A stretch of 64,000 nucleotides of DNA, from the NCBI RefSeq assembly GCF_000195595.1, contig NZ_GL882544.1, forward strand, positions 310,001 through 374,000, written 5' to 3'. This document shows, one piece after another, positions 1 to 64,000 of the stretch. The translations under genes were made by a program, and so were the position numbers. Within the stretch, counting starts at the first letter, position 1. Every line of letters starts with the position of its first letter. The notes under the pieces are model-generated. The model saw only the letters and a list, made by a program, of their open reading frames with translations. It made no database searches and had not been told where the DNA came from. This DNA is from Actinomyces sp. oral taxon 170 str. F0386. Its GTDB lineage: Bacteria > Actinomycetota > Actinomycetes > Actinomycetales > Actinomycetaceae.

Positions 1-1553
<1,553 letters not shown>

Positions 1554-1613
1554 TCAGGCCCCGCCGCGGCGACTAAGCAGGAGGCTCACCTGGAGGCCTA
1601 GAGTCGCTCGCAC
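1554..1613 (-). CDS. leuL: leuA leader peptide (19 aa, Leu-rich)
   Basis: A GTG-initiated 19-codon frame reads MRATLGLQVSLLLSRRGGA and stops. It has five leucine codons (CTA, CTC, CTC, CTG, CTT), three of them consecutive. It lies 150 bases upstream of leuA on the same strand. A TAGGGT -10 box sits exactly seven bases before the GTG, so the transcript would be leaderless and start with the peptide. Leader-peptide control of leuA is known in Actinobacteria. The peptide is read directly from sequence; the mechanism (attenuation or pseudoknot LEU element) is inferred. Confidence 0.75.
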   Translation of the reverse strand: MRATLGLQVSLLLSRRGGA

Positions 1614-1620
1614 GGTGTAA

Positions 1621-1649
1621 ACCCTACCCCGATGACGACCCGTCGTCAG
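1621..1649 (-). promoter_or_regulatory. Putative leuA leader promoter with palindromic operator
   Basis: Read on the minus strand: -35 CTGACG (1644-1649), a 17-base spacer, and -10 TAGGGT (1621-1626). The -35 and spacer carry a perfect palindrome with arms TGACGAC/GTCGTCA and two central bases (1633-1648), a plausible repressor site. The transcription start would coincide with the leader GTG at 1613. Confidence 0.5.
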
Positions 1650-1744
1650 GTAAGGCGGCCGCGCGAGACCGCAGTGTGAGACGACCGCCGCGGCGCTCAT
1701 CCACACAGCACATCCCTTGATCCGACGAAGACCAACACCATGTT

Positions 1745-1763
1745 GTAGCATGGCTACTATATT
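1745..1763 (+). promoter_or_regulatory. Putative promoter/operator of the ABC-XRE operon
   Basis: Inverted repeat GTAGC-ATG-GCTAC (1745-1757) abuts the AT-rich TATATT (1758-1763), about 32 bases before the ATP-binding gene. No convincing -35 is visible. The XRE regulator at the end of the operon is a natural candidate to bind here. Confidence 0.35.
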
Positions 1764-1795
1764 CAGTTGTGCTTCTACTCAGGAAGGTTTGTGTG

Positions 1796-2647
1796 ATGTC
1801 TCCAGTCATCACGACGGAGAACCTCGAGTTCTCCTACGGGGACACCCCGGTCCTGCGCGGCATCGACCTGTCGGTCGAGGCCGGAGAGGTCGTCTGCCTG
1901 CTCGGCCCCAACGGCGTGGGCAAGACGACCCTGGTGGAGAACCTGCTGGGGTCCCTCACCCCGACGAGCGGCAGGGTGCGCATGCTCGGTACCGATCCGC
2001 GCCGGGCGGGCGCCGACTTCTGGGTAAGAGTCGGGCTGGTGCAGCAGAGCTGGACCGATCACGCCAAGTGGCGGGTGAGGGACCAGCTGGAGTGGATCCG
2101 CTCGGTCCAGCTGACGGCGGCGAGCCGGGTGAGCGGCGTCGAAGAGGTGCTCGACGCCGTCGGGCTCAGCGAGAAGGCCGACTCCCGGCTGTCGAGGCTC
2201 TCCGGCGGGCAGCGGCGCACCATCGACTTCGCGGCAGCCCTCATGGCCTCTCCCGAACTCCTCGTCCTGGACGAGCCGACCACAGGCCTGGACCCGGTCT
2301 CGAAGGCGCGCCTGCACGACCTCATCCTGGCCCGGGTCGACGACGACGCCACGATCGTCATGACCACCCATGACCTGGCCGAGGCAGAACGCCTGGCCTC
2401 TCGGGTGCTCATCATGAACGAGGGGCGGATCATTGCCGACGGCACGGTCACGGCGCTGCGCGAGAGTCTCGACCGCGGCGCTGAGATCACCTGGGTCCAG
2501 GAAGGCACCCGGCATGTCCACACCACCCACTCCCCCGAGCGCTTCATCAAGGAGCTCAACCTCGACATCGTCACCGGACTCACCATCACCCGTCCCACCT
2601 TGGAGGAGACCTACCTCTCCCTCGTCAGCAAGGAGGCCCGAGCATGA
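1796..2647 (+). CDS. ABC transporter ATP-binding protein
   Basis: ATPase subunit (283 aa) of an ABC-2 type exporter, working at the inner face of the membrane with the permease encoded next. Walker A GPNGVGKTT is at residues 37-45, the signature LSGGQRR from residue 135, and Walker B LLVLDEPTTGLDP near 155-167. The ATG at 1796 was chosen because AGGAAGG lies eight bases upstream; an upstream GTG at 1769 has no such site. The stop overlaps the permease start by four bases (ATGA), showing translational coupling. The substrate (drug, peptide or lipid) cannot be told from sequence. Confidence 0.9.
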   Translation: MSPVITTENLEFSYGDTPVLRGIDLSVEAGEVVCLLGPNGVGKTTLVENLLGSLTPTSGRVRMLGTDPRRAGADFWVRVGLVQQSWTDHAKWRVRDQLEWIRSVQLTAASRVSGVEEVLDAVGLSEKADSRLSRLSGGQRRTIDFAAALMASPELLVLDEPTTGLDPVSKARLHDLILARVDDDATIVMTTHDLAEAERLASRVLIMNEGRIIADGTVTALRESLDRGAEITWVQEGTRHVHTTHSPERFIKELNLDIVTGLTITRPTLEETYLSLVSKEARA

Positions 2648-3480
2648 GCATTCGCACCGCCCAGGCAGTTCTACGTGCAGCCTCCCGACAGGCGGCCACG
2701 GACCTGCGAGCAGGCCTTGTCGGCATGAGCGTCGCGCTACTGGCTTCCGTGAGCGCCATCGTGCTGGCCAGCAGGAGCACCCAGGTGACCGACGGTGCCC
2801 ACGCGGCCTTCGGCCCTATGTTCCTCTCCAGCAGCATCGGCACCATCAGCTGCTTTATCACCCTGCAGATCGCCGGTGAGACTTACACCGACCGTATCGG
2901 CGGCGCCCTACTGCGGGTGCGCGTCCTCCCCCACGGCCCGCTGACGTGGGCGATCGGTAAGACGATGTCCTCGATCACTCAGACCGTCATCTTCCAGGGC
3001 GCCGCTCTTCTCGGGGGAGCACTCTTCGTTGACGCTCTTCCTCTGAGCACGTCCCAGGTGCTGGCATGCCTGCCGCTCATGGTGCTGTCGGCCATCGCAA
3101 CGGCTCCACTGGGCTTCCTCGTAGGCGCCTTCATCAGAGGCGTCTACAGCTTCATGGTCTCCTACCTGCCCATCTTCGCACTCATGGGGACGAGCGGTTT
3201 CTTCATGCCCATGGACCGCCTCCCGCCCTGGGTCCAGGCGGTTCAACTGACTCTGCCGACGTACTGGTCGGGGCACCTGACCCGATGGGCGCTGATGGGT
3301 GACCCCGCGTGGGAGGTGGGCAGCGTCTTCTCCCCGGTGCTCGCCGTCGGGGTCCTGGCGGCCTGGACAGTTCTCGGCTTCGCGGGGGCGTCGTTCGTCG
3401 TGCGGCGCAGCTTCCGCAAGGAGACGATCGGTAGTCTGGTGCGCGTGCAGTCCACTATTCGCTCCCAGTCCGGCCTGTGA
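2644..3480 (+). CDS. ABC-2 type transporter permease
   Basis: A 278-residue membrane protein with about six hydrophobic segments, typical of ABC-2 permeases of the daunorubicin/bacitracin-type exporter class. It has a central block of hydrophobic helices followed by a short FMPMDRLPPWVQ region, as found before the final helices of this family. It is coupled by four-base overlaps to the ATPase upstream and the XRE regulator downstream, so the three make one operon. The basic C-terminal tail would be cytoplasmic. Confidence 0.85.
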   Translation: MSIRTAQAVLRAASRQAATDLRAGLVGMSVALLASVSAIVLASRSTQVTDGAHAAFGPMFLSSSIGTISCFITLQIAGETYTDRIGGALLRVRVLPHGPLTWAIGKTMSSITQTVIFQGAALLGGALFVDALPLSTSQVLACLPLMVLSAIATAPLGFLVGAFIRGVYSFMVSYLPIFALMGTSGFFMPMDRLPPWVQAVQLTLPTYWSGHLTRWALMGDPAWEVGSVFSPVLAVGVLAAWTVLGFAGASFVVRRSFRKETIGSLVRVQSTIRSQSGL

Positions 3481-3707
3481 CCGTGTCCGACGACGTCGTC
3501 CACAACCGGATCGCGGTCCTGCGCGCCGACCGCAGGGTGAGCCGCCGCGAGCTCGCCGAGGCGCTCGGCGTCCACTACCAGACGGTGGGCTACCTCGAGC
3601 GCGGGGAGTACGCCCCCTCGCTGCACCTGGCCCTGCGCATCGCCCGCTACTTCGACGTGCCCGTGGAGTCGGTCTTCTCCCTCGAGGAGTTCCCCCGCCT
3701 GACGTGA
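3477..3707 (+). CDS. XRE-family helix-turn-helix regulator (76 aa)
   Basis: A small single-domain DNA-binding protein. The HTH_3 fold covers residues 9-63, with the turn VSRRELAEALGVHYQTVGYL and then the usual ERGEYAPSLHLALRIARYF. It starts with GTG overlapping the permease stop (GTGA), so it belongs to the ABC operon and probably controls it. Its 3' end overlaps the tail of the convergent TetR gene by 61 bases. Confidence 0.85.
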   Translation: MTVSDDVVHNRIAVLRADRRVSRRELAEALGVHYQTVGYLERGEYAPSLHLALRIARYFDVPVESVFSLEEFPRLT

Positions 3708-4480
3708 GGCGCCGCCCCCGCCCTCACGCTCTCCCCCGCGGACCGGCCGTCACCTGAGGTGCTATCGGCCTTGATTCCGGCGATGATCCGGTCGAGGCCG
3801 TAGTCGAGCTCGTACCCCTGCCCATCATCGAGGGCCCCGACCTTGAGCACCTGCGCCATGGTGGCCAGACCATCGGCTTCGAGACGGGTCAGGAGCCAGT
3901 TCGCCGATGCACTGCGGCGCGCATCGTGCACCACGGCCGTCAGAGAGCGCTTCAGCACGGCGACGGTGCGCACATGTCCGTCGATGAGCAGCGCAGCATT
4001 GAGTCGCTCCTGGAGATCAAGTCCCGCACCGGCGAGCACCCGAAGGACTGCCTCCATCCATCGCAGACGATGCGGCCCGGTTGGCATGCCGTGGACCGGG
4101 GTGTCCAGGAGCCAGGGATGCGCGTCATAGCGGGCGTAGATGGCCAGCGCCCAACGGCGCAGTCCGTCCGACCAGTCCTCAGAAGGATCCGAAAGGACCG
4201 GAGGCGGCCCGAAGCCGACATCGACCATGGCGGCGATGACCTCATCCCGGGAGCTGATGTGCCGGTACGCCGCCATTGTGCTCACGCCCAGGCGCTGGGC
4301 GAGCTTGCGCACCGACACGCCTTCCAGGCCTTCGTCGTCCGCGAGCGCGACACCCGTAAGAACGATCTTGCCGATGTCCAGCCCTTTGCCCTCCTCCCGT
4401 TCTTCCGCCGCTTCGGATGCATCAACTTCCCAGAGCCACCGCACCCACTTGGGCGGGACGTCCGAATCGGTGTGCGCCAC
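3647..4480 (-). CDS. TetR-family transcriptional regulator
   Basis: A 277-residue repressor with an N-terminal HTH (VRKLAQRLGVSTMAAYRHI, within about residues 50-80) and a tetracycline-repressor-like C-terminal ligand domain. The GTG at 4480 was chosen because GAGGAGGG lies just upstream; an ATG at 4567 would place the start inside the operator. It is transcribed divergently from a DHA2-family exporter, and two palindromes lie between them, so it most likely represses that exporter. The last ~20 residues overlap the convergent XRE gene and have low-complexity composition, so the natural C-terminus may have been replaced. Confidence 0.88.
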   Translation of the reverse strand: MAHTDSDVPPKWVRWLWEVDASEAAEEREEGKGLDIGKIVLTGVALADDEGLEGVSVRKLAQRLGVSTMAAYRHISSRDEVIAAMVDVGFGPPPVLSDPSEDWSDGLRRWALAIYARYDAHPWLLDTPVHGMPTGPHRLRWMEAVLRVLAGAGLDLQERLNAALLIDGHVRTVAVLKRSLTAVVHDARRSASANWLLTRLEADGLATMAQVLKVGALDDGQGYELDYGLDRIIAGIKADSTSGDGRSAGESVRAGAAPHVRRGNSSREKTDSTGTSK

Positions 4481-4508
4481 TTTCCCTCCTCGTCCACTGG
4501 GGATCGGA

Positions 4509-4537
4509 TTGCTCCGACCACAACACATGCGTACAGT
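4509..4537 (+). promoter_or_regulatory. Putative promoter of the DHA2 exporter
   Basis: -35 TTGCTC (4509-4514), a 17-base spacer, and -10 TACAGT (4532-4537). The -10 overlaps the first palindrome at 4531-4541, so a bound TetR protein would block RNA polymerase. Confidence 0.45.
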
Positions 4538-4567
4538 GTACTCATGATCAGCGTGTACGGCGTACAC
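4531..4567. promoter_or_regulatory. Paired TetR operators
   Basis: Two palindromes sit in the tetR/exporter gap. One is GTAC-AGT-GTAC at 4531-4541; the other is the perfect 7-1-7 repeat GTGTACG-G-CGTACAC at 4553-4567. Their centres are 24 bases apart and both contain GTAC cores. Position and symmetry fit binding by the divergent TetR product. Confidence 0.65.
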
Positions 4568-4594
4568 ATCTCAGAGTCATGAGAGGGCAACAGC

Positions 4595-6031
4595 ATGAAG
4601 AACGAGGAAAACTCCCCGGACCGAGGCGCCACAAGGTCGCGCGCCTTCGCCACCACCGTGCTCATGGTGGCGACATTCATGGATCTGATGGACTCGACGA
4701 TCACCAACGTCGCACTGCCTACGATCGGCAAGGACCTCCATGCGACACCGGAACAGCTGGAGTGGACTCTCGCCGGTTACGTCATCGCATTCGCGACGCT
4801 ACTTCTCACGGGCGGTCGACTGGGCGATGTCTTCGGGCACCGGCGCATCTTCGTGATCGGAATGGTGGGATTCACCCTCGCTTCCCTCGGGGCGGCACTG
4901 TCGCAGACAGGCGACCTGCTCGTCGCGGCCCGCATGCTTCAGGGCGGGTTCGCCGGGATCATGGTGCCCCAGGTGCTCTCCAGCGTGCAGGTGATGTTCG
5001 CACCGGAGGAGCGCGCCCCTGTGCTGGGCATCATTGGAGCGCTGAGCTCGCTGGGGGCCATTGGGGGACTGATCCTCGGTGGTTGGCTTGTCACGGCTGA
5101 CCTTCTGGGTATGGGCTGGCGCAGCATCTTCCTCGTGAACGTGCCAGTCGGAGTCGTGCTTGTCGCCGCGGCGCTCCTGTTCGTACCGAGGAGTCGTTCG
5201 GAGCATCCGCTCAGGCCCGATCTGGCCGGGGTGCTGCTGGGCGGTCTCGGCGTCTTCCTGGTCGTCTTCCCGCTCACCGACGGCCGCGCCGCGGGGTGGG
5301 CGTGGTGGATCTGGGCCATGCTGACGGCGGCTCCTCTCGTCATCGCCGCCTTCACGTGGCAGCAGAGGCGCATGTTCAAGGCTCACGGATCCCCGCTGCT
5401 GCCGCTCCCGTTGTTTCGCGATCGAGGCTTTGCGAGCGGACAGCTGGTGCAGGTGCTCTCATCGATCGGCAACGGCGGGTACGTGCTCATCCTGCTGTAC
5501 TACGTTCAGAGCGCACTCGGCTTCACCGCATTGGCGGCGGGGCTCACGCTTCTGCCTTTCGCACTGGGCTCCATAGTGGCCACGCCCTTGGCGATCCTCG
5601 CCACGAGGCGGATCGGCAAGTGGGCCGTGCTGCTCGGCGGGCTAGTGCAGGCAGCTGCGCTGACCTGGGTCTTGTGGACGATCTGGACCGCCGGAGCATC
5701 CCTGACGGGCTGGGACCTCACCGCCCCGCTGGCGCTGACGGGGGTCGGGCTGATGACCCTCATCATGCCGCTCACGAGTATCACGCTTGAGTCGGTACCC
5801 ACCCAGGACGCCGGAGCGGCATCCGGCACCCTGACCACCTCCGGTCAGATCGGTATGGTGCTCGGAGTCGCTCTTGCCGGGACCGTGTTCTTCGGGATCC
5901 TTCAGGACACGGCTGACGCCTGCGACGCCGTCACAACCGCTCTGTGGGTGCCTATCGTCGCGTACGGACTAGCCGGCCTTGCCTCAGTGACGATGCCTGG
6001 TCGCACCAAGGCGTTGCCGCAGGACGCATAG
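4595..6031 (+). CDS. MFS drug exporter, DHA2 (EmrB/QacA) family
   Basis: A 478-residue polytopic membrane protein with about 14 hydrophobic segments, the DHA2 pattern of proton-driven multidrug exporters. Helix 1 carries the family motif MDSTITNVALPTI, and residues near 70-80 carry the loop motif GGRLGDVFGHRR. The ATG at 4595 has GAGAGGG eight bases upstream. It is probably induced when the divergent TetR protein releases its operators. The substrate is unknown; homologues export antiseptics, antibiotics or metabolites. A strong hairpin follows at 6076. Confidence 0.9.
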   Translation: MKNEENSPDRGATRSRAFATTVLMVATFMDLMDSTITNVALPTIGKDLHATPEQLEWTLAGYVIAFATLLLTGGRLGDVFGHRRIFVIGMVGFTLASLGAALSQTGDLLVAARMLQGGFAGIMVPQVLSSVQVMFAPEERAPVLGIIGALSSLGAIGGLILGGWLVTADLLGMGWRSIFLVNVPVGVVLVAAALLFVPRSRSEHPLRPDLAGVLLGGLGVFLVVFPLTDGRAAGWAWWIWAMLTAAPLVIAAFTWQQRRMFKAHGSPLLPLPLFRDRGFASGQLVQVLSSIGNGGYVLILLYYVQSALGFTALAAGLTLLPFALGSIVATPLAILATRRIGKWAVLLGGLVQAAALTWVLWTIWTAGASLTGWDLTAPLALTGVGLMTLIMPLTSITLESVPTQDAGAASGTLTTSGQIGMVLGVALAGTVFFGILQDTADACDAVTTALWVPIVAYGLAGLASVTMPGRTKALPQDA

Positions 6032-6075
6032 GCCCTGTCCCCGTCCCACCCTCCCCGGTCCCTTGCGATATGGAA

Positions 6076-6115
6076 GCCGGGTGGTGCCCTCCCGATCGGG
6101 AGGGCACCACCCGGC
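6076..6115. terminator. Bidirectional terminator hairpin
   Basis: A perfect 40-base palindrome (20-base arms meeting at the central GATC) lies between the convergent exporter and putA genes. No U-run follows on either strand, as is common in Actinobacteria. Confidence 0.75.
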
Positions 6116-6165
6116 TGATCGGTCCTGTCACTCGGTCCCGATCCGGCGCCGCAGCGCCGGCCGAC

Positions 6166-9100
6166 CTACAGGAGTCCCTCGGCCAGGTCGAGCGGGGTAC
6201 CGAAGCGGTGGTTGGTGATGGCCACCGCCTGCTCGCGCAGGAAGGGCAGGAGCTCGGAGTGCGGGCAGGCCGTCACGGCGCCCGTGTACAGGGCGATGTC
6301 GGGGCTGCCGCTGGTCACCCGGCTGGCGTGGCTCCAGCGTGCGGCCGAGTCCTCCTCACGTGGGCCGATGACGCGCACACGAGTGCCTAGGCCTCCAGAG
6401 GCGGCCATCTCGGCCAGGCGGATGTCCCAGGCTCCCTGGTCCTCAACCGTCACCTGGACGCCGGCCGCCAGCAGCGCGTTCTGCAGCGGCTGGAGCAGAC
6501 GGTCTGCCACCGAAAGGCTGATGAAACCTCCGGCGCGCACGCCGGCCGCCATGACGCGCACGACGTCGACCAGTTCAGTTCCCGCCCCGGCGCGCACGAC
6601 GACGTCGACGGGGCGGTAGCGCAGGATGTTGCGCTCGCAGGCCAGGCCCGTCACGTCACGGTTGGCGCCGTAGGCGGTCCGCCAGGCGGAGGCGTCGGCC
6701 ACCAGGGCGCGGCGCAGCTCGGCCAGGTCGGCCTCACCCAACTGACCGCTGACGGCGTCGCAGAGGCTCGCCACGCGCGGGTCGAGGGCGGAGGTCCCCT
6801 GGTCGCCCGGGCCACCGGGCACCCCCTTGTCCTTGCCGCGGACGGGCTCGACCTCGCCGAGGCCCAGCAGGTAGGAGGGGCCGCCCGCCTTGGTGGTGGA
6901 TCCGATGGCCGAGCGCTTCCAGCCGCCGAAGGGCTGGCGGCGCACGATCGCCCCGGTGATGCCGCGGTTGACGTAGATGTTCCCGGCCTGGATCGAGTCA
7001 AGCCAGACGGCGAGCTCGGCCGAGTCGAGGGTCTGGAGTCCTGAGGTGAGTCCGTAGTCGACGGCGTTGACCGCCTCGATGGCCTCCTGAAGCGTATCCA
7101 CGCGCATCACGCCGATGACGGGGGCGAAGTACTCGGTGAGGTGGAACTCGCTGCCGGGCACAACTCCGGCACGGATACCCGGTGTCCACAGCCCGTCACC
7201 GAGGTAGCGGGGCTTGAGCACCCAGTGCTCGCCAGGTCCTAGGGTGGTCAGGCCGCGCACGGCCTTCTCGTCGTCGGGTACGACGACAGGCCCCATCTGG
7301 GAGTCCAGCGACAGGGGCAGGCGCACCCGCAGGGAGGCGGTGGCGTCCACGAGCTGGCGGGCGATGCGCTCGGAGGTGCCGGCCGAGGAGACCAGGACCA
7401 GCAGGGAGGAGGCCGAGCACTTCTGACCGGCGTGGGCGAAGGCCGAGTAGACGGCGTCACGCACGGCGATATCGGGGTCGGCCGAGGGAGTGACGATGAT
7501 GGCGTTCTTGCCGCTGGTCTCCCCCAGCAGGTGCATGTCCGGCCTCCAGGAGCGGAAGAGGCGGGCGGTGTCGTAGGAGCCGGTGAGGACCACCCGGTCG
7601 ACGCCCTTGTGGGTCACCAGGTGGCGGGAGACGTCGCCGTCGTCCAGCGGAGCGAGCACCACGAGGTCCTCGGGGATCCCGGCGTCATGGAAGGCGCGCA
7701 CGAGCTCGGCGGCGCAGCGCTTGGCGGGCGGGGCGGGCTTGAGGATGACGGCGCTGCCTGCCGCCAGGGCCGCGGCCACGCCCCCGGTGGGGATCGCCAG
7801 TGGGAAGTTCCAGGGCGAGGCAACCACGGTAACGTCCACCGGGGTGAAACGCGCCCCGACCATATGCTCGCTATCGTGCAGGAGCAGCGAGGACTCGGCG
7901 TAGTGGTGGCAGAAGTCGATGGCCTCGCTGACCTCGGGGTCGGACTGGTCAATGGTCTTGCCGACCTCGGAGCCGGCGACCTCGATGAGCTCGGCGCGCC
8001 GGGCAGCCAGGACATCGCCGACCCGGTGCAGGGCAGCGGCCCGCTCGGCCGGGTCCAGGGACTGCCAGACGACGGCCGCCTCGGCCGTGGCGGCCACGAG
8101 GGTGTCCACCGCGGCATTCGTGGCCAGACGGGCGGCCCCGGCCTCCACCTCGGCCATGCCCCGCGTGGAGCCCGGGATAGCGGCGGCGATGTCCCGGGCC
8201 CACTGGCGGTTGGCGGCCAGGGCGGGATCGGAGTCCGGCTCGGAGACGAAGCGGCGGTGTGCGCGCTCCTCCAGGGTGCCGGTCTCCTCGGGCACGCCGG
8301 CCTCCCGCTCGGCCAGGCGGTCCTGGCGGCGGTTGGGCTCGGGCACCGGGGCGTCCGGGTCGAGATCGGCCAGGGCGGCCAAGAAGCGGTCGCGCTCGCG
8401 GTCGAAGACCGCCTCGTCAGCGGCCAGGTCGAAGACGCCGGACATGAAGTTCTCGGGTGCTGCGTTCTCCTCCAGGCGGCGCACCAGGTAGGAGATGGCG
8501 ACGTCGAACTCGTGGGGGTCGACGACGGGCACGTAGAGCAGGAGGTGGCCGGTATCACGGCGCACGACCTCCTGCAGACCGGTGGCCATCCCGGAGAGCA
8601 TCTCGAACTCGACGCTGTCCTCGACGCCGCGCGCGGCACGCAGCTCGAAGGCGAAGGCGATGTCGAAGAGGTTCTGACCGGCCACTCCCAGACGGATGTT
8701 GCGGGTGCGCTCGGGCGTCATCGCCCAGGAGAGCATGCGCTTGTAGTTGGTGTCGGTGGCCTGCTTGGAGGGCCAGGTAGTCAGCTCCCAGCCGTGGATC
8801 TCTGCGTCGACCTTCTCCATGGACAGGTTGGCGCCCTTGACGATGCGGACCTTGACGCGCGAGCCGCCGGAGGCGACGCGCTTGGCGGCCCACTCCTGGA
8901 GGCGCTGCATGGCGCCCAGGGAGTCGGGCAGGTATGCCTGCAGGACGATGCCGGCCTCGTAGCCGCGCATGTCCTCCTGGTCGAGGATCGCGGTGAAGAC
9001 CGCGATGGTCAGGTCGAGGTCCTTGTAGTCCTCCATGTCCAGGTTGAGGAAGGTGCCGTGGTCGCGGGCCAGGCGGTAGAGGGGCAGGAGGGCCTGGACG

Positions 9101-9750
9101 CCGTGGGCGACGACCTCCTCGAAGCCCCAGGGGTTGTGGGGGCCGGTGACGGCGGAGACCTTGACCGAGACGTAGTCGACGTCCTCACGAGTGACCAGGC
9201 GGGAGACCTCGGCCAGGCGGCGGGCGGCCTCCTTCTCCCCCAGGACGGCCTCGCCCAGGAGGTTGACGTTGAGGCGGTTTCCGCCCTTGCGCAGGCGGGC
9301 GAGCGCCGGGCCCAGTCCCTTGTCGGTGGCGTCGACGACGAGGTCGCCGACGATCTCCCGGAAGACCCTCCGGGCGATGGCCGTGACCGTGCGCGGGGCG
9401 AGACGGGAGGCCGTCGACCCCAGCCCCATGGCCCCAGCGAGGGCGGGAGGAAGAAAGTCTGTGCGGCCCGAGGACAGGCGCTTGAGGGCGTCGCCGGCGA
9501 CGTCGAGGTCCGTGGGACGCACGACGTCGTCGACGAAGCGGGTGGTGAAGGTCAGGCCGTCGGGGTCGGCGAGGATTCGGGACAGGAGCTTGGCCGAGCG
9601 GGGTGTGGGTTCGGAGGCCGACTCGTCAGCCCACCGGCGCGCTCGGGCGACGGCCTTCTCCCCGAGTTCCCACAGGTCATCGGGGCAGCGGCGCCTTTCA
9701 GTGGGCGCGTCAGTGCGTTGGGGCGGGCTGGGAACGGCGGTGTTCGGCAT
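6166..9750 (-). CDS. putA: Bifunctional proline dehydrogenase / P5C dehydrogenase
   Basis: Oxidises proline to glutamate in two steps, using FAD and then NAD. At 1194 residues it is in the range of fused PutA proteins. The proline dehydrogenase barrel (about residues 80-470) shows VKVRIVKGANLSMEKVDAEI and a QAYLPDSLGAMQRL block. The aldehyde dehydrogenase part (about 540-1000) shows LLGETSGKN and the catalytic-cysteine motif GQKCSA, with Cys778. A further ~190 C-terminal residues have no motif I recognise. There is no N-terminal DNA-binding domain, so it should not be self-regulating. The ATG at 9750 has GGAGG seven bases upstream. It stands alone between a terminator and its own promoter. 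Confidence 0.95.
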   Translation of the reverse strand: MPNTAVPSPPQRTDAPTERRRCPDDLWELGEKAVARARRWADESASEPTPRSAKLLSRILADPDGLTFTTRFVDDVVRPTDLDVAGDALKRLSSGRTDFLPPALAGAMGLGSTASRLAPRTVTAIARRVFREIVGDLVVDATDKGLGPALARLRKGGNRLNVNLLGEAVLGEKEAARRLAEVSRLVTREDVDYVSVKVSAVTGPHNPWGFEEVVAHGVQALLPLYRLARDHGTFLNLDMEDYKDLDLTIAVFTAILDQEDMRGYEAGIVLQAYLPDSLGAMQRLQEWAAKRVASGGSRVKVRIVKGANLSMEKVDAEIHGWELTTWPSKQATDTNYKRMLSWAMTPERTRNIRLGVAGQNLFDIAFAFELRAARGVEDSVEFEMLSGMATGLQEVVRRDTGHLLLYVPVVDPHEFDVAISYLVRRLEENAAPENFMSGVFDLAADEAVFDRERDRFLAALADLDPDAPVPEPNRRQDRLAEREAGVPEETGTLEERAHRRFVSEPDSDPALAANRQWARDIAAAIPGSTRGMAEVEAGAARLATNAAVDTLVAATAEAAVVWQSLDPAERAAALHRVGDVLAARRAELIEVAGSEVGKTIDQSDPEVSEAIDFCHHYAESSLLLHDSEHMVGARFTPVDVTVVASPWNFPLAIPTGGVAAALAAGSAVILKPAPPAKRCAAELVRAFHDAGIPEDLVVLAPLDDGDVSRHLVTHKGVDRVVLTGSYDTARLFRSWRPDMHLLGETSGKNAIIVTPSADPDIAVRDAVYSAFAHAGQKCSASSLLVLVSSAGTSERIARQLVDATASLRVRLPLSLDSQMGPVVVPDDEKAVRGLTTLGPGEHWVLKPRYLGDGLWTPGIRAGVVPGSEFHLTEYFAPVIGVMRVDTLQEAIEAVNAVDYGLTSGLQTLDSAELAVWLDSIQAGNIYVNRGITGAIVRRQPFGGWKRSAIGSTTKAGGPSYLLGLGEVEPVRGKDKGVPGGPGDQGTSALDPRVASLCDAVSGQLGEADLAELRRALVADASAWRTAYGANRDVTGLACERNILRYRPVDVVVRAGAGTELVDVVRVMAAGVRAGGFISLSVADRLLQPLQNALLAAGVQVTVEDQGAWDIRLAEMAASGGLGTRVRVIGPREEDSAARWSHASRVTSGSPDIALYTGAVTACPHSELLPFLREQAVAITNHRFGTPLDLAEGLL

Positions 9751-9774
9751 GCGTGGGCCTCCAGGCTCGGATCG

Positions 9775-9803
9775 GTATCAGACACTTATAGTGTGCGGTA
9801 CAA
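9775..9803 (-). promoter_or_regulatory. Putative putA promoter with palindrome in spacer
   Basis: Minus strand: -35 TTGTAC (9798-9803), a 17-base spacer, and -10 TGATAC (9775-9780). The spacer holds the perfect inverted repeat ACACT-TAT-AGTGT (9782-9794). That placement suits repressor binding or MerR-like spacer distortion. No regulator gene is adjacent. Confidence 0.5.
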
Positions 9804-9969
9804 CACCCTCTACGCGCGACCGATTCGCAGCACGAGCCGCCGGCATTCCGCAAGACACTTAGGTCCTAAGCAAGCGTTAGGCGAGTCCCACGCCGGTCCG
9901 TCGTCACCCGCGGTGTTCCCGCAGGGGCGGCGGCGGGTCCGGGCCTTCCCCTGTGGGAGACCGGGAATC

Positions 9970-11244
9970 CTAGAACCCGAGGCGGGCCAGGGCCTTGGGG
10001 TCGGACTGCCAGTCCTTGGCGGTGCGCACGTGCAGATCGAGGTAGACCTTGCGGCCCAGCAGCTTCTCGATGCCCTTGCGGGCGGTGACGCCCACCTCCT
10101 TGAGGCGCCGGCCGCCCTTGCCGATGACGATGGCCTTCTGGGAGTCGCGCTCGACGACGAGGCTCACGCGCACCTGGAGGCGCCCGCCCACCCCCTTGAT
10201 GCGGCCGACCTCGCGCTCGTCGTCGGGGTCGGCGATCTCGTCGACGACGACGGCCAGGGAGTGGGGCAGCTCGTCGCGCACGCCCTCCAGGGCGGCCTCG
10301 CGCACGAGCTCGGCGATCATGACCTGCTGGGGTTCGTCGGTGATCTCGCCCGTGGGGTACAGCGGCGGGGACAGCGGCATGTGCTTCAGCAGGACCTCCT
10401 CGAGGACGTCGATCTGCTCGTTGCGCTGGGCTGAGACCGGCACGATGTCGGCCCACTCCCCCAACTGGTCGACGGCCAGGAGCTGGGCGGCCAGAGCCTC
10501 GCGGGTGACGGTGTCCGCCTTGGTGACCACGGCGACCACGGGGGTGCGCAGCTCGGCGAGGTCTCGGGTGATGAAGCGGTCGCCCGGGCCGATCTTCTCG
10601 TTGGCGGGGATGCAGAAGACGACGACGTCGACGTCGGTGAGGGTCTCGCGCACCAGGTCGTTGAGGCGCTTGCCCAGCAGGGTGCGGGGGCGGTGGAGGC
10701 CGGGGGTGTCGACCAGGACGATCTGCGCCTTCTCCTTATGGATGACGCCGCGCACGTTGTGGCGGGTGGTCTGGGGGCGCCCGGAGGTGATGGCGATCTT
10801 GGCACCGACCAAGGCGTTGGTGAGGGTGGACTTGCCGGCGTTGGGACGGCCCACGATGCAGGCGAAGCCGGCGCGGAAGTCCTCGGGGAAGCCGGGGACG
10901 ACGATCTCGGCACGGGCCGAATCCGCAGAGTCTGCGGGCTCGTCCGCGTCGTCCTCCTCGTCCAGGATCGGGAAGCCGTCTGCATCCAGCCGGGCTGTGA
11001 CGTCGGAGTCGCCGTCCTCGGCTCCGGGCTCGTCCTCGTCGTCGACCTCCTCCTCATCGGGATCGGTCAACGGGTTGGGACCGTCCATGAGCTCGGCGTC
11101 GGAGGGAAAACGGAAGCCGGCCGGGGCGGGGCCGGGCTCAGGCATGACGAGAGGTTCGGCCGAGAGCGCCTCGGCGGCTTCCTCGGGCGCCTGGGGCTGG
11201 TCGTCGCGGGCTGCGGGGGCGGAGCGATCGGCGGTGTCAGTCAT
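9970..11244 (-). CDS. era: GTPase Era with long acidic N-terminal extension
   Basis: Essential GTPase that binds 16S rRNA and helps 30S assembly. G1 GRPNAGKST is at residues 132-140, followed by G3 DTPGLH, G4 TKAD and a C-terminal KH domain (VIGKGGRRLKEVG). At 424 residues it is about 120 longer than usual Era. The excess is an N-terminal region rich in Asp, Glu, Pro and Ala with runs such as DPDEEEVDDEDEPG. The ATG at 11244 overlaps the hlyC-like gene by eight bases, so translation is coupled. Later starts are not obvious, so the extension appears to be genuine. Confidence 0.93.
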   Translation of the reverse strand: MTDTADRSAPAARDDQPQAPEEAAEALSAEPLVMPEPGPAPAGFRFPSDAELMDGPNPLTDPDEEEVDDEDEPGAEDGDSDVTARLDADGFPILDEEDDADEPADSADSARAEIVVPGFPEDFRAGFACIVGRPNAGKSTLTNALVGAKIAITSGRPQTTRHNVRGVIHKEKAQIVLVDTPGLHRPRTLLGKRLNDLVRETLTDVDVVVFCIPANEKIGPGDRFITRDLAELRTPVVAVVTKADTVTREALAAQLLAVDQLGEWADIVPVSAQRNEQIDVLEEVLLKHMPLSPPLYPTGEITDEPQQVMIAELVREAALEGVRDELPHSLAVVVDEIADPDDEREVGRIKGVGGRLQVRVSLVVERDSQKAIVIGKGGRRLKEVGVTARKGIEKLLGRKVYLDLHVRTAKDWQSDPKALARLGF

Positions 11245-12523
11245 CGGGGTCCTCTTCGGGGGTGGGTGTGCGGGAGGCGAGAATGGTGGAGACCTGTCGG
11301 CGGCGGCCGGCGGTCTCCTCGGCCAGGAGGTGGACGCCCTGGATGTCTCCGGCGGCGCCGGGCAGGGGGACGCGGCCGATGGCCTTGGTGAGCAGGCCGC
11401 CGGCGGTGTCGACGTCGTCGTCGTCGATCTCGAGGTCGAAGAGCTCGCCGAGCTCGTCCAGGGCGAGCCGGGCGGGGACACGGTAGGTGCCGGGGGCGAC
11501 CTCGACGACCTCGGGCAGCTCGGGGTCGTGCTCGTCGGTGAGCTCGCCGACGACCTCCTCCAGGAGGTCCTCCATGGTGACGAGCCCGGCGGTGCCGCCG
11601 TACTCGTCGACGGCCAGGGCCATGTGGAAGCGGCCGGTCTGCATCTCGCGCAGGAGGTCGTCGGCGGGTTTCGTCTCAGGGACGTACTCGGCCTCGCGGA
11701 CGAACCCGGCCACGGCGAGTTCCTCGTGCTCGGGGTGGGCGGCCAGGCGGCGCAGGACGTCCTTGAGGTAGAGGATGCCGCGCACGTCGTCGGCGTCCTC
11801 CCCGATGACGGGCACACGGGAGTAGCCGGAGCGGATGAACAGGCGCATGGCGGCGGAGGCGGGCTTGTGGGCGTCGATGGTGACCATGTCGGTGCGCGGG
11901 ACCATGACCTCGCGCACGAGGGTCTGGCCGAGCTCGACGACGGAGCGCATCATCTCGCGGTCCTCGTCCTCGATGGTGTCGGTCTCGCCGATCTCGTCGA
12001 TCATCTCGCGCAGGTCCTCGTTGACGGCCTCGCGGGTCTCGGCGTCGGTGGGGGCGGCCTCGGTGCGGCGGGTGCGGGAGAGGAGGCGGCGCTGCGGGGC
12101 GCCCAGGACGTCGACCCAGGTGAGCAGGCGGCCCAGGGCCAGGAGGGTGCCGGCGGGGTTGCGTCGGCCGTAGGTTCGTGGGGAGAAGCCGACGACGACG
12201 CCCAGCAGGATGATGTTGGCCAGCAGGGCCAGGGCCAGGACCTGCCACCAGGCGCGCACGAGCCCGGAGGCGGCCAGGGTGATGAGGACGGCGGCGAGCA
12301 TGTCGACGGCGACGCGGGCGACGCTGAGGGAGGCCAGGACCCGGGTGCGGTGCTCGGCGAGGCGGCGGACCCGGGCGGCGCCGCGGCGGCCCTCCTCGAC
12401 GAGGTCGTCGGCGGCGGCTCGGGTGAAGCGCAGCAGGGCGGACTCGCCGGCCGAGAGCAGGGCGCCCAGAGCCAGGACGATCACCGCGCAGGCGATGAGC
12501 GCGGCGGTGGGGATACCGGTCAC
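11237..12523 (-). CDS. HlyC/CorC (CNNM) family membrane protein with CBS pair
   Basis: A 428-residue protein of the hemolysin C / magnesium efflux family. It has an N-terminal DUF21-type transmembrane region (hydrophobic segments within residues 1-130), a CBS domain pair (about 205-330, with [12 protein letters not shown] and [20 protein letters not shown]), and a CorC_HlyC C-terminal domain. The family is linked to Mg2+/Co2+ export; the 'hemolysin' name is historical. It lies in the classic actinobacterial order phoH-ybeY-this-era, with a seven-base gap from ybeY and an overlap with era. Confidence 0.92.
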
Positions 12524-12530
12524 GCGGGTC

Positions 12531-12978
12531 TCACTTGCCGCGCTCGGCCAGGAAGGTCAGCAGGAGGCGGCGCTGGAGGTCGAACATCTCCTTCTTCTCC
12601 TCGGGCTCGGCATGGTCGTAGCCCAGGAGGTGGAGGATGCCGTGGACGGTGAGCAGGAGCATCTCCTCGACCGCGGAGTGCCCGGCGGCCAGGGCCTGCT
12701 TGGCGGCGACCTGCGGGCACAGGACGATGTCGCCCAGGGTCCCGGCGGGGGTGGGTGAGTCGGCCGAACCGGGGCGCAGCTCGTCCATGGGGAAGCTCAT
12801 GACGTCGGTGGGGCCGGGCAGGTCGAGCCAGCGCACGTGGAGCTCTTCCATGGGCTCGGGGTCGATGAACATGATGTTGAGCTCGGCGGCGGGGCTGACG
12901 TGCATGGCGGTCAGGACGTGGTCGGCGAGGTCCGCGAACTCGGCGGCGTCGATGACGGTGGTGGTCTCGTTGATGACC

Positions 12979-12989
<11 letters not shown>
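12531..12989 (-). CDS. ybeY: Endoribonuclease YbeY (rRNA maturation)
   Basis: A 152-residue single-strand RNase needed for 16S rRNA 3' processing and ribosome quality control. The zinc-binding signature [11 protein letters not shown] is near residues 114-124. The ATG at 12989 ([10 protein letters not shown]) overlaps the end of phoH by 11 bases; upstream in-frame sequence belongs to the phoH frame shadow. Its neighbours phoH and era match its role in RNA metabolism. Confidence 0.94.
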
Positions 12990-14202
<1,213 letters not shown>

Positions 14203-14445
14203 CACTGTCGATCCTAGATGATTGGCCCCAGAGACGCCGAGGGCACGTCACCTCGGGCCTACTCGCACGCCGACATCACAAGATGCCATGGTTCGTCATC
14301 TGGACCGGCCGGGCCGATCGACGTTTTTCCGGCTCAATTCTCCAGTCCGATGTCTGCGCCTCGGATCAGCTAGTGTTGCCTTGTAGTCGGCCCTGGGCGC
14401 GAAATGCGGCGAGGCCCGAACCAGTAACGTCTTTCGAGGATTCGT

Positions 14446-14574
14446 ATGACTGACTACCTCACCCTTGGAAATGACGGCCGACTCGTAGACCGCGAAGACA
14501 AGACTCTGGAGCTCAAGCAGGATCTCAGTTCGCCCACAGGGCCGCTGCGCACCTTCGGGGAAGGTAGCGTCTGA
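14446..14574 (+). pseudogene. Truncated Schlafen AlbA_2 (ATP-binding/DNA-binding) gene remnant
   Basis: A 42-codon frame begins with ATG at 14446 behind a GAGGA site. It encodes a start typical of AlbA_2 / 'putative DNA-binding' proteins (VDREDKTLELKQDLSSPTG, then PLRTF), but leaves homology where the family continues with an AFANTAGG-like block, and stops at 14574. Known family members are several hundred residues long, so this looks like the surviving 5' end after a deletion. The rest of the 14206-14671 gap shows no other recognisable gene. Confidence 0.55.
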
Positions 14575-14671
14575 AAGCGACTCGACGCGCCGAGACTGGC
14601 CGTAGTCGGTGACGGACTTCGAGATCGGCGCCAGCAGCACAGTCATCCGCAGCCGCCAGACAGAGCCACTG

Positions 14672-15571
14672 CTATCCGGGGAGCTGCCGGCGTGGGGGAA
14701 GAGGGCAGACCACCTGTGCGAGTACGTGCTGGACCGTGGTGTCGATGTCCGTGTTCGCACGGATGCTCCGATTGCCACGTGGCCCCAGTAGCCTCTGCTC
14801 GTCCGCTCGGTACAGGTCCGTCAGACTCTGCGCAATGTGCGAAGCGAAGCCGGCCTTCATCAGGGCGTCCATCCAACCGGGCTCAGGGATCGGCATGACC
14901 TCAAGCGGCTTGCCCAGGGCATCACTCAGCGACCTGGCAACCTGACGCTCGGTGTACTCCGGGCCCACGATGTCCACAGCCTCACTGGACCGTGTATCCG
15001 CCAGCAGCTCCTGGACCGCGATCGCCGCGATGTCACAGGTGGCCACCATGGGCAGGGGCGTGTCCGCACTTGAGGCGAAAACGGGGAAGACCCCCTCGCG
15101 CAGGACTACTCCGAGGACATCCCCGAACTTCTCCTGGAAGTGCCCCGGGCGCAGTGCAGTCAAGGTGGTGCCCGTCTGTGCAAGCGCCTGTTCCATGTGG
15201 TGCAGGCCCAGAATCGGCCCAGTGCCTTCGGCTAGATCCGCGCCGCCGGAGGAGAGCATCACAGTATGGCGAACGTCGGAGTCCTTGACCGCGTTGGAAA
15301 CCGCCCCCACCACTTCTGCGGCGTACTGGTCCAGGTCCGGCACGGAAAGGTCGAAGGGCATCATGGCGAAGAACGCTTTTGCGCCGTTCAGGGCCTCGGT
15401 GAGCTTCTGGCCGTCTCGTAGGTCCATGACCACAGCTTCAGCCCCTCGGGAGGTCCAATCGGCAGCCGCATCTGGACGACGGACGACAGCACGGACGGGG
15501 TGGCCGGAATCGAGTAGGTCGCCGGCAACGGCTGAACCGATGCGACCGCTGGCTCCAGAGATGACGTACAT
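14672..15571 (-). CDS. NmrA-like NAD(P)-binding oxidoreductase
   Basis: An atypical short-chain-dehydrogenase-fold protein of 299 residues. The N-terminal dinucleotide-binding motif is YVISGASGRIGSAVAGDLLD; the middle (MMPFDLSVPDLDQY, then HTVMLSSGGA) matches NmrA/NAD(P)H-azoreductase-like proteins. It may be a redox-sensing or small-molecule reductase. It lies 15 bases downstream of a DUF1772 gene on the same strand, and both diverge from an AraC regulator. The final ~15 residues (CPLPPRRQLPG) are atypical and lie next to the truncated AlbA_2 remnant, so the 3' end may be a recombination joint. Confidence 0.85.
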   Translation of the reverse strand: MYVISGASGRIGSAVAGDLLDSGHPVRAVVRRPDAAADWTSRGAEAVVMDLRDGQKLTEALNGAKAFFAMMPFDLSVPDLDQYAAEVVGAVSNAVKDSDVRHTVMLSSGGADLAEGTGPILGLHHMEQALAQTGTTLTALRPGHFQEKFGDVLGVVLREGVFPVFASSADTPLPMVATCDIAAIAVQELLADTRSSEAVDIVGPEYTERQVARSLSDALGKPLEVMPIPEPGWMDALMKAGFASHIAQSLTDLYRADEQRLLGPRGNRSIRANTDIDTTVQHVLAQVVCPLPPRRQLPG

Positions 15572-15586
15572 GGTGACTCCTGTTCT

Positions 15587-16165
15587 CTATGGTCGATCCT
15601 TCTCAGAAAGGTGCGCTGTACTCCGAACGATCCGTGTCTGGCCGCGCCGGTCGACCGATCCCGCCGGTCGCCGCCGGTTGGAGAAGATGTTCATGGCAGT
15701 TCCAACGCCCAGTCCCACAGCACCCAGGAGTGAGAGAACGGCTCGCACGCTGTTTGCGGAGGTCCATTCGTCCAGGTAGATGTGCCAGACCCGGGCCCCT
15801 TCAACAGTCCCCGCTACCACGTCGGCCAGGCGGTTGTTGCGCGGAACGTTGTAGACGATGGTCAGCACCCAGCCCGCCAGATACAGAACGCCTCCTGCAG
15901 CGGAGATCTGGTCTCCGACGACCCGATCCTTCTTATGCAAGTTGTGCACCACGGTCCACGCGCTGGCGATCGCTGTGCCAAAGAAGAAGGTCGTGAATGG
16001 CACCTGCACGGCAGTGCGGTTGAACTTCTGCATAGTCTCGATCGCCTCAGCGTCCGGCAACGAATCCAGCCAAGGCATCACCCTGGCCGAGAAGTTGGCG
16101 TAGACGCCACCGACAACGGCGGAACCGACTGCGCCGCATGCGGACACAATGTTGTTCAGTGACAT
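15587..16165 (-). CDS. DUF1772 (anthrone oxygenase-like) membrane protein
   Basis: A 192-residue protein with about four hydrophobic segments. The DUF1772 features are an N-terminal glycine-rich helix followed by YANFSARVMPWLDSLPDAEAIETMQKFN, and later YNVPRNNRLA. The family includes fungal anthrone oxygenases, but bacterial members are mostly uncharacterised. It is probably cotranscribed with the NmrA-like gene and controlled by the divergent AraC protein. Confidence 0.82.
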   Translation of the reverse strand: MSLNNIVSACGAVGSAVVGGVYANFSARVMPWLDSLPDAEAIETMQKFNRTAVQVPFTTFFFGTAIASAWTVVHNLHKKDRVVGDQISAAGGVLYLAGWVLTIVYNVPRNNRLADVVAGTVEGARVWHIYLDEWTSANSVRAVLSLLGAVGLGVGTAMNIFSNRRRPAGSVDRRGQTRIVRSTAHLSEKDRP

Positions 16166-16330
16166 GACTCTCTATCCTCCGAGGAACTGAGGTGGCAACC
16201 GAGACCGGGCAGCGCTTCTCCGATCGCTGCTCGGTTACCCCCATTCCATCGGCGAGGCATCCACAGCTCCATGGGGCGGCGGCTCACCCGCATACGACGT
16301 CGGCTCGGACAGCCCTTAGACTTCAGACAT

Positions 16331-17275
16331 ATGGACCTGCTGGAGGACTTCCTGGCCCAGCCTCACGCTCGCGACGCGTTCCTGCTGCGCGTGGTCATGG
16401 GGCGTCCCTGGTCATTGTCGGTGGAGGATGAGGCGCCGCTGACCATCATCCCCGTGCTCAGCGGCGGAGGATGGATCACTGCGGACGGATCGCGCCCGCA
16501 CCGATTCGAGGCCGGTGAAGTCCTCGTGGTGCGCTCTCCCACGGCCTACACCCTGAGATCGGGCCAGGACCACGATGGCGGTGTCAGGATTGGGGCCGGT
16601 CAGGTCTGCTCAGGCCCGGACGGCCGTGACCTGTCCGAAGAGCTGAGTACCGGGATCCGTACGTGGGGCAATGATCCACAGGGCGAGGACCAGCTGCTGG
16701 TGGGCACCTACCGGCACCACTCCGAATTGGGGCGACTGATGCTGCAGTCCCTGCCGCCGTGGTTCCTGGTGAACGCCCCTGACCCGGAACTGGTCAGTCT
16801 GTTGAACCGCGAGACCGTCCACGACGGGTTTGCGCAATCCAGTGTTCTGGACAGGCTCCTGGACGTCCTGCTGGTCACCACGCTGCGTGCCTGGATCAGC
16901 GCCGGGGCGCAGAACCATGTCACTCTCCTCTCCGCTCCCCGGGACGACGTGGTACGCAGGGCCACGGAGGCGGTGCAGGCAGCCCCCTCGCGAGAGTGGA
17001 CAGTGGAGTCGCTGGCGGCTCTAGCAGGCGTCTCCAGGGCCTCTCTCACGAGGCGCTTCAATGCCACGCTCGGCGTCTCCCCCATGACCTACGTGACCCA
17101 GTGGCGGTTGGCGACGGCCGCCGATCTCCTGGATCGCAGCGATGCCACCTTGTCCGCCATTGCCCACCAGGTGGGGTACGCCAGCCCTTTCAGCTTCTCC
17201 TCAGCGTTCAAAAGCCGATACGGCCTGAGTCCCCGCGACTTCCGCGCCGCGGCCGCCACTTCACGTACCCACTAA
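16331..17275 (+). CDS. AraC-family regulator (cupin-type)
   Basis: A 314-residue regulator with an N-terminal cupin sensor of the AraC_binding_N/cupin_6 kind (WSLSVEDEAPLTIIPVLSGG, then FEAGEVLVVRSPTAYTL). Two C-terminal HTH motifs occupy about residues 215-310 (SLAALAGVSRASLTRRFNAT; IAHQVGYASPFSFSSAFKSR). The ATG at 16331 was chosen over one at 16271 because family members begin with MDLLxDFL-like sequence. A TAGACT -10 box lies eight bases upstream, implying a leaderless mRNA. It probably controls the divergent DUF1772-NmrA pair; such regulators commonly sit beside quinone or aldehyde redox genes. Confidence 0.9.
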   Translation: MDLLEDFLAQPHARDAFLLRVVMGRPWSLSVEDEAPLTIIPVLSGGGWITADGSRPHRFEAGEVLVVRSPTAYTLRSGQDHDGGVRIGAGQVCSGPDGRDLSEELSTGIRTWGNDPQGEDQLLVGTYRHHSELGRLMLQSLPPWFLVNAPDPELVSLLNRETVHDGFAQSSVLDRLLDVLLVTTLRAWISAGAQNHVTLLSAPRDDVVRRATEAVQAAPSREWTVESLAALAGVSRASLTRRFNATLGVSPMTYVTQWRLATAADLLDRSDATLSAIAHQVGYASPFSFSSAFKSRYGLSPRDFRAAAATSRTH

Positions 17276-17352
17276 CCACTTCCCACCGGTGTTGATGACC
17301 TGGGCAGGCACGGATGGTTAGTATGCTTGTGAATAACTCCCATGGTCTTCTC

Positions 17353-18222
17353 TCACATCAGCATGGCAAGAGTCCCACCGACGAGCAGCGCCAGCCCCAC
17401 AAGGTAGCGCCTGCCGACAACCTCCCGCAGGACGAGGGCTGAGAAGAGGACGGTGACCAGCACGCTCAGCTTGTCGATGGGGACGACCACACTGGCAGGG
17501 CCGTCCTGGAGCGCTCGGTAGTAGCAGAGCCAGGAGGCGCAGGTAGCAACCCCGGAGGCGAGGACAAAACCAAGTTCACCACGCGGGACGGTACGAACCT
17601 CGTGGAGTTTCCCGGTGACGGCGACCATCACCCAGGCCATCACCAGGACCACCCCCGTGCGGATCGCGGTGCCGAGGTTGGATTCCACCCCTGTGATGCC
17701 GGCCTTGCCGAGGATCGCGGTGAGCGCGGCGAAGAAGGCTGAGCCGAGCGCATAGAGCAGCCAGCCTCCGCCGTTGTGCACGGCCCGAGGCAGGCCGCGC
17801 AGGTCATCGGCGTCGAGCATCAACAACGTCCCGGCCGCGATGAGCACAACCCCGAACGCCCCGATGAGGCTCACCCTCTCCCCCAGGAAGATGAGGGCGA
17901 GTAGCACCGTCAGCACCGTGCTCAGCTTGTCGATCGGGACCACCTTGCTGACACTGCCGAGCTGGAGCGCCTTGAAGTAGCACAGCCAGGAGGCCCCTGT
18001 CGCCAGCCCAGAGAGCACCAGCAGTCCGGTGCTGTGGGCATCGAGGTGGGCCAGCTCGGCCTGCGAGCCGACGATGAGCACCATGCCCCAGGCGCCCGCC
18101 AGCACTACGACAGTGCGCAGCGCCGTCGCCACGGTCGAGTCAGTGGTACGGATCCCCTCCTTGGCCAGGACGGCGGTGATGCCGGCAAAAAGTGCTGAGC
18201 CGCAGGCGAGGATAATCCACAT
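17353..18222 (-). CDS. EamA/DMT-family transporter
   Basis: A 289-residue integral membrane protein with about ten hydrophobic segments arranged as two EamA repeats. The repeats are recognisable by duplicated TATALRTVVVL/GTAIRTGVVLV and SKVVPIDKLSTVLTVLLALI/SVVVPIDKLSVLVTVLFSAL blocks. It is a drug/metabolite exporter of unknown substrate. No partner gene is close and the 77-base gap to the AraC gene shows no clear terminator. Confidence 0.88.
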   Translation of the reverse strand: MWIILACGSALFAGITAVLAKEGIRTTDSTVATALRTVVVLAGAWGMVLIVGSQAELAHLDAHSTGLLVLSGLATGASWLCYFKALQLGSVSKVVPIDKLSTVLTVLLALIFLGERVSLIGAFGVVLIAAGTLLMLDADDLRGLPRAVHNGGGWLLYALGSAFFAALTAILGKAGITGVESNLGTAIRTGVVLVMAWVMVAVTGKLHEVRTVPRGELGFVLASGVATCASWLCYYRALQDGPASVVVPIDKLSVLVTVLFSALVLREVVGRRYLVGLALLVGGTLAMLM

Positions 18223-18309
18223 AAGGCAACCCTAACCCCGTTCGACACCACTGCACGTCGGGCGCGAAGGCCCTTGCCCTCGCTCCTGCCGTTGCAGGCT
18301 CCTCCCGGT

Positions 18310-19056
18310 TCAGCGGGTCTTGCGCGGCACGGTGGAGGCCGCCACCCCCAGGACCACCAGACCGAAGCAGACCAGGTAGATCAGGTACCGGAAGAAATCG
18401 TCGGAGGGCTCGCTGGCCGTCGTGAGCTCGGTGACGGCGTCGACCGCCCAGCTCATGGGCAGAGCGTCACCAACCACCTCCAGGGCGCGCGGCAGCTGGT
18501 CGCGGCTGACCAGGAGACCACACAGGAACAGCTGGGGCGCGATGACCACCGGCATGAACTGGACGGCCTGGAACTCGGTGCGCGCGAAGGCCGAGACCAG
18601 CAGCCCCAGGGACACCCCGACGAAGGCGTCGACCAGGGCGGTGAGCACCACCCACCCCCAGGCGGCGGAGATGTCCACGTCCAGTCCCCATGCGGCCACG
18701 GCGCACAGGATGAGGGACTGGATGACGGCGGTCAGCGCGAAGGCAGTGGCGTAGCCGAACAGGAGGTCGGCCCGATGGATCGGGGTGGTCCACAGCCGCT
18801 CCAGGGTTCCGCTGACGCGTTCACGCAGCATGGCGACGCTGGTGACCAGGAACATGACCGTCGTCGGCAGAATCGCCATCATGGAGACGGCGATATGGTT
18901 GAACAGCAGGTCCGCGCCGGGGTAGTCGCGGTAGACGAAGTACAGCAGGGTCAGCAGCGCGGCGGGCACGATCGCGATGAGGCCGACCGTGCGCCGGTCG
19001 GCGCGCAGCTGGGTGAGAATGCGGCGAGTGGTGGCCAGGTAAGTGCGCAGATGCAT
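18310..19056 (-). CDS. ABC-2 type transporter permease
   Basis: A 248-residue permease with about six transmembrane segments. The block MLRERVSGTLERLWTTPIHR is characteristic of ABC-2 permeases near the coupling helix, and PMSWAVDAV precedes the last helices. The ATG at 19056 is eight bases after the stop of the ATPase gene. With the ATPase it makes a simple two-gene exporter next to a TetR regulator, an arrangement seen with drug-efflux ABC systems in Actinobacteria. Confidence 0.88.
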   Translation of the reverse strand: MHLRTYLATTRRILTQLRADRRTVGLIAIVPAALLTLLYFVYRDYPGADLLFNHIAVSMMAILPTTVMFLVTSVAMLRERVSGTLERLWTTPIHRADLLFGYATAFALTAVIQSLILCAVAAWGLDVDISAAWGWVVLTALVDAFVGVSLGLLVSAFARTEFQAVQFMPVVIAPQLFLCGLLVSRDQLPRALEVVGDALPMSWAVDAVTELTTASEPSDDFFRYLIYLVCFGLVVLGVAASTVPRKTR

Positions 19057-19064
19057 CAGCGCTG

Positions 19065-19883
19065 CTATCCCTTCTGCTCGGGCTGGCTCTCGGAGTCGGC
19101 GATAACGGCCAGGAAGGCGGCATCGACCGTGTCCGCCCCGGTGCTGGCCAGGAGGTCCTTGGCCGTGGTGGTGGCCAGGATGCGGCCCTGGCGCATGAGG
19201 AGGACCTGGTCGCAGCGGAAGGCCTCGTCCATGACGTGGCTGGAGACCAGGAGGCTGGCGCCACGCTCGGCCAGAGCATGGAAGGTGGCCCACAGCTCCT
19301 CGCGGGTGACGGGGTCCAGGCCGACGGTCGGTTCGTCCATGACGAGCAGGTCCGGGTCGGCCACGAGCGCGCAGGCCAGGCTCACGCGCCCGGCCTCACC
19401 ACCGGAGTAGGTGGACACGGGCCGGTCCGCCAGGACGGTGAGCCCGACGACGTCGAGGACCTCATCCAGGTCGCGGGCCCGGCTGCCGGCCAGGGAGGCG
19501 AAGTAGCGCAGGTTCTGGCGGGCCGTCAGGTCGGTGTAGACGGCCTGATCCTGGGTGACGTAGCCGACCCGGCCGCGCACTGCGGCAGCGCCGGGGGCAT
19601 GCCCGAGGACCTCGACCTGCCCGCGGTAGCGCTGAACCCCGACAACGGTGCGCATGAGGGTGGTCTTGCCGCAGCCCGAGGGGCCGAGCAGACCGGTGAT
19701 GGTACCGGGCGCCAGGCTCAGGTCCAGGCCGTGGAGGATCTCCTTATGCCCGCGCGTCACGCGCAGGTCCGTCGTGGTGACGGCCAACGGCGCCGAAGCA
19801 GCTGCGGAGTGAGGGCTTGAGTCGTGCGATCGGTTGCTGGCCCCCGACTCCCGGGGTGCGTCTCCTTCATCGCTTTTCATCAT
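19065..19883 (-). CDS. ABC transporter ATP-binding protein (TetR-linked exporter)
   Basis: A 272-residue ATPase with Walker A GPSGCGKTT, Q-loop VTQDQAVYTD, degenerate signature YSGGEAGRVSLACAL and Walker B LLVMDEPTVGLDP. The start is the first ATG of the pair at 19883/19880. A TATATT -10 box lies six bases before it and a TGGACA -35 another 17 bases out, so the message is probably leaderless. A longer frame reaching 20039 crosses the promoter and an inverted repeat and is rejected. The start codons lie inside a 16-base palindrome, the likely operator. Confidence 0.9.
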   Translation of the reverse strand: MMKSDEGDAPRESGASNRSHDSSPHSAAASAPLAVTTTDLRVTRGHKEILHGLDLSLAPGTITGLLGPSGCGKTTLMRTVVGVQRYRGQVEVLGHAPGAAAVRGRVGYVTQDQAVYTDLTARQNLRYFASLAGSRARDLDEVLDVVGLTVLADRPVSTYSGGEAGRVSLACALVADPDLLVMDEPTVGLDPVTREELWATFHALAERGASLLVSSHVMDEAFRCDQVLLMRQGRILATTTAKDLLASTGADTVDAAFLAVIADSESQPEQKG

Positions 19884-19918
19884 ATGATGAATATAGGTCG
19901 ACGGCGACCTGCTGTCCA
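19876..19918 (-). promoter_or_regulatory. Promoter and start-codon-overlapping operator of ABC exporter
   Basis: Minus strand: -35 TGGACA (19913-19918), a 17-base spacer, and -10 TATATT (19890-19895). The perfect 16-base palindrome with arms TTCATCAT/ATGATGAA (19876-19891) covers the -10 edge, the predicted transcription start and both ATG codons. It is the obvious site for the TetR protein encoded upstream. Confidence 0.65.
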
Positions 19919-19937
19919 GGGCCTGGAGCTGGAAACT

Positions 19938-20056
19938 GTCCGCATGGGACGACTTTGAACGCCCCTTCAGCCAGGACAGTTCACATCTGTGCAGGTCAGA
20001 GCGGCTTAGCTTGGTTCCAAGCCGGAAATGCGGCTTCAAAGTCGTCCCATACGGAC
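19938..20056. repeat. MITE-like inverted-repeat element (119 bp)
   Basis: Terminal arms of 22 bases (19938-19959 and 20035-20056) are inverted copies with one mismatch; each contains GGGACGACTTTGAA or its complement. A 75-base centre holds a smaller GCTTGG-TT-CCAAGC hairpin. AAACT occurs directly before the left arm (19933-19937) and again at 20058-20062, a possible target duplication. No coding capacity. It lies between tetR and the promoter of the exporter. An ordinary long hairpin is the alternative. Confidence 0.5.
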
Positions 20057-20092
20057 AAAACTCGCCTCGGAGACCTCAACCGATCTCAGCGA

Positions 20093-20710
20093 TCAGGCTG
20101 GATTAGCGACGTCGGGCAGGTCGCCGAAGGCGTAGCGCTGGATGGTGGGGCCAACGAGCGCGGCGGCCGCCTCGACGTCGAGGCCGGCGATGTGGTCCAT
20201 GCGGGCGACCCAGCGGGCCAGGCCGAGTCCGATGATCTGGCTGGCGATGAGCTGGGCGCGCAGCTGGGGACGGTCGGGGCAGAAGTGGGAGACGATTGGC
20301 GAGAGGATCCCGGTGGCGATGAAGTCGCGGAAGGGCTCGATGTCACTCCCCTGGCCGAGCGCGGCATGGATGACCGCCGTGAAGCGGTCTGCACCAGCCT
20401 CGTCCCACAGGCTGATGACGGCACGCACGATTCCCTCCCCCAGCTGCTCGGGCTCGAGCTCGGTGATAGAGGCCGCTCGGTGCACGAGGTTGGCGTCGAC
20501 CCCGGCGGTCGACTCGATGACGGCCTTGGCGAAGAGCGTGGCACGGTCCGGGAAGTAGTGGTGGACCAGGGCCGGGTCGACGCCGGCGTCGCGCGCGATG
20601 CCGCGCAGGGAGGTCTGATAGCCGTCGCGGGCGAAGGCGGTGCGGGCCGCCGCCAGGATGGCCTCACGCGTGTCCGGGCTGCCCGCCGGCCGCCGCCCCC
20701 GCGGACTCAT
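20093..20710 (-). CDS. TetR-family transcriptional regulator
   Basis: A 205-residue repressor. The HTH domain spans about residues 15-60 (GYQTSLRGIARDAGVDPALV, then HHYFPDRATLFAKAV) and a TetR_C ligand domain follows. It lies upstream of, and on the same strand as, the ABC exporter pair. The perfect palindrome at 19876-19891 in the exporter promoter is its probable target. The start at 20710 (MSPRGRRPAG) gives the normal family length. Confidence 0.9.
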   Translation of the reverse strand: MSPRGRRPAGSPDTREAILAAARTAFARDGYQTSLRGIARDAGVDPALVHHYFPDRATLFAKAVIESTAGVDANLVHRAASITELEPEQLGEGIVRAVISLWDEAGADRFTAVIHAALGQGSDIEPFRDFIATGILSPIVSHFCPDRPQLRAQLIASQIIGLGLARWVARMDHIAGLDVEAAAALVGPTIQRYAFGDLPDVANPA

Positions 20711-20869
20711 CGCTCACTCGTCTCGCTCATAGTCAGAGCATGCCTGCGATCCACCTCGTTGGGAAGCAGCCGCGCTACACCTCCCATGCACCACACGGCC
20801 CGCAACGTGCAGGCAGAGGAGCACGCATGGGTACCTACAAGGCGGGGAGAACCGAACCGCTCGTGCGCC

Positions 20870-21682
20870 TCACTCCCACAGGCCACTGGCGTGGGCGAGG
20901 ACGGCCAGAGCGACGGGACCGGCTGAGGCGGTGCGCATGACGTGGGGGCCCAGCCGCACCGTCATCGCTCCGGCCGCCTCCAGGGCCGCCGTCTCCTCGG
21001 GGCTGATACCGCCCTCGGGCCCCACAACGACGGCCAGCACCAGCGACGCCTCTCCGGACGCGGGAAGCCGCACCGACTCCATCGCGTTACTGATCGGAGT
21101 CATGGCCTCCTCGTGCAGGACCAGCACCACTCCCCCGCCACGAACCGTCTGCCCCACCCAGTCGACCAGCCTCCGGGTGTCCCGAGCCTCATCGACCTCG
21201 GGCACGCGGGCCCGCCGGGCCTGCTTAGCGGCCTGGAGGGCGGTCGCCTGCCAGCGCTGACGCCCCTTGGCCTGCTTGGCCGCCTGCCAGATGGACACAC
21301 AGCGCTCTGCCTGCCAGGGCAGCACCAGCCCCATCCCGACCTCGGTGGCGGTCTCCACGGCCTGCTCATCGCGCCCGCCCTTGGCCAGGGCCTGAACAAG
21401 GGTGAGCCGCAGCGACGGCTCCGGCTCCTCGACACGTTCCAGGACCCGCACGGCCAAGCAGTCCTTGGCGCCGCCGACGCCGGCCCCGGTCACCTCGCAC
21501 AGCAAGCGCAGGCCCACACCGTCGACCAGGTCCACACGCTCCTCGGCACGCAGACGCTTGACGGTTACGGCATGGCGGGCCTCGGGGCCGGTGAGCATGA
21601 GGACGGTACCGGACGTGGCCGATACGGCGGCGTCGGCGGGCTCGATGGTCTCGGGCGTGAAGAGGAAGACGGGTGCGGTCAC
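20870..21682 (-). CDS. rsmE: 16S rRNA m3U1498 methyltransferase
   Basis: A SPOUT-fold methyltransferase (270 aa) that methylates N3 of U1498 of 16S rRNA using S-adenosylmethionine. It has an N-terminal PUA-like domain and a C-terminal knot with VVVGPEGGISPEE and RLGPHVMRTASAGPVAL. In Actinobacteria rsmE normally follows dnaJ directly. Here the convergent yggS gene has been inserted between them. Confidence 0.93.
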   Translation of the reverse strand: MTAPVFLFTPETIEPADAAVSATSGTVLMLTGPEARHAVTVKRLRAEERVDLVDGVGLRLLCEVTGAGVGGAKDCLAVRVLERVEEPEPSLRLTLVQALAKGGRDEQAVETATEVGMGLVLPWQAERCVSIWQAAKQAKGRQRWQATALQAAKQARRARVPEVDEARDTRRLVDWVGQTVRGGGVVLVLHEEAMTPISNAMESVRLPASGEASLVLAVVVGPEGGISPEETAALEAAGAMTVRLGPHVMRTASAGPVALAVLAHASGLWE

Positions 21683-21739
21683 GCCCCCAGCCTACGGGCG
21701 GTGTCGAACCGGTGGCCGCCGGTGCTAGCGTCGGCAAAC

Positions 21740-22588
21740 ATGACCGAGCCTTCAGCCGCCTCCCGCTCCCCGCAGTCGTCTTCTGCACCCACCTACGCCA
21801 CCGCTGTCACAGTGGAGGACTTCCGCCACAACCTGGCCGCCGTCCATGCCCGGATCGACGCCGCTGCTGAGCGCGCCGGCCGGGACGCCGCCGAGATCCG
21901 CCTGCTGCCCGTCTCCAAGACCGTCCCCGAGGAGCGCCTGCGCACCGCTTTCGCCGCGGGCATCACCCAGATGGGTGAGAACAAGGTCCAGGAGGCCCAG
22001 CGCAAGAGCGAGAACCTGGCGGACCTGGGCATCTCCTGGTCGGTGATCGGCCACCTGCAGACGAACAAGGCCAAGAACGTGGCCGCCTTCGCCGACGAGT
22101 TCCAGGCCTTGGACTCCCTGCGCCTGGCCGGGGCCCTCGACCGGCGGCTCCAGGCGGCCGGGCGAGGCCTGGACGTCTACGTGCAGGTCAACTCCTCGGG
22201 CGAGCCCAGCAAGTTCGGGCTGGAGCCGGACGATGTCGCCGACTTCCTGACGGCGCTACCGGCCTACTCCTCACTGCAGGTGCGCGGACTCATGACCCTG
22301 GCCGCCAACACCAGCGAGGAGGCACGAGTGCGTGAGTGCTTCCGCATCATGCGCCGGCTGCGCGATGCCGCCCTCCAGGCGGGAACCGTCGGCGACGGGC
22401 TGCTGTCGATGGGGATGAGCGGGGACTTCGAGGCCGCCATCGAGGGCGGCTCCACCTGCGTGCGAGTGGGCCAGGCGATCTTCGGGGCCCGAGCCACCCC
22501 CGATTCCTACTACTGGCCCGAGTCGCCTCAGGCCGACCAGCCGCACGCCAGCAGCCGAACAGCGGACCGTGGGCCGCACCTCCGGTAG
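21740..22588 (+). CDS. yggS: YggS/PROSC family PLP homeostasis protein
   Basis: A single-domain alanine-racemase-fold protein (282 aa) that binds pyridoxal phosphate and buffers vitamin B6 and amino-acid pools. The PLP lysine lies in RLLPVSKTV (Lys60); GENKVQEAQRK, SVIGHLQTNKAKN and LSMGMSGDFEAAIEGGST are family hallmarks. The ATG at 21740 has a TAGCGT -10 box eight bases upstream and no Shine-Dalgarno site, so it is probably leaderless. The N-terminus carries an extra Ser/Pro-rich ~20 residues. It converges on dnaJ with only three bases between the stops. In many Actinobacteria yggS lies in the ftsZ-sepF cluster, so this location is unusual. Confidence 0.93.
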   Translation: MTEPSAASRSPQSSSAPTYATAVTVEDFRHNLAAVHARIDAAAERAGRDAAEIRLLPVSKTVPEERLRTAFAAGITQMGENKVQEAQRKSENLADLGISWSVIGHLQTNKAKNVAAFADEFQALDSLRLAGALDRRLQAAGRGLDVYVQVNSSGEPSKFGLEPDDVADFLTALPAYSSLQVRGLMTLAANTSEEARVRECFRIMRRLRDAALQAGTVGDGLLSMGMSGDFEAAIEGGSTCVRVGQAIFGARATPDSYYWPESPQADQPHASSRTADRGPHLR

Positions 22589-22591
22589 CGC

Positions 22592-23728
<1,137 letters not shown>

Positions 23729-23809
23729 TTACGGCTACGACTTTTGCGGTGGTTGTCTGGTGACGTGCTTGACTGAGTCGCTCTGGGACCGGCCTGGGCC
23801 GGCCGGTTC

Positions 23810-24892
23810 TCACGTCTCCGGTGGGGACAGGAACCTGGACAGGTAGCGGGCCACGGCCCGCACGGCGGTCATGGTGGCCGGGTAGTCCATACGGGTGGGG
23901 CCGATGACGCCGAGGTGGGCAACGGCCTCACCGGTTCCCGGCCCGTAGGTGGTGGTGACGACGGAGGCCTCGGCCAGGGCGTCGTCGTTGTTCTCCGAGC
24001 CGATGCTCACGCGCATTGGGTTCTCACCAGTGGGGGCGTCGTCGGCGGTGAACAGGCGCAGCAGGACGACCTGCTCCTCAATAGCGTCCAGGAGTGGACC
24101 TAGGGAGGAGAAGTCCGGCGTGGAACGTGCCAGGTTGGCGGTGCCGGCGACGACGAGCCGTTCCTCGGCGTCAGGGCGCAGCGCGGCGACGAGCTCGTCG
24201 GCCACGGCCTCGAGCAGGAGCCGCTCGTCGGCGGGAGCCTGCTCGGCCAAGGCGGCCAGGATGGGGGCGACGTCGGCGGCGCGGCGGCCCACGAGGGAGC
24301 CGTTGAGGCGGGTGCGCAAGCGCTCCAGGGCGAGGGGGTCGACGACGTCGGTGACGTCGAAGGCTCCGTCGTGGCGGGGACTCGTCCCGGCTCGGGATCT
24401 GAGGGTCACGGTGCGCTGGTCGACGCGGCCGGTATCGGTGATGATGACCAGCAGGACGCGCTCGGGCCCCAAGGCCACGAGCTCGAGGTGCTGGAGGGCC
24501 GCGTACCTGAGGCTGGGGTACTCGACGACGGCGAGCTGGCCGGTCAGCTGGGCCAGGGCCCGTACGGTGCGGGCCACGACCTGCTCCAGGTCAACCGCTC
24601 CGGACAGCAGAGCGGTGATGGCGGCGCGCTCGGGGACGGACAGGGGCTTGATGCGGGCGACCTCGTCGACGAAGAGACGGTAGCCCTTCTGAGTGGGGAC
24701 GCGCCCGGCCGATGTGTGCGGCTGGTGGATGTAGCCCTCGTCCTCCAGGGCCGCCATGTCGTTGCGGATGGTGGCTGGGGAGACGCCCAGGCGGTAGCGC
24801 TCCACGAGGGCCTTGGACCCCACGGGCTCGCGCGTGCGCACGTAGTCGGTGACGATGGCGGACAGGACCTTAAGTCGTCGGTCGTTGGCCAT
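23810..24892 (-). CDS. hrcA: Heat-inducible transcription repressor HrcA
   Basis: A 360-residue repressor of heat-shock genes that binds CIRCE. The N-terminal winged HTH includes LGVSPATIRNDMAALEDEGY and HTSAGRVPTQKGYRLFVDEV, both family signatures. The ATG at 24892 has a strong GGAGGA site. A CIRCE element lies about 120 bases upstream, so the gene controls itself and, through readthrough, dnaJ. Confidence 0.96.
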   Translation of the reverse strand: MANDRRLKVLSAIVTDYVRTREPVGSKALVERYRLGVSPATIRNDMAALEDEGYIHQPHTSAGRVPTQKGYRLFVDEVARIKPLSVPERAAITALLSGAVDLEQVVARTVRALAQLTGQLAVVEYPSLRYAALQHLELVALGPERVLLVIITDTGRVDQRTVTLRSRAGTSPRHDGAFDVTDVVDPLALERLRTRLNGSLVGRRAADVAPILAALAEQAPADERLLLEAVADELVAALRPDAEERLVVAGTANLARSTPDFSSLGPLLDAIEEQVVLLRLFTADDAPTGENPMRVSIGSENNDDALAEASVVTTTYGPGTGEAVAHLGVIGPTRMDYPATMTAVRAVARYLSRFLSPPET

Positions 24893-25013
24893 GGGTCCTC
24901 CTCCCCCTCGTCAGTACCGGGTCACGATCGTCGCGGTGCCAGTGCCAATCAAGTGCTGGTCTGGTGCTGGCGCAGTGCTGTGGTGCGGCTGCTGGCCGCG
25001 CACCAGCGAGCGA

Positions 25014-25040
25014 TTAGCACTCACCCCGCGTGAGTGCCAT
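25014..25040. promoter_or_regulatory. CIRCE operator
   Basis: TTAGCACTC, nine bases, then GAGTGCCAT. The left arm is identical to the consensus and the right arm differs from GAGTGCTAA at two positions. It sits upstream of hrcA and is the expected HrcA binding site. Confidence 0.9.
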
Positions 25041-25103
25041 CCTACGCCGTGGCCCGGCGGGTCCAACGCCACTGGGCCGTGAGTTTCCCCTACCGTGCCG
25101 AGG

Positions 25104-26189
25104 GTGAACACGCCCGCCCCGTACCGTTCCCCCGTTCCCGGCTCAACCGCTGCCCGCCGCGCCGCACTGAGGGCCCGCGTCGGGGCCGAACAGAAGCAGC
25201 AGGCTCAAGGGGCTTCAGCCGGCTCACGCTCTCGCGGCAGCGTCCCCTCCACGGCGGACGCGGTCGGATCCAAGCCTGCACCCCGGCAGCCCTCGTCGAG
25301 CGACCGCTACGGCGGAGACGTTCTATCTGCGAACCCACACCGCACGGGACCACATGCGGTGCGTCCGGAGTCGGTGCACGTACCGGTGACGCCCGGTCTG
25401 GTGGTCGAGGACCGCCAGACAGGGTTCGTCGGCGCCGCAGTGGCGGTGGAGAAGTCCGGCGGCCAGCACGTCGTAGTCCTGGAAGACCGTCACGGCACGC
25501 GGCGCGGTTTTGCCTTGGGGCCGGGGTTTTGGATCGAGGGACGCCCGGTCATTCTGGACCCGCCCGTGGCGCGAAAACGCACACCCACCGGCCCGGTCAG
25601 CCTCGCAGGGAGGCGGTTGACGGCGTCGGGCTCCTACGCAGTCGAGGGCGAGCGGGCCAGGGTGGCGCGTGCCTCGCGCATCTGGGTGGAGGGCAAGCAC
25701 GATGCCGAGCTGGTGGAGAAGGTGTGGGGCGACGACCTGCGCCATGAGGGCGTCGTAGTCCTCATGCTCGACGGCGTCGACAATCTTGAGGAGGTCATGG
25801 CCGAGTTCGGCCCGGCCCCCGAGCGACGGGCCGGCGTCCTCGTGGACCACCTGGTGGCCGGTTCCAAGGAGTCGCGGATCGCCAAGCGCGTGGCCGAGAT
25901 GCCCGGTGGGGAGAACGTGCTGGTCCTCGGTCACCCGTACGTGGACGTGTGGCAGGCGGTCAAACCCGCCCGAGTGGGGCTGGAGCGCTGGCCGGATATC
26001 CCGCGGGGCACCGATATCAAGCACGGCACCCTGGAGGCGCTCGGTTGGCCGCACGCCACCCAGGCCGATGTCGCCCGGGGCTGGCAGCGCATCCTGGCGA
26101 CGGTGCGCTCCTACAAGGACCTCGAGCCGAGCCTGCTGGGCCGGATGGAGGAGCTCATCGACTTCGTCACGGCACCAGGCACGCGCTGA
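25104..26189 (+). CDS. DUF3097 family protein, possible TOPRIM-like domain
   Basis: A protein of about 361 residues of a family found in Actinobacteria next to hrcA/hemW. Function is not established. A low-complexity N-terminal ~75 residues precedes a conserved barrel-like part (VTPGLVVEDRQTGFVGAAV). Near residue 191 the segment RIWVEGKHDAELVEKV resembles the first strand of TOPRIM domains such as RNase M5. About 55 residues later GVLVDHLVAGSKESRI sits where the DxD strand would be, but has only one of the two acids. The GTG at 25104 has TACCGT seven bases upstream (leaderless); a GTG at 25095 is an alternative. Confidence 0.85.
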   Translation: MNTPAPYRSPVPGSTAARRAALRARVGAEQKQQAQGASAGSRSRGSVPSTADAVGSKPAPRQPSSSDRYGGDVLSANPHRTGPHAVRPESVHVPVTPGLVVEDRQTGFVGAAVAVEKSGGQHVVVLEDRHGTRRGFALGPGFWIEGRPVILDPPVARKRTPTGPVSLAGRRLTASGSYAVEGERARVARASRIWVEGKHDAELVEKVWGDDLRHEGVVVLMLDGVDNLEEVMAEFGPAPERRAGVLVDHLVAGSKESRIAKRVAEMPGGENVLVLGHPYVDVWQAVKPARVGLERWPDIPRGTDIKHGTLEALGWPHATQADVARGWQRILATVRSYKDLEPSLLGRMEELIDFVTAPGTR

Positions 26190-26226
26190 GCCCCTCCAAC
26201 CGTCTGGCGGCTGGAAGGGCTCAGCG
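26184..26226. terminator. Bidirectional terminator hairpin
   Basis: An 18-base stem beginning CGCTGAGCCC, with two non-Watson-Crick positions, and a short loop (GTCTGGC). It overlaps the stop codon of the DUF3097 gene and lies 24 bases past the end of the convergent antiporter gene. Confidence 0.75.
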
Positions 26227-26249
26227 GGAGTGAGGAGCCGATAGGCAGC

Positions 26250-27671
26250 TCAGTCCTTATCGCCTTCGGTCTGGTCGGCCAGAGCCAGGCGGCGGGACTG
26301 GGACAGCAGAAGGGCGTCGCGGCCCAGGAGCGCAACGGTGAGCACAGCGCCCAGGGCCTTCCACAGGGCACCCGGGGCGATGAAGAGCAGGACCATGGCC
26401 GCGATGACAGGCACCAGGTGCTTCATGGCGCGTCCTACGTAGCCACCGAAGCTGGGCATCTCGACGCCGTCGGACTCGGCAACGGACTTGACCATGAAGT
26501 TCGGGCCGTTGCCGATGTAGGTGATGGCGCCGCACAGGACGGCCCCCAGCGAGATGGACACGAGGTAGAGCTCGGGGACCCCGGCCACGGTGTCGCCGCC
26601 GGGATGGGTGACCTGCCCGGCCATCTCGAAAAAGGTGGCGTAGGTGGGGGCGTTGTCCAGGACGGAGGAGAGCCCGCCGGTGAAGACGAAGAAGGTGACC
26701 TCGTTGAGAGGCAGCGAGGCGGCCACCTCGTCGAGGTAGTGCAGGGCCGGGATCATGGTGAGGAAGATGCCGATGAACAGGATGGCGACCTCGGCGATCG
26801 GGCCCCAGGTGAACTGGTTGTCCTTGAAACGGGCCTCGCGGCTTCCCAGGAAGTAGGAACCGGCCGCGGCAGCGAGCATGATGAGCTCGCGCACGGGGAT
26901 CCAGTTGCTCAGGACGGCGTGGCCATTCTCTATGGCGTGGACGTCAATGGACGGGGCGAAGGCGACGGCGGCGATGATGACGGCGAAGAAGACGAAGTTG
27001 AGCGCGCCCTTCAGACCGAGGGGCTCGATCTCGGTGTCGTCGTCGTGCACGGCCTGGGCGGGCTCCTGGGAGTAGTAGTAGGAGTCCAGAGCGTAGTAGC
27101 TCACCAGCAGCATGATGTTGACGAAGAGGTACTCGCGCAGGAGGTTGAAGGTCCAGGTGAAGGGCACGCCCCGCAGGAAGCCCAGGAACAGGGGCGGGTC
27201 GCCCAGGGGGGTGAGCAGACCGCCGCAGTTGGCGACGATGAAGATCGTGTACAGCACCGTGTGCACCCGGTAGCGACGCTCCTTGTTGGTGGCCAGCAGG
27301 GGCCGGATGAGGAGCATGGCAGCGCCGGTGGTGCCCACGAAGGAGGCGATGACCCCGCCGATGGCCAGAAAGACGGTGTTGTTACGAGGCGTGGCGCGGA
27401 TGTCGCCCTTGAGGAAGATGCCTCCGGAGACCACGAACAGAGACAGCAGGAGACAGATGAACTGGAAGTACTCCACCACTGCGGCGAAGACGACCTGCCA
27501 GCCGCCGAGGACCCACATCCATGCGGCCACCGGTACGCCCAGACCCACGGCGACGAGCAGCTGGCTGGAGTGCCTCTCCCACCAGTGGGCCGTGGCCGGA
27601 ATCAGCGGCAGGACGGCGATACAGGCGAGCATGCCTGCAAAGGGCAGGACGGACCACCACTCAAGATGCAC
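26250..27671 (-). CDS. NhaD-like sodium:proton antiporter (ion transporter superfamily)
   Basis: A 473-residue protein with about 12-13 hydrophobic segments. It resembles NhaD/ArsB-type antiporters: GLLTPLGDPPLFLGFLRGVP and FTGGLSSVLDNAPTYATFFE correspond to the two half-helix regions of the fold, with the family's paired 'DNxPT' pattern. The likely role is Na+/H+ exchange; citrate or other anion transport is possible. The GTG at 27671 was chosen, with GGAAG upstream. It stands alone, between a terminator and a decayed hemH fragment. Confidence 0.85.
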   Translation of the reverse strand: MHLEWWSVLPFAGMLACIAVLPLIPATAHWWERHSSQLLVAVGLGVPVAAWMWVLGGWQVVFAAVVEYFQFICLLLSLFVVSGGIFLKGDIRATPRNNTVFLAIGGVIASFVGTTGAAMLLIRPLLATNKERRYRVHTVLYTIFIVANCGGLLTPLGDPPLFLGFLRGVPFTWTFNLLREYLFVNIMLLVSYYALDSYYYSQEPAQAVHDDDTEIEPLGLKGALNFVFFAVIIAAVAFAPSIDVHAIENGHAVLSNWIPVRELIMLAAAAGSYFLGSREARFKDNQFTWGPIAEVAILFIGIFLTMIPALHYLDEVAASLPLNEVTFFVFTGGLSSVLDNAPTYATFFEMAGQVTHPGGDTVAGVPELYLVSISLGAVLCGAITYIGNGPNFMVKSVAESDGVEMPSFGGYVGRAMKHLVPVIAAMVLLFIAPGALWKALGAVLTVALLGRDALLLSQSRRLALADQTEGDKD

Positions 27672-27805
27672 GGCGACTTCCTTACAGAATCGGGGCTGTT
27701 CACGTCACCATACCGCCCCGTGCAGTGGTTTCCCCGGTGAGGCCCTGTGGTCTCTCGTGCTGAGACCGGACATCGGACCGACGGCGGAGCAAGAGGTCGC
27801 CTGGC

Positions 27806-28010
27806 GCAGATCCAGCCGGTCAGGACGTTTCGGGCCTGCTCAGCCAGGGTGGCGATGGCGCCCTCGGAGTCGTTGCCTCAGGGGACGTGGTGGAAGCTGC
27901 CGCCTCCGGCAGTGGTGAAGGTCTCGCGGTTGAGCTGGTTGATCTTCTCGAGGGCCTCCAGGCAGTCGGAGAAGAAGCCGGGACGGATGATGGCGTCTGT
28001 CAACGTCAGC
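27806..28010 (-). pseudogene. hemH: Ferrochelatase (hemH) C-terminal fragment, interrupted
   Basis: The minus strand encodes DAIIRPGFFSDCLEAL, EKINQLNRETFTTAGG and SFHHVP, then a TGA stop (27878-27880), then GNDSEGAIATLAEQARNVL in the same frame. This matches the C-terminal ~65 residues of proteobacterial-type ferrochelatase (PGFAADCLETLEEI, NRE, AGG, YIP), with the stop replacing the residue after the conserved proline. No upstream catalytic part exists in the window: the sequence toward 28102 is non-coding and ends in a hairpin. It is a truncated, stop-containing relic. Confidence 0.7.
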
Positions 28011-28044
28011 TCCCGCTCTAGCCGAGCCGCCCCACCGCGGTCCC

Positions 28045-28074
28045 GCGCCCCGCAGGCCAAGGCGTGCGGGGCGC
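28045..28074 (-). terminator. Hairpin downstream of Pro/Gly/Tyr-rich membrane protein gene
   Basis: A perfect ten-base stem GCGCCCCGCA/TGCGGGGCGC with a ten-base loop lies 28 bases after the stop of the membrane-protein gene. No U-run. Confidence 0.5.
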
Positions 28075-28102
28075 AAGCAGGAACAGATTCAACGGGGGCA
28101 GC

Positions 28103-29047
28103 TCAGCGGACGACGTCGTAACCCTGGATGCGCACGTAGGAGTAGCCGGTCATGAGCACTGCCAGCGGGACCGTCACAAGCCAGCCGAAGACTGTGATTC
28201 CGCCGACGATGTAGAGGCCGGCGCCGGTCAGGGCGAAGGGCAGGAGCTCACCGACATGGCTGGACAAAATGTTCCAGGAGGCCCCCATTCCCGCAATGCC
28301 ATCCACCCCCTTGTCCACGGTGAAGTAGACGGAGTAGTAGAAGAGGAAGAGCACGATGAACGCCGGAAAGCCACACAAGAGCGCTGCGGGAATCATGGCG
28401 ACATAACTCAAGAAAGCAGCCAAAAGACCTGCAATAACGTTCGGGAACGAGAAAAGGTCATTCCACTCAAGCGGGCGCCCGGTAGCCACCTTAAGCGACA
28501 TATTGGCCGTCACCATGGGGGCGAACAAACTAGCCGCAGCGGAGATATATCCACCAAACGGGACACCGAATCCAACACCGTACTCCTGGCCATTGAGGGT
28601 GACATGAAAATTAAAGCCACCCAGCAAGGACAGAGTACTCCACACACCGATTCCGGCAACAAGAATGAGCGCGTTGTCCTTGAACTTCGACCAGGCCCAG
28701 GACAGGCCGTCACCGACGCTCATCGGCACGCCACCCATGGCACCCCCTGGGTAGGGCGGCATCCCTCCTCCGGCATCCATGCCGGGCTGAGGACCGTAAC
28801 CCGGGGCCGCACCGACCTGGGGACCGTAGCCCGGAGCACCTCCCGGCTGGGGGCCGTAACCGGCTTGCTGATTGCTGCCAGGCTGATCTCCGTAGCCGGG
28901 TTGCGGACCGTATCCCGGAGCGGCACCTGCCTGCGGATTGCCACCGTAGCCGGGCTGCACCCCGTAGCCCGGGACACCTCCACCTTGAGGGTTGTGGCCG
29001 GACTGGGAACCGTCGCCTGGATATCCTGGATACTGCGGAGTAGTCAT
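28103..29047 (-). CDS. Membrane protein with Pro/Gly/Tyr repeat N-terminus
   Basis: A 314-residue protein. The first ~105 residues are a low-complexity cytoplasmic-type tail of about ten imperfect PGYGPQPG-like repeats. The rest has roughly five or six hydrophobic segments, beginning with SVGDGLSWAWSKFKDNALIL, as seen in DUF975-like and glycerophosphodiester-phosphodiesterase-associated membrane domains. Function unknown. Part of the coding DNA (around 28380-28680) is less GC-rich than its neighbours, hinting at transfer or relaxed selection. Confidence 0.8.
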   Translation of the reverse strand: MTTPQYPGYPGDGSQSGHNPQGGGVPGYGVQPGYGGNPQAGAAPGYGPQPGYGDQPGSNQQAGYGPQPGGAPGYGPQVGAAPGYGPQPGMDAGGGMPPYPGGAMGGVPMSVGDGLSWAWSKFKDNALILVAGIGVWSTLSLLGGFNFHVTLNGQEYGVGFGVPFGGYISAAASLFAPMVTANMSLKVATGRPLEWNDLFSFPNVIAGLLAAFLSYVAMIPAALLCGFPAFIVLFLFYYSVYFTVDKGVDGIAGMGASWNILSSHVGELLPFALTGAGLYIVGGITVFGWLVTVPLAVLMTGYSYVRIQGYDVVR

Positions 29048-29196
29048 TCAGGCAGGATGTCACCGCCCCCTGAAATCCTCCTGGATACGCTCCGACTGAG
29101 GGAGATCTTGAGCCACCCGAAGCCGGTCGACGACCACAATGACCTCCCTCCTGCTCCAGGCCATATTCTCCAGCCCACCATCCCGCGACGTCAGCA

Positions 29197-29628
29197 TCAT
29201 TCCTCGAGTGCAGCGATGCAGGCCGACAGCGCCTCTTGCACTGCACGCAACTGGGACTCACTGAGCGGTGAAATCATGACCCGCTCAATCTCCACCGTCA
29301 CCCTCGACGCCTCCTTGAGAAGGCTCCGCCCCTCGGGGGTGAGCTGCAGAGGCAGCGCACGACCGGAAGGCGCCTGGGCTGCACGCTGAGCCAGACCTCG
29401 ATCCACCAGGGTTCGCAGGAGCGTGCTCATGGTCTGACGGGTCACGAAGGCCTCTCGGGCGAGCTCGGAGGTCGAGGCTCCCGGAGCGCGACTGAGCAGC
29501 TCGAGGCAGAGGTACTGGGGAGCACTCAGCCCTAGAGGACGGAGCGCCTCATCCATGCGCGCTCGCAGCGTGGCCTGGATCCGCTTGAGCTGGTAGCCGA
29601 GGAACTTCCTGGGGTCGTCTTGACTCAT
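29197..29628 (-). CDS. MarR-family transcriptional regulator
   Basis: A 143-residue winged-helix regulator. The recognition region ASTSELAREAFVTRQTMSTL and wing GLAQRAAQAPSGRALPLQLT are typical of MarR. The ATG at 29628 (MSQDDPRK) is preferred over one at 29652, which lies inside the operator. It diverges from a VOC-fold gene and a 27-base perfect palindrome lies between them, so it most likely represses both. The ligand is unknown; a phenolic or electrophile is usual for the family. Confidence 0.9.
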   Translation of the reverse strand: MSQDDPRKFLGYQLKRIQATLRARMDEALRPLGLSAPQYLCLELLSRAPGASTSELAREAFVTRQTMSTLLRTLVDRGLAQRAAQAPSGRALPLQLTPEGRSLLKEASRVTVEIERVMISPLSESQLRAVQEALSACIAALEE

Positions 29629-29635
29629 GACAGTA

Positions 29636-29662
29636 TTCTGACATATTCTCAATATGTCAGAA
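29636..29662. promoter_or_regulatory. MarR operator
   Basis: A perfect inverted repeat with 12-base arms (TTCTGACATATT and its complement) and a CTC centre. A further half-site CTGACATATATTG follows at about 29665-29677. It sits seven bases from the marR start and between marR and the VOC gene, so it probably governs both. Confidence 0.8.
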
Positions 29663-29694
29663 ACCTGACATATATTGTGTGAGAGGAGATCTTC

Positions 29695-30066
29695 ATGACC
29701 GTCACCGGCCCCGACTTCATCGCCCTGCAGGTGAGCGACCTCGAGCGTTCCGCGGAGTTCTACGAGAACGCCCTGGGACTGCGACGCGCCCCGGCCTCAC
29801 CTCCTGGCGCCGTCCTCTTCGCCACAACGCCGATCCCCTTCGCGGTGCGCGAGCCCCTGCCCGGAGTTGATCTCTCCGAGGCTCCCCGTCCCGGTCTCGG
29901 GGTGGCGCTCTGGCTGCACTGCGACGCGGTTCAGGAGCTGCACGACTCGCTCGAGGCCTCAGGAGCTGCGATCCTGGCCGATCCCGCTCCCAGCCCCTTC
30001 GGCCTGACGTTCACCTTCGCCGATCCGGACGGCTACGCCATGACCGTTCACGAGAAGGGGTCGTAA
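29695..30066 (+). CDS. VOC-family (glyoxalase/bleomycin-resistance-like) protein
   Basis: A 123-residue vicinal-oxygen-chelate fold protein. It has the repeat start FIALQVSDLERSAEFYENAL and the terminal metal-ligand strand TFTFADPDGYAMTVHEK. Members include glyoxalases, dioxygenases and antibiotic-binding proteins. AGGAG precedes the ATG by about seven bases. Divergent from marR and likely induced by its ligand, so a detoxification role is plausible. Confidence 0.88.
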   Translation: MTVTGPDFIALQVSDLERSAEFYENALGLRRAPASPPGAVLFATTPIPFAVREPLPGVDLSEAPRPGLGVALWLHCDAVQELHDSLEASGAAILADPAPSPFGLTFTFADPDGYAMTVHEKGS

Positions 30067-30173
30067 CCAGAGCCGTTCACGCCGGCGAGTGACCGAGTGA
30101 GCACTGGCGGCCACACCGGCCACTCGTCGGCATGCAGGCCGAACCCGACACGACAGGAAGAAAGGACAACACG

Positions 30174-30632
30174 ATGAGGTACTGGCTTGGCATCGCTTCA
30201 AAGGATCATGTGGCTCTGGGCGTGGCCGACGGGTTCTGCCAGCTGTGCCACGGCAAGAAGGCACCACTTCAACGTATGCGACGAGGCGACTACATCCTCT
30301 ACTACTCGCCGAAGCAGGAGTTCAGGTCGAACCACCCCTGCCAGGCGATCACCGCCTGCGGAGTGGTCGCTGGAGACGGGGTCTACCGGCACGAGATGTT
30401 TCCCGGTTTTGTTCCGTATCGACGCGACATCAAGTGGCAGACTCCGGTCCGCGAGGTGCCGCTTGACGTCCTGCGCACCCTGCCGGGCTGGAGCGACGTA
30501 GCACCAAAACTGCGTTTTGGTCATGTGGAGCTGCCACCCGAGCTGTTCCAGGCGATCCAGGAGTACATGCTGTCGGACGACGAAAGCGCTCAAGCGTCTG
30601 CACCCTCCCAGACACGTCTGATGCTGCCCTAG
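30174..30632 (+). CDS. EVE-domain protein (UPF0310)
   Basis: A 152-residue protein of the EVE family, a PUA-like fold thought to bind modified bases. Family features are the start RYWLGIASKDHVALGVADGF, the block GDYILYYSPKQ and the end PKLRFGHVELPPELFQAI. The ATG at 30174 follows an AAAGGA site. EVE proteins occur alone or with modification-dependent restriction systems; no such partner is seen here. The 229 bases downstream (30633-30861) contain nothing I can identify. Confidence 0.88.
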   Translation: MRYWLGIASKDHVALGVADGFCQLCHGKKAPLQRMRRGDYILYYSPKQEFRSNHPCQAITACGVVAGDGVYRHEMFPGFVPYRRDIKWQTPVREVPLDVLRTLPGWSDVAPKLRFGHVELPPELFQAIQEYMLSDDESAQASAPSQTRLMLP

Positions 30633-30861
30633 ATGGCGGGCGCTCAAGACGGCCATCGCCGGTATCCGACGTCCGCCTTCATCTCTTCAACGGTTCCCAC
30701 CGCTGTGCGAGGGCTGATCCTGGTACGGCGACAGAGGCCGGGAGTACCCCGCCTGCTGCGACATCTGCTTTTGAGCCAGACGGACGGCACGGCAGGGATT
30801 CCTCCGGTTGTGGATGCAACGTTTTTCCATCCACCCGGCGCTTGGATCGACGAGCACAGAC

Positions 30862-32136
30862 TCACTGGGTCAGGGCACGGGTGACGGTGTCTGCCATGAG
30901 GCGGCCGCGCAGGGTGAGGACCGCCCGGCCCTTCGAGGCAGCGCCGTCATCGAGGAGCCCATCGGCTACGAGACCCGCCACCACGGGCACCAGGTGCGAC
31001 GGAGTGGCGCCGACGTCATCGAGCGGGCCGTCTGACGGGCCGCTGAGGCTCGCCAGCGCGATGCCCTCTCGCAGGCGGATGCTCAGCATGATCCGCTCCA
31101 GCTCACGGGAACCGGCGTCGATGACCTCGTGCCCGGCCACGGGCAGGTGGCCGGTGGAGATCTGCCCGGCCCAGGCGACCGGGTGCTTGGTGTTCCACAG
31201 GCGCACGTCGCCCAGGTGGGAGTGGGCTCCAGGCCCGCCGCCCCACCAGTCCCAGTCGAGCCAGTAGGCCTGGTTGTGGCGGCACTCGGCGCCCGGACGC
31301 GCCCAGTTGGAGATCTCGTACCACTCGTAGCCGGCCTGGCGCAGGGAGGCGTCGGCCATCTCGTATTTGGTGGCCTCGTCGTCATCCTCGGGCATCGGCA
31401 GCTCGCCACGGCGGACCTGACTCCACATCCTGGTGCCCTCCTCGATGACCAGGGCGTAGACGCTCACGTGGTCCGGGCCGATCTGGGTCACCGCGTCCAG
31501 GGAGCGTTGCCAGTCCTCCAGGGACTCCCCTGGCGCCCCGTAGATGAGGTCCAGGGAGGTGCTGAGGCCCGCCCGCCGTGCCCAGTCCACCACGCGCGGC
31601 ACCCGGGCGGGCTCGTGGGTGCGCTCCAGGACCTTCAGCACGTGGGGCACGGCCGACTGCATCCCGAAAGAGACCCGGGTGAAGCCACCTTCCGCCAGGG
31701 CGGCCAGCCCCGCCTCGTCCACGGAGTCGGGGTTGGCCTCCGTGGTCACCTCCGCGTCCGGTGCAAGGCCGAAGCACTCGCGCACGAGGTCCAGCATGGT
31801 CACCAGGTCGGAGGCGGGCAGCATGGTAGGTGTTCCCCCACCCACGAAGACGGTCTGGGCCGGGCGTACCGGCAGGCCCGCAGAGTCCATGGCGCTGCGT
31901 GCAGCGCGCAACTCGCCGGCGAGCGTGCCCACGAAGTCCTTGGCCGAGGCGCCCTGCCCCATGGTCAGGTTCGTGTAGGTGTTGAAGTCGCAGTAGCCGC
32001 AACGCACCCGACAGTAGGGCACGTGAAGGTACACCGAGAACGGGCGCTCGCTCCCATTCGGCGCGGGCGCGACCGCCTGCTGCGGCAGCTCCCCCATGCC
32101 TGGCAGGGGCGAGCCCACCGGCTGTGCCGGACTCAT
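30862..32136 (-). CDS. hemW: Radical SAM heme chaperone HemW
   Basis: A 424-residue radical-SAM protein related to oxygen-independent coproporphyrinogen oxidase. The cluster motif CRVRCGYC (Cys42, Cys46, Cys49) lies in LHVPYCRVRCGYCDFNTYT, followed by FVGGGTPTMLP. This CxxxCxxC arrangement with a C-terminal HemW domain is the heme-chaperone type rather than true HemN. Its place between lepA and hrcA is the normal actinobacterial order. The ATG overlaps the upstream MFS stop by four bases. Confidence 0.92.
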   Translation of the reverse strand: MSPAQPVGSPLPGMGELPQQAVAPAPNGSERPFSVYLHVPYCRVRCGYCDFNTYTNLTMGQGASAKDFVGTLAGELRAARSAMDSAGLPVRPAQTVFVGGGTPTMLPASDLVTMLDLVRECFGLAPDAEVTTEANPDSVDEAGLAALAEGGFTRVSFGMQSAVPHVLKVLERTHEPARVPRVVDWARRAGLSTSLDLIYGAPGESLEDWQRSLDAVTQIGPDHVSVYALVIEEGTRMWSQVRRGELPMPEDDDEATKYEMADASLRQAGYEWYEISNWARPGAECRHNQAYWLDWDWWGGGPGAHSHLGDVRLWNTKHPVAWAGQISTGHLPVAGHEVIDAGSRELERIMLSIRLREGIALASLSGPSDGPLDDVGATPSHLVPVVAGLVADGLLDDGAASKGRAVLTLRGRLMADTVTRALTQ

Positions 32137-33446
32137 GCGTTTCCGCCTCGATCCTCGGCCCGCTCGCCGTCCTCCAGGACACCGGCCGGGACGACTCGCT
32201 CACCTCTGGCGGGCTCGCCCGTGCGGGCCGCGATCTGGGCGCACACGGTCATAAGCACCAGAACCCCCGTCACCATGGCGAAAGGGGCCACCCAGCCCCC
32301 GCTGCGCTCATGGACCCAGCCCATCACCACGGGTCCCACCGCGGCCACGCAGTAGCCGGTTGTCTGGATGACAGCGGTGGTCCGACGGTTCTCGTCGACC
32401 GATTCCGAGCGGCGGATGACCAAGGTGAACAGGGCGGCGAAGAATGCTCCCTGCGCGATGCCGGAGAGCATGCAGGGCACCAGCCAGTAGCCGGGAGCCA
32501 CCGCGAGGCAGATCGGCAGCGTCAACCAGCAGGCGCAGATGACACCGAGTACCCGGCCGGCCGGCCACCGCAGTGCCTCGAACATCACCGGGACCAGCAG
32601 GGGCCCCACGATTCCCAGCAGGGAGAACACGGAGGCGGCCACGCCCGCGCCGGCCTCGCTCATGGCGAGCTCGTCGACCAGGGCCGTGGGCAGCCATCCC
32701 GCGATCGCGTAGTAGGAGAAGGTCTGGGCGGCGAAGGCCACGGCCATCACCCAGGTCAGGGGGCGTTTCCAGACGGCGGGGCCGGACGACGTCGGACGGA
32801 CCAGGGCTCTCTCCGTCACCCAGGAGGACATGCCCGATCGCTCCCGCAGGCTCTGCCGGGGTGTCTGGCTGCCGGGAGGGAAGACCCACAGCCACATGGC
32901 GCCGGCCAGCAGGACCGGGACCGCGGTCCAGGCCGCGGCCGAGCCCTGCCAGCCGATGACAAGGGCCAGTGGCACGGCCAGGGCCGTGGCGGCGGTGACG
33001 ATGACGTTGCAGGTTGACGAGTACAGGCCGGTCATCAGCGCCGTGCGGTGCCAGAAGTCGCGGCCGATGACCATGGGAGCCACCAGGTTGCCCACCGTCA
33101 GACCCGCCCCGATGATGACGGTTCCGGCGAAGGCCGCCCAGGTCGTTCCGGCCGAGCGCAGCAGCGCCCCGGCCAGAGCCATGGTCAGGGTGAGCAGGCC
33201 TGCGGTGTTGACGCCGAGACGACGCACTACGAGCGAGGCCACCGGGGTGAGCAGTCCGAAGCACAGGATGGGCACCGAGGTCAGCGCGCCGCGTGCCACC
33301 TCCCCCAAACCCAGGTCCCGCCCCAGGCGCGTCAGCAAGGGCGGGATGACGCCGACCGGCGCCCGTAGCACCGCGCAGAACCCGAGGAAGCCGACGACGA
33401 TGAGCATGAGCCAGCCGCGGCGGGGCAGCCTGGCGGCTGCGCTCAC
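32133..33446 (-). CDS. MFS transporter, CynX/NimT family
   Basis: A 437-residue transporter with about 12 hydrophobic segments. The opening (GFCAVLRAPVGVIPPLLTRL) and the helix-4 region (AGLTVGNLVAPMVIGRDF) match the cyanate/nitroimidazole (CynX/NimT) branch of the major facilitator superfamily. The substrate is unknown. It starts with GTG overlapping the trmB stop (GTGA) and its stop overlaps hemW, so trmB, this gene and hemW form one coupled unit. Confidence 0.88.
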   Translation of the reverse strand: MSAAARLPRRGWLMLIVVGFLGFCAVLRAPVGVIPPLLTRLGRDLGLGEVARGALTSVPILCFGLLTPVASLVVRRLGVNTAGLLTLTMALAGALLRSAGTTWAAFAGTVIIGAGLTVGNLVAPMVIGRDFWHRTALMTGLYSSTCNVIVTAATALAVPLALVIGWQGSAAAWTAVPVLLAGAMWLWVFPPGSQTPRQSLRERSGMSSWVTERALVRPTSSGPAVWKRPLTWVMAVAFAAQTFSYYAIAGWLPTALVDELAMSEAGAGVAASVFSLLGIVGPLLVPVMFEALRWPAGRVLGVICACWLTLPICLAVAPGYWLVPCMLSGIAQGAFFAALFTLVIRRSESVDENRRTTAVIQTTGYCVAAVGPVVMGWVHERSGGWVAPFAMVTGVLVLMTVCAQIAARTGEPARGERVVPAGVLEDGERAEDRGGNA

Positions 33447-34453
33447 GGCCGGTCCGCCGGGTGGAGCAGGCCGTCGCCTCGACCCTCTTGCAAGCGCCAG
33501 GGCTGGGACTCCAGGTGGTCCCAGGCCTGCCCCTCCGCCTCCAGCCGCTCCAGCATGGAGGCGCCCCGTTCGGGGATCCAGGCCACCTCGGTACGCACGG
33601 CGGTCAGGTCACGGATCGTGCGCCCGGCATCCAGCCCCCGCTGCTCGAAGCGGGTCATGACTCGCCCCTCGTAGCGAGGCGACCAGCCACCGCGCACGCC
33701 CGCCGGGGACCCCGGGTCCAGACCGTTGCCCAGGCTCCCCTCCTCGGCGGCCTCGACCCCCAGGTCGGGGCGGGCGCCGGCGTCGTCGTGCCGGAAGTAG
33801 GGCAGGGTCGCGTCAGGCCGCAGGCCGGTGGGCAGCGCCGCCACGTCCTCTATGACGTCGCGCATCTGCCAGGCGTAGTCGGCCCAGTCGGTGGCCAGGC
33901 GCCACACGCCGCCGGGACGCAGTACCCGCGCCACCGAATCGGCGAAGGCAGTGGTCACCAGGCGGCGCTTGCGGTGACGGGGCTTGCGCCAGGGGTCGGG
34001 GAAGAACACCCACACCTCGCTGGCGCAGGACACCGGCAGGGCCGTGGCCAGCAGCTGGGAGGCGTCGGCGGGAACGACACGCACGTTGTGCAGGCCCTGA
34101 CGGTGGATCGAGGTCACCAGCCGGGCGATCGCGGTCTCCCAGACCTCCACCGCCAGGTAGTCCGCACCCGGGTGGGCGGCCGCGTGAGCCAGCAGCGCCT
34201 CGCCGCTGCCCGAGCCGACCTCGACGATCAGCGGCCGCACCTGACCCACGTGCCCGAAGAGCCGGTCCGGCTCGAGGCGGAAGCTCGGGGACACGGTGCG
34301 TACGGCGTCGGCGCGTGGCACGTTGACGACGTAGCGGGGGCCGAGCTCGGCCAGGGCCTCGGCCTGGACGGGGCGCAGCCTGCCGCCGGCGCGTGAGAAG
34401 GAGCGCACCCGCGAGTGGATGGCGTGGGAGCGGGGCGGGTGGTGCTGAGCCAT
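33443..34453 (-). CDS. trmB: tRNA (guanine-N7-)-methyltransferase
   Basis: A class I SAM-dependent methyltransferase (336 aa) that makes m7G46 in tRNA. The SAM motif is PLIVEVGSGSGEALL, and the active-site block reads VWVFFPDPWRKPRHRKRRLV, a hallmark of TrmB. N- and C-terminal extensions make it longer than the ~220-residue enteric enzyme, as is usual in Actinobacteria. It is the first gene of a coupled set with the MFS and hemW genes. Confidence 0.93.
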   Translation of the reverse strand: MAQHHPPRSHAIHSRVRSFSRAGGRLRPVQAEALAELGPRYVVNVPRADAVRTVSPSFRLEPDRLFGHVGQVRPLIVEVGSGSGEALLAHAAAHPGADYLAVEVWETAIARLVTSIHRQGLHNVRVVPADASQLLATALPVSCASEVWVFFPDPWRKPRHRKRRLVTTAFADSVARVLRPGGVWRLATDWADYAWQMRDVIEDVAALPTGLRPDATLPYFRHDDAGARPDLGVEAAEEGSLGNGLDPGSPAGVRGGWSPRYEGRVMTRFEQRGLDAGRTIRDLTAVRTEVAWIPERGASMLERLEAEGQAWDHLESQPWRLQEGRGDGLLHPADRP

Positions 34454-34528
34454 ACGGGCCTTGGGTCCTTTACTTCTGTGACGTCTCGATACCGTCTGCC
34501 TGGTGCCGTCCGGTGCTGAGCAGCACCG

Positions 34529-35353
34529 TCAGCCGACCTGCTCGTGGGCGGCAGCGCGCACGTACTTCTTGGTGAAGGGCGCGATGACGCAGTTGCCGAA
34601 GATCTCGGAGTTGAGCAGCCCCTGGGCGTCGCGCGGGTCGTGGTGGGCGAACCAGCGTCGGCAGGTGACCCGGTGGCCCGGGGAAGCGACCACGCGTACC
34701 TCGTCACCAGCCTGCACCGCGCCCTCATTGAGTACCGCCAGGTAGACACCCACCCGGTTTCGCGCGGAGAAGACCTCCACCCAGTCCGCCCGGCCCACAC
34801 CACGGGCGAAGGTGGCGCACGGGTTGCGCACGCCGGTCACCCTGACCCGCACTCCTCCGGCGGCCGGGTCGCCGATGGACAGGATCGCGCCGATCTCAAC
34901 GTCGTCGATATCACCCTCGATGAGGAGGTTCTCCCCCAGCCGGCCCGGCTCGATACCGCCCAGGACCTGCGACCAGTGGCGCTGCTCGGAGGCGCTCATG
35001 ACGTAGAGGGCCTTGTCAGTGCCGCCGTGGTGGGCGCGATCCCCATGCTCATCAATGACGATCCCGGTCCGGCCGACCTCGACCGGGCCGTCGACGGCGC
35101 CCTTGTGGATCGCTGAGACGCCCGCCGGGCCGGCATCGGGCCGCAGCCGCCGGACGGCGCACACGGCGCTGACGGTTCCCACCAGGTCGCCGTCGTGGAA
35201 CGGGGAGGGTTCGTCATGGTGACGGCCGTCGGCGCCGGCGTGCGGCTCGCCCAGGACCCGGGCCAGCTCGCGGGTGAGGACCAGGCCGGAACCGTCGTCG
35301 CTCAATGCCGACTCAACCGTGCTCTCCGTGTTCTTCCCTGCCATCTCAGCCAT
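34529..35353 (-). CDS. MOSC-domain protein (YiiM-like)
   Basis: A protein of about 274 residues with a MOSC sulfur-carrier domain: VSAIHKGAVDGPVEVGRTGI, GRLGENLLIEG and TGVRNPCATFARG, the last with the conserved cysteine. YiiM-type proteins are linked to molybdenum-cofactor-dependent detoxification of N-hydroxylated compounds. The ATG at 35353 has AAGGATGG nine bases upstream; the ATG at 35365 is the alternative and has poor spacing. No molybdenum genes are nearby. Confidence 0.85.
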   Translation of the reverse strand: MAEMAGKNTESTVESALSDDGSGLVLTRELARVLGEPHAGADGRHHDEPSPFHDGDLVGTVSAVCAVRRLRPDAGPAGVSAIHKGAVDGPVEVGRTGIVIDEHGDRAHHGGTDKALYVMSASEQRHWSQVLGGIEPGRLGENLLIEGDIDDVEIGAILSIGDPAAGGVRVRVTGVRNPCATFARGVGRADWVEVFSARNRVGVYLAVLNEGAVQAGDEVRVVASPGHRVTCRRWFAHHDPRDAQGLLNSEIFGNCVIAPFTKKYVRAAAHEQVG

Positions 35354-35430
35354 GTCGGTACCCATCCTTCCCTGGTCCGCACGTCCTTGCCTTGAGTCGT
35401 CCTGTGCCCGTACCTGCCTGCCGCTCGCCG

Positions 35431-37314
35431 CTACTTGCCGGGCTTGGCACCGGTGGGCGTGTCCGCGCCGAGGGCCGCGATGAAGGCCTCCTGGGGGACC
35501 TCGACCCGACCGATGGCCTTCATGCGCTTCTTGCCCTCCTTCTGCTTCTCCAACAGCTTGCGCTTACGGGTGATGTCGCCGCCGTAGCACTTGGCGAGCA
35601 TGTCCTTGCGCAGGGCCCGGATGGTCTCGCGGGCGATGACCCGGGTGCCGATCGCCGCCTGCACGGGCACCTCGAACTGCTGGCGCGGGATGAGGTCCTT
35701 GAGACGCTTGGTCATCATGACGCCGTAGGAGTAGGCCGAGTCGCGGTGGACGATGGCGCTGAAGGCGTCCACCTTGTCCCCGTTGAGCAGGATATCGACC
35801 TTGACCAGGTTGGCGTCCTGGGAGCCGTCGGCCTCATAGTCCAGGGAGGCGTAACCGCGGGTGCGCGACTTCAGGGCGTCGAAGAAGTCGAAGACGATCT
35901 CCGCCAGCGGCAGCACGTAGTGCATCTCCACGCGGGACTCGGAGAGGTAGTCCATACCCTGCATGGTGCCGCGGCGCGACTGGCACAGCTCCATGACCAT
36001 GCCCACGAACTCGCTGGGGGTCAGAATCGTGGCCCGCACGACCGGCTCGGAGACGGAAGCGACCTTCCCCTCGGGGAACTCGCTGGGGTTGGTCACCGTG
36101 TGCGTGGTGCGGTCCTCCATGGTCACCTCGTAGACCACGGAGGGGGCGGTGGAGATGATGTCCAGGTTGAACTCGCGCTCCAGGCGCTCGCGAATGATCT
36201 CCAGGTGCAGCAGGCCCAGGTAGCCGCAGCGGAAGCCGAAGCCCAGGGCCACCGAGGTCTCCGGCTCGTAGGTCAGGGCGGCGTCGTTGAGCTTGAGCTT
36301 GTCCAGGGCGTCACGCAGGACCGGGAAGTCCGAGCCGTCCACCGGGAACAGGCCGGAGAAGACCATGGGCTTGGGGTCCTGGTAGCCCGACAGCGGCTCG
36401 GCGGCCGGGGTCGCGGCGGAGGTGACCGTGTCACCGACCTTGGACTGGCGCACGTCCTTGACCCCGGTGATGAGGTAGCCGACCTCACCGGCCCCCAGGC
36501 CTGCCGACGGCGTGGGCTCAGGGCTGATGACGCCGATCTCCAACAGGTCGTGGACGGCCCCGGTGGAGAGCATCTCGATGCGCTCGCGGGGCTTGAGGGC
36601 GCCGTCGACGACGCGCACATAGGTGACCACGCCGCGGTAGGTGTCGTAGACGGAGTCGAAGATCATGGCGCGGGCCGGGGCACCGGGGTCACCGTGCGGG
36701 GCCGGGACGGTCTCGACGATCCGGTCGAGGAGCTCGGGCACGCCCTGGCCGGTCTTGCCGGAGACCTTGAGGACGTCGTCGACGTCGCAGCCGATGAGGG
36801 AGGCGATCTCCTCGGCGTGCTTCTCCGGCTCGGCGGCGGGCAGATCGATCTTGTTGAGGACCGGGATGATGGTCAGGTCCCCCTCGATGGCCATGTAGAG
36901 GTTGGCCAGCGTCTGGGCCTGGATGCCCTGGGCGGCGTCGACCAGAAGGACCGCTCCCTCGCAGGCGGCCAGGGAGCGGTTGACCTCGTAGGAGAAGTCG
37001 ACGTGCCCGGGGGTGTCGATCATGTTGAGGGCGTAGGCGCGCGTGACGCCGTCGTCGCCCTCGAGGGCCCAGGGCATGCGCACGGCCTGGGACTTGATGG
37101 TGATGCCGCGCTCGCGCTCGATGTCCATGCGGTCCAGGTACTGGGCGCGCATGTCACGGGGCTGGACGACGCCGGTGGCCTGAAGCATGCGGTCGGCCAG
37201 AGTGGACTTGCCATGGTCGATGTGCGCGATGATGCAGAAGTTGCGCAGCCGCGCCTGCTCGGTGGCGGCGGGCTGGACGCTGGTCATCTGCTCTGGTGTG
37301 GGGATCGGTGACAC
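35431..37314 (-). CDS. lepA: Elongation factor 4 (LepA)
   Basis: A ribosome-associated translational GTPase of about 627 residues. It has G1 AHIDHGKST (residues 30-38), [17 protein letters not shown]-Tu-like domains and the LepA-specific C-terminal domain ending [20 protein letters not shown]. The start chosen is the GTG at 37314, with AGGAA at good spacing; ATGs at 37341 and 37350 are in frame and possible. Together with rpsT, holA and hemW it marks the conserved actinobacterial backbone. Confidence 0.94.
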
Positions 37315-37504
37315 GGAGATCGGTTCCTGGCTCTTCCTCATATCTGGCATGGGTCTGGCCCAAGTGTCCCACGACGGCGCCCCGCCGCCCCAGCCCACCG
37401 GGCCCGCCCGCGGTGTGAGGTGCGGCCGCTCATTGATCCCCGTAGACGCAGGCACAGGCGACTCCACAACCGAGCACCGACCAGCTTAGGTTAACCTTCC
37501 TCAC

Positions 37505-37960
37505 ATGCTGGAATGGATCCACAGCCTGCCCTATCCGTGGGTGTTCCTGTTCTTCTGGTGCCTGGGCATGATGCGCTCGCACACCATGTACTGGATCGGC
37601 CGGGGCGTCACGGTGGGAACTGCGCACACCCGTTGGTCCTCGCTGCTCGAATCGCCCATGTACGCCCGCGCCCAGTCGTGGTCGGCCCGCTGGGGCGTGC
37701 TGGCCGTGCCGATGTCCTTCCTGACCGTCGGCCTGCAGAGCTTCATCCAGATCTCCGCGGGCGTGGCCCGCATGCCGCTGCGCCGCTACGTGGTGGCCAC
37801 AGCCGCCGGGGCGATCGTCTGGGCGGCCGTCTACACGACCATCGGCATGGCGATCGTGACGGCCTGGCTTACCGGCCCGATCGGCCGCATCGTCATCATC
37901 CTGGCCGCAGCGGCGCTGGTCGCGTTCATCGTGTTACGCCGCCTCGGCCGGCAGCCGTGA
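37505..37960 (+). CDS. DedA/SNARE-associated family membrane protein (short)
   Basis: A 151-residue protein with three or four hydrophobic segments. The C-terminal part (QSFIQISAGVARMPLRRYVVATAAGAIVWAAVY) matches the end of the DedA/VTT domain, with its conserved glycines and arginines. It lacks most of the N-terminal half of typical ~200-residue DedA proteins. The 10-base palindrome AGGTTAACCT (37488-37497) lies just before the ATG. Diverges from lepA; function unknown, possibly lipid scrambling. Confidence 0.75.
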   Translation: MLEWIHSLPYPWVFLFFWCLGMMRSHTMYWIGRGVTVGTAHTRWSSLLESPMYARAQSWSARWGVLAVPMSFLTVGLQSFIQISAGVARMPLRRYVVATAAGAIVWAAVYTTIGMAIVTAWLTGPIGRIVIILAAAALVAFIVLRRLGRQP

Positions 37961-38029
37961 TCAGTAACCCGTACGGCGGTCGGTAAGGCCGCTGGTGAGA
38001 CCGGTTTCGTCTCCTGGGGTCGGCAGGGT

Positions 38030-38035
38030 TAGAGT
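38030..38035 (+). promoter_or_regulatory. -10 box of the trp operon
   Basis: TAGAGT lies seven bases before the trpL ATG, giving a leaderless leader-peptide transcript. A TTTCGT 19 bases further upstream is a weak -35. Confidence 0.5.
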
Positions 38036-38042
38036 GACCGTC

Positions 38043-38108
38043 ATGACGACACGGCGCACGACCTGGTGGTGGCTCCCCTTGAGGCGAGCCACCATCCTGA
38101 CGCGCTAG
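38043..38108 (+). CDS. trpL: trp operon leader peptide (21 aa)
   Basis: A 21-codon frame reading MTTRRTTWWWLPL, then RRATILTR and TAG, with three consecutive Trp codons (38064-38072). It begins seven bases after the -10 box and lies 84 bases upstream of trpE. It is the sensor of a transcription-attenuation system that relaxes when charged tRNA-Trp is scarce. Confidence 0.9.
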   Translation: MTTRRTTWWWLPLRRATILTR

Positions 38109-38128
38109 GACGTACCGGCTCGCTCACC

Positions 38129-38162
38129 GCGGGCCCGCCCGACGCATGAGTGAGAGGCCCGC
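38129..38162 (+). promoter_or_regulatory. trp attenuator hairpin
   Basis: GCGGGCC (38129-38135) pairs with GGCCCGC (38156-38162) across a 20-base loop, between trpL and trpE. It is a candidate terminator or antiterminator arm; no U-run follows, so other pairings may matter. Confidence 0.45.
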
Positions 38163-38191
38163 CTGACCCACGATCTCAGGAAAGAGGCCCC

Positions 38192-39883
38192 ATGCCACCC
38201 ACCGTGTCAGAGAAGGAATCTACGGTCGCATCGTCCGCGGCCCCGCCCACTGTCCTCACGCGCCCGGTGCGCTACCCCTCCGACGGCGGGGTCCTCCTTG
38301 AGCGCCTCACCCGAGCGGGCCTGCTGCGCACCACCCGCAATCCGGCAGACGAGAACGCGGCTGCACGTCCCGTGGACTGTGTGCTGCTGGAGAGCGCCGA
38401 CATCACGACGAAGGTCTCGCGCACCACGGTCGCCGTCCTGGAGGCCTCGGCCAGGCTGACCTGCTGGGACGGGACCGTCACCGCCGAGGCGCTGTCCACC
38501 GTCGACGGCGAGGGCCCTGGCCCCGATGGCCTCGCAGCCCTGGCCCGTCTGGAGGAGCGCCTGGGCGAGCACGTCACCGGCCACTCCCCCGACCGGCTGA
38601 CCCTCACCCTGCCCACCAGCTCCGACGACGACCCCACCCTCGAGGAGCGCGAGCGCCTGACGGCCCTGTCCACGATCGAGCCCCTGCGGGTGCTGGCTCA
38701 GGCAGAGGTCGACCACCCCCACCTGCCGCTGGAGGTAGGTGCCTTCGCCTTCGACTACCTGTCCACCTTCGAGTCCCTGCCCGAGGTGGCCCAGGGCGCC
38801 AACACCTGCCCGGACTACCTCTTCTACGACGCGCGCATCATCCTCGTCGTGGACCACCCCACGCAGGAGGCGACCCTGGTGGGGGCCTCGGTCGACGCCG
38901 CGGGCCTGGAGTGGCGCATGGATGCGCTGGCCGCCGCCATCAACACTGCAGCCGAGCAGGCTCCGGCCTCGCCCACGGCCGCAGCCGACTCCCCGGTCCT
39001 GCGCGCCGTGCCCACCACCTCGGATGCCGACTTCGAGGCGGTTGTGGAGGAGATGCGCGGCTACATCGCCGACGGCGATGTCTACCAGGTGGTGCCCTCG
39101 CGCGGCTTCACCATCGCCTGCCAGGACACGCTGGCCGCCTACCACGTGCTGCGCCACGCAAACCCCAGCCCCTACATGTTCTACCTGGCCGCCCCGGACT
39201 TCGAGCTCTTCGGCGCCTCCCCGGAGTCGGCACTGCTGCACTCGGCACGCACCGGTCGGGTCGCCATCCGTCCGATCGCCGGGACCCGGCCACGCGGACT
39301 ACACCCCGACGGCACGGTGGACCACGAGCGCGACACCCGCCTGGAGCTGGAGCTGCGCACCGATGCCAAGGAGGTCGCCGAGCACGTCATGCTCGTGGAC
39401 CTGGCCCGCAACGACGTCGCCCGAGTCAGCCGCCCGGGCACTCGCAGCGTCCAGGACCTTCTGCGTGTGGACCGCTACAGCCGGGTGATGCACCTGGTCT
39501 CCGAGGTCTCCGGTGAGCTCGCCGAGGACCTGGACGCCCTGGACGCCTTCCGCGCCTCCATGACGATGGGAACCCTCACCGGTGCCCCCAAGCTGCGTGC
39601 CGCCGAGCTCATCCGCCAGGCCGAGGGCGTGCGCCGCGGCTCCTACGGCGGCTCAGTGGGCTACATCCGCGGCGACGGCGAGCTGGACACCTGCATCGTC
39701 ATCCGCTCCGGTTTCGTGGCCGGCGGCACCGCCCTGATCCAGGCCGGCGCCGGGGTGGTAGCGGCCTCGTCCCCGGCCGCCGAGACCGCCGAGACCATCC
39801 ACAAGGCCCGCGCCGTCCTGGAGGCGGTCGCCGCAGCCCAGGGAGCCACACTCGTCATCGACACGACCGGTAAGGAGGCCTGA
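38192..39883 (+). CDS. trpE: Anthranilate synthase component I
   Basis: Converts chorismate to anthranilate together with TrpG (563 aa). The LLES feedback motif (about residues 65-68, VLLESADI) suggests allosteric inhibition by tryptophan. The C-terminal chorismate-binding domain has MGTLTGAPKLRAAELI, GSYGGSVGYIRGDGELDTC and IQAGAGVVAASSP, all close to enteric TrpE. The ATG at 38192 follows AGGAAAGAGG. It is the first structural gene of the operon, under the trpL leader. Confidence 0.95.
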   Translation: MPPTVSEKESTVASSAAPPTVLTRPVRYPSDGGVLLERLTRAGLLRTTRNPADENAAARPVDCVLLESADITTKVSRTTVAVLEASARLTCWDGTVTAEALSTVDGEGPGPDGLAALARLEERLGEHVTGHSPDRLTLTLPTSSDDDPTLEERERLTALSTIEPLRVLAQAEVDHPHLPLEVGAFAFDYLSTFESLPEVAQGANTCPDYLFYDARIILVVDHPTQEATLVGASVDAAGLEWRMDALAAAINTAAEQAPASPTAAADSPVLRAVPTTSDADFEAVVEEMRGYIADGDVYQVVPSRGFTIACQDTLAAYHVLRHANPSPYMFYLAAPDFELFGASPESALLHSARTGRVAIRPIAGTRPRGLHPDGTVDHERDTRLELELRTDAKEVAEHVMLVDLARNDVARVSRPGTRSVQDLLRVDRYSRVMHLVSEVSGELAEDLDALDAFRASMTMGTLTGAPKLRAAELIRQAEGVRRGSYGGSVGYIRGDGELDTCIVIRSGFVAGGTALIQAGAGVVAASSPAAETAETIHKARAVLEAVAAAQGATLVIDTTGKEA

Positions 39884-39886
39884 GCC

Positions 39887-40627
39887 ATGGCCGTCACCAG
39901 CACTGAGCATCACGGACAGGACGTGAGCCAGCACCCCGAGGGCAGCGCCGCAGCGACTCAGTCCCCGGCCCGCGTGGCCCTGCTCGACAATCGCGACTCC
40001 TTCGTCTACAACCTCGTCGACCAGTTCGCGACCCTGGGCTCCCAGATCGAGGTCTACCGCAACAGCGTGCCGGCCTCCCGGGTGCTCGCGGCGCTCGAGC
40101 CCACCGACGCCGAGCGCGAGGCCGGGCGCCGCCCGGTCCTGTGCCTGTCGCCTGGCCCGGGTTACCCGTCGACGTCGGGCTGCCTCATGGAGCTCATCGC
40201 CGCCGCCCTGGAGCAGGCGATCCCCACGTTGGGCATCTGCCTGGGCTTCCAGGCCCTCGTCGAGGCCTGCGGCGGACGGGTCGCCCCGGTGGGTCCGGTC
40301 CACGGCCGCTCCGACCGCGTCGAGGTCACCGAGGCGGGCCGCACCGACCCGGCCTTCACAGTGCTCGACGGCGGACCACTGGACGTGGCTCGTTACCACT
40401 CCCTGGGCACGCGCACGCTGCCCGAGGCCCTCGTCGGCCTGGCCCGTACCGCGCAGGCGAACGACGACGGAAGCGGCGGCAATGACGGTACCGGTGGCAT
40501 CGTGATGGCGGCCCGGCACCGGTCGGTGCCGGCGGTCGGCCTGCAGTTCCACCCCGAGTCGATCCTCACCCCGCAGGGGCCTGCCCTCCTCAGGGCCATC
40601 ACCGCCGACCTGGCCCGGACTCCCTAA
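39887..40627 (+). CDS. trpG: Anthranilate synthase component II (glutamine amidotransferase)
   Basis: Supplies ammonia from glutamine to TrpE (246 aa). It has the class I amidotransferase triad: Cys118 in GICLGFQ and His222/Glu224 in FHPES. A ~25-residue Ser/Ala-rich N-terminal extension precedes ALLDNRDSFVYNLVDQF. An insertion rich in Gly, Asn and Asp (about 190-203) is unusual. It follows trpE by three bases. Unlike E. coli, trpG is not fused to trpD, which starts 109 bases later. Confidence 0.94.
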   Translation: MAVTSTEHHGQDVSQHPEGSAAATQSPARVALLDNRDSFVYNLVDQFATLGSQIEVYRNSVPASRVLAALEPTDAEREAGRRPVLCLSPGPGYPSTSGCLMELIAAALEQAIPTLGICLGFQALVEACGGRVAPVGPVHGRSDRVEVTEAGRTDPAFTVLDGGPLDVARYHSLGTRTLPEALVGLARTAQANDDGSGGNDGTGGIVMAARHRSVPAVGLQFHPESILTPQGPALLRAITADLARTP

Positions 40628-40736
40628 GCCACGCACTCTTCGTCATCCCACAGATGCAGTCATCCACGCCGCCGCTCGGGCAGAATCATCTCCGAGCGCC
40701 CCAAGCCTCAACCACCCGTGAAGGAGCCACAGACCG

Positions 40737-41849
40737 ATGAGTGAGACCAACAGCGCGGCCCCCGCCGCTGCGGACGGCACGCATGTTGCCACGGCGCAGG
40801 AGGCCCATGAGCTGCTGCGCGAAGTCGTTCAGGGCAGGCGCCTGACCCGCGAGCAGGCCTCCACGGTCTTCGCTGCCCTGGGCGCCGGGGACCTGTCCGA
40901 GGCGGAGACGGCGGCGCTGCTGGCGGCGCTGCACGCCCGCGGCGAGGAGCCCCAGGAGGTCGCCGGGGCCGCGAGCGCCTTCCGCCAGGCCGCCCGGGCC
41001 TTCCCGTCGGTAACCTTCCCGCTGGTGGACGTCGTCGGCACCGGGGGCGACGGCGTGGGCACCATCAACATCTCCACGGGGGCGGGCCTCGTGGCCGCCT
41101 CGATGGGGATCGCGGTGGCCAAGCACGGCAACCGGGCCGTCTCCTCCAAGACGGGGGCGGCCGACGTCATCGCCGAGCTGGGGCTGCCCTTGGACGTGGA
41201 GCCGGCCACGGCGGTCGAGCTGCTGGCCCGCGACCACTTCACCTTCCTGTTCGCCCAGGCCTACCACCCGGCCATGCGGCACGTGGCGCCGGTGCGCCGG
41301 GCACTGGCGACCCCCACGATCTTCAACGTCCTGGGTCCGCTGGTGAATCCGGCCCACCTGACCTTCCAGCTCATGGGCGTGTGGGATCCGAGCATGCTGG
41401 ACATGATCGCCGAGGCGATGGTCCAGCTGGGGCGTGAGCGGGCGCTCGTCGTGCACGGCTCGGGACTGGATGAGATCGCCGTCCACGGGCCGACCCTCGT
41501 GCGTGAGGCGACGCCCCGAGGGGTCAAGGCCTACGAGGTCGTGCCCGAGGAGCTGGGAGTCACCACCTACGAGCTGGCTGATCTTCTGGGCGGAGAGCCC
41601 TCCGAGAACGCCCGCCTGCTGCGCGAGGCCATCTCGGGTGAGGGAAGGCCCGCCCACCGCGACGCCATCGCCGTCAACGCCGGCGCTCTGCTGTATCTGG
41701 CGGGCCCGGCCGACAACCTGGCCGACGGGACCGCCATGGCGCTGGAGCAGATCCGCTCCGGCGGTGTGGCCCGCCACCTGGAGTCCATGACCAAAGCCGG
41801 CGATCTGGCCAGTGACCCGGCCGGCGATTCAGCCGCCGAGCGGGCCTGA
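40737..41849 (+). CDS. trpD: Anthranilate phosphoribosyltransferase
   Basis: Transfers phosphoribose from PRPP to anthranilate (370 aa). The PRPP-binding glycine motif GTGGDG is at residues 101-106, followed by KHGNRAVSSKTGAADVIAELG and LGPLVNPAHLTFQLMGVWD. The 109-base gap from trpG shows no promoter or terminator I can support, so it is probably cotranscribed. AAGGAG lies about ten bases before the ATG. Confidence 0.95.
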   Translation: MSETNSAAPAAADGTHVATAQEAHELLREVVQGRRLTREQASTVFAALGAGDLSEAETAALLAALHARGEEPQEVAGAASAFRQAARAFPSVTFPLVDVVGTGGDGVGTINISTGAGLVAASMGIAVAKHGNRAVSSKTGAADVIAELGLPLDVEPATAVELLARDHFTFLFAQAYHPAMRHVAPVRRALATPTIFNVLGPLVNPAHLTFQLMGVWDPSMLDMIAEAMVQLGRERALVVHGSGLDEIAVHGPTLVREATPRGVKAYEVVPEELGVTTYELADLLGGEPSENARLLREAISGEGRPAHRDAIAVNAGALLYLAGPADNLADGTAMALEQIRSGGVARHLESMTKAGDLASDPAGDSAAERA

Positions 41850-41858
41850 GGAGAGACC

Positions 41859-44141
41859 GTGACCACCTCCGACACCGCCCCCACTGACTCCGTGGATGCC
41901 GGCTCCTCGGCCCCGGACCCCGGCGAACGCACCCACCGCGAGCCGGTTGAGGCCCGCCTCATCGCCACGGGCACGGTCCTGGACTCGATCGTGCAGGCAC
42001 GCCGTGAGCGCATCGACGAGCTGCGCGCGCGCTTCGGGCACCTGAGCGTCGAGGAGCTGGCGCGCTCGCAGCGCTCCCTCGCCGCTGCACTGCGCACCCG
42101 CAATGGCCAGAGCCGCAGCCCGCAACCGGCTCTCATCATGGAGTGCAAGGCGGCCTCGCCCTCGCGCGGCACCATCCGCTCCGACTACGACCCGGCCTCG
42201 TTGGCCGCGCAGTACGCGCCCTACGCCGCCGCGGTCTCGGTACTCACCGAGCCCGACCGCTTCAACGGCTCCTTCGACGACCTGGCGACCGTGCGCGAGG
42301 CGGTGGACGTACCCGTCCTGTGCAAGGACTTCATCGTCGATGAGGTCCAGGTGCTGGCGGCCCGCAGCCTGGGGGCGGACGCGGTCCTGCTCATGCTCTC
42401 GGTCGTGCCCGACGACGTCTACCGCGAGCTGGCCGAGCTGGCCCACTGCCTGGGCATGGAGGTGCTCACGGAGGTCTCCACGCCGGAGGAGATGCACCGG
42501 GCGGCGGCGCTGGGCGCCGAGGTCATCGGCATCAACAACCGCGACCTGCGCACCCTGGAGACGGACCTGGCACGCACCGAGGAGATGGCCCCGCTGGCCC
42601 CGGCCGGGGTGGTCCTCATCGGCGAGTCGGGGGTCAGCGCACCCGACGACGTACGGCGCCTGTCCGGCCTGGTGGACGCCCTCCTGGTGGGCTCGTCCCT
42701 GTCCGGCGCCCCCGACCCGGCCGAGGCCGCCCGGGATCTGGCCACCGCGGTCCCGCTGCCCCAGCGGGACGGACAGCCCCAGAGCCAGGACGCGGCGTCG
42801 TCGGGCCAGGAGCCGGGCGAGGGCGGGCAGGCGGGGCATCACCCGCGCCTCCCCGCGTTCTTCGGCCCCTACGGCGGCCAGTTCGTGCCCGAGCTGCTCA
42901 TTCCTGCCCTGGACCAGCTCGAGGACGCCTTCATCGATGCCCAGGCGGACCCCGCCTTCGCAGCCGAGCTGGACACGCTCATGACCCGCTACCTGGGGCG
43001 CCCCACGGCCGTCACAGAGCTGCGCAACCTGCCCCTGGAGGGCAACGCCCGCATCCTGCTCAAGCGCGAGGACCTGGTCCACGGCGGCGCCCACAAGGGC
43101 AACCAGGTCTTGGGCCAGGCCCTCCTGGCCAAGAGGATGGGCAAGCAGCGCATCATCGCCGAGACCGGCGCCGGACAGCACGGGACGGCCACGGCCATGG
43201 TCTGCGCTCTGCTGGGACTGGACTGCACCATCTACATGGGGGCCACCGACGTCGTGCGCCAGGCGCCCAACGTGGAGCGTATGGAGCTCATGGGCGCCAC
43301 GGTGGTACCGGTGGACAGCGGGGCCGGCACGCTCAAGGACGCCGTCAACGAGGCGCTGCGCGACTGGACCGCCTCTTTTGCCGACACCCACTACCTGCTG
43401 GGCACTGCCGCCGGTCCCCACCCCTTCCCCACGATCGTGCGCGAGTACCACCGGGTCATCTCCCGGGAGGCCCGTGCCCAGGTCCTGGGGCTGACAGGGC
43501 GCCTGCCGGACTCGGTCATCGCCTGCGTGGGCGGGGGCTCCAACGCGATCGGCATGTTCGCCGAGTTCATCGACGATCCCGGGGTCGAGCTCATCGGGGT
43601 TGAACCCGCCGGCGAGGGGCTGGACACGCCGCGCAACGGCGCCCCCATCAACAAGGGCCTGGTGGGGATCCTCCACGGGGCGCGCAGCTACCTCATGCGC
43701 ACCTCCGAGGGGCAGGTCGAGGAGTCCTTCTCCGTGTCCGCGGGTTTGGACTATCCGGGTGTGGGGCCCGAGCACGCCTGGCTGTCGGACACCGGCAGGG
43801 CCAGGTACGTCGGCATCAGCGACGACGACGCGATCGAGGCCTTCCGGCTGCTGTCGCGCCACGAGGGGATCATCCCGGCTGTGGAGTCCGCCCATGCCCT
43901 GGCCCAGGCACTGGCCATGGCCCGGGAGGTGCCCGCCGGCGATGAGCCCCCGATCCTGCTCGTGTGCCTGTCGGGTCGAGGGGACAAGGACCTCGACCAG
44001 GTGCAGGCGCGGCTGGGCGGCTCGTTCTCCACCGACGGCGCCGTGGCCCGGGCCGCGCGCATGGTGGAGCAGATGGGCAAGCGCACTGAGTACGCCGGCC
44101 TGAACGCAGGCACGAGCACTTACCCGGACGAGGAGTTCTGA
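41859..44141 (+). CDS. trpCB: TrpC-TrpB fusion: indole-3-glycerol-phosphate synthase / tryptophan synthase beta
   Basis: One uninterrupted 760-codon frame carries two enzymes. Residues ~36-297 are TrpC (IGP synthase): [10 protein letters not shown] with Lys97, [11 protein letters not shown] with Lys156, and [10 protein letters not shown] Gln/Gly/Ser-rich linker of about 34 residues follows. Residues ~332-735 are Trp[21 protein letters not shown], the PLP lysine Lys413 in [19 protein letters not shown] and [10 protein letters not shown]. Both halves look enteric-type. There is no TrpF domain between them. The GTG at 41859 has GAGGAG upstream; trpA starts one base after the stop. The expected separate trpC and trpB genes are absent. 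Confidence 0.93.
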
Positions 44142-44142
44142 G

Positions 44143-45018
44143 ATGAGCCGCTATCCCGCGATGTTCGACGTCCTCAAGGAGCGCGGCGAGGGTGCCTTCG
44201 TCCCCTTCGTCATGGTCGGCGACCCCGACCCGACCACCAGCGAGGCCGTCATCGAGGCTCTCATCGCAGGTGGGGCTGACGCCTTGGAGCTGGGCGTGCC
44301 CTTCACAGACCCGGTCGCCGACGGCCCCACGATCCAGAGGGCCCATGTGCGTGCCCTGGCCGCGGGGACGAGCTTCCACGACTGCCTGGAGGTGGTCGAG
44401 CGGGTGCGCCGGCGCCATCCGCAGCTACCCATCGGCATGCTCATCTACGGCAACGTCCCCTTCGCGATGGGCCTGGAGCGTTTCTACGACGAGTGCGCGC
44501 AGGCCGGTATCGACTCAGTCCTGCTGCCCGATGTCCCGATCCGGGAGTCGGCCGCCTTCAGCCAGGCCGCTGAGGCGGCCAGTGTGGACGCCGTCTACAT
44601 CGCGCCGCCGTCGGCCGCCGCCGAGACCCTGGACGCGGTGGCGGCGGCCTCTCGGGGCTACGTCTACGCCGTCTCCCGAGTGGGTGTGACCGGCACCGAG
44701 AGGGCCTCCTCCGTCGAGGGTCTCGCCGAGTCGGTGGAGCGCCTGCGGGCCGATGCCGCTGCGCCCGTCATGCTGGGCTTCGGCATCTCCACGCCCGAGC
44801 AGGTCTCCGAGGCCATCACCGCGGGCGCCGACGGTGCGATCAGCGGCTCGGCCACGGTCAAGATCGTTGAGCGCTACGCCCCCGAGATCGTGGCCGCCAC
44901 CTCCGAGGAGCACGGCGGACCCGGCAGCGAGGAGCGGCGTCACTACGCGCTCGGGGCGCTGCGCAGTGAGCTCGTCGCCTTCACCGCCGCCATGAAGGAG
45001 GCCACGCGCCGATACTGA
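44143..45018 (+). CDS. trpA: Tryptophan synthase alpha chain
   Basis: Splits indole-3-glycerol phosphate to indole and glyceraldehyde 3-phosphate; the indole is channelled to TrpB (291 aa). Catalytic Glu49 and Asp60 lie in ALELGVPFTDPVADGPTIQR, at the same numbers as in E. coli. SRVGVTGTERASS and GFGISTPEQVSEAI complete the barrel. It is the last gene of the operon. Its beta partner here carries an N-terminal TrpC domain. Confidence 0.95.
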   Translation: MSRYPAMFDVLKERGEGAFVPFVMVGDPDPTTSEAVIEALIAGGADALELGVPFTDPVADGPTIQRAHVRALAAGTSFHDCLEVVERVRRRHPQLPIGMLIYGNVPFAMGLERFYDECAQAGIDSVLLPDVPIRESAAFSQAAEAASVDAVYIAPPSAAAETLDAVAAASRGYVYAVSRVGVTGTERASSVEGLAESVERLRADAAAPVMLGFGISTPEQVSEAITAGADGAISGSATVKIVERYAPEIVAATSEEHGGPGSEERRHYALGALRSELVAFTAAMKEATRRY

Positions 45019-45067
45019 GCCGGCCGATCGCCGGGTGATGGCCGAGCGTCAAAAGCAGTAGCCCCTC

Positions 45068-45096
45068 TTTACGAGTGATCTGCACCACGCTATATT
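45068..45096 (+). promoter_or_regulatory. Promoter of the first secreted paralog
   Basis: -35 TTTACG (45068-45073), a 17-base spacer, and -10 TATATT (45091-45096), about 49 bases before the ATG. It lies in the trpA 3' region and would uncouple the secreted gene from the trp operon. Confidence 0.6.
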
Positions 45097-45144
45097 GACC
45101 AAGTAGTTACTTCCGTCCTGACTGCTCTGGAAAAGAGGTTGCCC

Positions 45145-45813
45145 ATGCATCTGCGACACCGACGACCAGCTTCATCCTGGCGACGCCTTGCCGGCGTCGC
45201 CACAGCCCTCCCCCTGCTCGTCGCCGGCCTACTCACCTCGCCGGCACAGGCCGCCCCCGGCACGGAGAGCGTCATCGCCTCCGGCATCTACAACTCGAAC
45301 GGCACCGGGTGCCAGGGCTCGAGCGCCAGCGCCGACTGCCTCAGCTGGGGCCTACGCATTCCCTCCACCATCGCACCGAAGAAGGACCTCACTGTCACTA
45401 TTGAGGCCGACTCCGCCCCCGGCCAGTGGGTCTGGAACTGCCTCGCGAGCGACCGGGTCGCCGGTACGGCATCGTTCTACGACTCCCCGAACGGAGATGG
45501 GACCAGGAAGCTGAGCGAGTCCGACCTCAGATACTTCGCGCACCTCTATTACGGAATATACGGGGACAGCGCCGGACAGGTCGACGCCATCACGTGCACC
45601 CCGGAGCATCTGAGCATCACCTACAAGATCGATGACCTGGTGCGCTCGGAGGGCTCGTACCTCGATCTGAGCTTTGGAACGACCACGGTGACCCCGGGAT
45701 CGGGCGAGCGCACCTACTCCTTCTCGCCGACCGTCACGACCTCCGCAGACAACACCTCTCAGAAGATCACAGCAACCGTGCAGAAACCTGCTGAGAACGC
45801 AGCGCCCCGTTAG
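45145..45813 (+). CDS. Secreted protein of unknown function (short paralog)
   Basis: A 222-residue exported protein. A basic N-terminus, hydrophobic core and cleavage site LLTSPAQA^APG form a clear signal peptide (about 33 residues). The mature domain starts GIYNSNGTGCQGSSASADCL and has four cysteines that could pair. It shares the pattern ADCLSWGLRIPSTIAPK ... EADSAPGQWVWNC with the next gene, so the two are tandem paralogs. No LPXTG anchor is seen, so it is probably free or non-covalently bound. The ATG at 45145 has GAGG seven bases upstream. Confidence 0.85.
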   Translation: MHLRHRRPASSWRRLAGVATALPLLVAGLLTSPAQAAPGTESVIASGIYNSNGTGCQGSSASADCLSWGLRIPSTIAPKKDLTVTIEADSAPGQWVWNCLASDRVAGTASFYDSPNGDGTRKLSESDLRYFAHLYYGIYGDSAGQVDAITCTPEHLSITYKIDDLVRSEGSYLDLSFGTTTVTPGSGERTYSFSPTVTTSADNTSQKITATVQKPAENAAPR

Positions 45814-45831
45814 AGGCACGGAAGACAGAAG

Positions 45832-45877
45832 GACGAAGGTCGGGTACACGAAAGTATTCGTGTACCCGACCTTCGTC
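45832..45877. terminator. 21-bp perfect hairpin terminator
   Basis: A 46-base palindrome: perfect 21-base arms beginning GACGAAGGTCGGG, and an AGTA loop. It starts 19 bases after the stop of the first secreted gene. It separates the two paralogs, giving each its own transcript. Confidence 0.8.
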
Positions 45878-45929
45878 TTCGCCATCCCTAACGGGGCAAT
45901 AGATCGCACGTGGGGAGTATTCCAACCTT

Positions 45930-45957
45930 TTGATAATGTCCTTCTTGACGATATATT
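45930..45957 (+). promoter_or_regulatory. Promoter of the second secreted paralog
   Basis: -35 TTGATA (45930-45935), a 16-base spacer, and -10 TATATT (45952-45957) in an unusually AT-rich stretch. The start codon at 46001 is about 43 bases downstream. Confidence 0.65.
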
Positions 45958-46000
45958 AATGAGGCAATTGGTTCCCTTCCCGATCCCCTCGGAGAAAGGC

Positions 46001-47518
46001 GTGCTCGTGCACACCCCACCTTCTCTTCCCGCTGGGCTGCGGCGACGCCTCCTGCGCATTGCCTTGGCTCTTCCCCTCATCGCCGTCGGCGCCGTCTCCG
46101 CTCCGGCGTCCGCTGATGCCGACATCACCGTGGAAGGGCTCTACCACACGGCCGGTGCCGGTTGCCACGGCTCCGACAATGCCGAGGGCTGTCTGAGCTG
46201 GAGAGTTCGCATTCCATCGGCCATCGCCCCGAAGGGCTCCACGAATGTCACCATTGAGGCCGACTCCGTGCCGGGCCAGTGGACCTGGGCCTGTCCTTCC
46301 CCGGACGGTGACGAGGTGGCCGGGACGAGCTCCTTCTACATCGACAAGGGCAATGGCGAGCCCCCGATCTTGATGGCGGACTCCGGGCTGAGCTCCATCT
46401 CTGAGCTGTACAACCCCCTGCTGGATGACTCCATCGGCTCGGTCAAAGCTGTTTCCTGTACTCCTAAGCACCTGAAGCTGACCTATGAGGTCAACTTCTA
46501 CACCTACTGGGACAAGAGCAGCTACTTCGACCTGGACCTCGGGACCACGGTGGCGGCTCCCGGCGCGGCGGCGCGCAACTACCGTTTCACGCCCACGATC
46601 GAGGTCTCCACACGCAACGCGATTCTTCGCCCCACTGTCACTGCCCAGAAGCCCGCTGCCAGCGCGGCTCACGCCACCGTCTCCGTCGAGGACGTCAGAG
46701 TCGATGGGGCCGCCAAGGACACCGCCCGCTTCACCATAACGGCGAGGAATGACTCCACCACGCCCTTGTCCGACTTCGCCATCTCCACGGACCGCGTCAA
46801 AGGGCGCGCTCAAGCAGCCTCGGTGACCTGTGACCTGACCGCCTTCGGCGGCGAGGTCGTCTCCGCCACGGGTCCAGCCGAGAGCCTCACAGTCTCCAGC
46901 GGCAAGGCGAAGGTTCCCCAGGGCAAGGAGATCACCTGCCAGGTGGACCTGAACGGCGTCGTCGGACGCAACAGGGTCAAGGCCGCACTCACCACCGGCG
47001 GACAGACCTTCTCCCGCGACTACGTCAAGGACCAGCCGGTGGTCGAGGTGGAGACTCATCCCACGGATCTCTTGGTCGAGGCCGCCCCCACCGGCACCTA
47101 CGAGGTCGAGGTCGGCTACACCGTCACCTTCACCAACACCACCGACGCCGACGGATCCGGTTCCGATATCGTCCTGCACCCCCGGGTCCCCACCGGCTTC
47201 ACGCTCAAGAGCGTGACGGGTACTGGTACCCCCTGGTGGGTCGGCCCGGACAGCTATGTTCTCCAGGATGACGGCTCCTTGTCATTGCGTACCGGTGACT
47301 CCCTGAACGCCAACTCGTCAACCACGATGACCTTCACCAGCATCTACGAGGTCAACGCAGAGGCGGTCACCGAGGACGGCTGGAGGGCCCTGGGCACCTG
47401 CAGCCCCCAGGACCCCTCCCAGGGACTGACCACCCGGATCGACGTCACCGGCAGTGAAGGCGGCACTGAGGCCGGGACCCACTCGATCTGCACCCCCGTG
47501 ACGCGCACAGGGAACTAG
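46001..47518 (+). CDS. Secreted multidomain protein of unknown function (long paralog)
   Basis: A protein of about 505 residues with a signal peptide ending VGAVSAPASA^DAD. Residues ~40-220 are paralogous to the preceding gene (GLYHTAGAGCHGSDNAEGCL, then IPSAIAPK and EADSVPGQWTWAC). Two further beta-rich, DUF11/Ig-like modules follow (ATVSVEDVRVDGAAKD...; VGYTVTFTNTTDADGSG). No LPXTG motif or C-terminal anchor helix is present. The GTG at 46001 (or 46007) has GGAG/AAAGG upstream; a longer frame from 45860 would place the promoter inside the gene. A surface or matrix protein is likely. Confidence 0.82.
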   Translation: MLVHTPPSLPAGLRRRLLRIALALPLIAVGAVSAPASADADITVEGLYHTAGAGCHGSDNAEGCLSWRVRIPSAIAPKGSTNVTIEADSVPGQWTWACPSPDGDEVAGTSSFYIDKGNGEPPILMADSGLSSISELYNPLLDDSIGSVKAVSCTPKHLKLTYEVNFYTYWDKSSYFDLDLGTTVAAPGAAARNYRFTPTIEVSTRNAILRPTVTAQKPAASAAHATVSVEDVRVDGAAKDTARFTITARNDSTTPLSDFAISTDRVKGRAQAASVTCDLTAFGGEVVSATGPAESLTVSSGKAKVPQGKEITCQVDLNGVVGRNRVKAALTTGGQTFSRDYVKDQPVVEVETHPTDLLVEAAPTGTYEVEVGYTVTFTNTTDADGSGSDIVLHPRVPTGFTLKSVTGTGTPWWVGPDSYVLQDDGSLSLRTGDSLNANSSTTMTFTSIYEVNAEAVTEDGWRALGTCSPQDPSQGLTTRIDVTGSEGGTEAGTHSICTPVTRTGN

Positions 47519-47577
47519 CACCTCAACAATGTGAACCTCCGGGCGCGCTGCACAGTCACGGTCACTGGCGCCATCAC

Positions 47578-47614
47578 CGGCGGTCCTCTCACCACACCTG
47601 GGAGAGGACCGCCG
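47578..47614. terminator. Terminator hairpin after the secreted pair
   Basis: A perfect 13-base stem CGGCGGTCCTCTC/GAGAGGACCGCCG with an 11-base loop, 59 bases past the long paralog's stop. Confidence 0.75.
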
Positions 47615-47659
47615 AGTCGTCTACGAACCGCCCTGACGTCCGACGGTAGGGTGGCGTCC

Positions 47660-48304
47660 ATGGCCAGCCTTCTCAACCGGATCCTCACCCTGCTCGGGCG
47701 TGCCGCCTCCGACGCCCTCTCTCAGAAGCCCTCCGCGCCGTCAGGCACCTCCGGCAGCACGACTTCCGGTTCCGCCGAGCCCGCGCGGGCTCGCGACCCC
47801 AAGCCGTCATCGACGACGAAGCCGGCTCCGACCCATCCCCACTCCCACGACAACGGCTCCTCGACGAGAGCGGCGGCCCCCTCGTCGCAAGGCGTCAGCG
47901 TCTACGACGTCTCCACCCTGGGGCTGCCCGCCTTCAGCTACTCCCCCGACCCCGACGGCGACGCCGACCCCGGCGAGGTCGTGTGGACCTGGGTCCCCTA
48001 CGAGGAGGATCCCACCCAGGGCAAGGACCGGCCGGTGCTGGTCCTGGCCAACCACGAGGCCCGCCTCGTCGTGGCCCAGATGACGAGCAAGGACCATGAC
48101 CGCGATGCCGCCCAGGAGGCACGCTGGGGTCGCTTCTGGCACGACGTCGGCACCGGCAGCTGGGACCGTCAGGGCCGCCCCAGCGAGGTGCGCCTGGACC
48201 GTCTGCTCCTGGTGGAGCCGGCCTCGGTACGCCGAGAGGGAGCCACGATGGACCGGGAGGTCTTCGACGGAGTTGTCACAGCCCTGCGCCGCCACCACGC
48301 CTGA
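47660..48304 (+). CDS. PemK/MazF-like domain protein
   Basis: A 214-residue protein. Residues 1-78 are a short hydrophobic start followed by a Ser/Thr/Pro/Ala-rich stretch. Residues ~79-214 resemble the PemK/MazF beta-barrel: EVVWTWVPYEEDPTQGKDRP, VLVLANHEARLVVAQMTSK, RLDRLLLVEPASVRR. MazF proteins are RNA-cleaving toxins, but no antitoxin gene is adjacent. The long N-terminal region is atypical, so a housekeeping or nucleic-acid-binding role is also possible. The ATG at 47660 lies seven bases after a TAGGGT -10 box (leaderless). Confidence 0.7.
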   Translation: MASLLNRILTLLGRAASDALSQKPSAPSGTSGSTTSGSAEPARARDPKPSSTTKPAPTHPHSHDNGSSTRAAAPSSQGVSVYDVSTLGLPAFSYSPDPDGDADPGEVVWTWVPYEEDPTQGKDRPVLVLANHEARLVVAQMTSKDHDRDAAQEARWGRFWHDVGTGSWDRQGRPSEVRLDRLLLVEPASVRREGATMDREVFDGVVTALRRHHA

Positions 48305-48532
48305 CCACCCCGGAGCACACCGCCCCGAGGGGCGATGCACCTCACGCCCACGCCCCGGTTCGCGCCTGGGACCGCGGCGATCCTGAATGATACAGTCGCC
48401 TATTGGACCTCTGGCCTGGCCGGCTGCGGGGTCCGGCGACCGGGTCAGCCAGGTGCCCCACCACCTCATGTCAGCCCGTGGCGCGAACCCTCTCTCCGGC
48501 CATCGACCAATCAGACGCGAGAAAGTTTCACC

Positions 48533-48793
48533 GTGGCGAACATCAAGTCCCAGATCAAGCGCATCAAGACCAATGAGAAGGCCCGTCTGCGCAACAAGTC
48601 CGTCAAGTCCGAGCTCAAGACCTACGTGCGCCGTGTGCGCGAGGCCGTTGAGGCCGGAGACAAGGACGCCGCGCTCGAGCACCTCAAGGCCGCTTCCCGC
48701 AAGCTGGACAAGGCCGTCTCCAAGGGCGTCATCCACAAGAACCAGGCCGCCAACCGCAAGTCCAAGCTCGCCAAGCGCGTCGCCTCCCTCTGA
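48533..48793 (+). CDS. rpsT: 30S ribosomal protein S20
   Basis: An 86-residue basic helical protein of the small subunit ([20 protein letters not shown] ...). It starts with GTG at 48533 and lies opposite to holA, as usual in Actinobacteria. The 228-base 5' region (48305-48532) holds no gene; it may carry the promoter (TACAGT near 48390) and leader structure. A strong intrinsic terminator follows. Confidence 0.96.
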
Positions 48794-48819
48794 GGTCACT
48801 GCAGCAGTGAGCAACTGAA

Positions 48820-48855
48820 GGGCGCCTCCCCGGTGGGAGGCGCCCTCCCCTTTTT
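48820..48855 (+). terminator. Intrinsic terminator of rpsT
   Basis: GGGCGCCTCCC-CGGT-GGGAGGCGCCC, then TCCCCTTTTT: an 11-base stem, a tetraloop and a U-run, the most canonical terminator in the window. Confidence 0.92.
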
Positions 48856-48900
48856 CCATATCCCTCAGCCTGTTCATCAGACCGCTTCAAGGAGAGCCCA

Positions 48901-50388
48901 TTGCGCATCGGATTCGACCGCGACAAGTACCTGCGGATGCAGTCCAGCCACATCGCGGAGCGCCGCGCCCAGTTCAGCGGCAAGCTCTATCTGGAGTTCG
49001 GCGGCAAGCTCATCGACGACATGCACGCCTCCCGCGTGCTGCCGGGCTTCACCCCGGACAACAAGATCGTCATGCTCGCCGAGCTGGCCGACGAGGTCGA
49101 GATCGTCATGGCGGTCAACGCCAAGCACCTCGCCCGCAACAAGGTCCGCGCGGACCTGGGCATCTCCTACGAGGACGACCTGCTGCGCCACATCGACGCC
49201 TTCCGCAGCTACGGGCTCTACGTGGGCAGTGTCGTCGTGACCCAGTGGACCGAGGACAACCGCCAGGCCCACGACTTCAAGCGCAAGCTGGAGGCGCTGG
49301 ACATCACCGTCTACCGTCATTTTCCCATCCCCGGCTACCCCGGCGACGTCGCCCGCATCGTCTCCGAGGAGGGCTACGGGCGCAACGAGTACATCAAGAC
49401 CAGCCGGGACCTCGTGGTGGTCACCGCCCCCGGCCCGGGCAGCGGCAAGATGGCCACCTGCCTGTCCCAGATCTACCACGACCACCAGCGGGGACTCGCC
49501 TCGGGCTACGCGAAGTTCGAGACCTTCCCGATCTGGAACCTGCCACTGGACCACCCGGTCAACATCGCCTACGAGGCCGCCACCGCCGACCTCGACGACG
49601 TCAACATGATCGACCCCTTCCACCTGGCCGCCCACGGCGTCCAGACCGTCAACTACAACCGCGACGTCGAGGTCTTCCCGGTCCTGAGCCGCCTGTTCGA
49701 GGAGATCCTGGGGTCCTCGCCCTACGCCTCCCCCACGGACATGGGTGTCAACATGGCCGGCAACTGCATCAGCGACGACGACGCCTGCCGGCAGGCCGCC
49801 AGCCAGGAGATCATCCGCCGCTACTACCGGGCCCTGGTGACCGAGAAGCGCGAGGTCATCGCCCCCGTCCAGTCCCAACGGATCGCGCTGCTCATGGCCA
49901 AGGTGGGGGTCAGCAAGGAGGACCGCCCCGTTGTACCGCCCACGCTGGAGGTGGCCGCCGCCACCGGCGAGCCGGCCTCGGCGATCGAGCTGCCTGACGG
50001 GCGCATCGTGACGGGTAAGACCTCGGCCCTGCTGGGGTGCTCCTCGGCGATGCTGCTCAACGCCCTTAAGCTCCTGGCCGGGATCGATGACGGTGTTGAC
50101 CTGCTGGCGCCGGCATCGATCGAGCCCATCCAGAGGCTCAAGACCCAGGGACTGGGCAGCCGCAACCCGCGCCTGCACACCGACGAGGTGCTCATCGCCC
50201 TGGCCGTGTCCGCCAACGGGGATGACAACGCCCGCAAGGCCCTCGAGCAGCTCGAGACGCTTCGGGGCTGCGACGTCCACACCTCCACGATCCTGGGGTC
50301 GGTGGACGAGGGCATCTTCCGCGCGCTGGGTGTCCAGGTCACCAACGAGCCCGTCTACGCCACCAAGTCCCTGTACCGCAAGAAGTGA
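48901..50388 (+). CDS. DUF1846 family protein
   Basis: A 495-residue cytoplasmic protein of the DUF1846 family, widespread in Actinobacteria and Firmicutes and of unestablished function. Recognisable blocks are [57 protein letters not shown] and [17 protein letters not shown] start at 48901 behind AAGGAG is the most likely. It lies between the rpsT terminator and the riboflavin riboswitch and appears to be a single-gene unit. Confidence 0.9.
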
Positions 50389-50587
50389 GGCCCGGATGCG
50401 GGCGGCCCACCTGCGGTGCCGCCCGCATCCGAGCACCCGAGCTGGGAGCGTCGTCCGCGACCACCACGTACGAGAACAGGCTCGGACTGGACATCATGTT
50501 GAGGTGGGGCTGGTCACATGGGCGCGGGGAGGCGGTCGAACGCACTCGCACGCGGTACATTCTCCCCAACGAGATGAACTCGTGTGC

Positions 50588-50708
50588 TCTGGGGTCGGTG
50601 AAAGTCCGAACCGGCGGTGACAGTCCGCGACCCGGTCGCATCCAGCGACCGGCTGACCAGGTGGAACTCCTGGACCGACGGTGAGAGTCCGGATGGGAAG
50701 TGCACACG
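50588..50708 (+). ncRNA. FMN riboswitch (RFN element)
   Basis: Contains the conserved RFN blocks in order: GGGGTCGGTGAAAGTCCGAA, CCGGCGGTGA, AGTCCGCGACCC, a variable stem (GGTCGC...GCGACC), TGACCAGGTGGAACTCCTGG and ACCGACGGTGAGAGTCCGG. It lies about 90 bases before ribD. FMN binding should reduce expression of the rib operon; no clear intrinsic terminator follows, so control of translation initiation or Rho-dependent termination is likely. Confidence 0.96.
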
Positions 50709-50796
50709 GGACACACAATGCCGTGCCGGGTGCCGTGCACCTGGTGGGTCCGGCATGACGGTGTCTCTCCCCAGCGCACCCGAGGGAGAGGACCGG

Positions 50797-51957
50797 ATGA
50801 CCTCGTTCACCCCCGTGCAGACGGCCGCGATGCGACGCGCCCTCAGGGCCGCGGCCTCCCCTGATGCCCCGCCCGGCCCCAACCCCAGGGTCGGCTGCGT
50901 CATCCTCTCTGCCGACGGTGACGTCCTCGCCGAGGGCCACCACCGTGGCGCCGGCACCGCCCACGCCGAGGTCGACGCGCTGACGAACCTCGCCGCGGCG
51001 GGCGCCTCCGCCCAGGGAACGACCGCCGTCGTCACCCTCGAGCCGTGCGACCACGAGGGCCGTACCGGCCCGTGCGTCCAGGCGCTCCTCGCCGCAGGCG
51101 TGGCCGAGGTCATCTACGCCCAGGACGACCCGACCGAGCAGGCCGGAGGCGGCGCGGCGACGCTGGAGGCCGCCGGCGTGCGGGTACGGCGCGGGCTGTG
51201 CTCCCAGGACGCCGCGCGTCTCAACCGCCCATGGTTCCTCGCCGTGACCCGCGGCCGCCCCATGGTGACGTGGAAGCTCGCCGCCACCCTCGACGGCCGT
51301 ATCGCCGCCGCCGACGGCACCAGCCGATGGATCACCCCGGCGGCGGCCCGCCGCGATGCCCACCACCTGCGCCGTCAGTGCGACGCCGTCATGGTGGGAA
51401 CCGGCACCGCCCTCGCCGACGACCCGGCCCTCACGGTCCGCGACGAGACGGGAGAGCCCGCCCCGACTCACCTCCAGCCGCTGCGCGTCGTCGTCGGATC
51501 CAGGCGCCTGCCTCCCGCCTCCAGGGTGCTCGCCGACGACCACTACCTCCTCCTGCCCGACCACGACCCACGCACCGTCCTCGCCGTACTCGCCGAGCGC
51601 GAGATCCGCCACGTCCTCCTCGAAGGAGGCCCGACCCTCGCGACCGCCTTCCTGCGCGCCGGCGTCGTCGACGAGGTCGTCGCCTACACGGCCCCCGCGC
51701 TTCTCGGCGCGGGGCCGGCCGCCCTCGCCGACTTCGGGGCGACGACGATCACCGACGCCCTGAGGCTGCGCCACCCCCGCGTCGAGGTCCTCGGCACGGG
51801 CGACGAACTCGCCGTCCGCCTCTCCGGCGATCTGGGGGCCGACGACATCCACCCCGACGCCCCTCCGGTCCCGAGGCCGCGGCACCGCGTTCAATGCACA
51901 GGCCACCGGGACCGCACTCGTCTCCCTGCCCACCACCACACTGAGGAGAGTCACTGA
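50797..51957 (+). CDS. ribD: Riboflavin biosynthesis deaminase/reductase RibD
   Basis: A bifunctional enzyme (386 aa) for steps two and three of riboflavin synthesis. The N-terminal zinc deaminase has HAEVDAL (near 56-62) and EPCDHEGRTGPC (near 82-93). The C-terminal reductase has WKLAATLDGRIAAADGTSRW, MVGTGTALADDP and LLEGGPTLATAFL. The ATG at 50797 has GAGAGGA upstream; ATG 50755 is in frame but lacks a site. A ~30-residue tail after the reductase is low-complexity. Its stop overlaps the ribE start by one base. Confidence 0.93.
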   Translation: MTSFTPVQTAAMRRALRAAASPDAPPGPNPRVGCVILSADGDVLAEGHHRGAGTAHAEVDALTNLAAAGASAQGTTAVVTLEPCDHEGRTGPCVQALLAAGVAEVIYAQDDPTEQAGGGAATLEAAGVRVRRGLCSQDAARLNRPWFLAVTRGRPMVTWKLAATLDGRIAAADGTSRWITPAAARRDAHHLRRQCDAVMVGTGTALADDPALTVRDETGEPAPTHLQPLRVVVGSRRLPPASRVLADDHYLLLPDHDPRTVLAVLAEREIRHVLLEGGPTLATAFLRAGVVDEVVAYTAPALLGAGPAALADFGATTITDALRLRHPRVEVLGTGDELAVRLSGDLGADDIHPDAPPVPRPRHRVQCTGHRDRTRLPAHHHTEESH

Positions 51958-52631
51958 TGTTCACCGGAATCGTCGAGGAGCTCGGACGCGTCGCCCAGCT
52001 CGAGACCGTCGAGGACAGTGCCCGGCTGACGGTCGAGGCGCCCACCGTCACCCAGGACGTGAGCCTGGGCGACTCCGTCAGTGTTAACGGGTGCTGCCTG
52101 ACAGTCGCCGCCGTGCACAGGAACACCTTCACCGCCGACCTCATGGCGGAGACTCTCACGCGCACCACCCTGGGCTCCCAAGCGCCGGGAGACCCGGTCA
52201 ACCTCGAGCGCGCCCTGCGCGCCACCGACCGGCTCGGAGGGCATATCGTTCAGGGTCACGTCGATGCCACCGCCGAGGTCCTCGGCCGCCACCACGGCGA
52301 GCACTGGGACCTCCTACGCATCGGCCTGCCACAGGAGATCGCCCGCTACGTCGCCGTCAAGGGATCGGTCACCCTCGACGGGGTGTCACTGACCGTCGTC
52401 GACGTCGATGACGCCAACGAAGCCCGGCACGACGCCGCCCCCGACGTCTCCCCTACGCTGGGAGCAGGGGCGTCGCTCAGCGTCGGCCTCATCCCGGAGA
52501 CGCTGCGACGCACGACTCTGGGCACGAGGCGGCCGGGAGAACGGGTCAACCTCGAGGTCGACGTCATGGCCAAGTACGCCGAGCGTCTTCTGGGCGCCCG
52601 CCTGAGCGAGGAGGAGCGGCAGGCATGCTGA
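51957..52631 (+). CDS. ribE: Riboflavin synthase alpha chain
   Basis: Dismutates two 6,7-dimethyl-8-ribityllumazine molecules to riboflavin (224 aa). It has two lumazine-binding repeats (about 1-97 and 98-207), each with a GDSVSVNGCCLTV- or GSVTLDGVSLTVV-type motif, and starts with the diagnostic MFTGIVEELG. About 15 extra residues (NEARHDAAPDVSPTLG) sit inside the second repeat. Overlaps ribD by one base and ribBA by seven. Confidence 0.94.
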   Translation: MFTGIVEELGRVAQLETVEDSARLTVEAPTVTQDVSLGDSVSVNGCCLTVAAVHRNTFTADLMAETLTRTTLGSQAPGDPVNLERALRATDRLGGHIVQGHVDATAEVLGRHHGEHWDLLRIGLPQEIARYVAVKGSVTLDGVSLTVVDVDDANEARHDAAPDVSPTLGAGASLSVGLIPETLRRTTLGTRRPGERVNLEVDVMAKYAERLLGARLSEEERQAC

Positions 52632-53956
52632 GCACCAGGAGCATGCGTCCGGACACGCGCATGGACAGCGTCGAGGACGCCCTCGCCGCCCTCCGCGATG
52701 GCCGGATGGTCGTCGTCGTCGATGATAAGAGCCGGGAGAATGAGGGGGACCTCATCCTCCCCGCGGCGACCGCCACGACCGAGCAGCTGGCCTTCGCGAT
52801 CCGACACTCGACCGGCATCATCTGCACACCCATGACGGCCCAGGAGCTCGACCGCCTGGGCATCCCCATGATGACCGAGCACAACACCGATCCCAAGAGG
52901 ACGGCCTTCACACTGAGCGCCGACGCACGCACGGGCATCACCACGGGCGTGAGCGCCGCCGACCGGGCACGCACCATCCGTGTCCTGGCGGACCCGGGCT
53001 CAGCGCCGACCGACCTCGTCCACCCCGGCCACGTCTTCCCCCTGCGTGCACGCGAGGGCGGGGTCCTCACGCGCCGCGGTCACACGGAGGCCGCCGTCGA
53101 CCTCATGCACCTGTCGGGCAACCGACCCGTGGGCGTCCTCGTGGAGATCGTCAACGACAACGGCACCATGGCGCGCCGACACCAGCTGCGAGAGCTCGCC
53201 GACACCCACGCCATACCCATGATCACGGTCGGCGACCTGGAACGCTACCGGTGGCTGCACGAGGATCTCGTCGAGGAGGTCGTCTCGGCGCACCTGTCCA
53301 CCGCGCATGGTGAGTTCACCGCCCACGCCCTGCGCAGCAGGGTCGACGGCGCCGAGTACCTCGCGCTCGTGCGTGGCCGCGTCACCGACGGTGAGGACGT
53401 CCTCACCCGCGTCCACTCCGCCTGCCTGACCGGCGACGTCCTGTCCTCCCTGCGCTGCGACTGCGGGCCGCAGCTGCGCGCCGCCATGGAGGCGATCGGC
53501 GCCCGCGGCCGCGGGGTCCTCGTCTACGCCTCCGACCACGAGGGGCGCGGCATCGGGCTCATCGACAAGCTCCGCGCCTACGCGCTGCAGGAGGAGGGAA
53601 TGGACACCCTCGACGCCAACGTCGCACTGGGGCTGCCGGCCGACGCCCGCAGCTACGCCACCGCCGCCCAGGTGCTGCGGCACCTGGGCGTGCGCTCGGT
53701 CGAGCTCATGACGAACAACCCGGACAAGGTCGCAGGCCTGGAGCGCTACGGTGTGAGCGTCCACTCCAGGACGCCGACGCCAACCTTCGCCAACGGGGAG
53801 AACCTCGGCTACCTGCGCGCCAAGCGCGACCGCATGGGCCATCTGCTCACCGGGCTCGAGCCCACCGGGTCCCGCACGGACGTGCCGCCCGGCGAGGGTG
53901 TGGCCGACGATGCGCCCTGGCACACGACCAACGAGAACGAGGGAGAGACACGATGA
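52625..53956 (+). CDS. ribBA: Bifunctional DHBP synthase / GTP cyclohydrolase II
   Basis: Makes both riboflavin precursors (443 aa). The N-terminal DHBP synthase has [17 protein letters not shown] and [13 protein letters not shown]. The C-terminal GTP cyclohydrolase II has the zinc cysteines in [15 protein letters not shown] (about 267-280) and [19 protein letters not shown]. Overlaps its neighbours by seven and four bases, so the four rib genes are translationally coupled. Confidence 0.95.
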
Positions 53957-54426
53957 GCGGATCCGGGGCACCTGAGCAGAGCGCACCTCACGCGCGGGGC
54001 ATGAGGGTGACAGTCGTCGCCGCCCAGTGGCACGAGCGTGTCATGGAGGGCCTGGTCACCGGGGCGCTGCGCGCCATCGAGGAGGCCGGGGCTCAGGCGA
54101 GCGTCGTGCGGGCGGCGGGTTCCTTCGAGCTTCCGGTGCTCGCCGCGGCCGCCGCGCGGGGCGGTGCCGAGGCGGTCGTCGCGCTGGGCGTCGTCATCCG
54201 CGGCGGCACCCCGCACTTCGATTACGTGTGCCGGGCCGCGACCGACGGGCTGAGCCGGATGGCGCTCGACACCGGGGTACCGGTGGGCTTCGGCGTGCTC
54301 ACGTGCGACGACGAGGCCCAGGCGCTTGCCCGCTGCGGCGGGCCGGGCTCGGACGAGGACAAGGGCTACGAGGCGGCGTGTGCGGCGATGTCCACGGCGC
54401 TCACGCTGGCCGCCATGCGGGTCTGA
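53953..54426 (+). CDS. ribH: 6,7-dimethyl-8-ribityllumazine synthase
   Basis: Condenses DHBP with the pyrimidine intermediate to form the lumazine (157 aa) and usually assembles into 60-mer or pentamer shells. The catalytic His88 lies in [19 protein letters not shown] and [14 protein letters not shown] are conserved. It is the last gene of the FMN-riboswitch operon; the stop is eight bases from the convergent holA stop. Confidence 0.95.
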
Positions 54427-54434
54427 GGGGTGGC

Positions 54435-55466
54435 TCAGCGCCGGCGGGTACCGGAGCGGCGGGCGTTGCAGATCGTCAGGACCGCCCGCTCGACGGCGTA
54501 GACGGGGTCGCGGCTGGCGCCCTTGGCCTCGGCGTCGGCCCGGGCGACTGCCAGGATCGAGGTGGCCAGGGCGTCGTCGGACCAGCCCTGGAGCTCGCGG
54601 CGGGCCCGGTCCACCTGCCAGGGGGCCATGCCCAGCTCGGCCGGGCTCATGCGTCTGCCACCGGCGGCCGCGACCCGGGCGAGCTGGCGCACCTTCATGG
54701 CCAGGGCGGCGACGATGGCCACCGGGTCGGTTCCGGTGGCCACGGCGTGGCGCAGGGCCGTGATGGCGGCCGGGGTGTTGCCTGCCGCGGCGGCGTCGGC
54801 CACGGTGAAACCGGTGGCCTCAATGCGACCGGCGTAGTAGGTGCGCACGTGGTCGACGCTGATGGTGCCCTGGGTGTCGGCGAGGAGCTGGTCGACGGCG
54901 GAGCACAGCTCTCGCACGTCGCTGCCTAGGGCGTCGACGAGGGCGCCGACGGCCTCGGGTGCGATGCTTCGCCCGGCGCGGCGCACATCGGCTACGACGA
55001 GTGAAGACTTGTCCTTGGCGTTCTTGATGGCGTCGCACTGGACGGTCGGGTAGGGCGAGGACCTGATGGCATCGAGCAGGCGCTTACCGCGCTGACCGCC
55101 GTTGTGACGCAGGATGACGCTGACCTCGGGGTCGGCAGCCTCTACGTAGGCGAGGAGGTCGGCCAGGAGGGCGTCGGTCATCTGCTCCAGTGCGGGGACG
55201 TAGACGAGCCGGGGCTCTCCGAACAGGGACGGGGACACGAGGGTGTCGAGCTGGTGGGGCTCGTAGGTGGCGGCCTCGAGGCGCGTGACCTCGGTGGTGG
55301 GGTCCTTGGCCCTGGCCTGCGACAGGAGGCTCGTCACTGTGCGGTCGGCGAGGACCTCCTCGCCGGCGCGGATGAGGACGATCGGCGCCAGCTGGGCCTG
55401 GTCCCACCGGAGTCCTGCCGGTGCCTTGCGCTGCCCCCGGGAGCGGGAGGTTCGGGTCGCTGCCAT
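54435..55466 (-). CDS. holA: DNA polymerase III delta subunit
   Basis: Clamp-loader subunit that opens the sliding clamp (343 aa). It shows the AAA+-like core of HolA: LAPIVLIRAGEEVLADRTV, VYVPALEQMTDAL, LRHNGGQRGKRLLDAI and RSIAPEAVGALVDALGSDVR. It converges on ribH. Its first 133 bases overlap the end of comEC in another frame, and no later start is obvious; the block from LAPIVLIR onward (residue 26) is certainly coding. Confidence 0.92.
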   Translation of the reverse strand: MAATRTSRSRGQRKAPAGLRWDQAQLAPIVLIRAGEEVLADRTVTSLLSQARAKDPTTEVTRLEAATYEPHQLDTLVSPSLFGEPRLVYVPALEQMTDALLADLLAYVEAADPEVSVILRHNGGQRGKRLLDAIRSSPYPTVQCDAIKNAKDKSSLVVADVRRAGRSIAPEAVGALVDALGSDVRELCSAVDQLLADTQGTISVDHVRTYYAGRIEATGFTVADAAAAGNTPAAITALRHAVATGTDPVAIVAALAMKVRQLARVAAAGGRRMSPAELGMAPWQVDRARRELQGWSDDALATSILAVARADAEAKGASRDPVYAVERAVLTICNARRSGTRRR

Positions 55467-57202
55467 GGGGCAAGCCTGCCATGAGCCGACCGCGCGAACC
55501 GCCTCAGCCGCTCACGCAGGGCGCGGTGAGTTCCCGGAGCCGCCAGAAGCAGGACGCCCGCCTCGCAGGCCCCCAGCGCCAGGGCACCGGGGATCCCGGA
55601 CGGCCAGGGAACCGTAGCGCCGGGCAGGTGGGCGAAGAACCCGGCGACCCACACCATCCAGGAGCAGGCCGCGAGCGCTGGCCAGACGATGACGGTGGCG
55701 GCCGCAGGCCAGATCGGGAAGATCAGTGCGGCCAGGAGACCGCTGATGGTGGCGACGGCCGCCGCCGGCTCGGCGAGCAGGTTGGCGGGAACCGACCATA
55801 GGCCCACTGAGGGCTGGAGGAGGACGAGGATCGGCCCGCAGGCCGCCTGGGCAACCAGTGGCAGGGCGACGGCGGCGGCCGACCACCTGGGCAGGCGACG
55901 TGACAGGTGGACCGCGACCGGCCTGGACCCGATGACGATGCCGGCGGTGGCCACCACGGACAGTGCGAAGCCGTAGTCGCGGGACTGCCAGGGATCGACG
56001 AGCAGCAGGACGATGATCCCGGCGCACAGGGCGGGCACGGAGGCGGCGCGCCGTCCAGCAACGACGCCCAGGAGCATGACGGCCCCCATGGTGGCCGCGC
56101 GCAGCACGGAGCCCGAGGGGCGCACCAGGATCACGAGCAGGGTCAGTAGGGCCGCCCCGAGTAGTGCGCGCCACCGCCGGGGAAGGATCCCGAGGGCCGC
56201 CAGCCCCAGCCCCAGGACGATGGCGACGTGCTGCCCGGAGACGGCCGTCAGATGGGTCATGGACACGGTGCGCATGTCCTCACGCACCTGGGCCGGTAGG
56301 GCATGGTCATCGCCCAGGGCAACGCCGGGCACGAGGGAGCGGGCACCAGACGGCCACCAGTCCTCAGCCACGTCCTCCATGCCCGCCGTGCTCGGTGATC
56401 CGACTGTCTTGGCCAGACCGGTGCGGATGCTGGTGACGGCGCCGAGCACACCTGAGGGCGGGTTGAGGACCTTGAGGTCCGCCCGCTTGGGAATGATGGC
56501 CGCCTCGGACTGTCCTGGGTCGGTGGGGCGCAGGCGCGTGCGCACCTGGACTCGGGTGGCCATGGACAGGGTCAGCCACTGCCGGTCGCCCAGAACCGTG
56601 ACGCTCAAGGACGATGCCCGCCCGTCCACCCGTTCGATGTCGAGAGCTGTGATGACGAGGGTGGAGCGACTAGTGGCCGAGACCCGGGGCTCCCGGGTGA
56701 CGGTACCGATGAGGGTGACGGGGCGACCGGAGGTGAGTGCCACGGTCAAGGGGTCGTTCTCGCGTGCCCACAGGTGGGCGGAGCTGACGGCAAGGGCCGT
56801 CGCAGCGCACAGGACGCATACGAGCAGGCTGGCACTGAGCGTGCCGATGGCGCCGGGGTCCTGCTCGGGAGCTCCGGGACGCGGGTCGGCCCGGTGGCGC
56901 GGGGGCCGGAAGCGCCGCACAGGAACGATCAGCGCCGCGGCCATGGTGGCGCAGAAGGCAGCGAGAAGAAGAACGGGTCTCCAGGCGCCCGCCCCGTGGC
57001 GCCCCATGGCCCACCAGGTGCCGGCCCAGCAGGTGACTGCCGGGGCGAGCAGACGCAGGTCGAGAGCCTCGGGAGCCTTGGAGGAGGTTGCGTGCGTGGG
57101 GCGTCCTCGGCGTTGGCTCCGGTCCTGCTCCTGGCGCAGGCGCTCATATAGCGCGGGGTCATCCCACGGGGCCCGAGAGTCCTTCCATGCCGCGGTCTTC
57201 AT
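55334..57202 (-). CDS. comEC: ComEC/Rec2-family DNA uptake channel, no metallo-beta-lactamase domain
   Basis: A 622-residue polytopic membrane protein that forms the inner-membrane DNA channel in natural competence. The competence domain includes MTHLTAVSGQHVAIVLGLGL, RAATMGAVMLLGVVAGRRA and DPWQSRDYGFALSVVATAGI. The C-terminal nuclease-like metallo-beta-lactamase domain of longer ComEC proteins is absent; the sequence ends in an Arg/Ser/Pro-rich tail overlapping holA by 133 bases. Short forms also occur in mycobacteria. It starts 16 bases after comEA. Confidence 0.9.
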   Translation of the reverse strand: MKTAAWKDSRAPWDDPALYERLRQEQDRSQRRGRPTHATSSKAPEALDLRLLAPAVTCWAGTWWAMGRHGAGAWRPVLLLAAFCATMAAALIVPVRRFRPPRHRADPRPGAPEQDPGAIGTLSASLLVCVLCAATALAVSSAHLWARENDPLTVALTSGRPVTLIGTVTREPRVSATSRSTLVITALDIERVDGRASSLSVTVLGDRQWLTLSMATRVQVRTRLRPTDPGQSEAAIIPKRADLKVLNPPSGVLGAVTSIRTGLAKTVGSPSTAGMEDVAEDWWPSGARSLVPGVALGDDHALPAQVREDMRTVSMTHLTAVSGQHVAIVLGLGLAALGILPRRWRALLGAALLTLLVILVRPSGSVLRAATMGAVMLLGVVAGRRAASVPALCAGIIVLLLVDPWQSRDYGFALSVVATAGIVIGSRPVAVHLSRRLPRWSAAAVALPLVAQAACGPILVLLQPSVGLWSVPANLLAEPAAAVATISGLLAALIFPIWPAAATVIVWPALAACSWMVWVAGFFAHLPGATVPWPSGIPGALALGACEAGVLLLAAPGTHRALRERLRRFARSAHGRLAPWQRPEPPAPGGSARHRQDSGGTRPSWRRSSSSAPARRSSPTAQ

Positions 57203-57218
57203 AGGTACGCACGGGCCT

Positions 57219-58022
57219 TCATACGGCGGCCTGCTCTCGCAGAGCCTCGAGCTTGGCCTTGCCGATGCCGGGGACGTCGGTGAGCGCGTCGACGCTGGCG
57301 AAGGGGCCGTGGGAGTCTCGATACTCCACGATCCGCTGAGCCAGGGCCGGGCCGATGCCGGGCAGCTTCTCCAGCTCGGAGGCAGAGGCCGTATTGATGT
57401 TGACCGTCCCGGATGCGCCGCCGTCGCCGGGTTTCCCCGGGGCTGTTCCCGCCCCGGAGGAGGCGGCTCCGCTGGGCTGCGGTGCGGGGTCGGGCAGGAC
57501 CTCGCCGACGCGTGGGACCCGGATCTGCTCGCCGTCGGTCAGGACGCGAGCGAGGTTGAGCTGCTCCGTGTCCGCGTCCGGGGCGGCTCCTCCGACCGCT
57601 TTGATGGCGTCGGCGATGCGGCTGCCCGCTCCCAGGGTCACGACTCCCGGCCTGGTGACCGCCCCGGTGACGTGGACGATGACGCTGCCGGCTCCGGTGG
57701 TGGGGCCGCCCGGTCCCGCCATCAGACCCGTGCCCCGCGCTGTAGCCGGTGCTGTGGCTGGCGACGAGGCATGCGTCGGCGCAGTCGTACTCGCTGCACT
57801 GGTTCCCTCAGCCGTCACGCTGCCGGAGCCGGTGGAGGCCAGCACGGTCCGCAGTGCCAGGACAAGAGCCAGTATGAGGAGGACGGAGCCAGCGACGACG
57901 GCTGCCCGCGGTGCGATCGCCAGGCGGCGCGGCCTGCGGATAGGCTCCTCGGGATCGGCCGAGCAGGCCAGACGGACGAGGTCGTCCAGGGACTGGTTCC
58001 CGGTGCTCTTCCTGATGCCCAC
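57219..58022 (-). CDS. comEA: ComEA-family DNA-binding protein
   Basis: DNA receptor for uptake (267 aa). It has a short cytoplasmic tail, one transmembrane helix (about 45-65), a Ser/Thr/Ala linker, an SLBB domain (IVHVTGAVTRPGVVTLGAGS) and a C-terminal double helix-hairpin-helix (VNINTASASELEKLPGIGPA ... LTDVPGIGKAKLEAL). The GTG at 58022 has TACCGT seven bases upstream (leaderless). With comEC and holA it forms the conserved competence cluster. Confidence 0.92.
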   Translation of the reverse strand: MGIRKSTGNQSLDDLVRLACSADPEEPIRRPRRLAIAPRAAVVAGSVLLILALVLALRTVLASTGSGSVTAEGTSAASTTAPTHASSPATAPATARGTGLMAGPGGPTTGAGSVIVHVTGAVTRPGVVTLGAGSRIADAIKAVGGAAPDADTEQLNLARVLTDGEQIRVPRVGEVLPDPAPQPSGAASSGAGTAPGKPGDGGASGTVNINTASASELEKLPGIGPALAQRIVEYRDSHGPFASVDALTDVPGIGKAKLEALREQAAV

Positions 58023-58134
58023 GCCTTCAACGGTAGGTTCTGGGGCGGCGGGCGGTGGGATCGGATCGTCTGCCCTGTGGAGAGCACTCGCACCCGGCCG
58101 CCTGTGGCAACCGGGCTGCGCCGTCAGGCCTGGG

Positions 58135-58998
58135 TCAGTGGGCCTGGAGGTCGGGAGCGACGGCGATGCCGAGGGCTCCGGGGCCCACATGAGTCCTCGT
58201 CGCCTCGTCGACCGGGAGGGTGAGGACCTCGGTGACGATGGCCCCGGCCTCCTCCATGGCCTCATGCAGATCGGTCTCGAGCTGTGCCAGCATGTCGGTG
58301 TCGTCGCCCTGGATGGCCAGGCGCACTGGGTCGGCGGGGTGTCTGGGGCCGGACAGGGCGGTCCCACCGGCAGCGCGGACGGCCTGGGCGATGAGATGGC
58401 GTCTGGCGCGGGCCTCGCCTCGCACGGTCTCCACCGCACGGATCCCGTCACGGGTGAGGGCCAGGACCGGCCGTATTCCGAGCGCTCCGTCCAGGCGTGC
58501 GGTGGTGCGGTCGATCCGACCGGAACGGGCCAGGCGGCGCAGGTCGTTGACGACGAAGAGCTGGCAGGAGCGAGCGGTGCTGGCCTGAGCCAGAGCCGCA
58601 CCGCGCCGGGCATCGTGTGCCCGGGTGGCGGCCAGGACCGCAAGCCCCAGGGCCCCGGAGCTGGTGCCGGAATCGACGACACGCAGCCACTGCGGTCGGC
58701 GACGCCTCACACTGCCGCCCTGACCGCTGTACTCGGTCTCGAGCCGGGCGGCTGCGATACGGGCGTTGTCCACGGTGCCGGACAGGGCCGAGGAGATATG
58801 GATAGCCAGAACCTCCTCGGCTCGGCCGGCTGCGCAGCGGTAGACATTCACCAGCTCCTGGACGCTGGGTCGTGACGTGGTCCCCGATGCGCCGTTCCCG
58901 CCGGGGACGGCATGGAGCGCCACGATCTCAATCACCCGGTCACCCATGAGGGACTCCGTCAGACAGGCGGCGGAGTCGGTGACGACGGCGAGCGACAT
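58135..58998 (-). CDS. DegV family protein (fatty-acid binding)
   Basis: A 287-residue protein of the DegV family, which binds fatty acids and feeds them to fatty-acid kinase. The start SLAVVTDSAACLTESL, LAIHISSALSGTVDNARIAA and VNDLRRLARSGRIDRTTARL are typical. It lies upstream of comEA on the same strand, a common actinobacterial arrangement. Confidence 0.9.
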   Translation of the reverse strand: MSLAVVTDSAACLTESLMGDRVIEIVALHAVPGGNGASGTTSRPSVQELVNVYRCAAGRAEEVLAIHISSALSGTVDNARIAAARLETEYSGQGGSVRRRRPQWLRVVDSGTSSGALGLAVLAATRAHDARRGAALAQASTARSCQLFVVNDLRRLARSGRIDRTTARLDGALGIRPVLALTRDGIRAVETVRGEARARRHLIAQAVRAAGGTALSGPRHPADPVRLAIQGDDTDMLAQLETDLHEAMEEAGAIVTEVLTLPVDEATRTHVGPGALGIAVAPDLQAH

Positions 58999-59073
58999 GC
59001 CCCTACCTTATCGGCAATGCCGCTGCTCACCGGTCAGGCGCTGCCAGCGACGGTGCCTGATCGATGTCTTCGG

Positions 59074-60357
59074 CTACCGGCCTCCGGCCTCCAGCCACCG
59101 TGCGCTGCGAGAGGTGAGGAGGTCGTCGTAGAGGTCGATGAGCCGTCTGGTCATCGTCTCGGAGTCGAACTGCCGGGCCACCTCCAGGGCGCCGTCAGAC
59201 AGCTCGGCGAGCCGAGCGTCATCGGTCAGCAGCGAGGCGAGGGCGCGGGCGAAGTCCTCCCCCTGGATCCCGTCGGTGAGGATCGCGTTGCGCTCGGTGA
59301 GGCACTCGGTCATCCGCTCGTCGCAGTAGACGATCGGCAGCCCGGAGGCGGCGGCCTCGAGGAACACCATGGGCTGGTTGTCGAAGTGGTAGGAGGCCAG
59401 GGAGAAGACGTCGGCCTGCTTGAGCAGGACGGCGACCTCCTCGGGCGAGCACTTGCCGGTCAGGACCACACGGTCGGCCACCCCGAGCTCCTCGGCGCGA
59501 CGACTCAGCTCCTCATGAGAGGGACCCGGCCCCACCAGCACCAGCTTGACCGGCAGGTCGGCCAGGTGGGGCATGGCCTCGATGAGCGTCATCTGCCGCT
59601 TCTCGGGGCTGAGGCGGGCCACGCAGATGATGATCCTCTCGCCGGGAGCCTTGGGAACCGGTGAGTCAGTGGTTCGAGCCCGCCGGTATCGGCTGGAGTC
59701 GAGCCCGTTGGGAAGGACCATGCAGGGGGCGGTCAGTCCACCGTCGTCGATGAGGATCTGGGCCAGGTGCTGGGAGGGGGATAGGCAGGCGTCGCACTTG
59801 TTGGCGAAGGCCGCCGTCAGCCGCCACCCCTGGCGGGACAGGGCGGTCTTCATGTCGCGCTTGTTGAGGTGCTTGATGGAGTCTCGGTGGACGCGTGGCA
59901 GGACCGGCATCGACTTGAGCGCCACGGGGAAGGCGACGGACAGGGCCAGCAGTCCGGAGACCACGGCCAGCGGGTAGTCGTCGATGAGCTCGGTGTAGAG
60001 GGTGTGGATGGTGGTGACGTGGGGGATGTCCTGGCGCTTGGCCACCCAGTGAGCCAGGACCCCCAGGCTGAACTGGGTCTGGCTGTGAACGATGTCGAAG
60101 TGGTAGTCGTCGAAGCGTCTGGCCAGGCCGGGGTAGATGGTGGCGACCTCGCGGCTGTCGAAGACGTAGTAGCGCGAGGAGGGCAGGCGGATGACGTGGT
60201 CGTCGGTCTCCTCGTAGCCCTCGGCCTTGGGAGCTACCACGTAGACCTCGTGACCCATGCGCTCCAGGGCGGCCCGGAAGGTGGCCGTGGAAGTGGCCAC
60301 GCCGTGGACGGAGGGCAGGTAGTCGTCGATGAAGAAGGCGATCCGCACGGCAGTCAT
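59074..60357 (-). CDS. Glycosyltransferase family 4
   Basis: A 427-residue GT-B fold enzyme. The N-terminal acceptor domain starts RIAFFIDDYLPSVHGVATST. The C-terminal donor domain has IICVARLSPEKRQMTLIEAM, and the nucleotide-sugar EX7E region is in LEAAASGLPIVYCDE. It resembles the PimB/1,2-diacylglycerol 3-glucosyltransferase branch, so a membrane glycolipid or cell-envelope role is plausible. Start ATG 60357; GTG 60348 is an alternative. Confidence 0.88.
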   Translation of the reverse strand: MTAVRIAFFIDDYLPSVHGVATSTATFRAALERMGHEVYVVAPKAEGYEETDDHVIRLPSSRYYVFDSREVATIYPGLARRFDDYHFDIVHSQTQFSLGVLAHWVAKRQDIPHVTTIHTLYTELIDDYPLAVVSGLLALSVAFPVALKSMPVLPRVHRDSIKHLNKRDMKTALSRQGWRLTAAFANKCDACLSPSQHLAQILIDDGGLTAPCMVLPNGLDSSRYRRARTTDSPVPKAPGERIIICVARLSPEKRQMTLIEAMPHLADLPVKLVLVGPGPSHEELSRRAEELGVADRVVLTGKCSPEEVAVLLKQADVFSLASYHFDNQPMVFLEAAASGLPIVYCDERMTECLTERNAILTDGIQGEDFARALASLLTDDARLAELSDGALEVARQFDSETMTRRLIDLYDDLLTSRSARWLEAGGR

Positions 60358-60739
60358 CCGATCCTGCGGGATGAGGGTGTCAGCAACCGGCCCCGCAGGG
60401 GCGATGCATCCAGGTACGACGGCGCAGGGGGCAACATGGGTCGAGCAAACCTCACGGCACAGAGGACGGGTGGAGGAAGTGGGGCCGGACGCGTGGTCTC
60501 AGAGCTCTCGTGCTCAGAGGCTACCTTGTCAGCCGGGTCCCTGGCGCCCGCCAACCCCGATGCGGCATCAAGACGGTATTCCGCTCTGCTCGCCCCTTTG
60601 GCGGCGGCTGACGCCTGTCAACCCCTATGGACGGGGAGGGGACTGCCGAGCACGCGCACGTCCTTTGGCACGCGGACGCGTCAGGCTCCTGGCACGCCCA
60701 GGTCAGCGCGCTGGCAGGTTCGGCGTTTACGATGATGTC
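60358..60739. other. 382-bp intergenic region between divergent genes
   Basis: No gene is supported here. The right end carries TACGAT (60728-60733), six bases before the ATG of the DUF853 gene: a leaderless start. A small GCCCC-GCA-GGGGC hairpin lies near 60390. The remainder shows nothing I can assign. Confidence 0.5.
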
Positions 60740-62749
60740 ATGACCGACTCCGCTGAGATCGCACGCCTCAAGGCCGAGGCCGCCCAGGCCGCGGCCGATG
60801 CTGCCGCAGCCAAGGCTGCCGCCGCTCAAGCCGCCCTCGATGCCGCCATCGCCTCCACCCCGGCCTCTGCCGACGCGGCTCCCGTCACCGAGCAGGCCGG
60901 CGAGCCCGCCGCTCAGACGGCCGACGTCTCACCCCCTGGCGAGCAGGCGGCAGTACGGGCCGCGGACCGGTCCCAGGTTGCCGAACCGGCACCTGCTGCT
61001 GAGCAGCCTCAGGAGGAGACCCCTCCGCAGGCCGAGGAGACAGCTCCGGCCGCACAGACCGCGGGCACCGAGGAGTCCGCCTACACCGCCCAGGTGCGTT
61101 CGGGCTACGGTTTCTCCTCCCCGACGCTGCCGGTGGGCACCTACCTCGACACGCTCTCCGGGGGTGAACCCGCAGCGGTCAAAGGACTGTCCGTGGGCAT
61201 CCCCCTGGGGCTGCTCAACCGGCACGCGCTGGTGGCCGGCGCTACCGGTACCGGTAAGACCCGCACGCTCCAGCTCCTGGCCGAGGGCCTGTCCAGCGCG
61301 GGCGTGCCGGTGTTCCTCGCCGACGTCAAGGGAGATCTGACCGGCCTGGCCGAGCCCGGCGCCTCCAACGACAAAATCGCCTCCCGGATCGGTTCCACCG
61401 GTCAGGACTGGTCTGGCCAGTCCTTCCCCATCGAGCTGTTCAACCTCGGCGGAGGGGACTCCGGCGGCGGTATCAGCGGTACCCCGATCCGCACGACTGT
61501 GACCGAGTTCGGGCCGATCCTGCTCTCGCGGGTCCTGGGCCTCAACGACACGCAGGCCTCCGCCCTCCAGCTCGTCTTCCACTGGGCGGATAGTCAAGGG
61601 CTGGCTCTGCTGGACCTCAAGGATCTGCGCGCCGTCGTCGACTACCTGACGAACACCGACGCCGGCAAGGAGGAGCTCAAGACCATCGGCGGGGTCTCAG
61701 CGGCCACGGCCGGGGTCATCCTGCGTGAGATCGCGGCCCTGGAGGCCGCCGGAGGTGAGGCCTTCTTCGGTGAGCCGGCACTCGACGTGCGTGACCTCAT
61801 GCGGGTCTCCTCCGACGGGCGCGGCATCATCTCCGCCCTGGAGCTGGCCGACATCCAGTCGCAGGGCACCCTGTTCTCCACCTTCCTCATGTGGTTGCTC
61901 GCCGAGCTCTTCGAGACCCTGCCGGAGGTCGGCGATCCGGACAAGCCCACCATGGTGTTCTTCTTCGACGAGGCCCACCTGCTGTTCTCCGGCGCCTCGA
62001 AGGCCTTCCTGGAGGCCGTGGTGCGCACGGTGCGGCTCATCCGCTCCAAGGGAGTGGGCATCGTCTTCATCACCCAGTCCCCCACGGACGTGCCCGACGA
62101 GGTCCTGGCCCAGCTCGGCAGCCGGGTCCAGCACGCCCTGCGCGCCCATACCCCGGCCGACGCCGCCAACCTCAAGAAAGCGGTCTCCACCTTCCCGGTC
62201 AGCCCGGTGGACCTCAGCCGGGTGCTCACGTCGCTGGGGACCGGTCAGGCCGTCGTCAGCGTCCTGGATGAGAAGGGGCGCCCGGCCCCGGTGGCCCCGG
62301 TGGTCATCAATGTTCCCGCCGCCGTCATGGGACCGGCGCAGGAGGGCACCGTCAGCCAGGTACTGTCCTCCTCACCGCTGAAGCCCAAGTACGCCACCGG
62401 TGTGGACAACGAGTCCGCCTACGAGCTGCTGGCCCAGCGGGTCCAGGCCGATGCCGAGGCCGCCCAGGCAGCTCGCGCCGCTGAGGAGGCGGCCAAGGAG
62501 CAGGCCAAGGCCGACGCCGCCGCCCAGAAGGCGCTGGAGAAGGAGGCGGCCCGTGAGGCGGCTCAGCGCCAGAAAGAGGCCGAGCGGCTGGAGCGTGAGG
62601 CCGTCAAGGAGGCTCAGCGTCGCCAGCGCGAGGCGGAGAAGGCCGCCGAGCGCCGTCAGCGGGAGGTCGAGAAGACCATCGGCTCGGTGGGCCGCCAGAT
62701 CACCCGCGAGATCACGCGCTCCATCTTCGGCACCCTGAGGCGCCGCTGA
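60740..62749 (+). CDS. HerA/DUF853-like ATPase (helicase HerA-like C-terminal)
   Basis: A 669-residue P-loop ATPase. The N-terminal ~110 residues are Ala/Glu/Pro-rich. The core begins YLDTLSGGEPAAVKGLSVGI; Walker A GATGTGKT is at 167-174 and Walker B MVFFFDEAHLLF near 406-417; IVFITQSPTDVPDEVLAQLG is the arginine-finger-side motif of DUF853. The C-terminal ~100 residues are a highly charged Ala/Glu/Lys/Arg coiled coil. The family is related to the HerA/FtsK DNA translocases, but its biological role is not established. No NurA-like nuclease gene is adjacent. Confidence 0.9.
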   Translation: MTDSAEIARLKAEAAQAAADAAAAKAAAAQAALDAAIASTPASADAAPVTEQAGEPAAQTADVSPPGEQAAVRAADRSQVAEPAPAAEQPQEETPPQAEETAPAAQTAGTEESAYTAQVRSGYGFSSPTLPVGTYLDTLSGGEPAAVKGLSVGIPLGLLNRHALVAGATGTGKTRTLQLLAEGLSSAGVPVFLADVKGDLTGLAEPGASNDKIASRIGSTGQDWSGQSFPIELFNLGGGDSGGGISGTPIRTTVTEFGPILLSRVLGLNDTQASALQLVFHWADSQGLALLDLKDLRAVVDYLTNTDAGKEELKTIGGVSAATAGVILREIAALEAAGGEAFFGEPALDVRDLMRVSSDGRGIISALELADIQSQGTLFSTFLMWLLAELFETLPEVGDPDKPTMVFFFDEAHLLFSGASKAFLEAVVRTVRLIRSKGVGIVFITQSPTDVPDEVLAQLGSRVQHALRAHTPADAANLKKAVSTFPVSPVDLSRVLTSLGTGQAVVSVLDEKGRPAPVAPVVINVPAAVMGPAQEGTVSQVLSSSPLKPKYATGVDNESAYELLAQRVQADAEAAQAARAAEEAAKEQAKADAAAQKALEKEAAREAAQRQKEAERLEREAVKEAQRRQREAEKAAERRQREVEKTIGSVGRQITREITRSIFGTLRRR

Positions 62750-62769
62750 ACACTGGCTCAAGCAAAGCG

Positions 62770-62808
62770 GAGGGGCTGCACCAACCATCTCGGTTCGTGC
62801 AGCCCCTC
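62770..62808. terminator. Bidirectional terminator
   Basis: A 12-base stem (GAGGGGCTGCAC and complement) with an inner four-pair extension (AACC/GGTT) lies between the convergent DUF853 and leuS genes. Confidence 0.75.
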
Positions 62809-62869
62809 GCGCTGTTCCTCCGCTACTCCGGCGCGGCCGTGAGCGACGCCGTCGGAGAGCTCTCGCTGG

Positions 62870-64000
62870 TCACTCGGGGACGATGCTCACCAGCTTGGGG
62901 GCGCGGACGATCACCTTGCGCACACCGCGCCCGTCCAGGGTGCGGATGACGCCGGGGGCGGCCAGAGCCAGCCTCTCCAGCTCGTCCTCGGAGATGCCGG
63001 GGTCGACCTCAATGCGGTCGCGGACCTTGCCCTTGACCTGAACGACACAAGTGACCTTGTCGGCGGCCAGCAGGGACTGGTCGGTCACGGCCGGGAAGGC
63101 CTCATGGGCCAGCGAGTGCTCGTGCCCCAGGCGCTTCCAGATCTCCTCGGCGATGTGCGGGGCCACGGGCGCCGTCATGAGCACAAGCGGCTCGACGGCC
63201 TCGCGCGGGACCGAACTGAGCCCGGTGAGGTGGTTGTTGAGGACGATGAGCTTGGCGATGGCCGTGTTGAGGCGCATCCCCTCGTAGTCCTCGCGCACGC
63301 CCACGATCGTCTTGGCCACGAGCCGGCGGGTCTCCTCGTCGGCGGGCTCGTCGACCACCGTCAGCTCACCGGTGGTCTCGTCGACGACGTTGCGCCACAG
63401 TCGCTGCAGGAAGCGCTGGCTGCCGGCGACGGCGCGGGTGTCCCACGGACGATCGGCGTCGAGCGGCCCCATGCTCATCTCGTAGACGCGGAACGTGTCG
63501 GCGCCGTAGGCCTCGTACATGTCGTCGGGGGTGACGATGTTCTTCAGGGACTTGCCCATCTTGCCGTACTCGCGGCGCACCGGCTCGCCCTGCCACAGGT
63601 ATGTGGTGGAGCCGTCCTCGGCGGTGACCTCCTCGACCTCGTCGGCGGGTACGTACTGGCCGCGAGCGTCGGTGTAGGCGTAGGCCTGGACGTAGCCCTG
63701 GTTGAAGAGACGGTGGTAGGGCTCGGAGGAGGAGACGTGGCCCAGGTCGAAGAGCACCTTGTGCCAGAAGCGCGAGTAGAGCAGGTGCAGGACGGCGTGC
63801 TCGACGCCGCCGACATACAGGTCGGTGCCGCCGGAGGTGTTACCGGCCTCGGGGCGCGGCCCCATCCAGTAGGCCTCGTTGGCCGGGTCGACGAGTGCGT
63901 TCTCATCGGTGGGGTCGATGTAGCGCATCTCGTACCAGCACGAGCCGGCCCACTGCGGCATCGTGTTGGTCTCGCGGTAGTACGTCCGGGGGCCCTCGCC
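62870..64000 (-). CDS. leuS: Leucyl-tRNA synthetase, partial (N-terminus beyond right edge)
   Basis: The C-terminal 376 residues of LeuS, which charges tRNA-Leu. Visible are WAGSCWYEMRYIDPTDENAL, FWHKVLFDLGHVSSSEPYHR, the signature EYGKMGKSLKN (a KMSKS variant usual in Actinobacteria), and the anticodon-binding and C-terminal domains ending VRAPKLVSIVPE. Its position near comEA-comEC-holA is the conserved actinobacterial order. Confidence 0.95.
   Translation of the reverse strand, partial: GEGPRTYYRETNTMPQWAGSCWYEMRYIDPTDENALVDPANEAYWMGPRPEAGNTSGGTDLYVGGVEHAVLHLLYSRFWHKVLFDLGHVSSSEPYHRLFNQGYVQAYAYTDARGQYVPADEVEEVTAEDGSTTYLWQGEPVRREYGKMGKSLKNIVTPDDMYEAYGADTFRVYEMSMGPLDADRPWDTRAVAGSQRFLQRLWRNVVDETTGELTVVDEPADEETRRLVAKTIVGVREDYEGMRLNTAIAKLIVLNNHLTGLSSVPREAVEPLVLMTAPVAPHIAEEIWKRLGHEHSLAHEAFPAVTDQSLLAADKVTCVVQVKGKVRDRIEVDPGISEDELERLALAAPGVIRTLDGRGVRKVIVRAPKLVSIVPE

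Follow-up and report, generated by a model that had tools for sequence, protein, structure and literature searches.

In the trp operon of Actinomyces sp. oral taxon 170 str. F0386, IGP synthase (TrpC) and the tryptophan synthase beta chain (TrpB), whose steps are separated by that of TrpA, are read from one gene. This raises the questions of whether the joined frame is real, from which ancestral operon it came, and what the joining of the two domains would mean for the pathway. The window is the whole stretch of DNA analysed here, 64,000 nucleotides long (contig NZ_GL882544.1, positions 310,001 to 374,000), and coordinates refer to it unless another locus is named.

A single gene for TrpC and TrpB

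The fusion gene has a GTG start with GAGGAG upstream, followed by 760 codons, codon 761 being the sole in-frame stop. Its parts are as follows:

41859..44141, + strand: trpC::trpB fusion gene, 760 aa (ORF reading and NCBIfam/Pfam profile matches)
41979..42740, + strand: IGP synthase (TrpC) domain, residues 41-294 (PF00218, full profile)
42741..42857, + strand: linker, residues 295-333, rich in Gln, Gly, Pro and Ser (gap between the profile matches; AlphaFold2 pLDDT <50 at 301-329)
42858..44009, + strand: TrpB domain, residues 334-717 (TIGR00263)
44010..44138, + strand: C-terminal tail, residues 718-760 (13-residue motif conserved among Actinomycetaceae fusions; predicted helix at 728-738)

The Pfam IGPS profile (PF00218) is matched over its full length (1-254 of 254, 277.6 bits) and the TrpB profile (TIGR00263) over positions 2-383 of 385, with 575.8 bits against a cut-off of 392.45. 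Both domains are complete in one frame, which confirms the in-frame TrpC-TrpB fusion of the preliminary description. The fused TrpC domain keeps E95, K97, K156, E205, N226, R228, E256 and S257, which we take to be the counterparts of all eight IGP synthase residues E51, K53, K110, E159, N180, R182, E210 and S211. In the TrpB domain, K413 in the motif HGGAHKGN aligns with HGGAHKTN of Salmonella TrpB, presumably the site of the PLP lysine, and is invariant in the 22 fusions of alignment A1. Compared with the copy in the window, the fused domains of 10 close genomes have dN/dS values of 0.10-0.27 (TrpC) and 0.03-0.05 (TrpB). As read from the sequence, both domains would be active, so that the chain would carry two working enzymes.

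The trp operon and its leader

The operon in the window has the order trpL-trpE-G-D-(C::B)-A, with the following genes around the fusion:

38043..38108, + strand: trpL, leader peptide MTTRRTTWWWLPLRRATILTR, three successive Trp codons at 38064-38072 (read from the sequence)
38192..39883, + strand: trpE (NF010079, 588.7 bits, cut-off 471; Pfam Chorismate_bind)
39887..40627, + strand: trpG (Pfam GATase, 124 bits; best NCBIfam match, NF004169, below its cut-off)
40737..41849, + strand: trpD (TIGR01245, 376.6 bits, cut-off 199)
44143..45018, + strand: trpA (TIGR00262, 284.8 bits, cut-off 102; begins one base past the fusion gene's stop codon)

For trpE, the ATG at 38192 behind GGAAAGAGG is a likelier start than the mechanical ORF start at 38150. 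The Trp codons of trpL base-pair with a segment further downstream, giving a stable hairpin (z -2.4), and the trpL region suggests attenuation-like control. No sigma-70 promoter-like or terminator-like sites were found in 37900-38250, and an Rfam scan of 36000-46000 gave 7 matches, all far below their gathering scores. By hand count, a WWW leader stands ahead of trpE in 38 of 43 fusion loci, in all 12 actinobacterial TrpCF loci and in none of 8 native operons. Behind trpA, the ORFs 45139-45813 and 45860-47518 have in common the segment GCxGS...CLSW.xRIPSxIAPK and hydrophobic N-terminal stretches, and their products are possibly secreted paralogues.

Linker, predicted structure and transfer of IGP

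Here it is proposed, with considerable confidence, that the gene encodes two working Trp enzymes on a flexible tether, and that it goes back to a captured trp operon which lost a TrpF made redundant by PriA, TrpC then being joined to TrpB. The tether itself is the 39-residue gap between the PF00218 and TIGR00263 matches, whose 30-residue core has 6 Q, 6 G, 4 P and 3 S, in agreement with the Gln/Gly/Ser linker described previously. Among 26 representatives of the main Actinomyces group, the linker has 18-87 residues and a variable composition rich in Ala, Gly, Pro and Ser, and it is probably disordered. The AlphaFold2 model, built on a 22-row alignment, has a mean pLDDT of 76.5 and a pTM of 0.52, with values mostly >85 in the TrpC domain and mostly >75 in the TrpB domain, apart from a weak stretch at 598-634. 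With the low pLDDT of the linker and this pTM, the single-chain model gives neither docking nor a fixed arrangement of the domains. The 13-residue motif of the tail is absent from the two NF010375-type rows (bifunctional IGPS/TrpB, discussed below) of alignment A1.

A more demanding proposal, compatible with the tethered pair, is that selection favoured the tether for docking IGP synthase onto the TrpA-TrpB complex, with IGP being channelled to TrpA. Two independent fusions of these domains, in identical order and each with trpA next, speak for it, but trpC or trpCF adjoins trpB in both ancestral operons, and this adjacency alone explains the choice of the fused partners. Selection for docking also sits poorly with a linker that varies so much in length and composition and with a model in which the domains take no fixed arrangement, and is rather unlikely; directed transfer of IGP to TrpA is possible but likewise doubtful.

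The native locus and the lone TrpC

Five relatives have the gene order hisF-hisI-trpE-trpC-trpB-trpA-lgt, with pyk behind it in L149, L152, L155 and L158 and no pyk in reach in L157. The genome of the window has hisF-hisI-trpC-lgt-pyk, with a few extra ORFs between hisF and hisI, and thus carries another trpC:

L148:7567-8394, equal to G000:C41 about 181567-182393, - strand: lone trpC (outside the window), between hisI and lgt

All 49 genus genomes carry this lone trpC. In all 30 copies inspected, K110 is changed to N or H, N180 to D or S, and S211 to G, and E210 is changed in 28 of them, being kept in L200 and L213; we take these to be catalytic positions in IGP synthase numbering. Measured against the copy in the same genome as the window, dN/dS lies at 0.044-0.057 for 10 close genomes and at 0.13-0.25 for 5 genomes at a greater distance (dS 0.8-1.8), and the gene is retained in G183 and G193, both without trpA. 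Because of the residue changes in 30 of 30 copies, the retention and the low dN/dS, the lone TrpC is regarded as conserved without the active site of an IGP synthase. Of 10 residues checked, 8 to 10 are intact in the lone copies of four genomes where no fusion was seen (G169, G120, G127 and G151); the copy of the fusion genome G010 keeps 7 and has one stop in frame. A bolder combination, that actinobacteria twice and independently tethered IGP synthase to tryptophan synthase so that, with TrpA, a single assembly would carry out the last three steps with directed IGP transfer, the displaced native TrpC of Actinomyces being kept in a non-catalytic, new role that outlives the pathway, is improbable.

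One chain or two

The reading of two enzymes on one chain would be affected if the single frame gave rise to TrpC and TrpB as separate proteins, through translation or processing. The long, variable and probably disordered linker is a possible protease site, and 25 of 32 representative Actinomycetaceae fusion linkers hold an in-frame ATG, GTG or TTG, so that an argument from start codons holds for the window and a few relatives only. In the window frame, residues 277-343 have none of these codons, and a usual internal start for a free full-length TrpB was rejected there. Across wide divergence, the junction frame also stays open in no fewer than 42 of the 200 family genomes, and separate chains are accordingly given only a slim chance.

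Origin of the fusion

The preliminary description saw a simple origin of the fusion in the loss of TrpF from a trpCF-trpB arrangement, and this origin is supported by the trees, the gene order and the relatives in the family that keep TrpCF. The separate TrpC and TrpB trees agree in placing the fused domains on the enteric/TrpCF side. In the TrpC tree (102 rows, leaving out fusion rows >93% alike within their group, repeats of the same locus, and L068 and L069, whose TrpC is split over two frames; L074 was to enter only by passing the 93% filter), the 32 Actinomycetaceae fusions group together (100/99). They share a 60-row clade (100/99) with 28 TrpCF proteins, as sister to the actinobacterial TrpCF clade and not nested in it. 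The 18 NF010375-type fusions form another clade (99/96), which belongs to a larger one of native actinobacterial TrpC (33 rows, 100/99), and a single clade for both types is rejected, with a log-likelihood lower by 109 and a p-AU of 6.5e-5. With Deinococcus added, the fusions stay on one side of a branch with 100/99 support, the deeper branches being weak. The TrpB tree, a quick tree with SH-aLRT support only and every second gammaproteobacterial TrpB removed, has the Actinomycetaceae fusions in a 76-row enteric-type clade (98) and the NF010375-type fusions among native sequences, in a clade of 32 rows (100); the Actinomycetaceae fusion clade itself has a moderate SH-aLRT of 88, and its sister is the clade of stand-alone second TrpBs. 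As the two types fall in different clades in both trees and the AU test rejects their union, the TrpC::TrpB fusion arose at least twice.

These results bear on the alternative that the fusion came from a native actinobacterial trpC-trpB pair by loss of a stop, in the same event as the NF010375-type fusions of family code f3, which we take to be probably Bifidobacteriaceae. Among the matches listed, a single stop is often all that separates native trpC from trpB in a shared frame, so that such a fusion is one mutation away, and of the NCBIfam profiles NF010375 matches the whole protein best; even so, the clades differ in both trees, the operons of the two fusion types differ in gene content and leader, and the AU test, under the model applied, rejects a common origin, leaving this alternative very improbable.

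With TrpCF proteins all around the fusion clade, loss of TrpF from a TrpCF ancestor is the simpler reading. The order trpE-G-D-(C::F)-B-A also occurs in Gammaproteobacteria, Corynebacterium and Dermabacteraceae, and within Actinomycetaceae TrpCF with a separate TrpB is found in complete order in L168, L170 and L171 and from trpD on in L169, with TrpCF alone in L172. No TrpF remnant was found in the linkers. Against TrpF, 6 sister-branch linkers reach scores of 24-32 (mean z relative to shuffles -0.17) and 26 genus linkers have a mean z of -0.08, with a true TrpF start scoring 201; the loss of TrpF is therefore deduced from the trees alone. Two Deinococcus plasmids (L245, D. proteolyticus pDEIPR01, and L246, D. 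radiophilus pRadio1) carry trpE-G-D-(CF)-B-A, with proteins 66% identical to the fusion protein over the matched parts and, in pRadio1, an IS982 transposase after trpA. These trp plasmids are a possible vehicle for transfer.

Other trpB arrangements were seen as well. A second, stand-alone trpB lies upstream of trpE in L039, L042, L044, L048, L049, L057, L060, L063, L161 and L162, and a stand-alone trpB with no other trp genes in reach was found in L073, L080, L089, L091, L093 and L095-L097. In two Dermabacteraceae loci (L064:7486-9618 and L065:7453-9585), TrpB and TrpA share one 711-aa ORF adjoining the TrpCF gene.

Comparison with named architectures

The bifunctional IGPS/TrpB proteins of NF010375/PRK13802, the latter presumably built on Bifidobacterium, are like the Actinomyces fusion in their domains, domain order and downstream trpA, but differ in their separate origin, shorter linker and operon. 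The fusion protein matches positions 11-674 of the 695 in the NF010375 profile in one stretch, with 617.7 bits (617.2 in the genome search), below the cut-off of 1386. As this architecture is already named in NCBIfam, the fusion is not a new kind of protein; the Actinomyces lineage is an independent origin of a named architecture, scoring under half of its cut-off. The TrpCF proteins (NF006945/PRK09427), known from E. coli and Corynebacterium, have their TrpC domain in one clade with the fused TrpC and share the operon order, with a WWW or WW leader, but they retain the TrpF domain, which in the Actinomyces fusion is gone, TrpC being joined to TrpB; NF006945 gives 312.2 bits over TrpC only, below its cut-off of 380. 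In the TrpF/TrpB proteins of NF010376/PRK13803, TrpB is likewise C-terminal, but the N-terminal part is TrpF and not IGP synthase, and the profile is matched through TrpB with 576.9 bits, for a cut-off of 819.

The multifunctional tryptophan enzyme of Euglena also combines IGP synthase with tryptophan synthase in a single chain. A single gene with five catalytic domains is reported (PMC2395257). The likeness, which is by description, is to a eukaryotic enzyme with more domains than the Actinomyces fusion. No description of the Actinomyces fusion was found in the open-access literature, a search that covers few subscription papers.

Distribution in the genus and the family

The closest named loci belong to Actinomyces naeslundii, A. 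johnsonii, A. oris and one Actinomyces sp., with 91-94% identity in the best segment. Both domains lie in one ORF in 32 of the 33 named Actinomycetaceae loci that hold both (L032-L063), the exception being L074, which is broken in trpE, trpD and trpB. In a family sample of 200 genomes, one open frame spans both domains in at least 35 of 37 genomes of the genus, made up of 27 single matches among the matches listed, 6 loci that were read (L160-L165) and 2 deduced from both domain matches being in register within an open frame of equal length (G145 and G156). The other two, G183 and G193, have a stand-alone trpB only, among the matches listed, and no trpA was found in them. Together with G188, G132, G150, G196, G010, G073 and G091, the fusion is in one frame in at least 42 of the 200 family genomes; these family counts are lower bounds, and some of the loci are from the same species as named loci, so that locus counts are not species counts. 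In a sample of 396 genomes of the phylum, at E <=1e-170, only the genome of the window gave a stop-free full-length match, which, with so strict a threshold and no genome over the cut-off, is weak evidence of rarity.

The fusion looks real and old: a stop or frameshift hidden at the junction by a sequencing or assembly error, in favour of which nothing was found beyond the draft state of the source genome (3.1 Mb, 76 contigs), is ruled out for practical purposes by the open frame in the named loci and in the genomes of the genus.

TrpF and PriA

No trpF was found in the genome of the window. In the family sample, 11 of the 200 genomes have it, none of them among the 37 that belong to the genus. 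PriA is present in the genome of the window (379.8 bits, cut-off 306; contig C13), a further match at C41:184271 being HisF and not PriA. Among 34 genomes searched, the PriA family is matched in all 14 with the fusion, and in 7 of these the match exceeds the cut-off. Of the five TrpCF genomes, 3 have PriA over the cut-off and 2 have no match, so TrpF and PriA are not strictly exclusive.

In the sister branch, a PriA-family gene directly follows trpA in 14 of 14 loci (L029-L031, L050-L056, L165-L167 and L184), some species being counted twice. In 6 of 7 genomes checked, this gene is the best PriA-family match and is below the PriA cut-off, and G010 has an additional PriA over the cut-off. The same test gave no PriA-family gene at the operon in 9 main-group loci and 5 TrpCF loci.

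In A. oris MG-1, deletion of priA leads to Trp auxotrophy (PMC5404923); the main text of that study has neither 'trpC' nor 'trpB'. The same source reports that in Corynebacterium a trp operon was taken up and PriA became the HisA-only SubHisA (PMC5404923), an outcome opposite to that in Actinomyces.

Proposed mechanism and meaning

An ancestor would have taken up an enteric-type operon, trpL-trpE-G-D-(C::F)-B-A, the TrpF domain of which would have been redundant with the host PriA and could be lost because PriA covers the same step. The remaining TrpC would then have been joined in frame to TrpB; the order of these events and the kind of DNA change are what we infer from the present-day loci. 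In the resulting pathway, PriA would supply CdRP, the TrpC domain would form IGP, TrpA bound to the TrpB domain would release indole, and TrpB would make tryptophan. As the TrpB domain would pair with TrpA from the next gene, the fusion would supply the steps before and after TrpA, and the tether may raise the local concentration.

In the Actinomyces fusion, the capture and repair of a pathway would thus be readable: a foreign-type operon would have come in, a redundant domain been dropped and two enzymes become one protein. With two independent fusions and both unfused and TrpCF relatives, a direct test of whether tethering affects flux would be possible.
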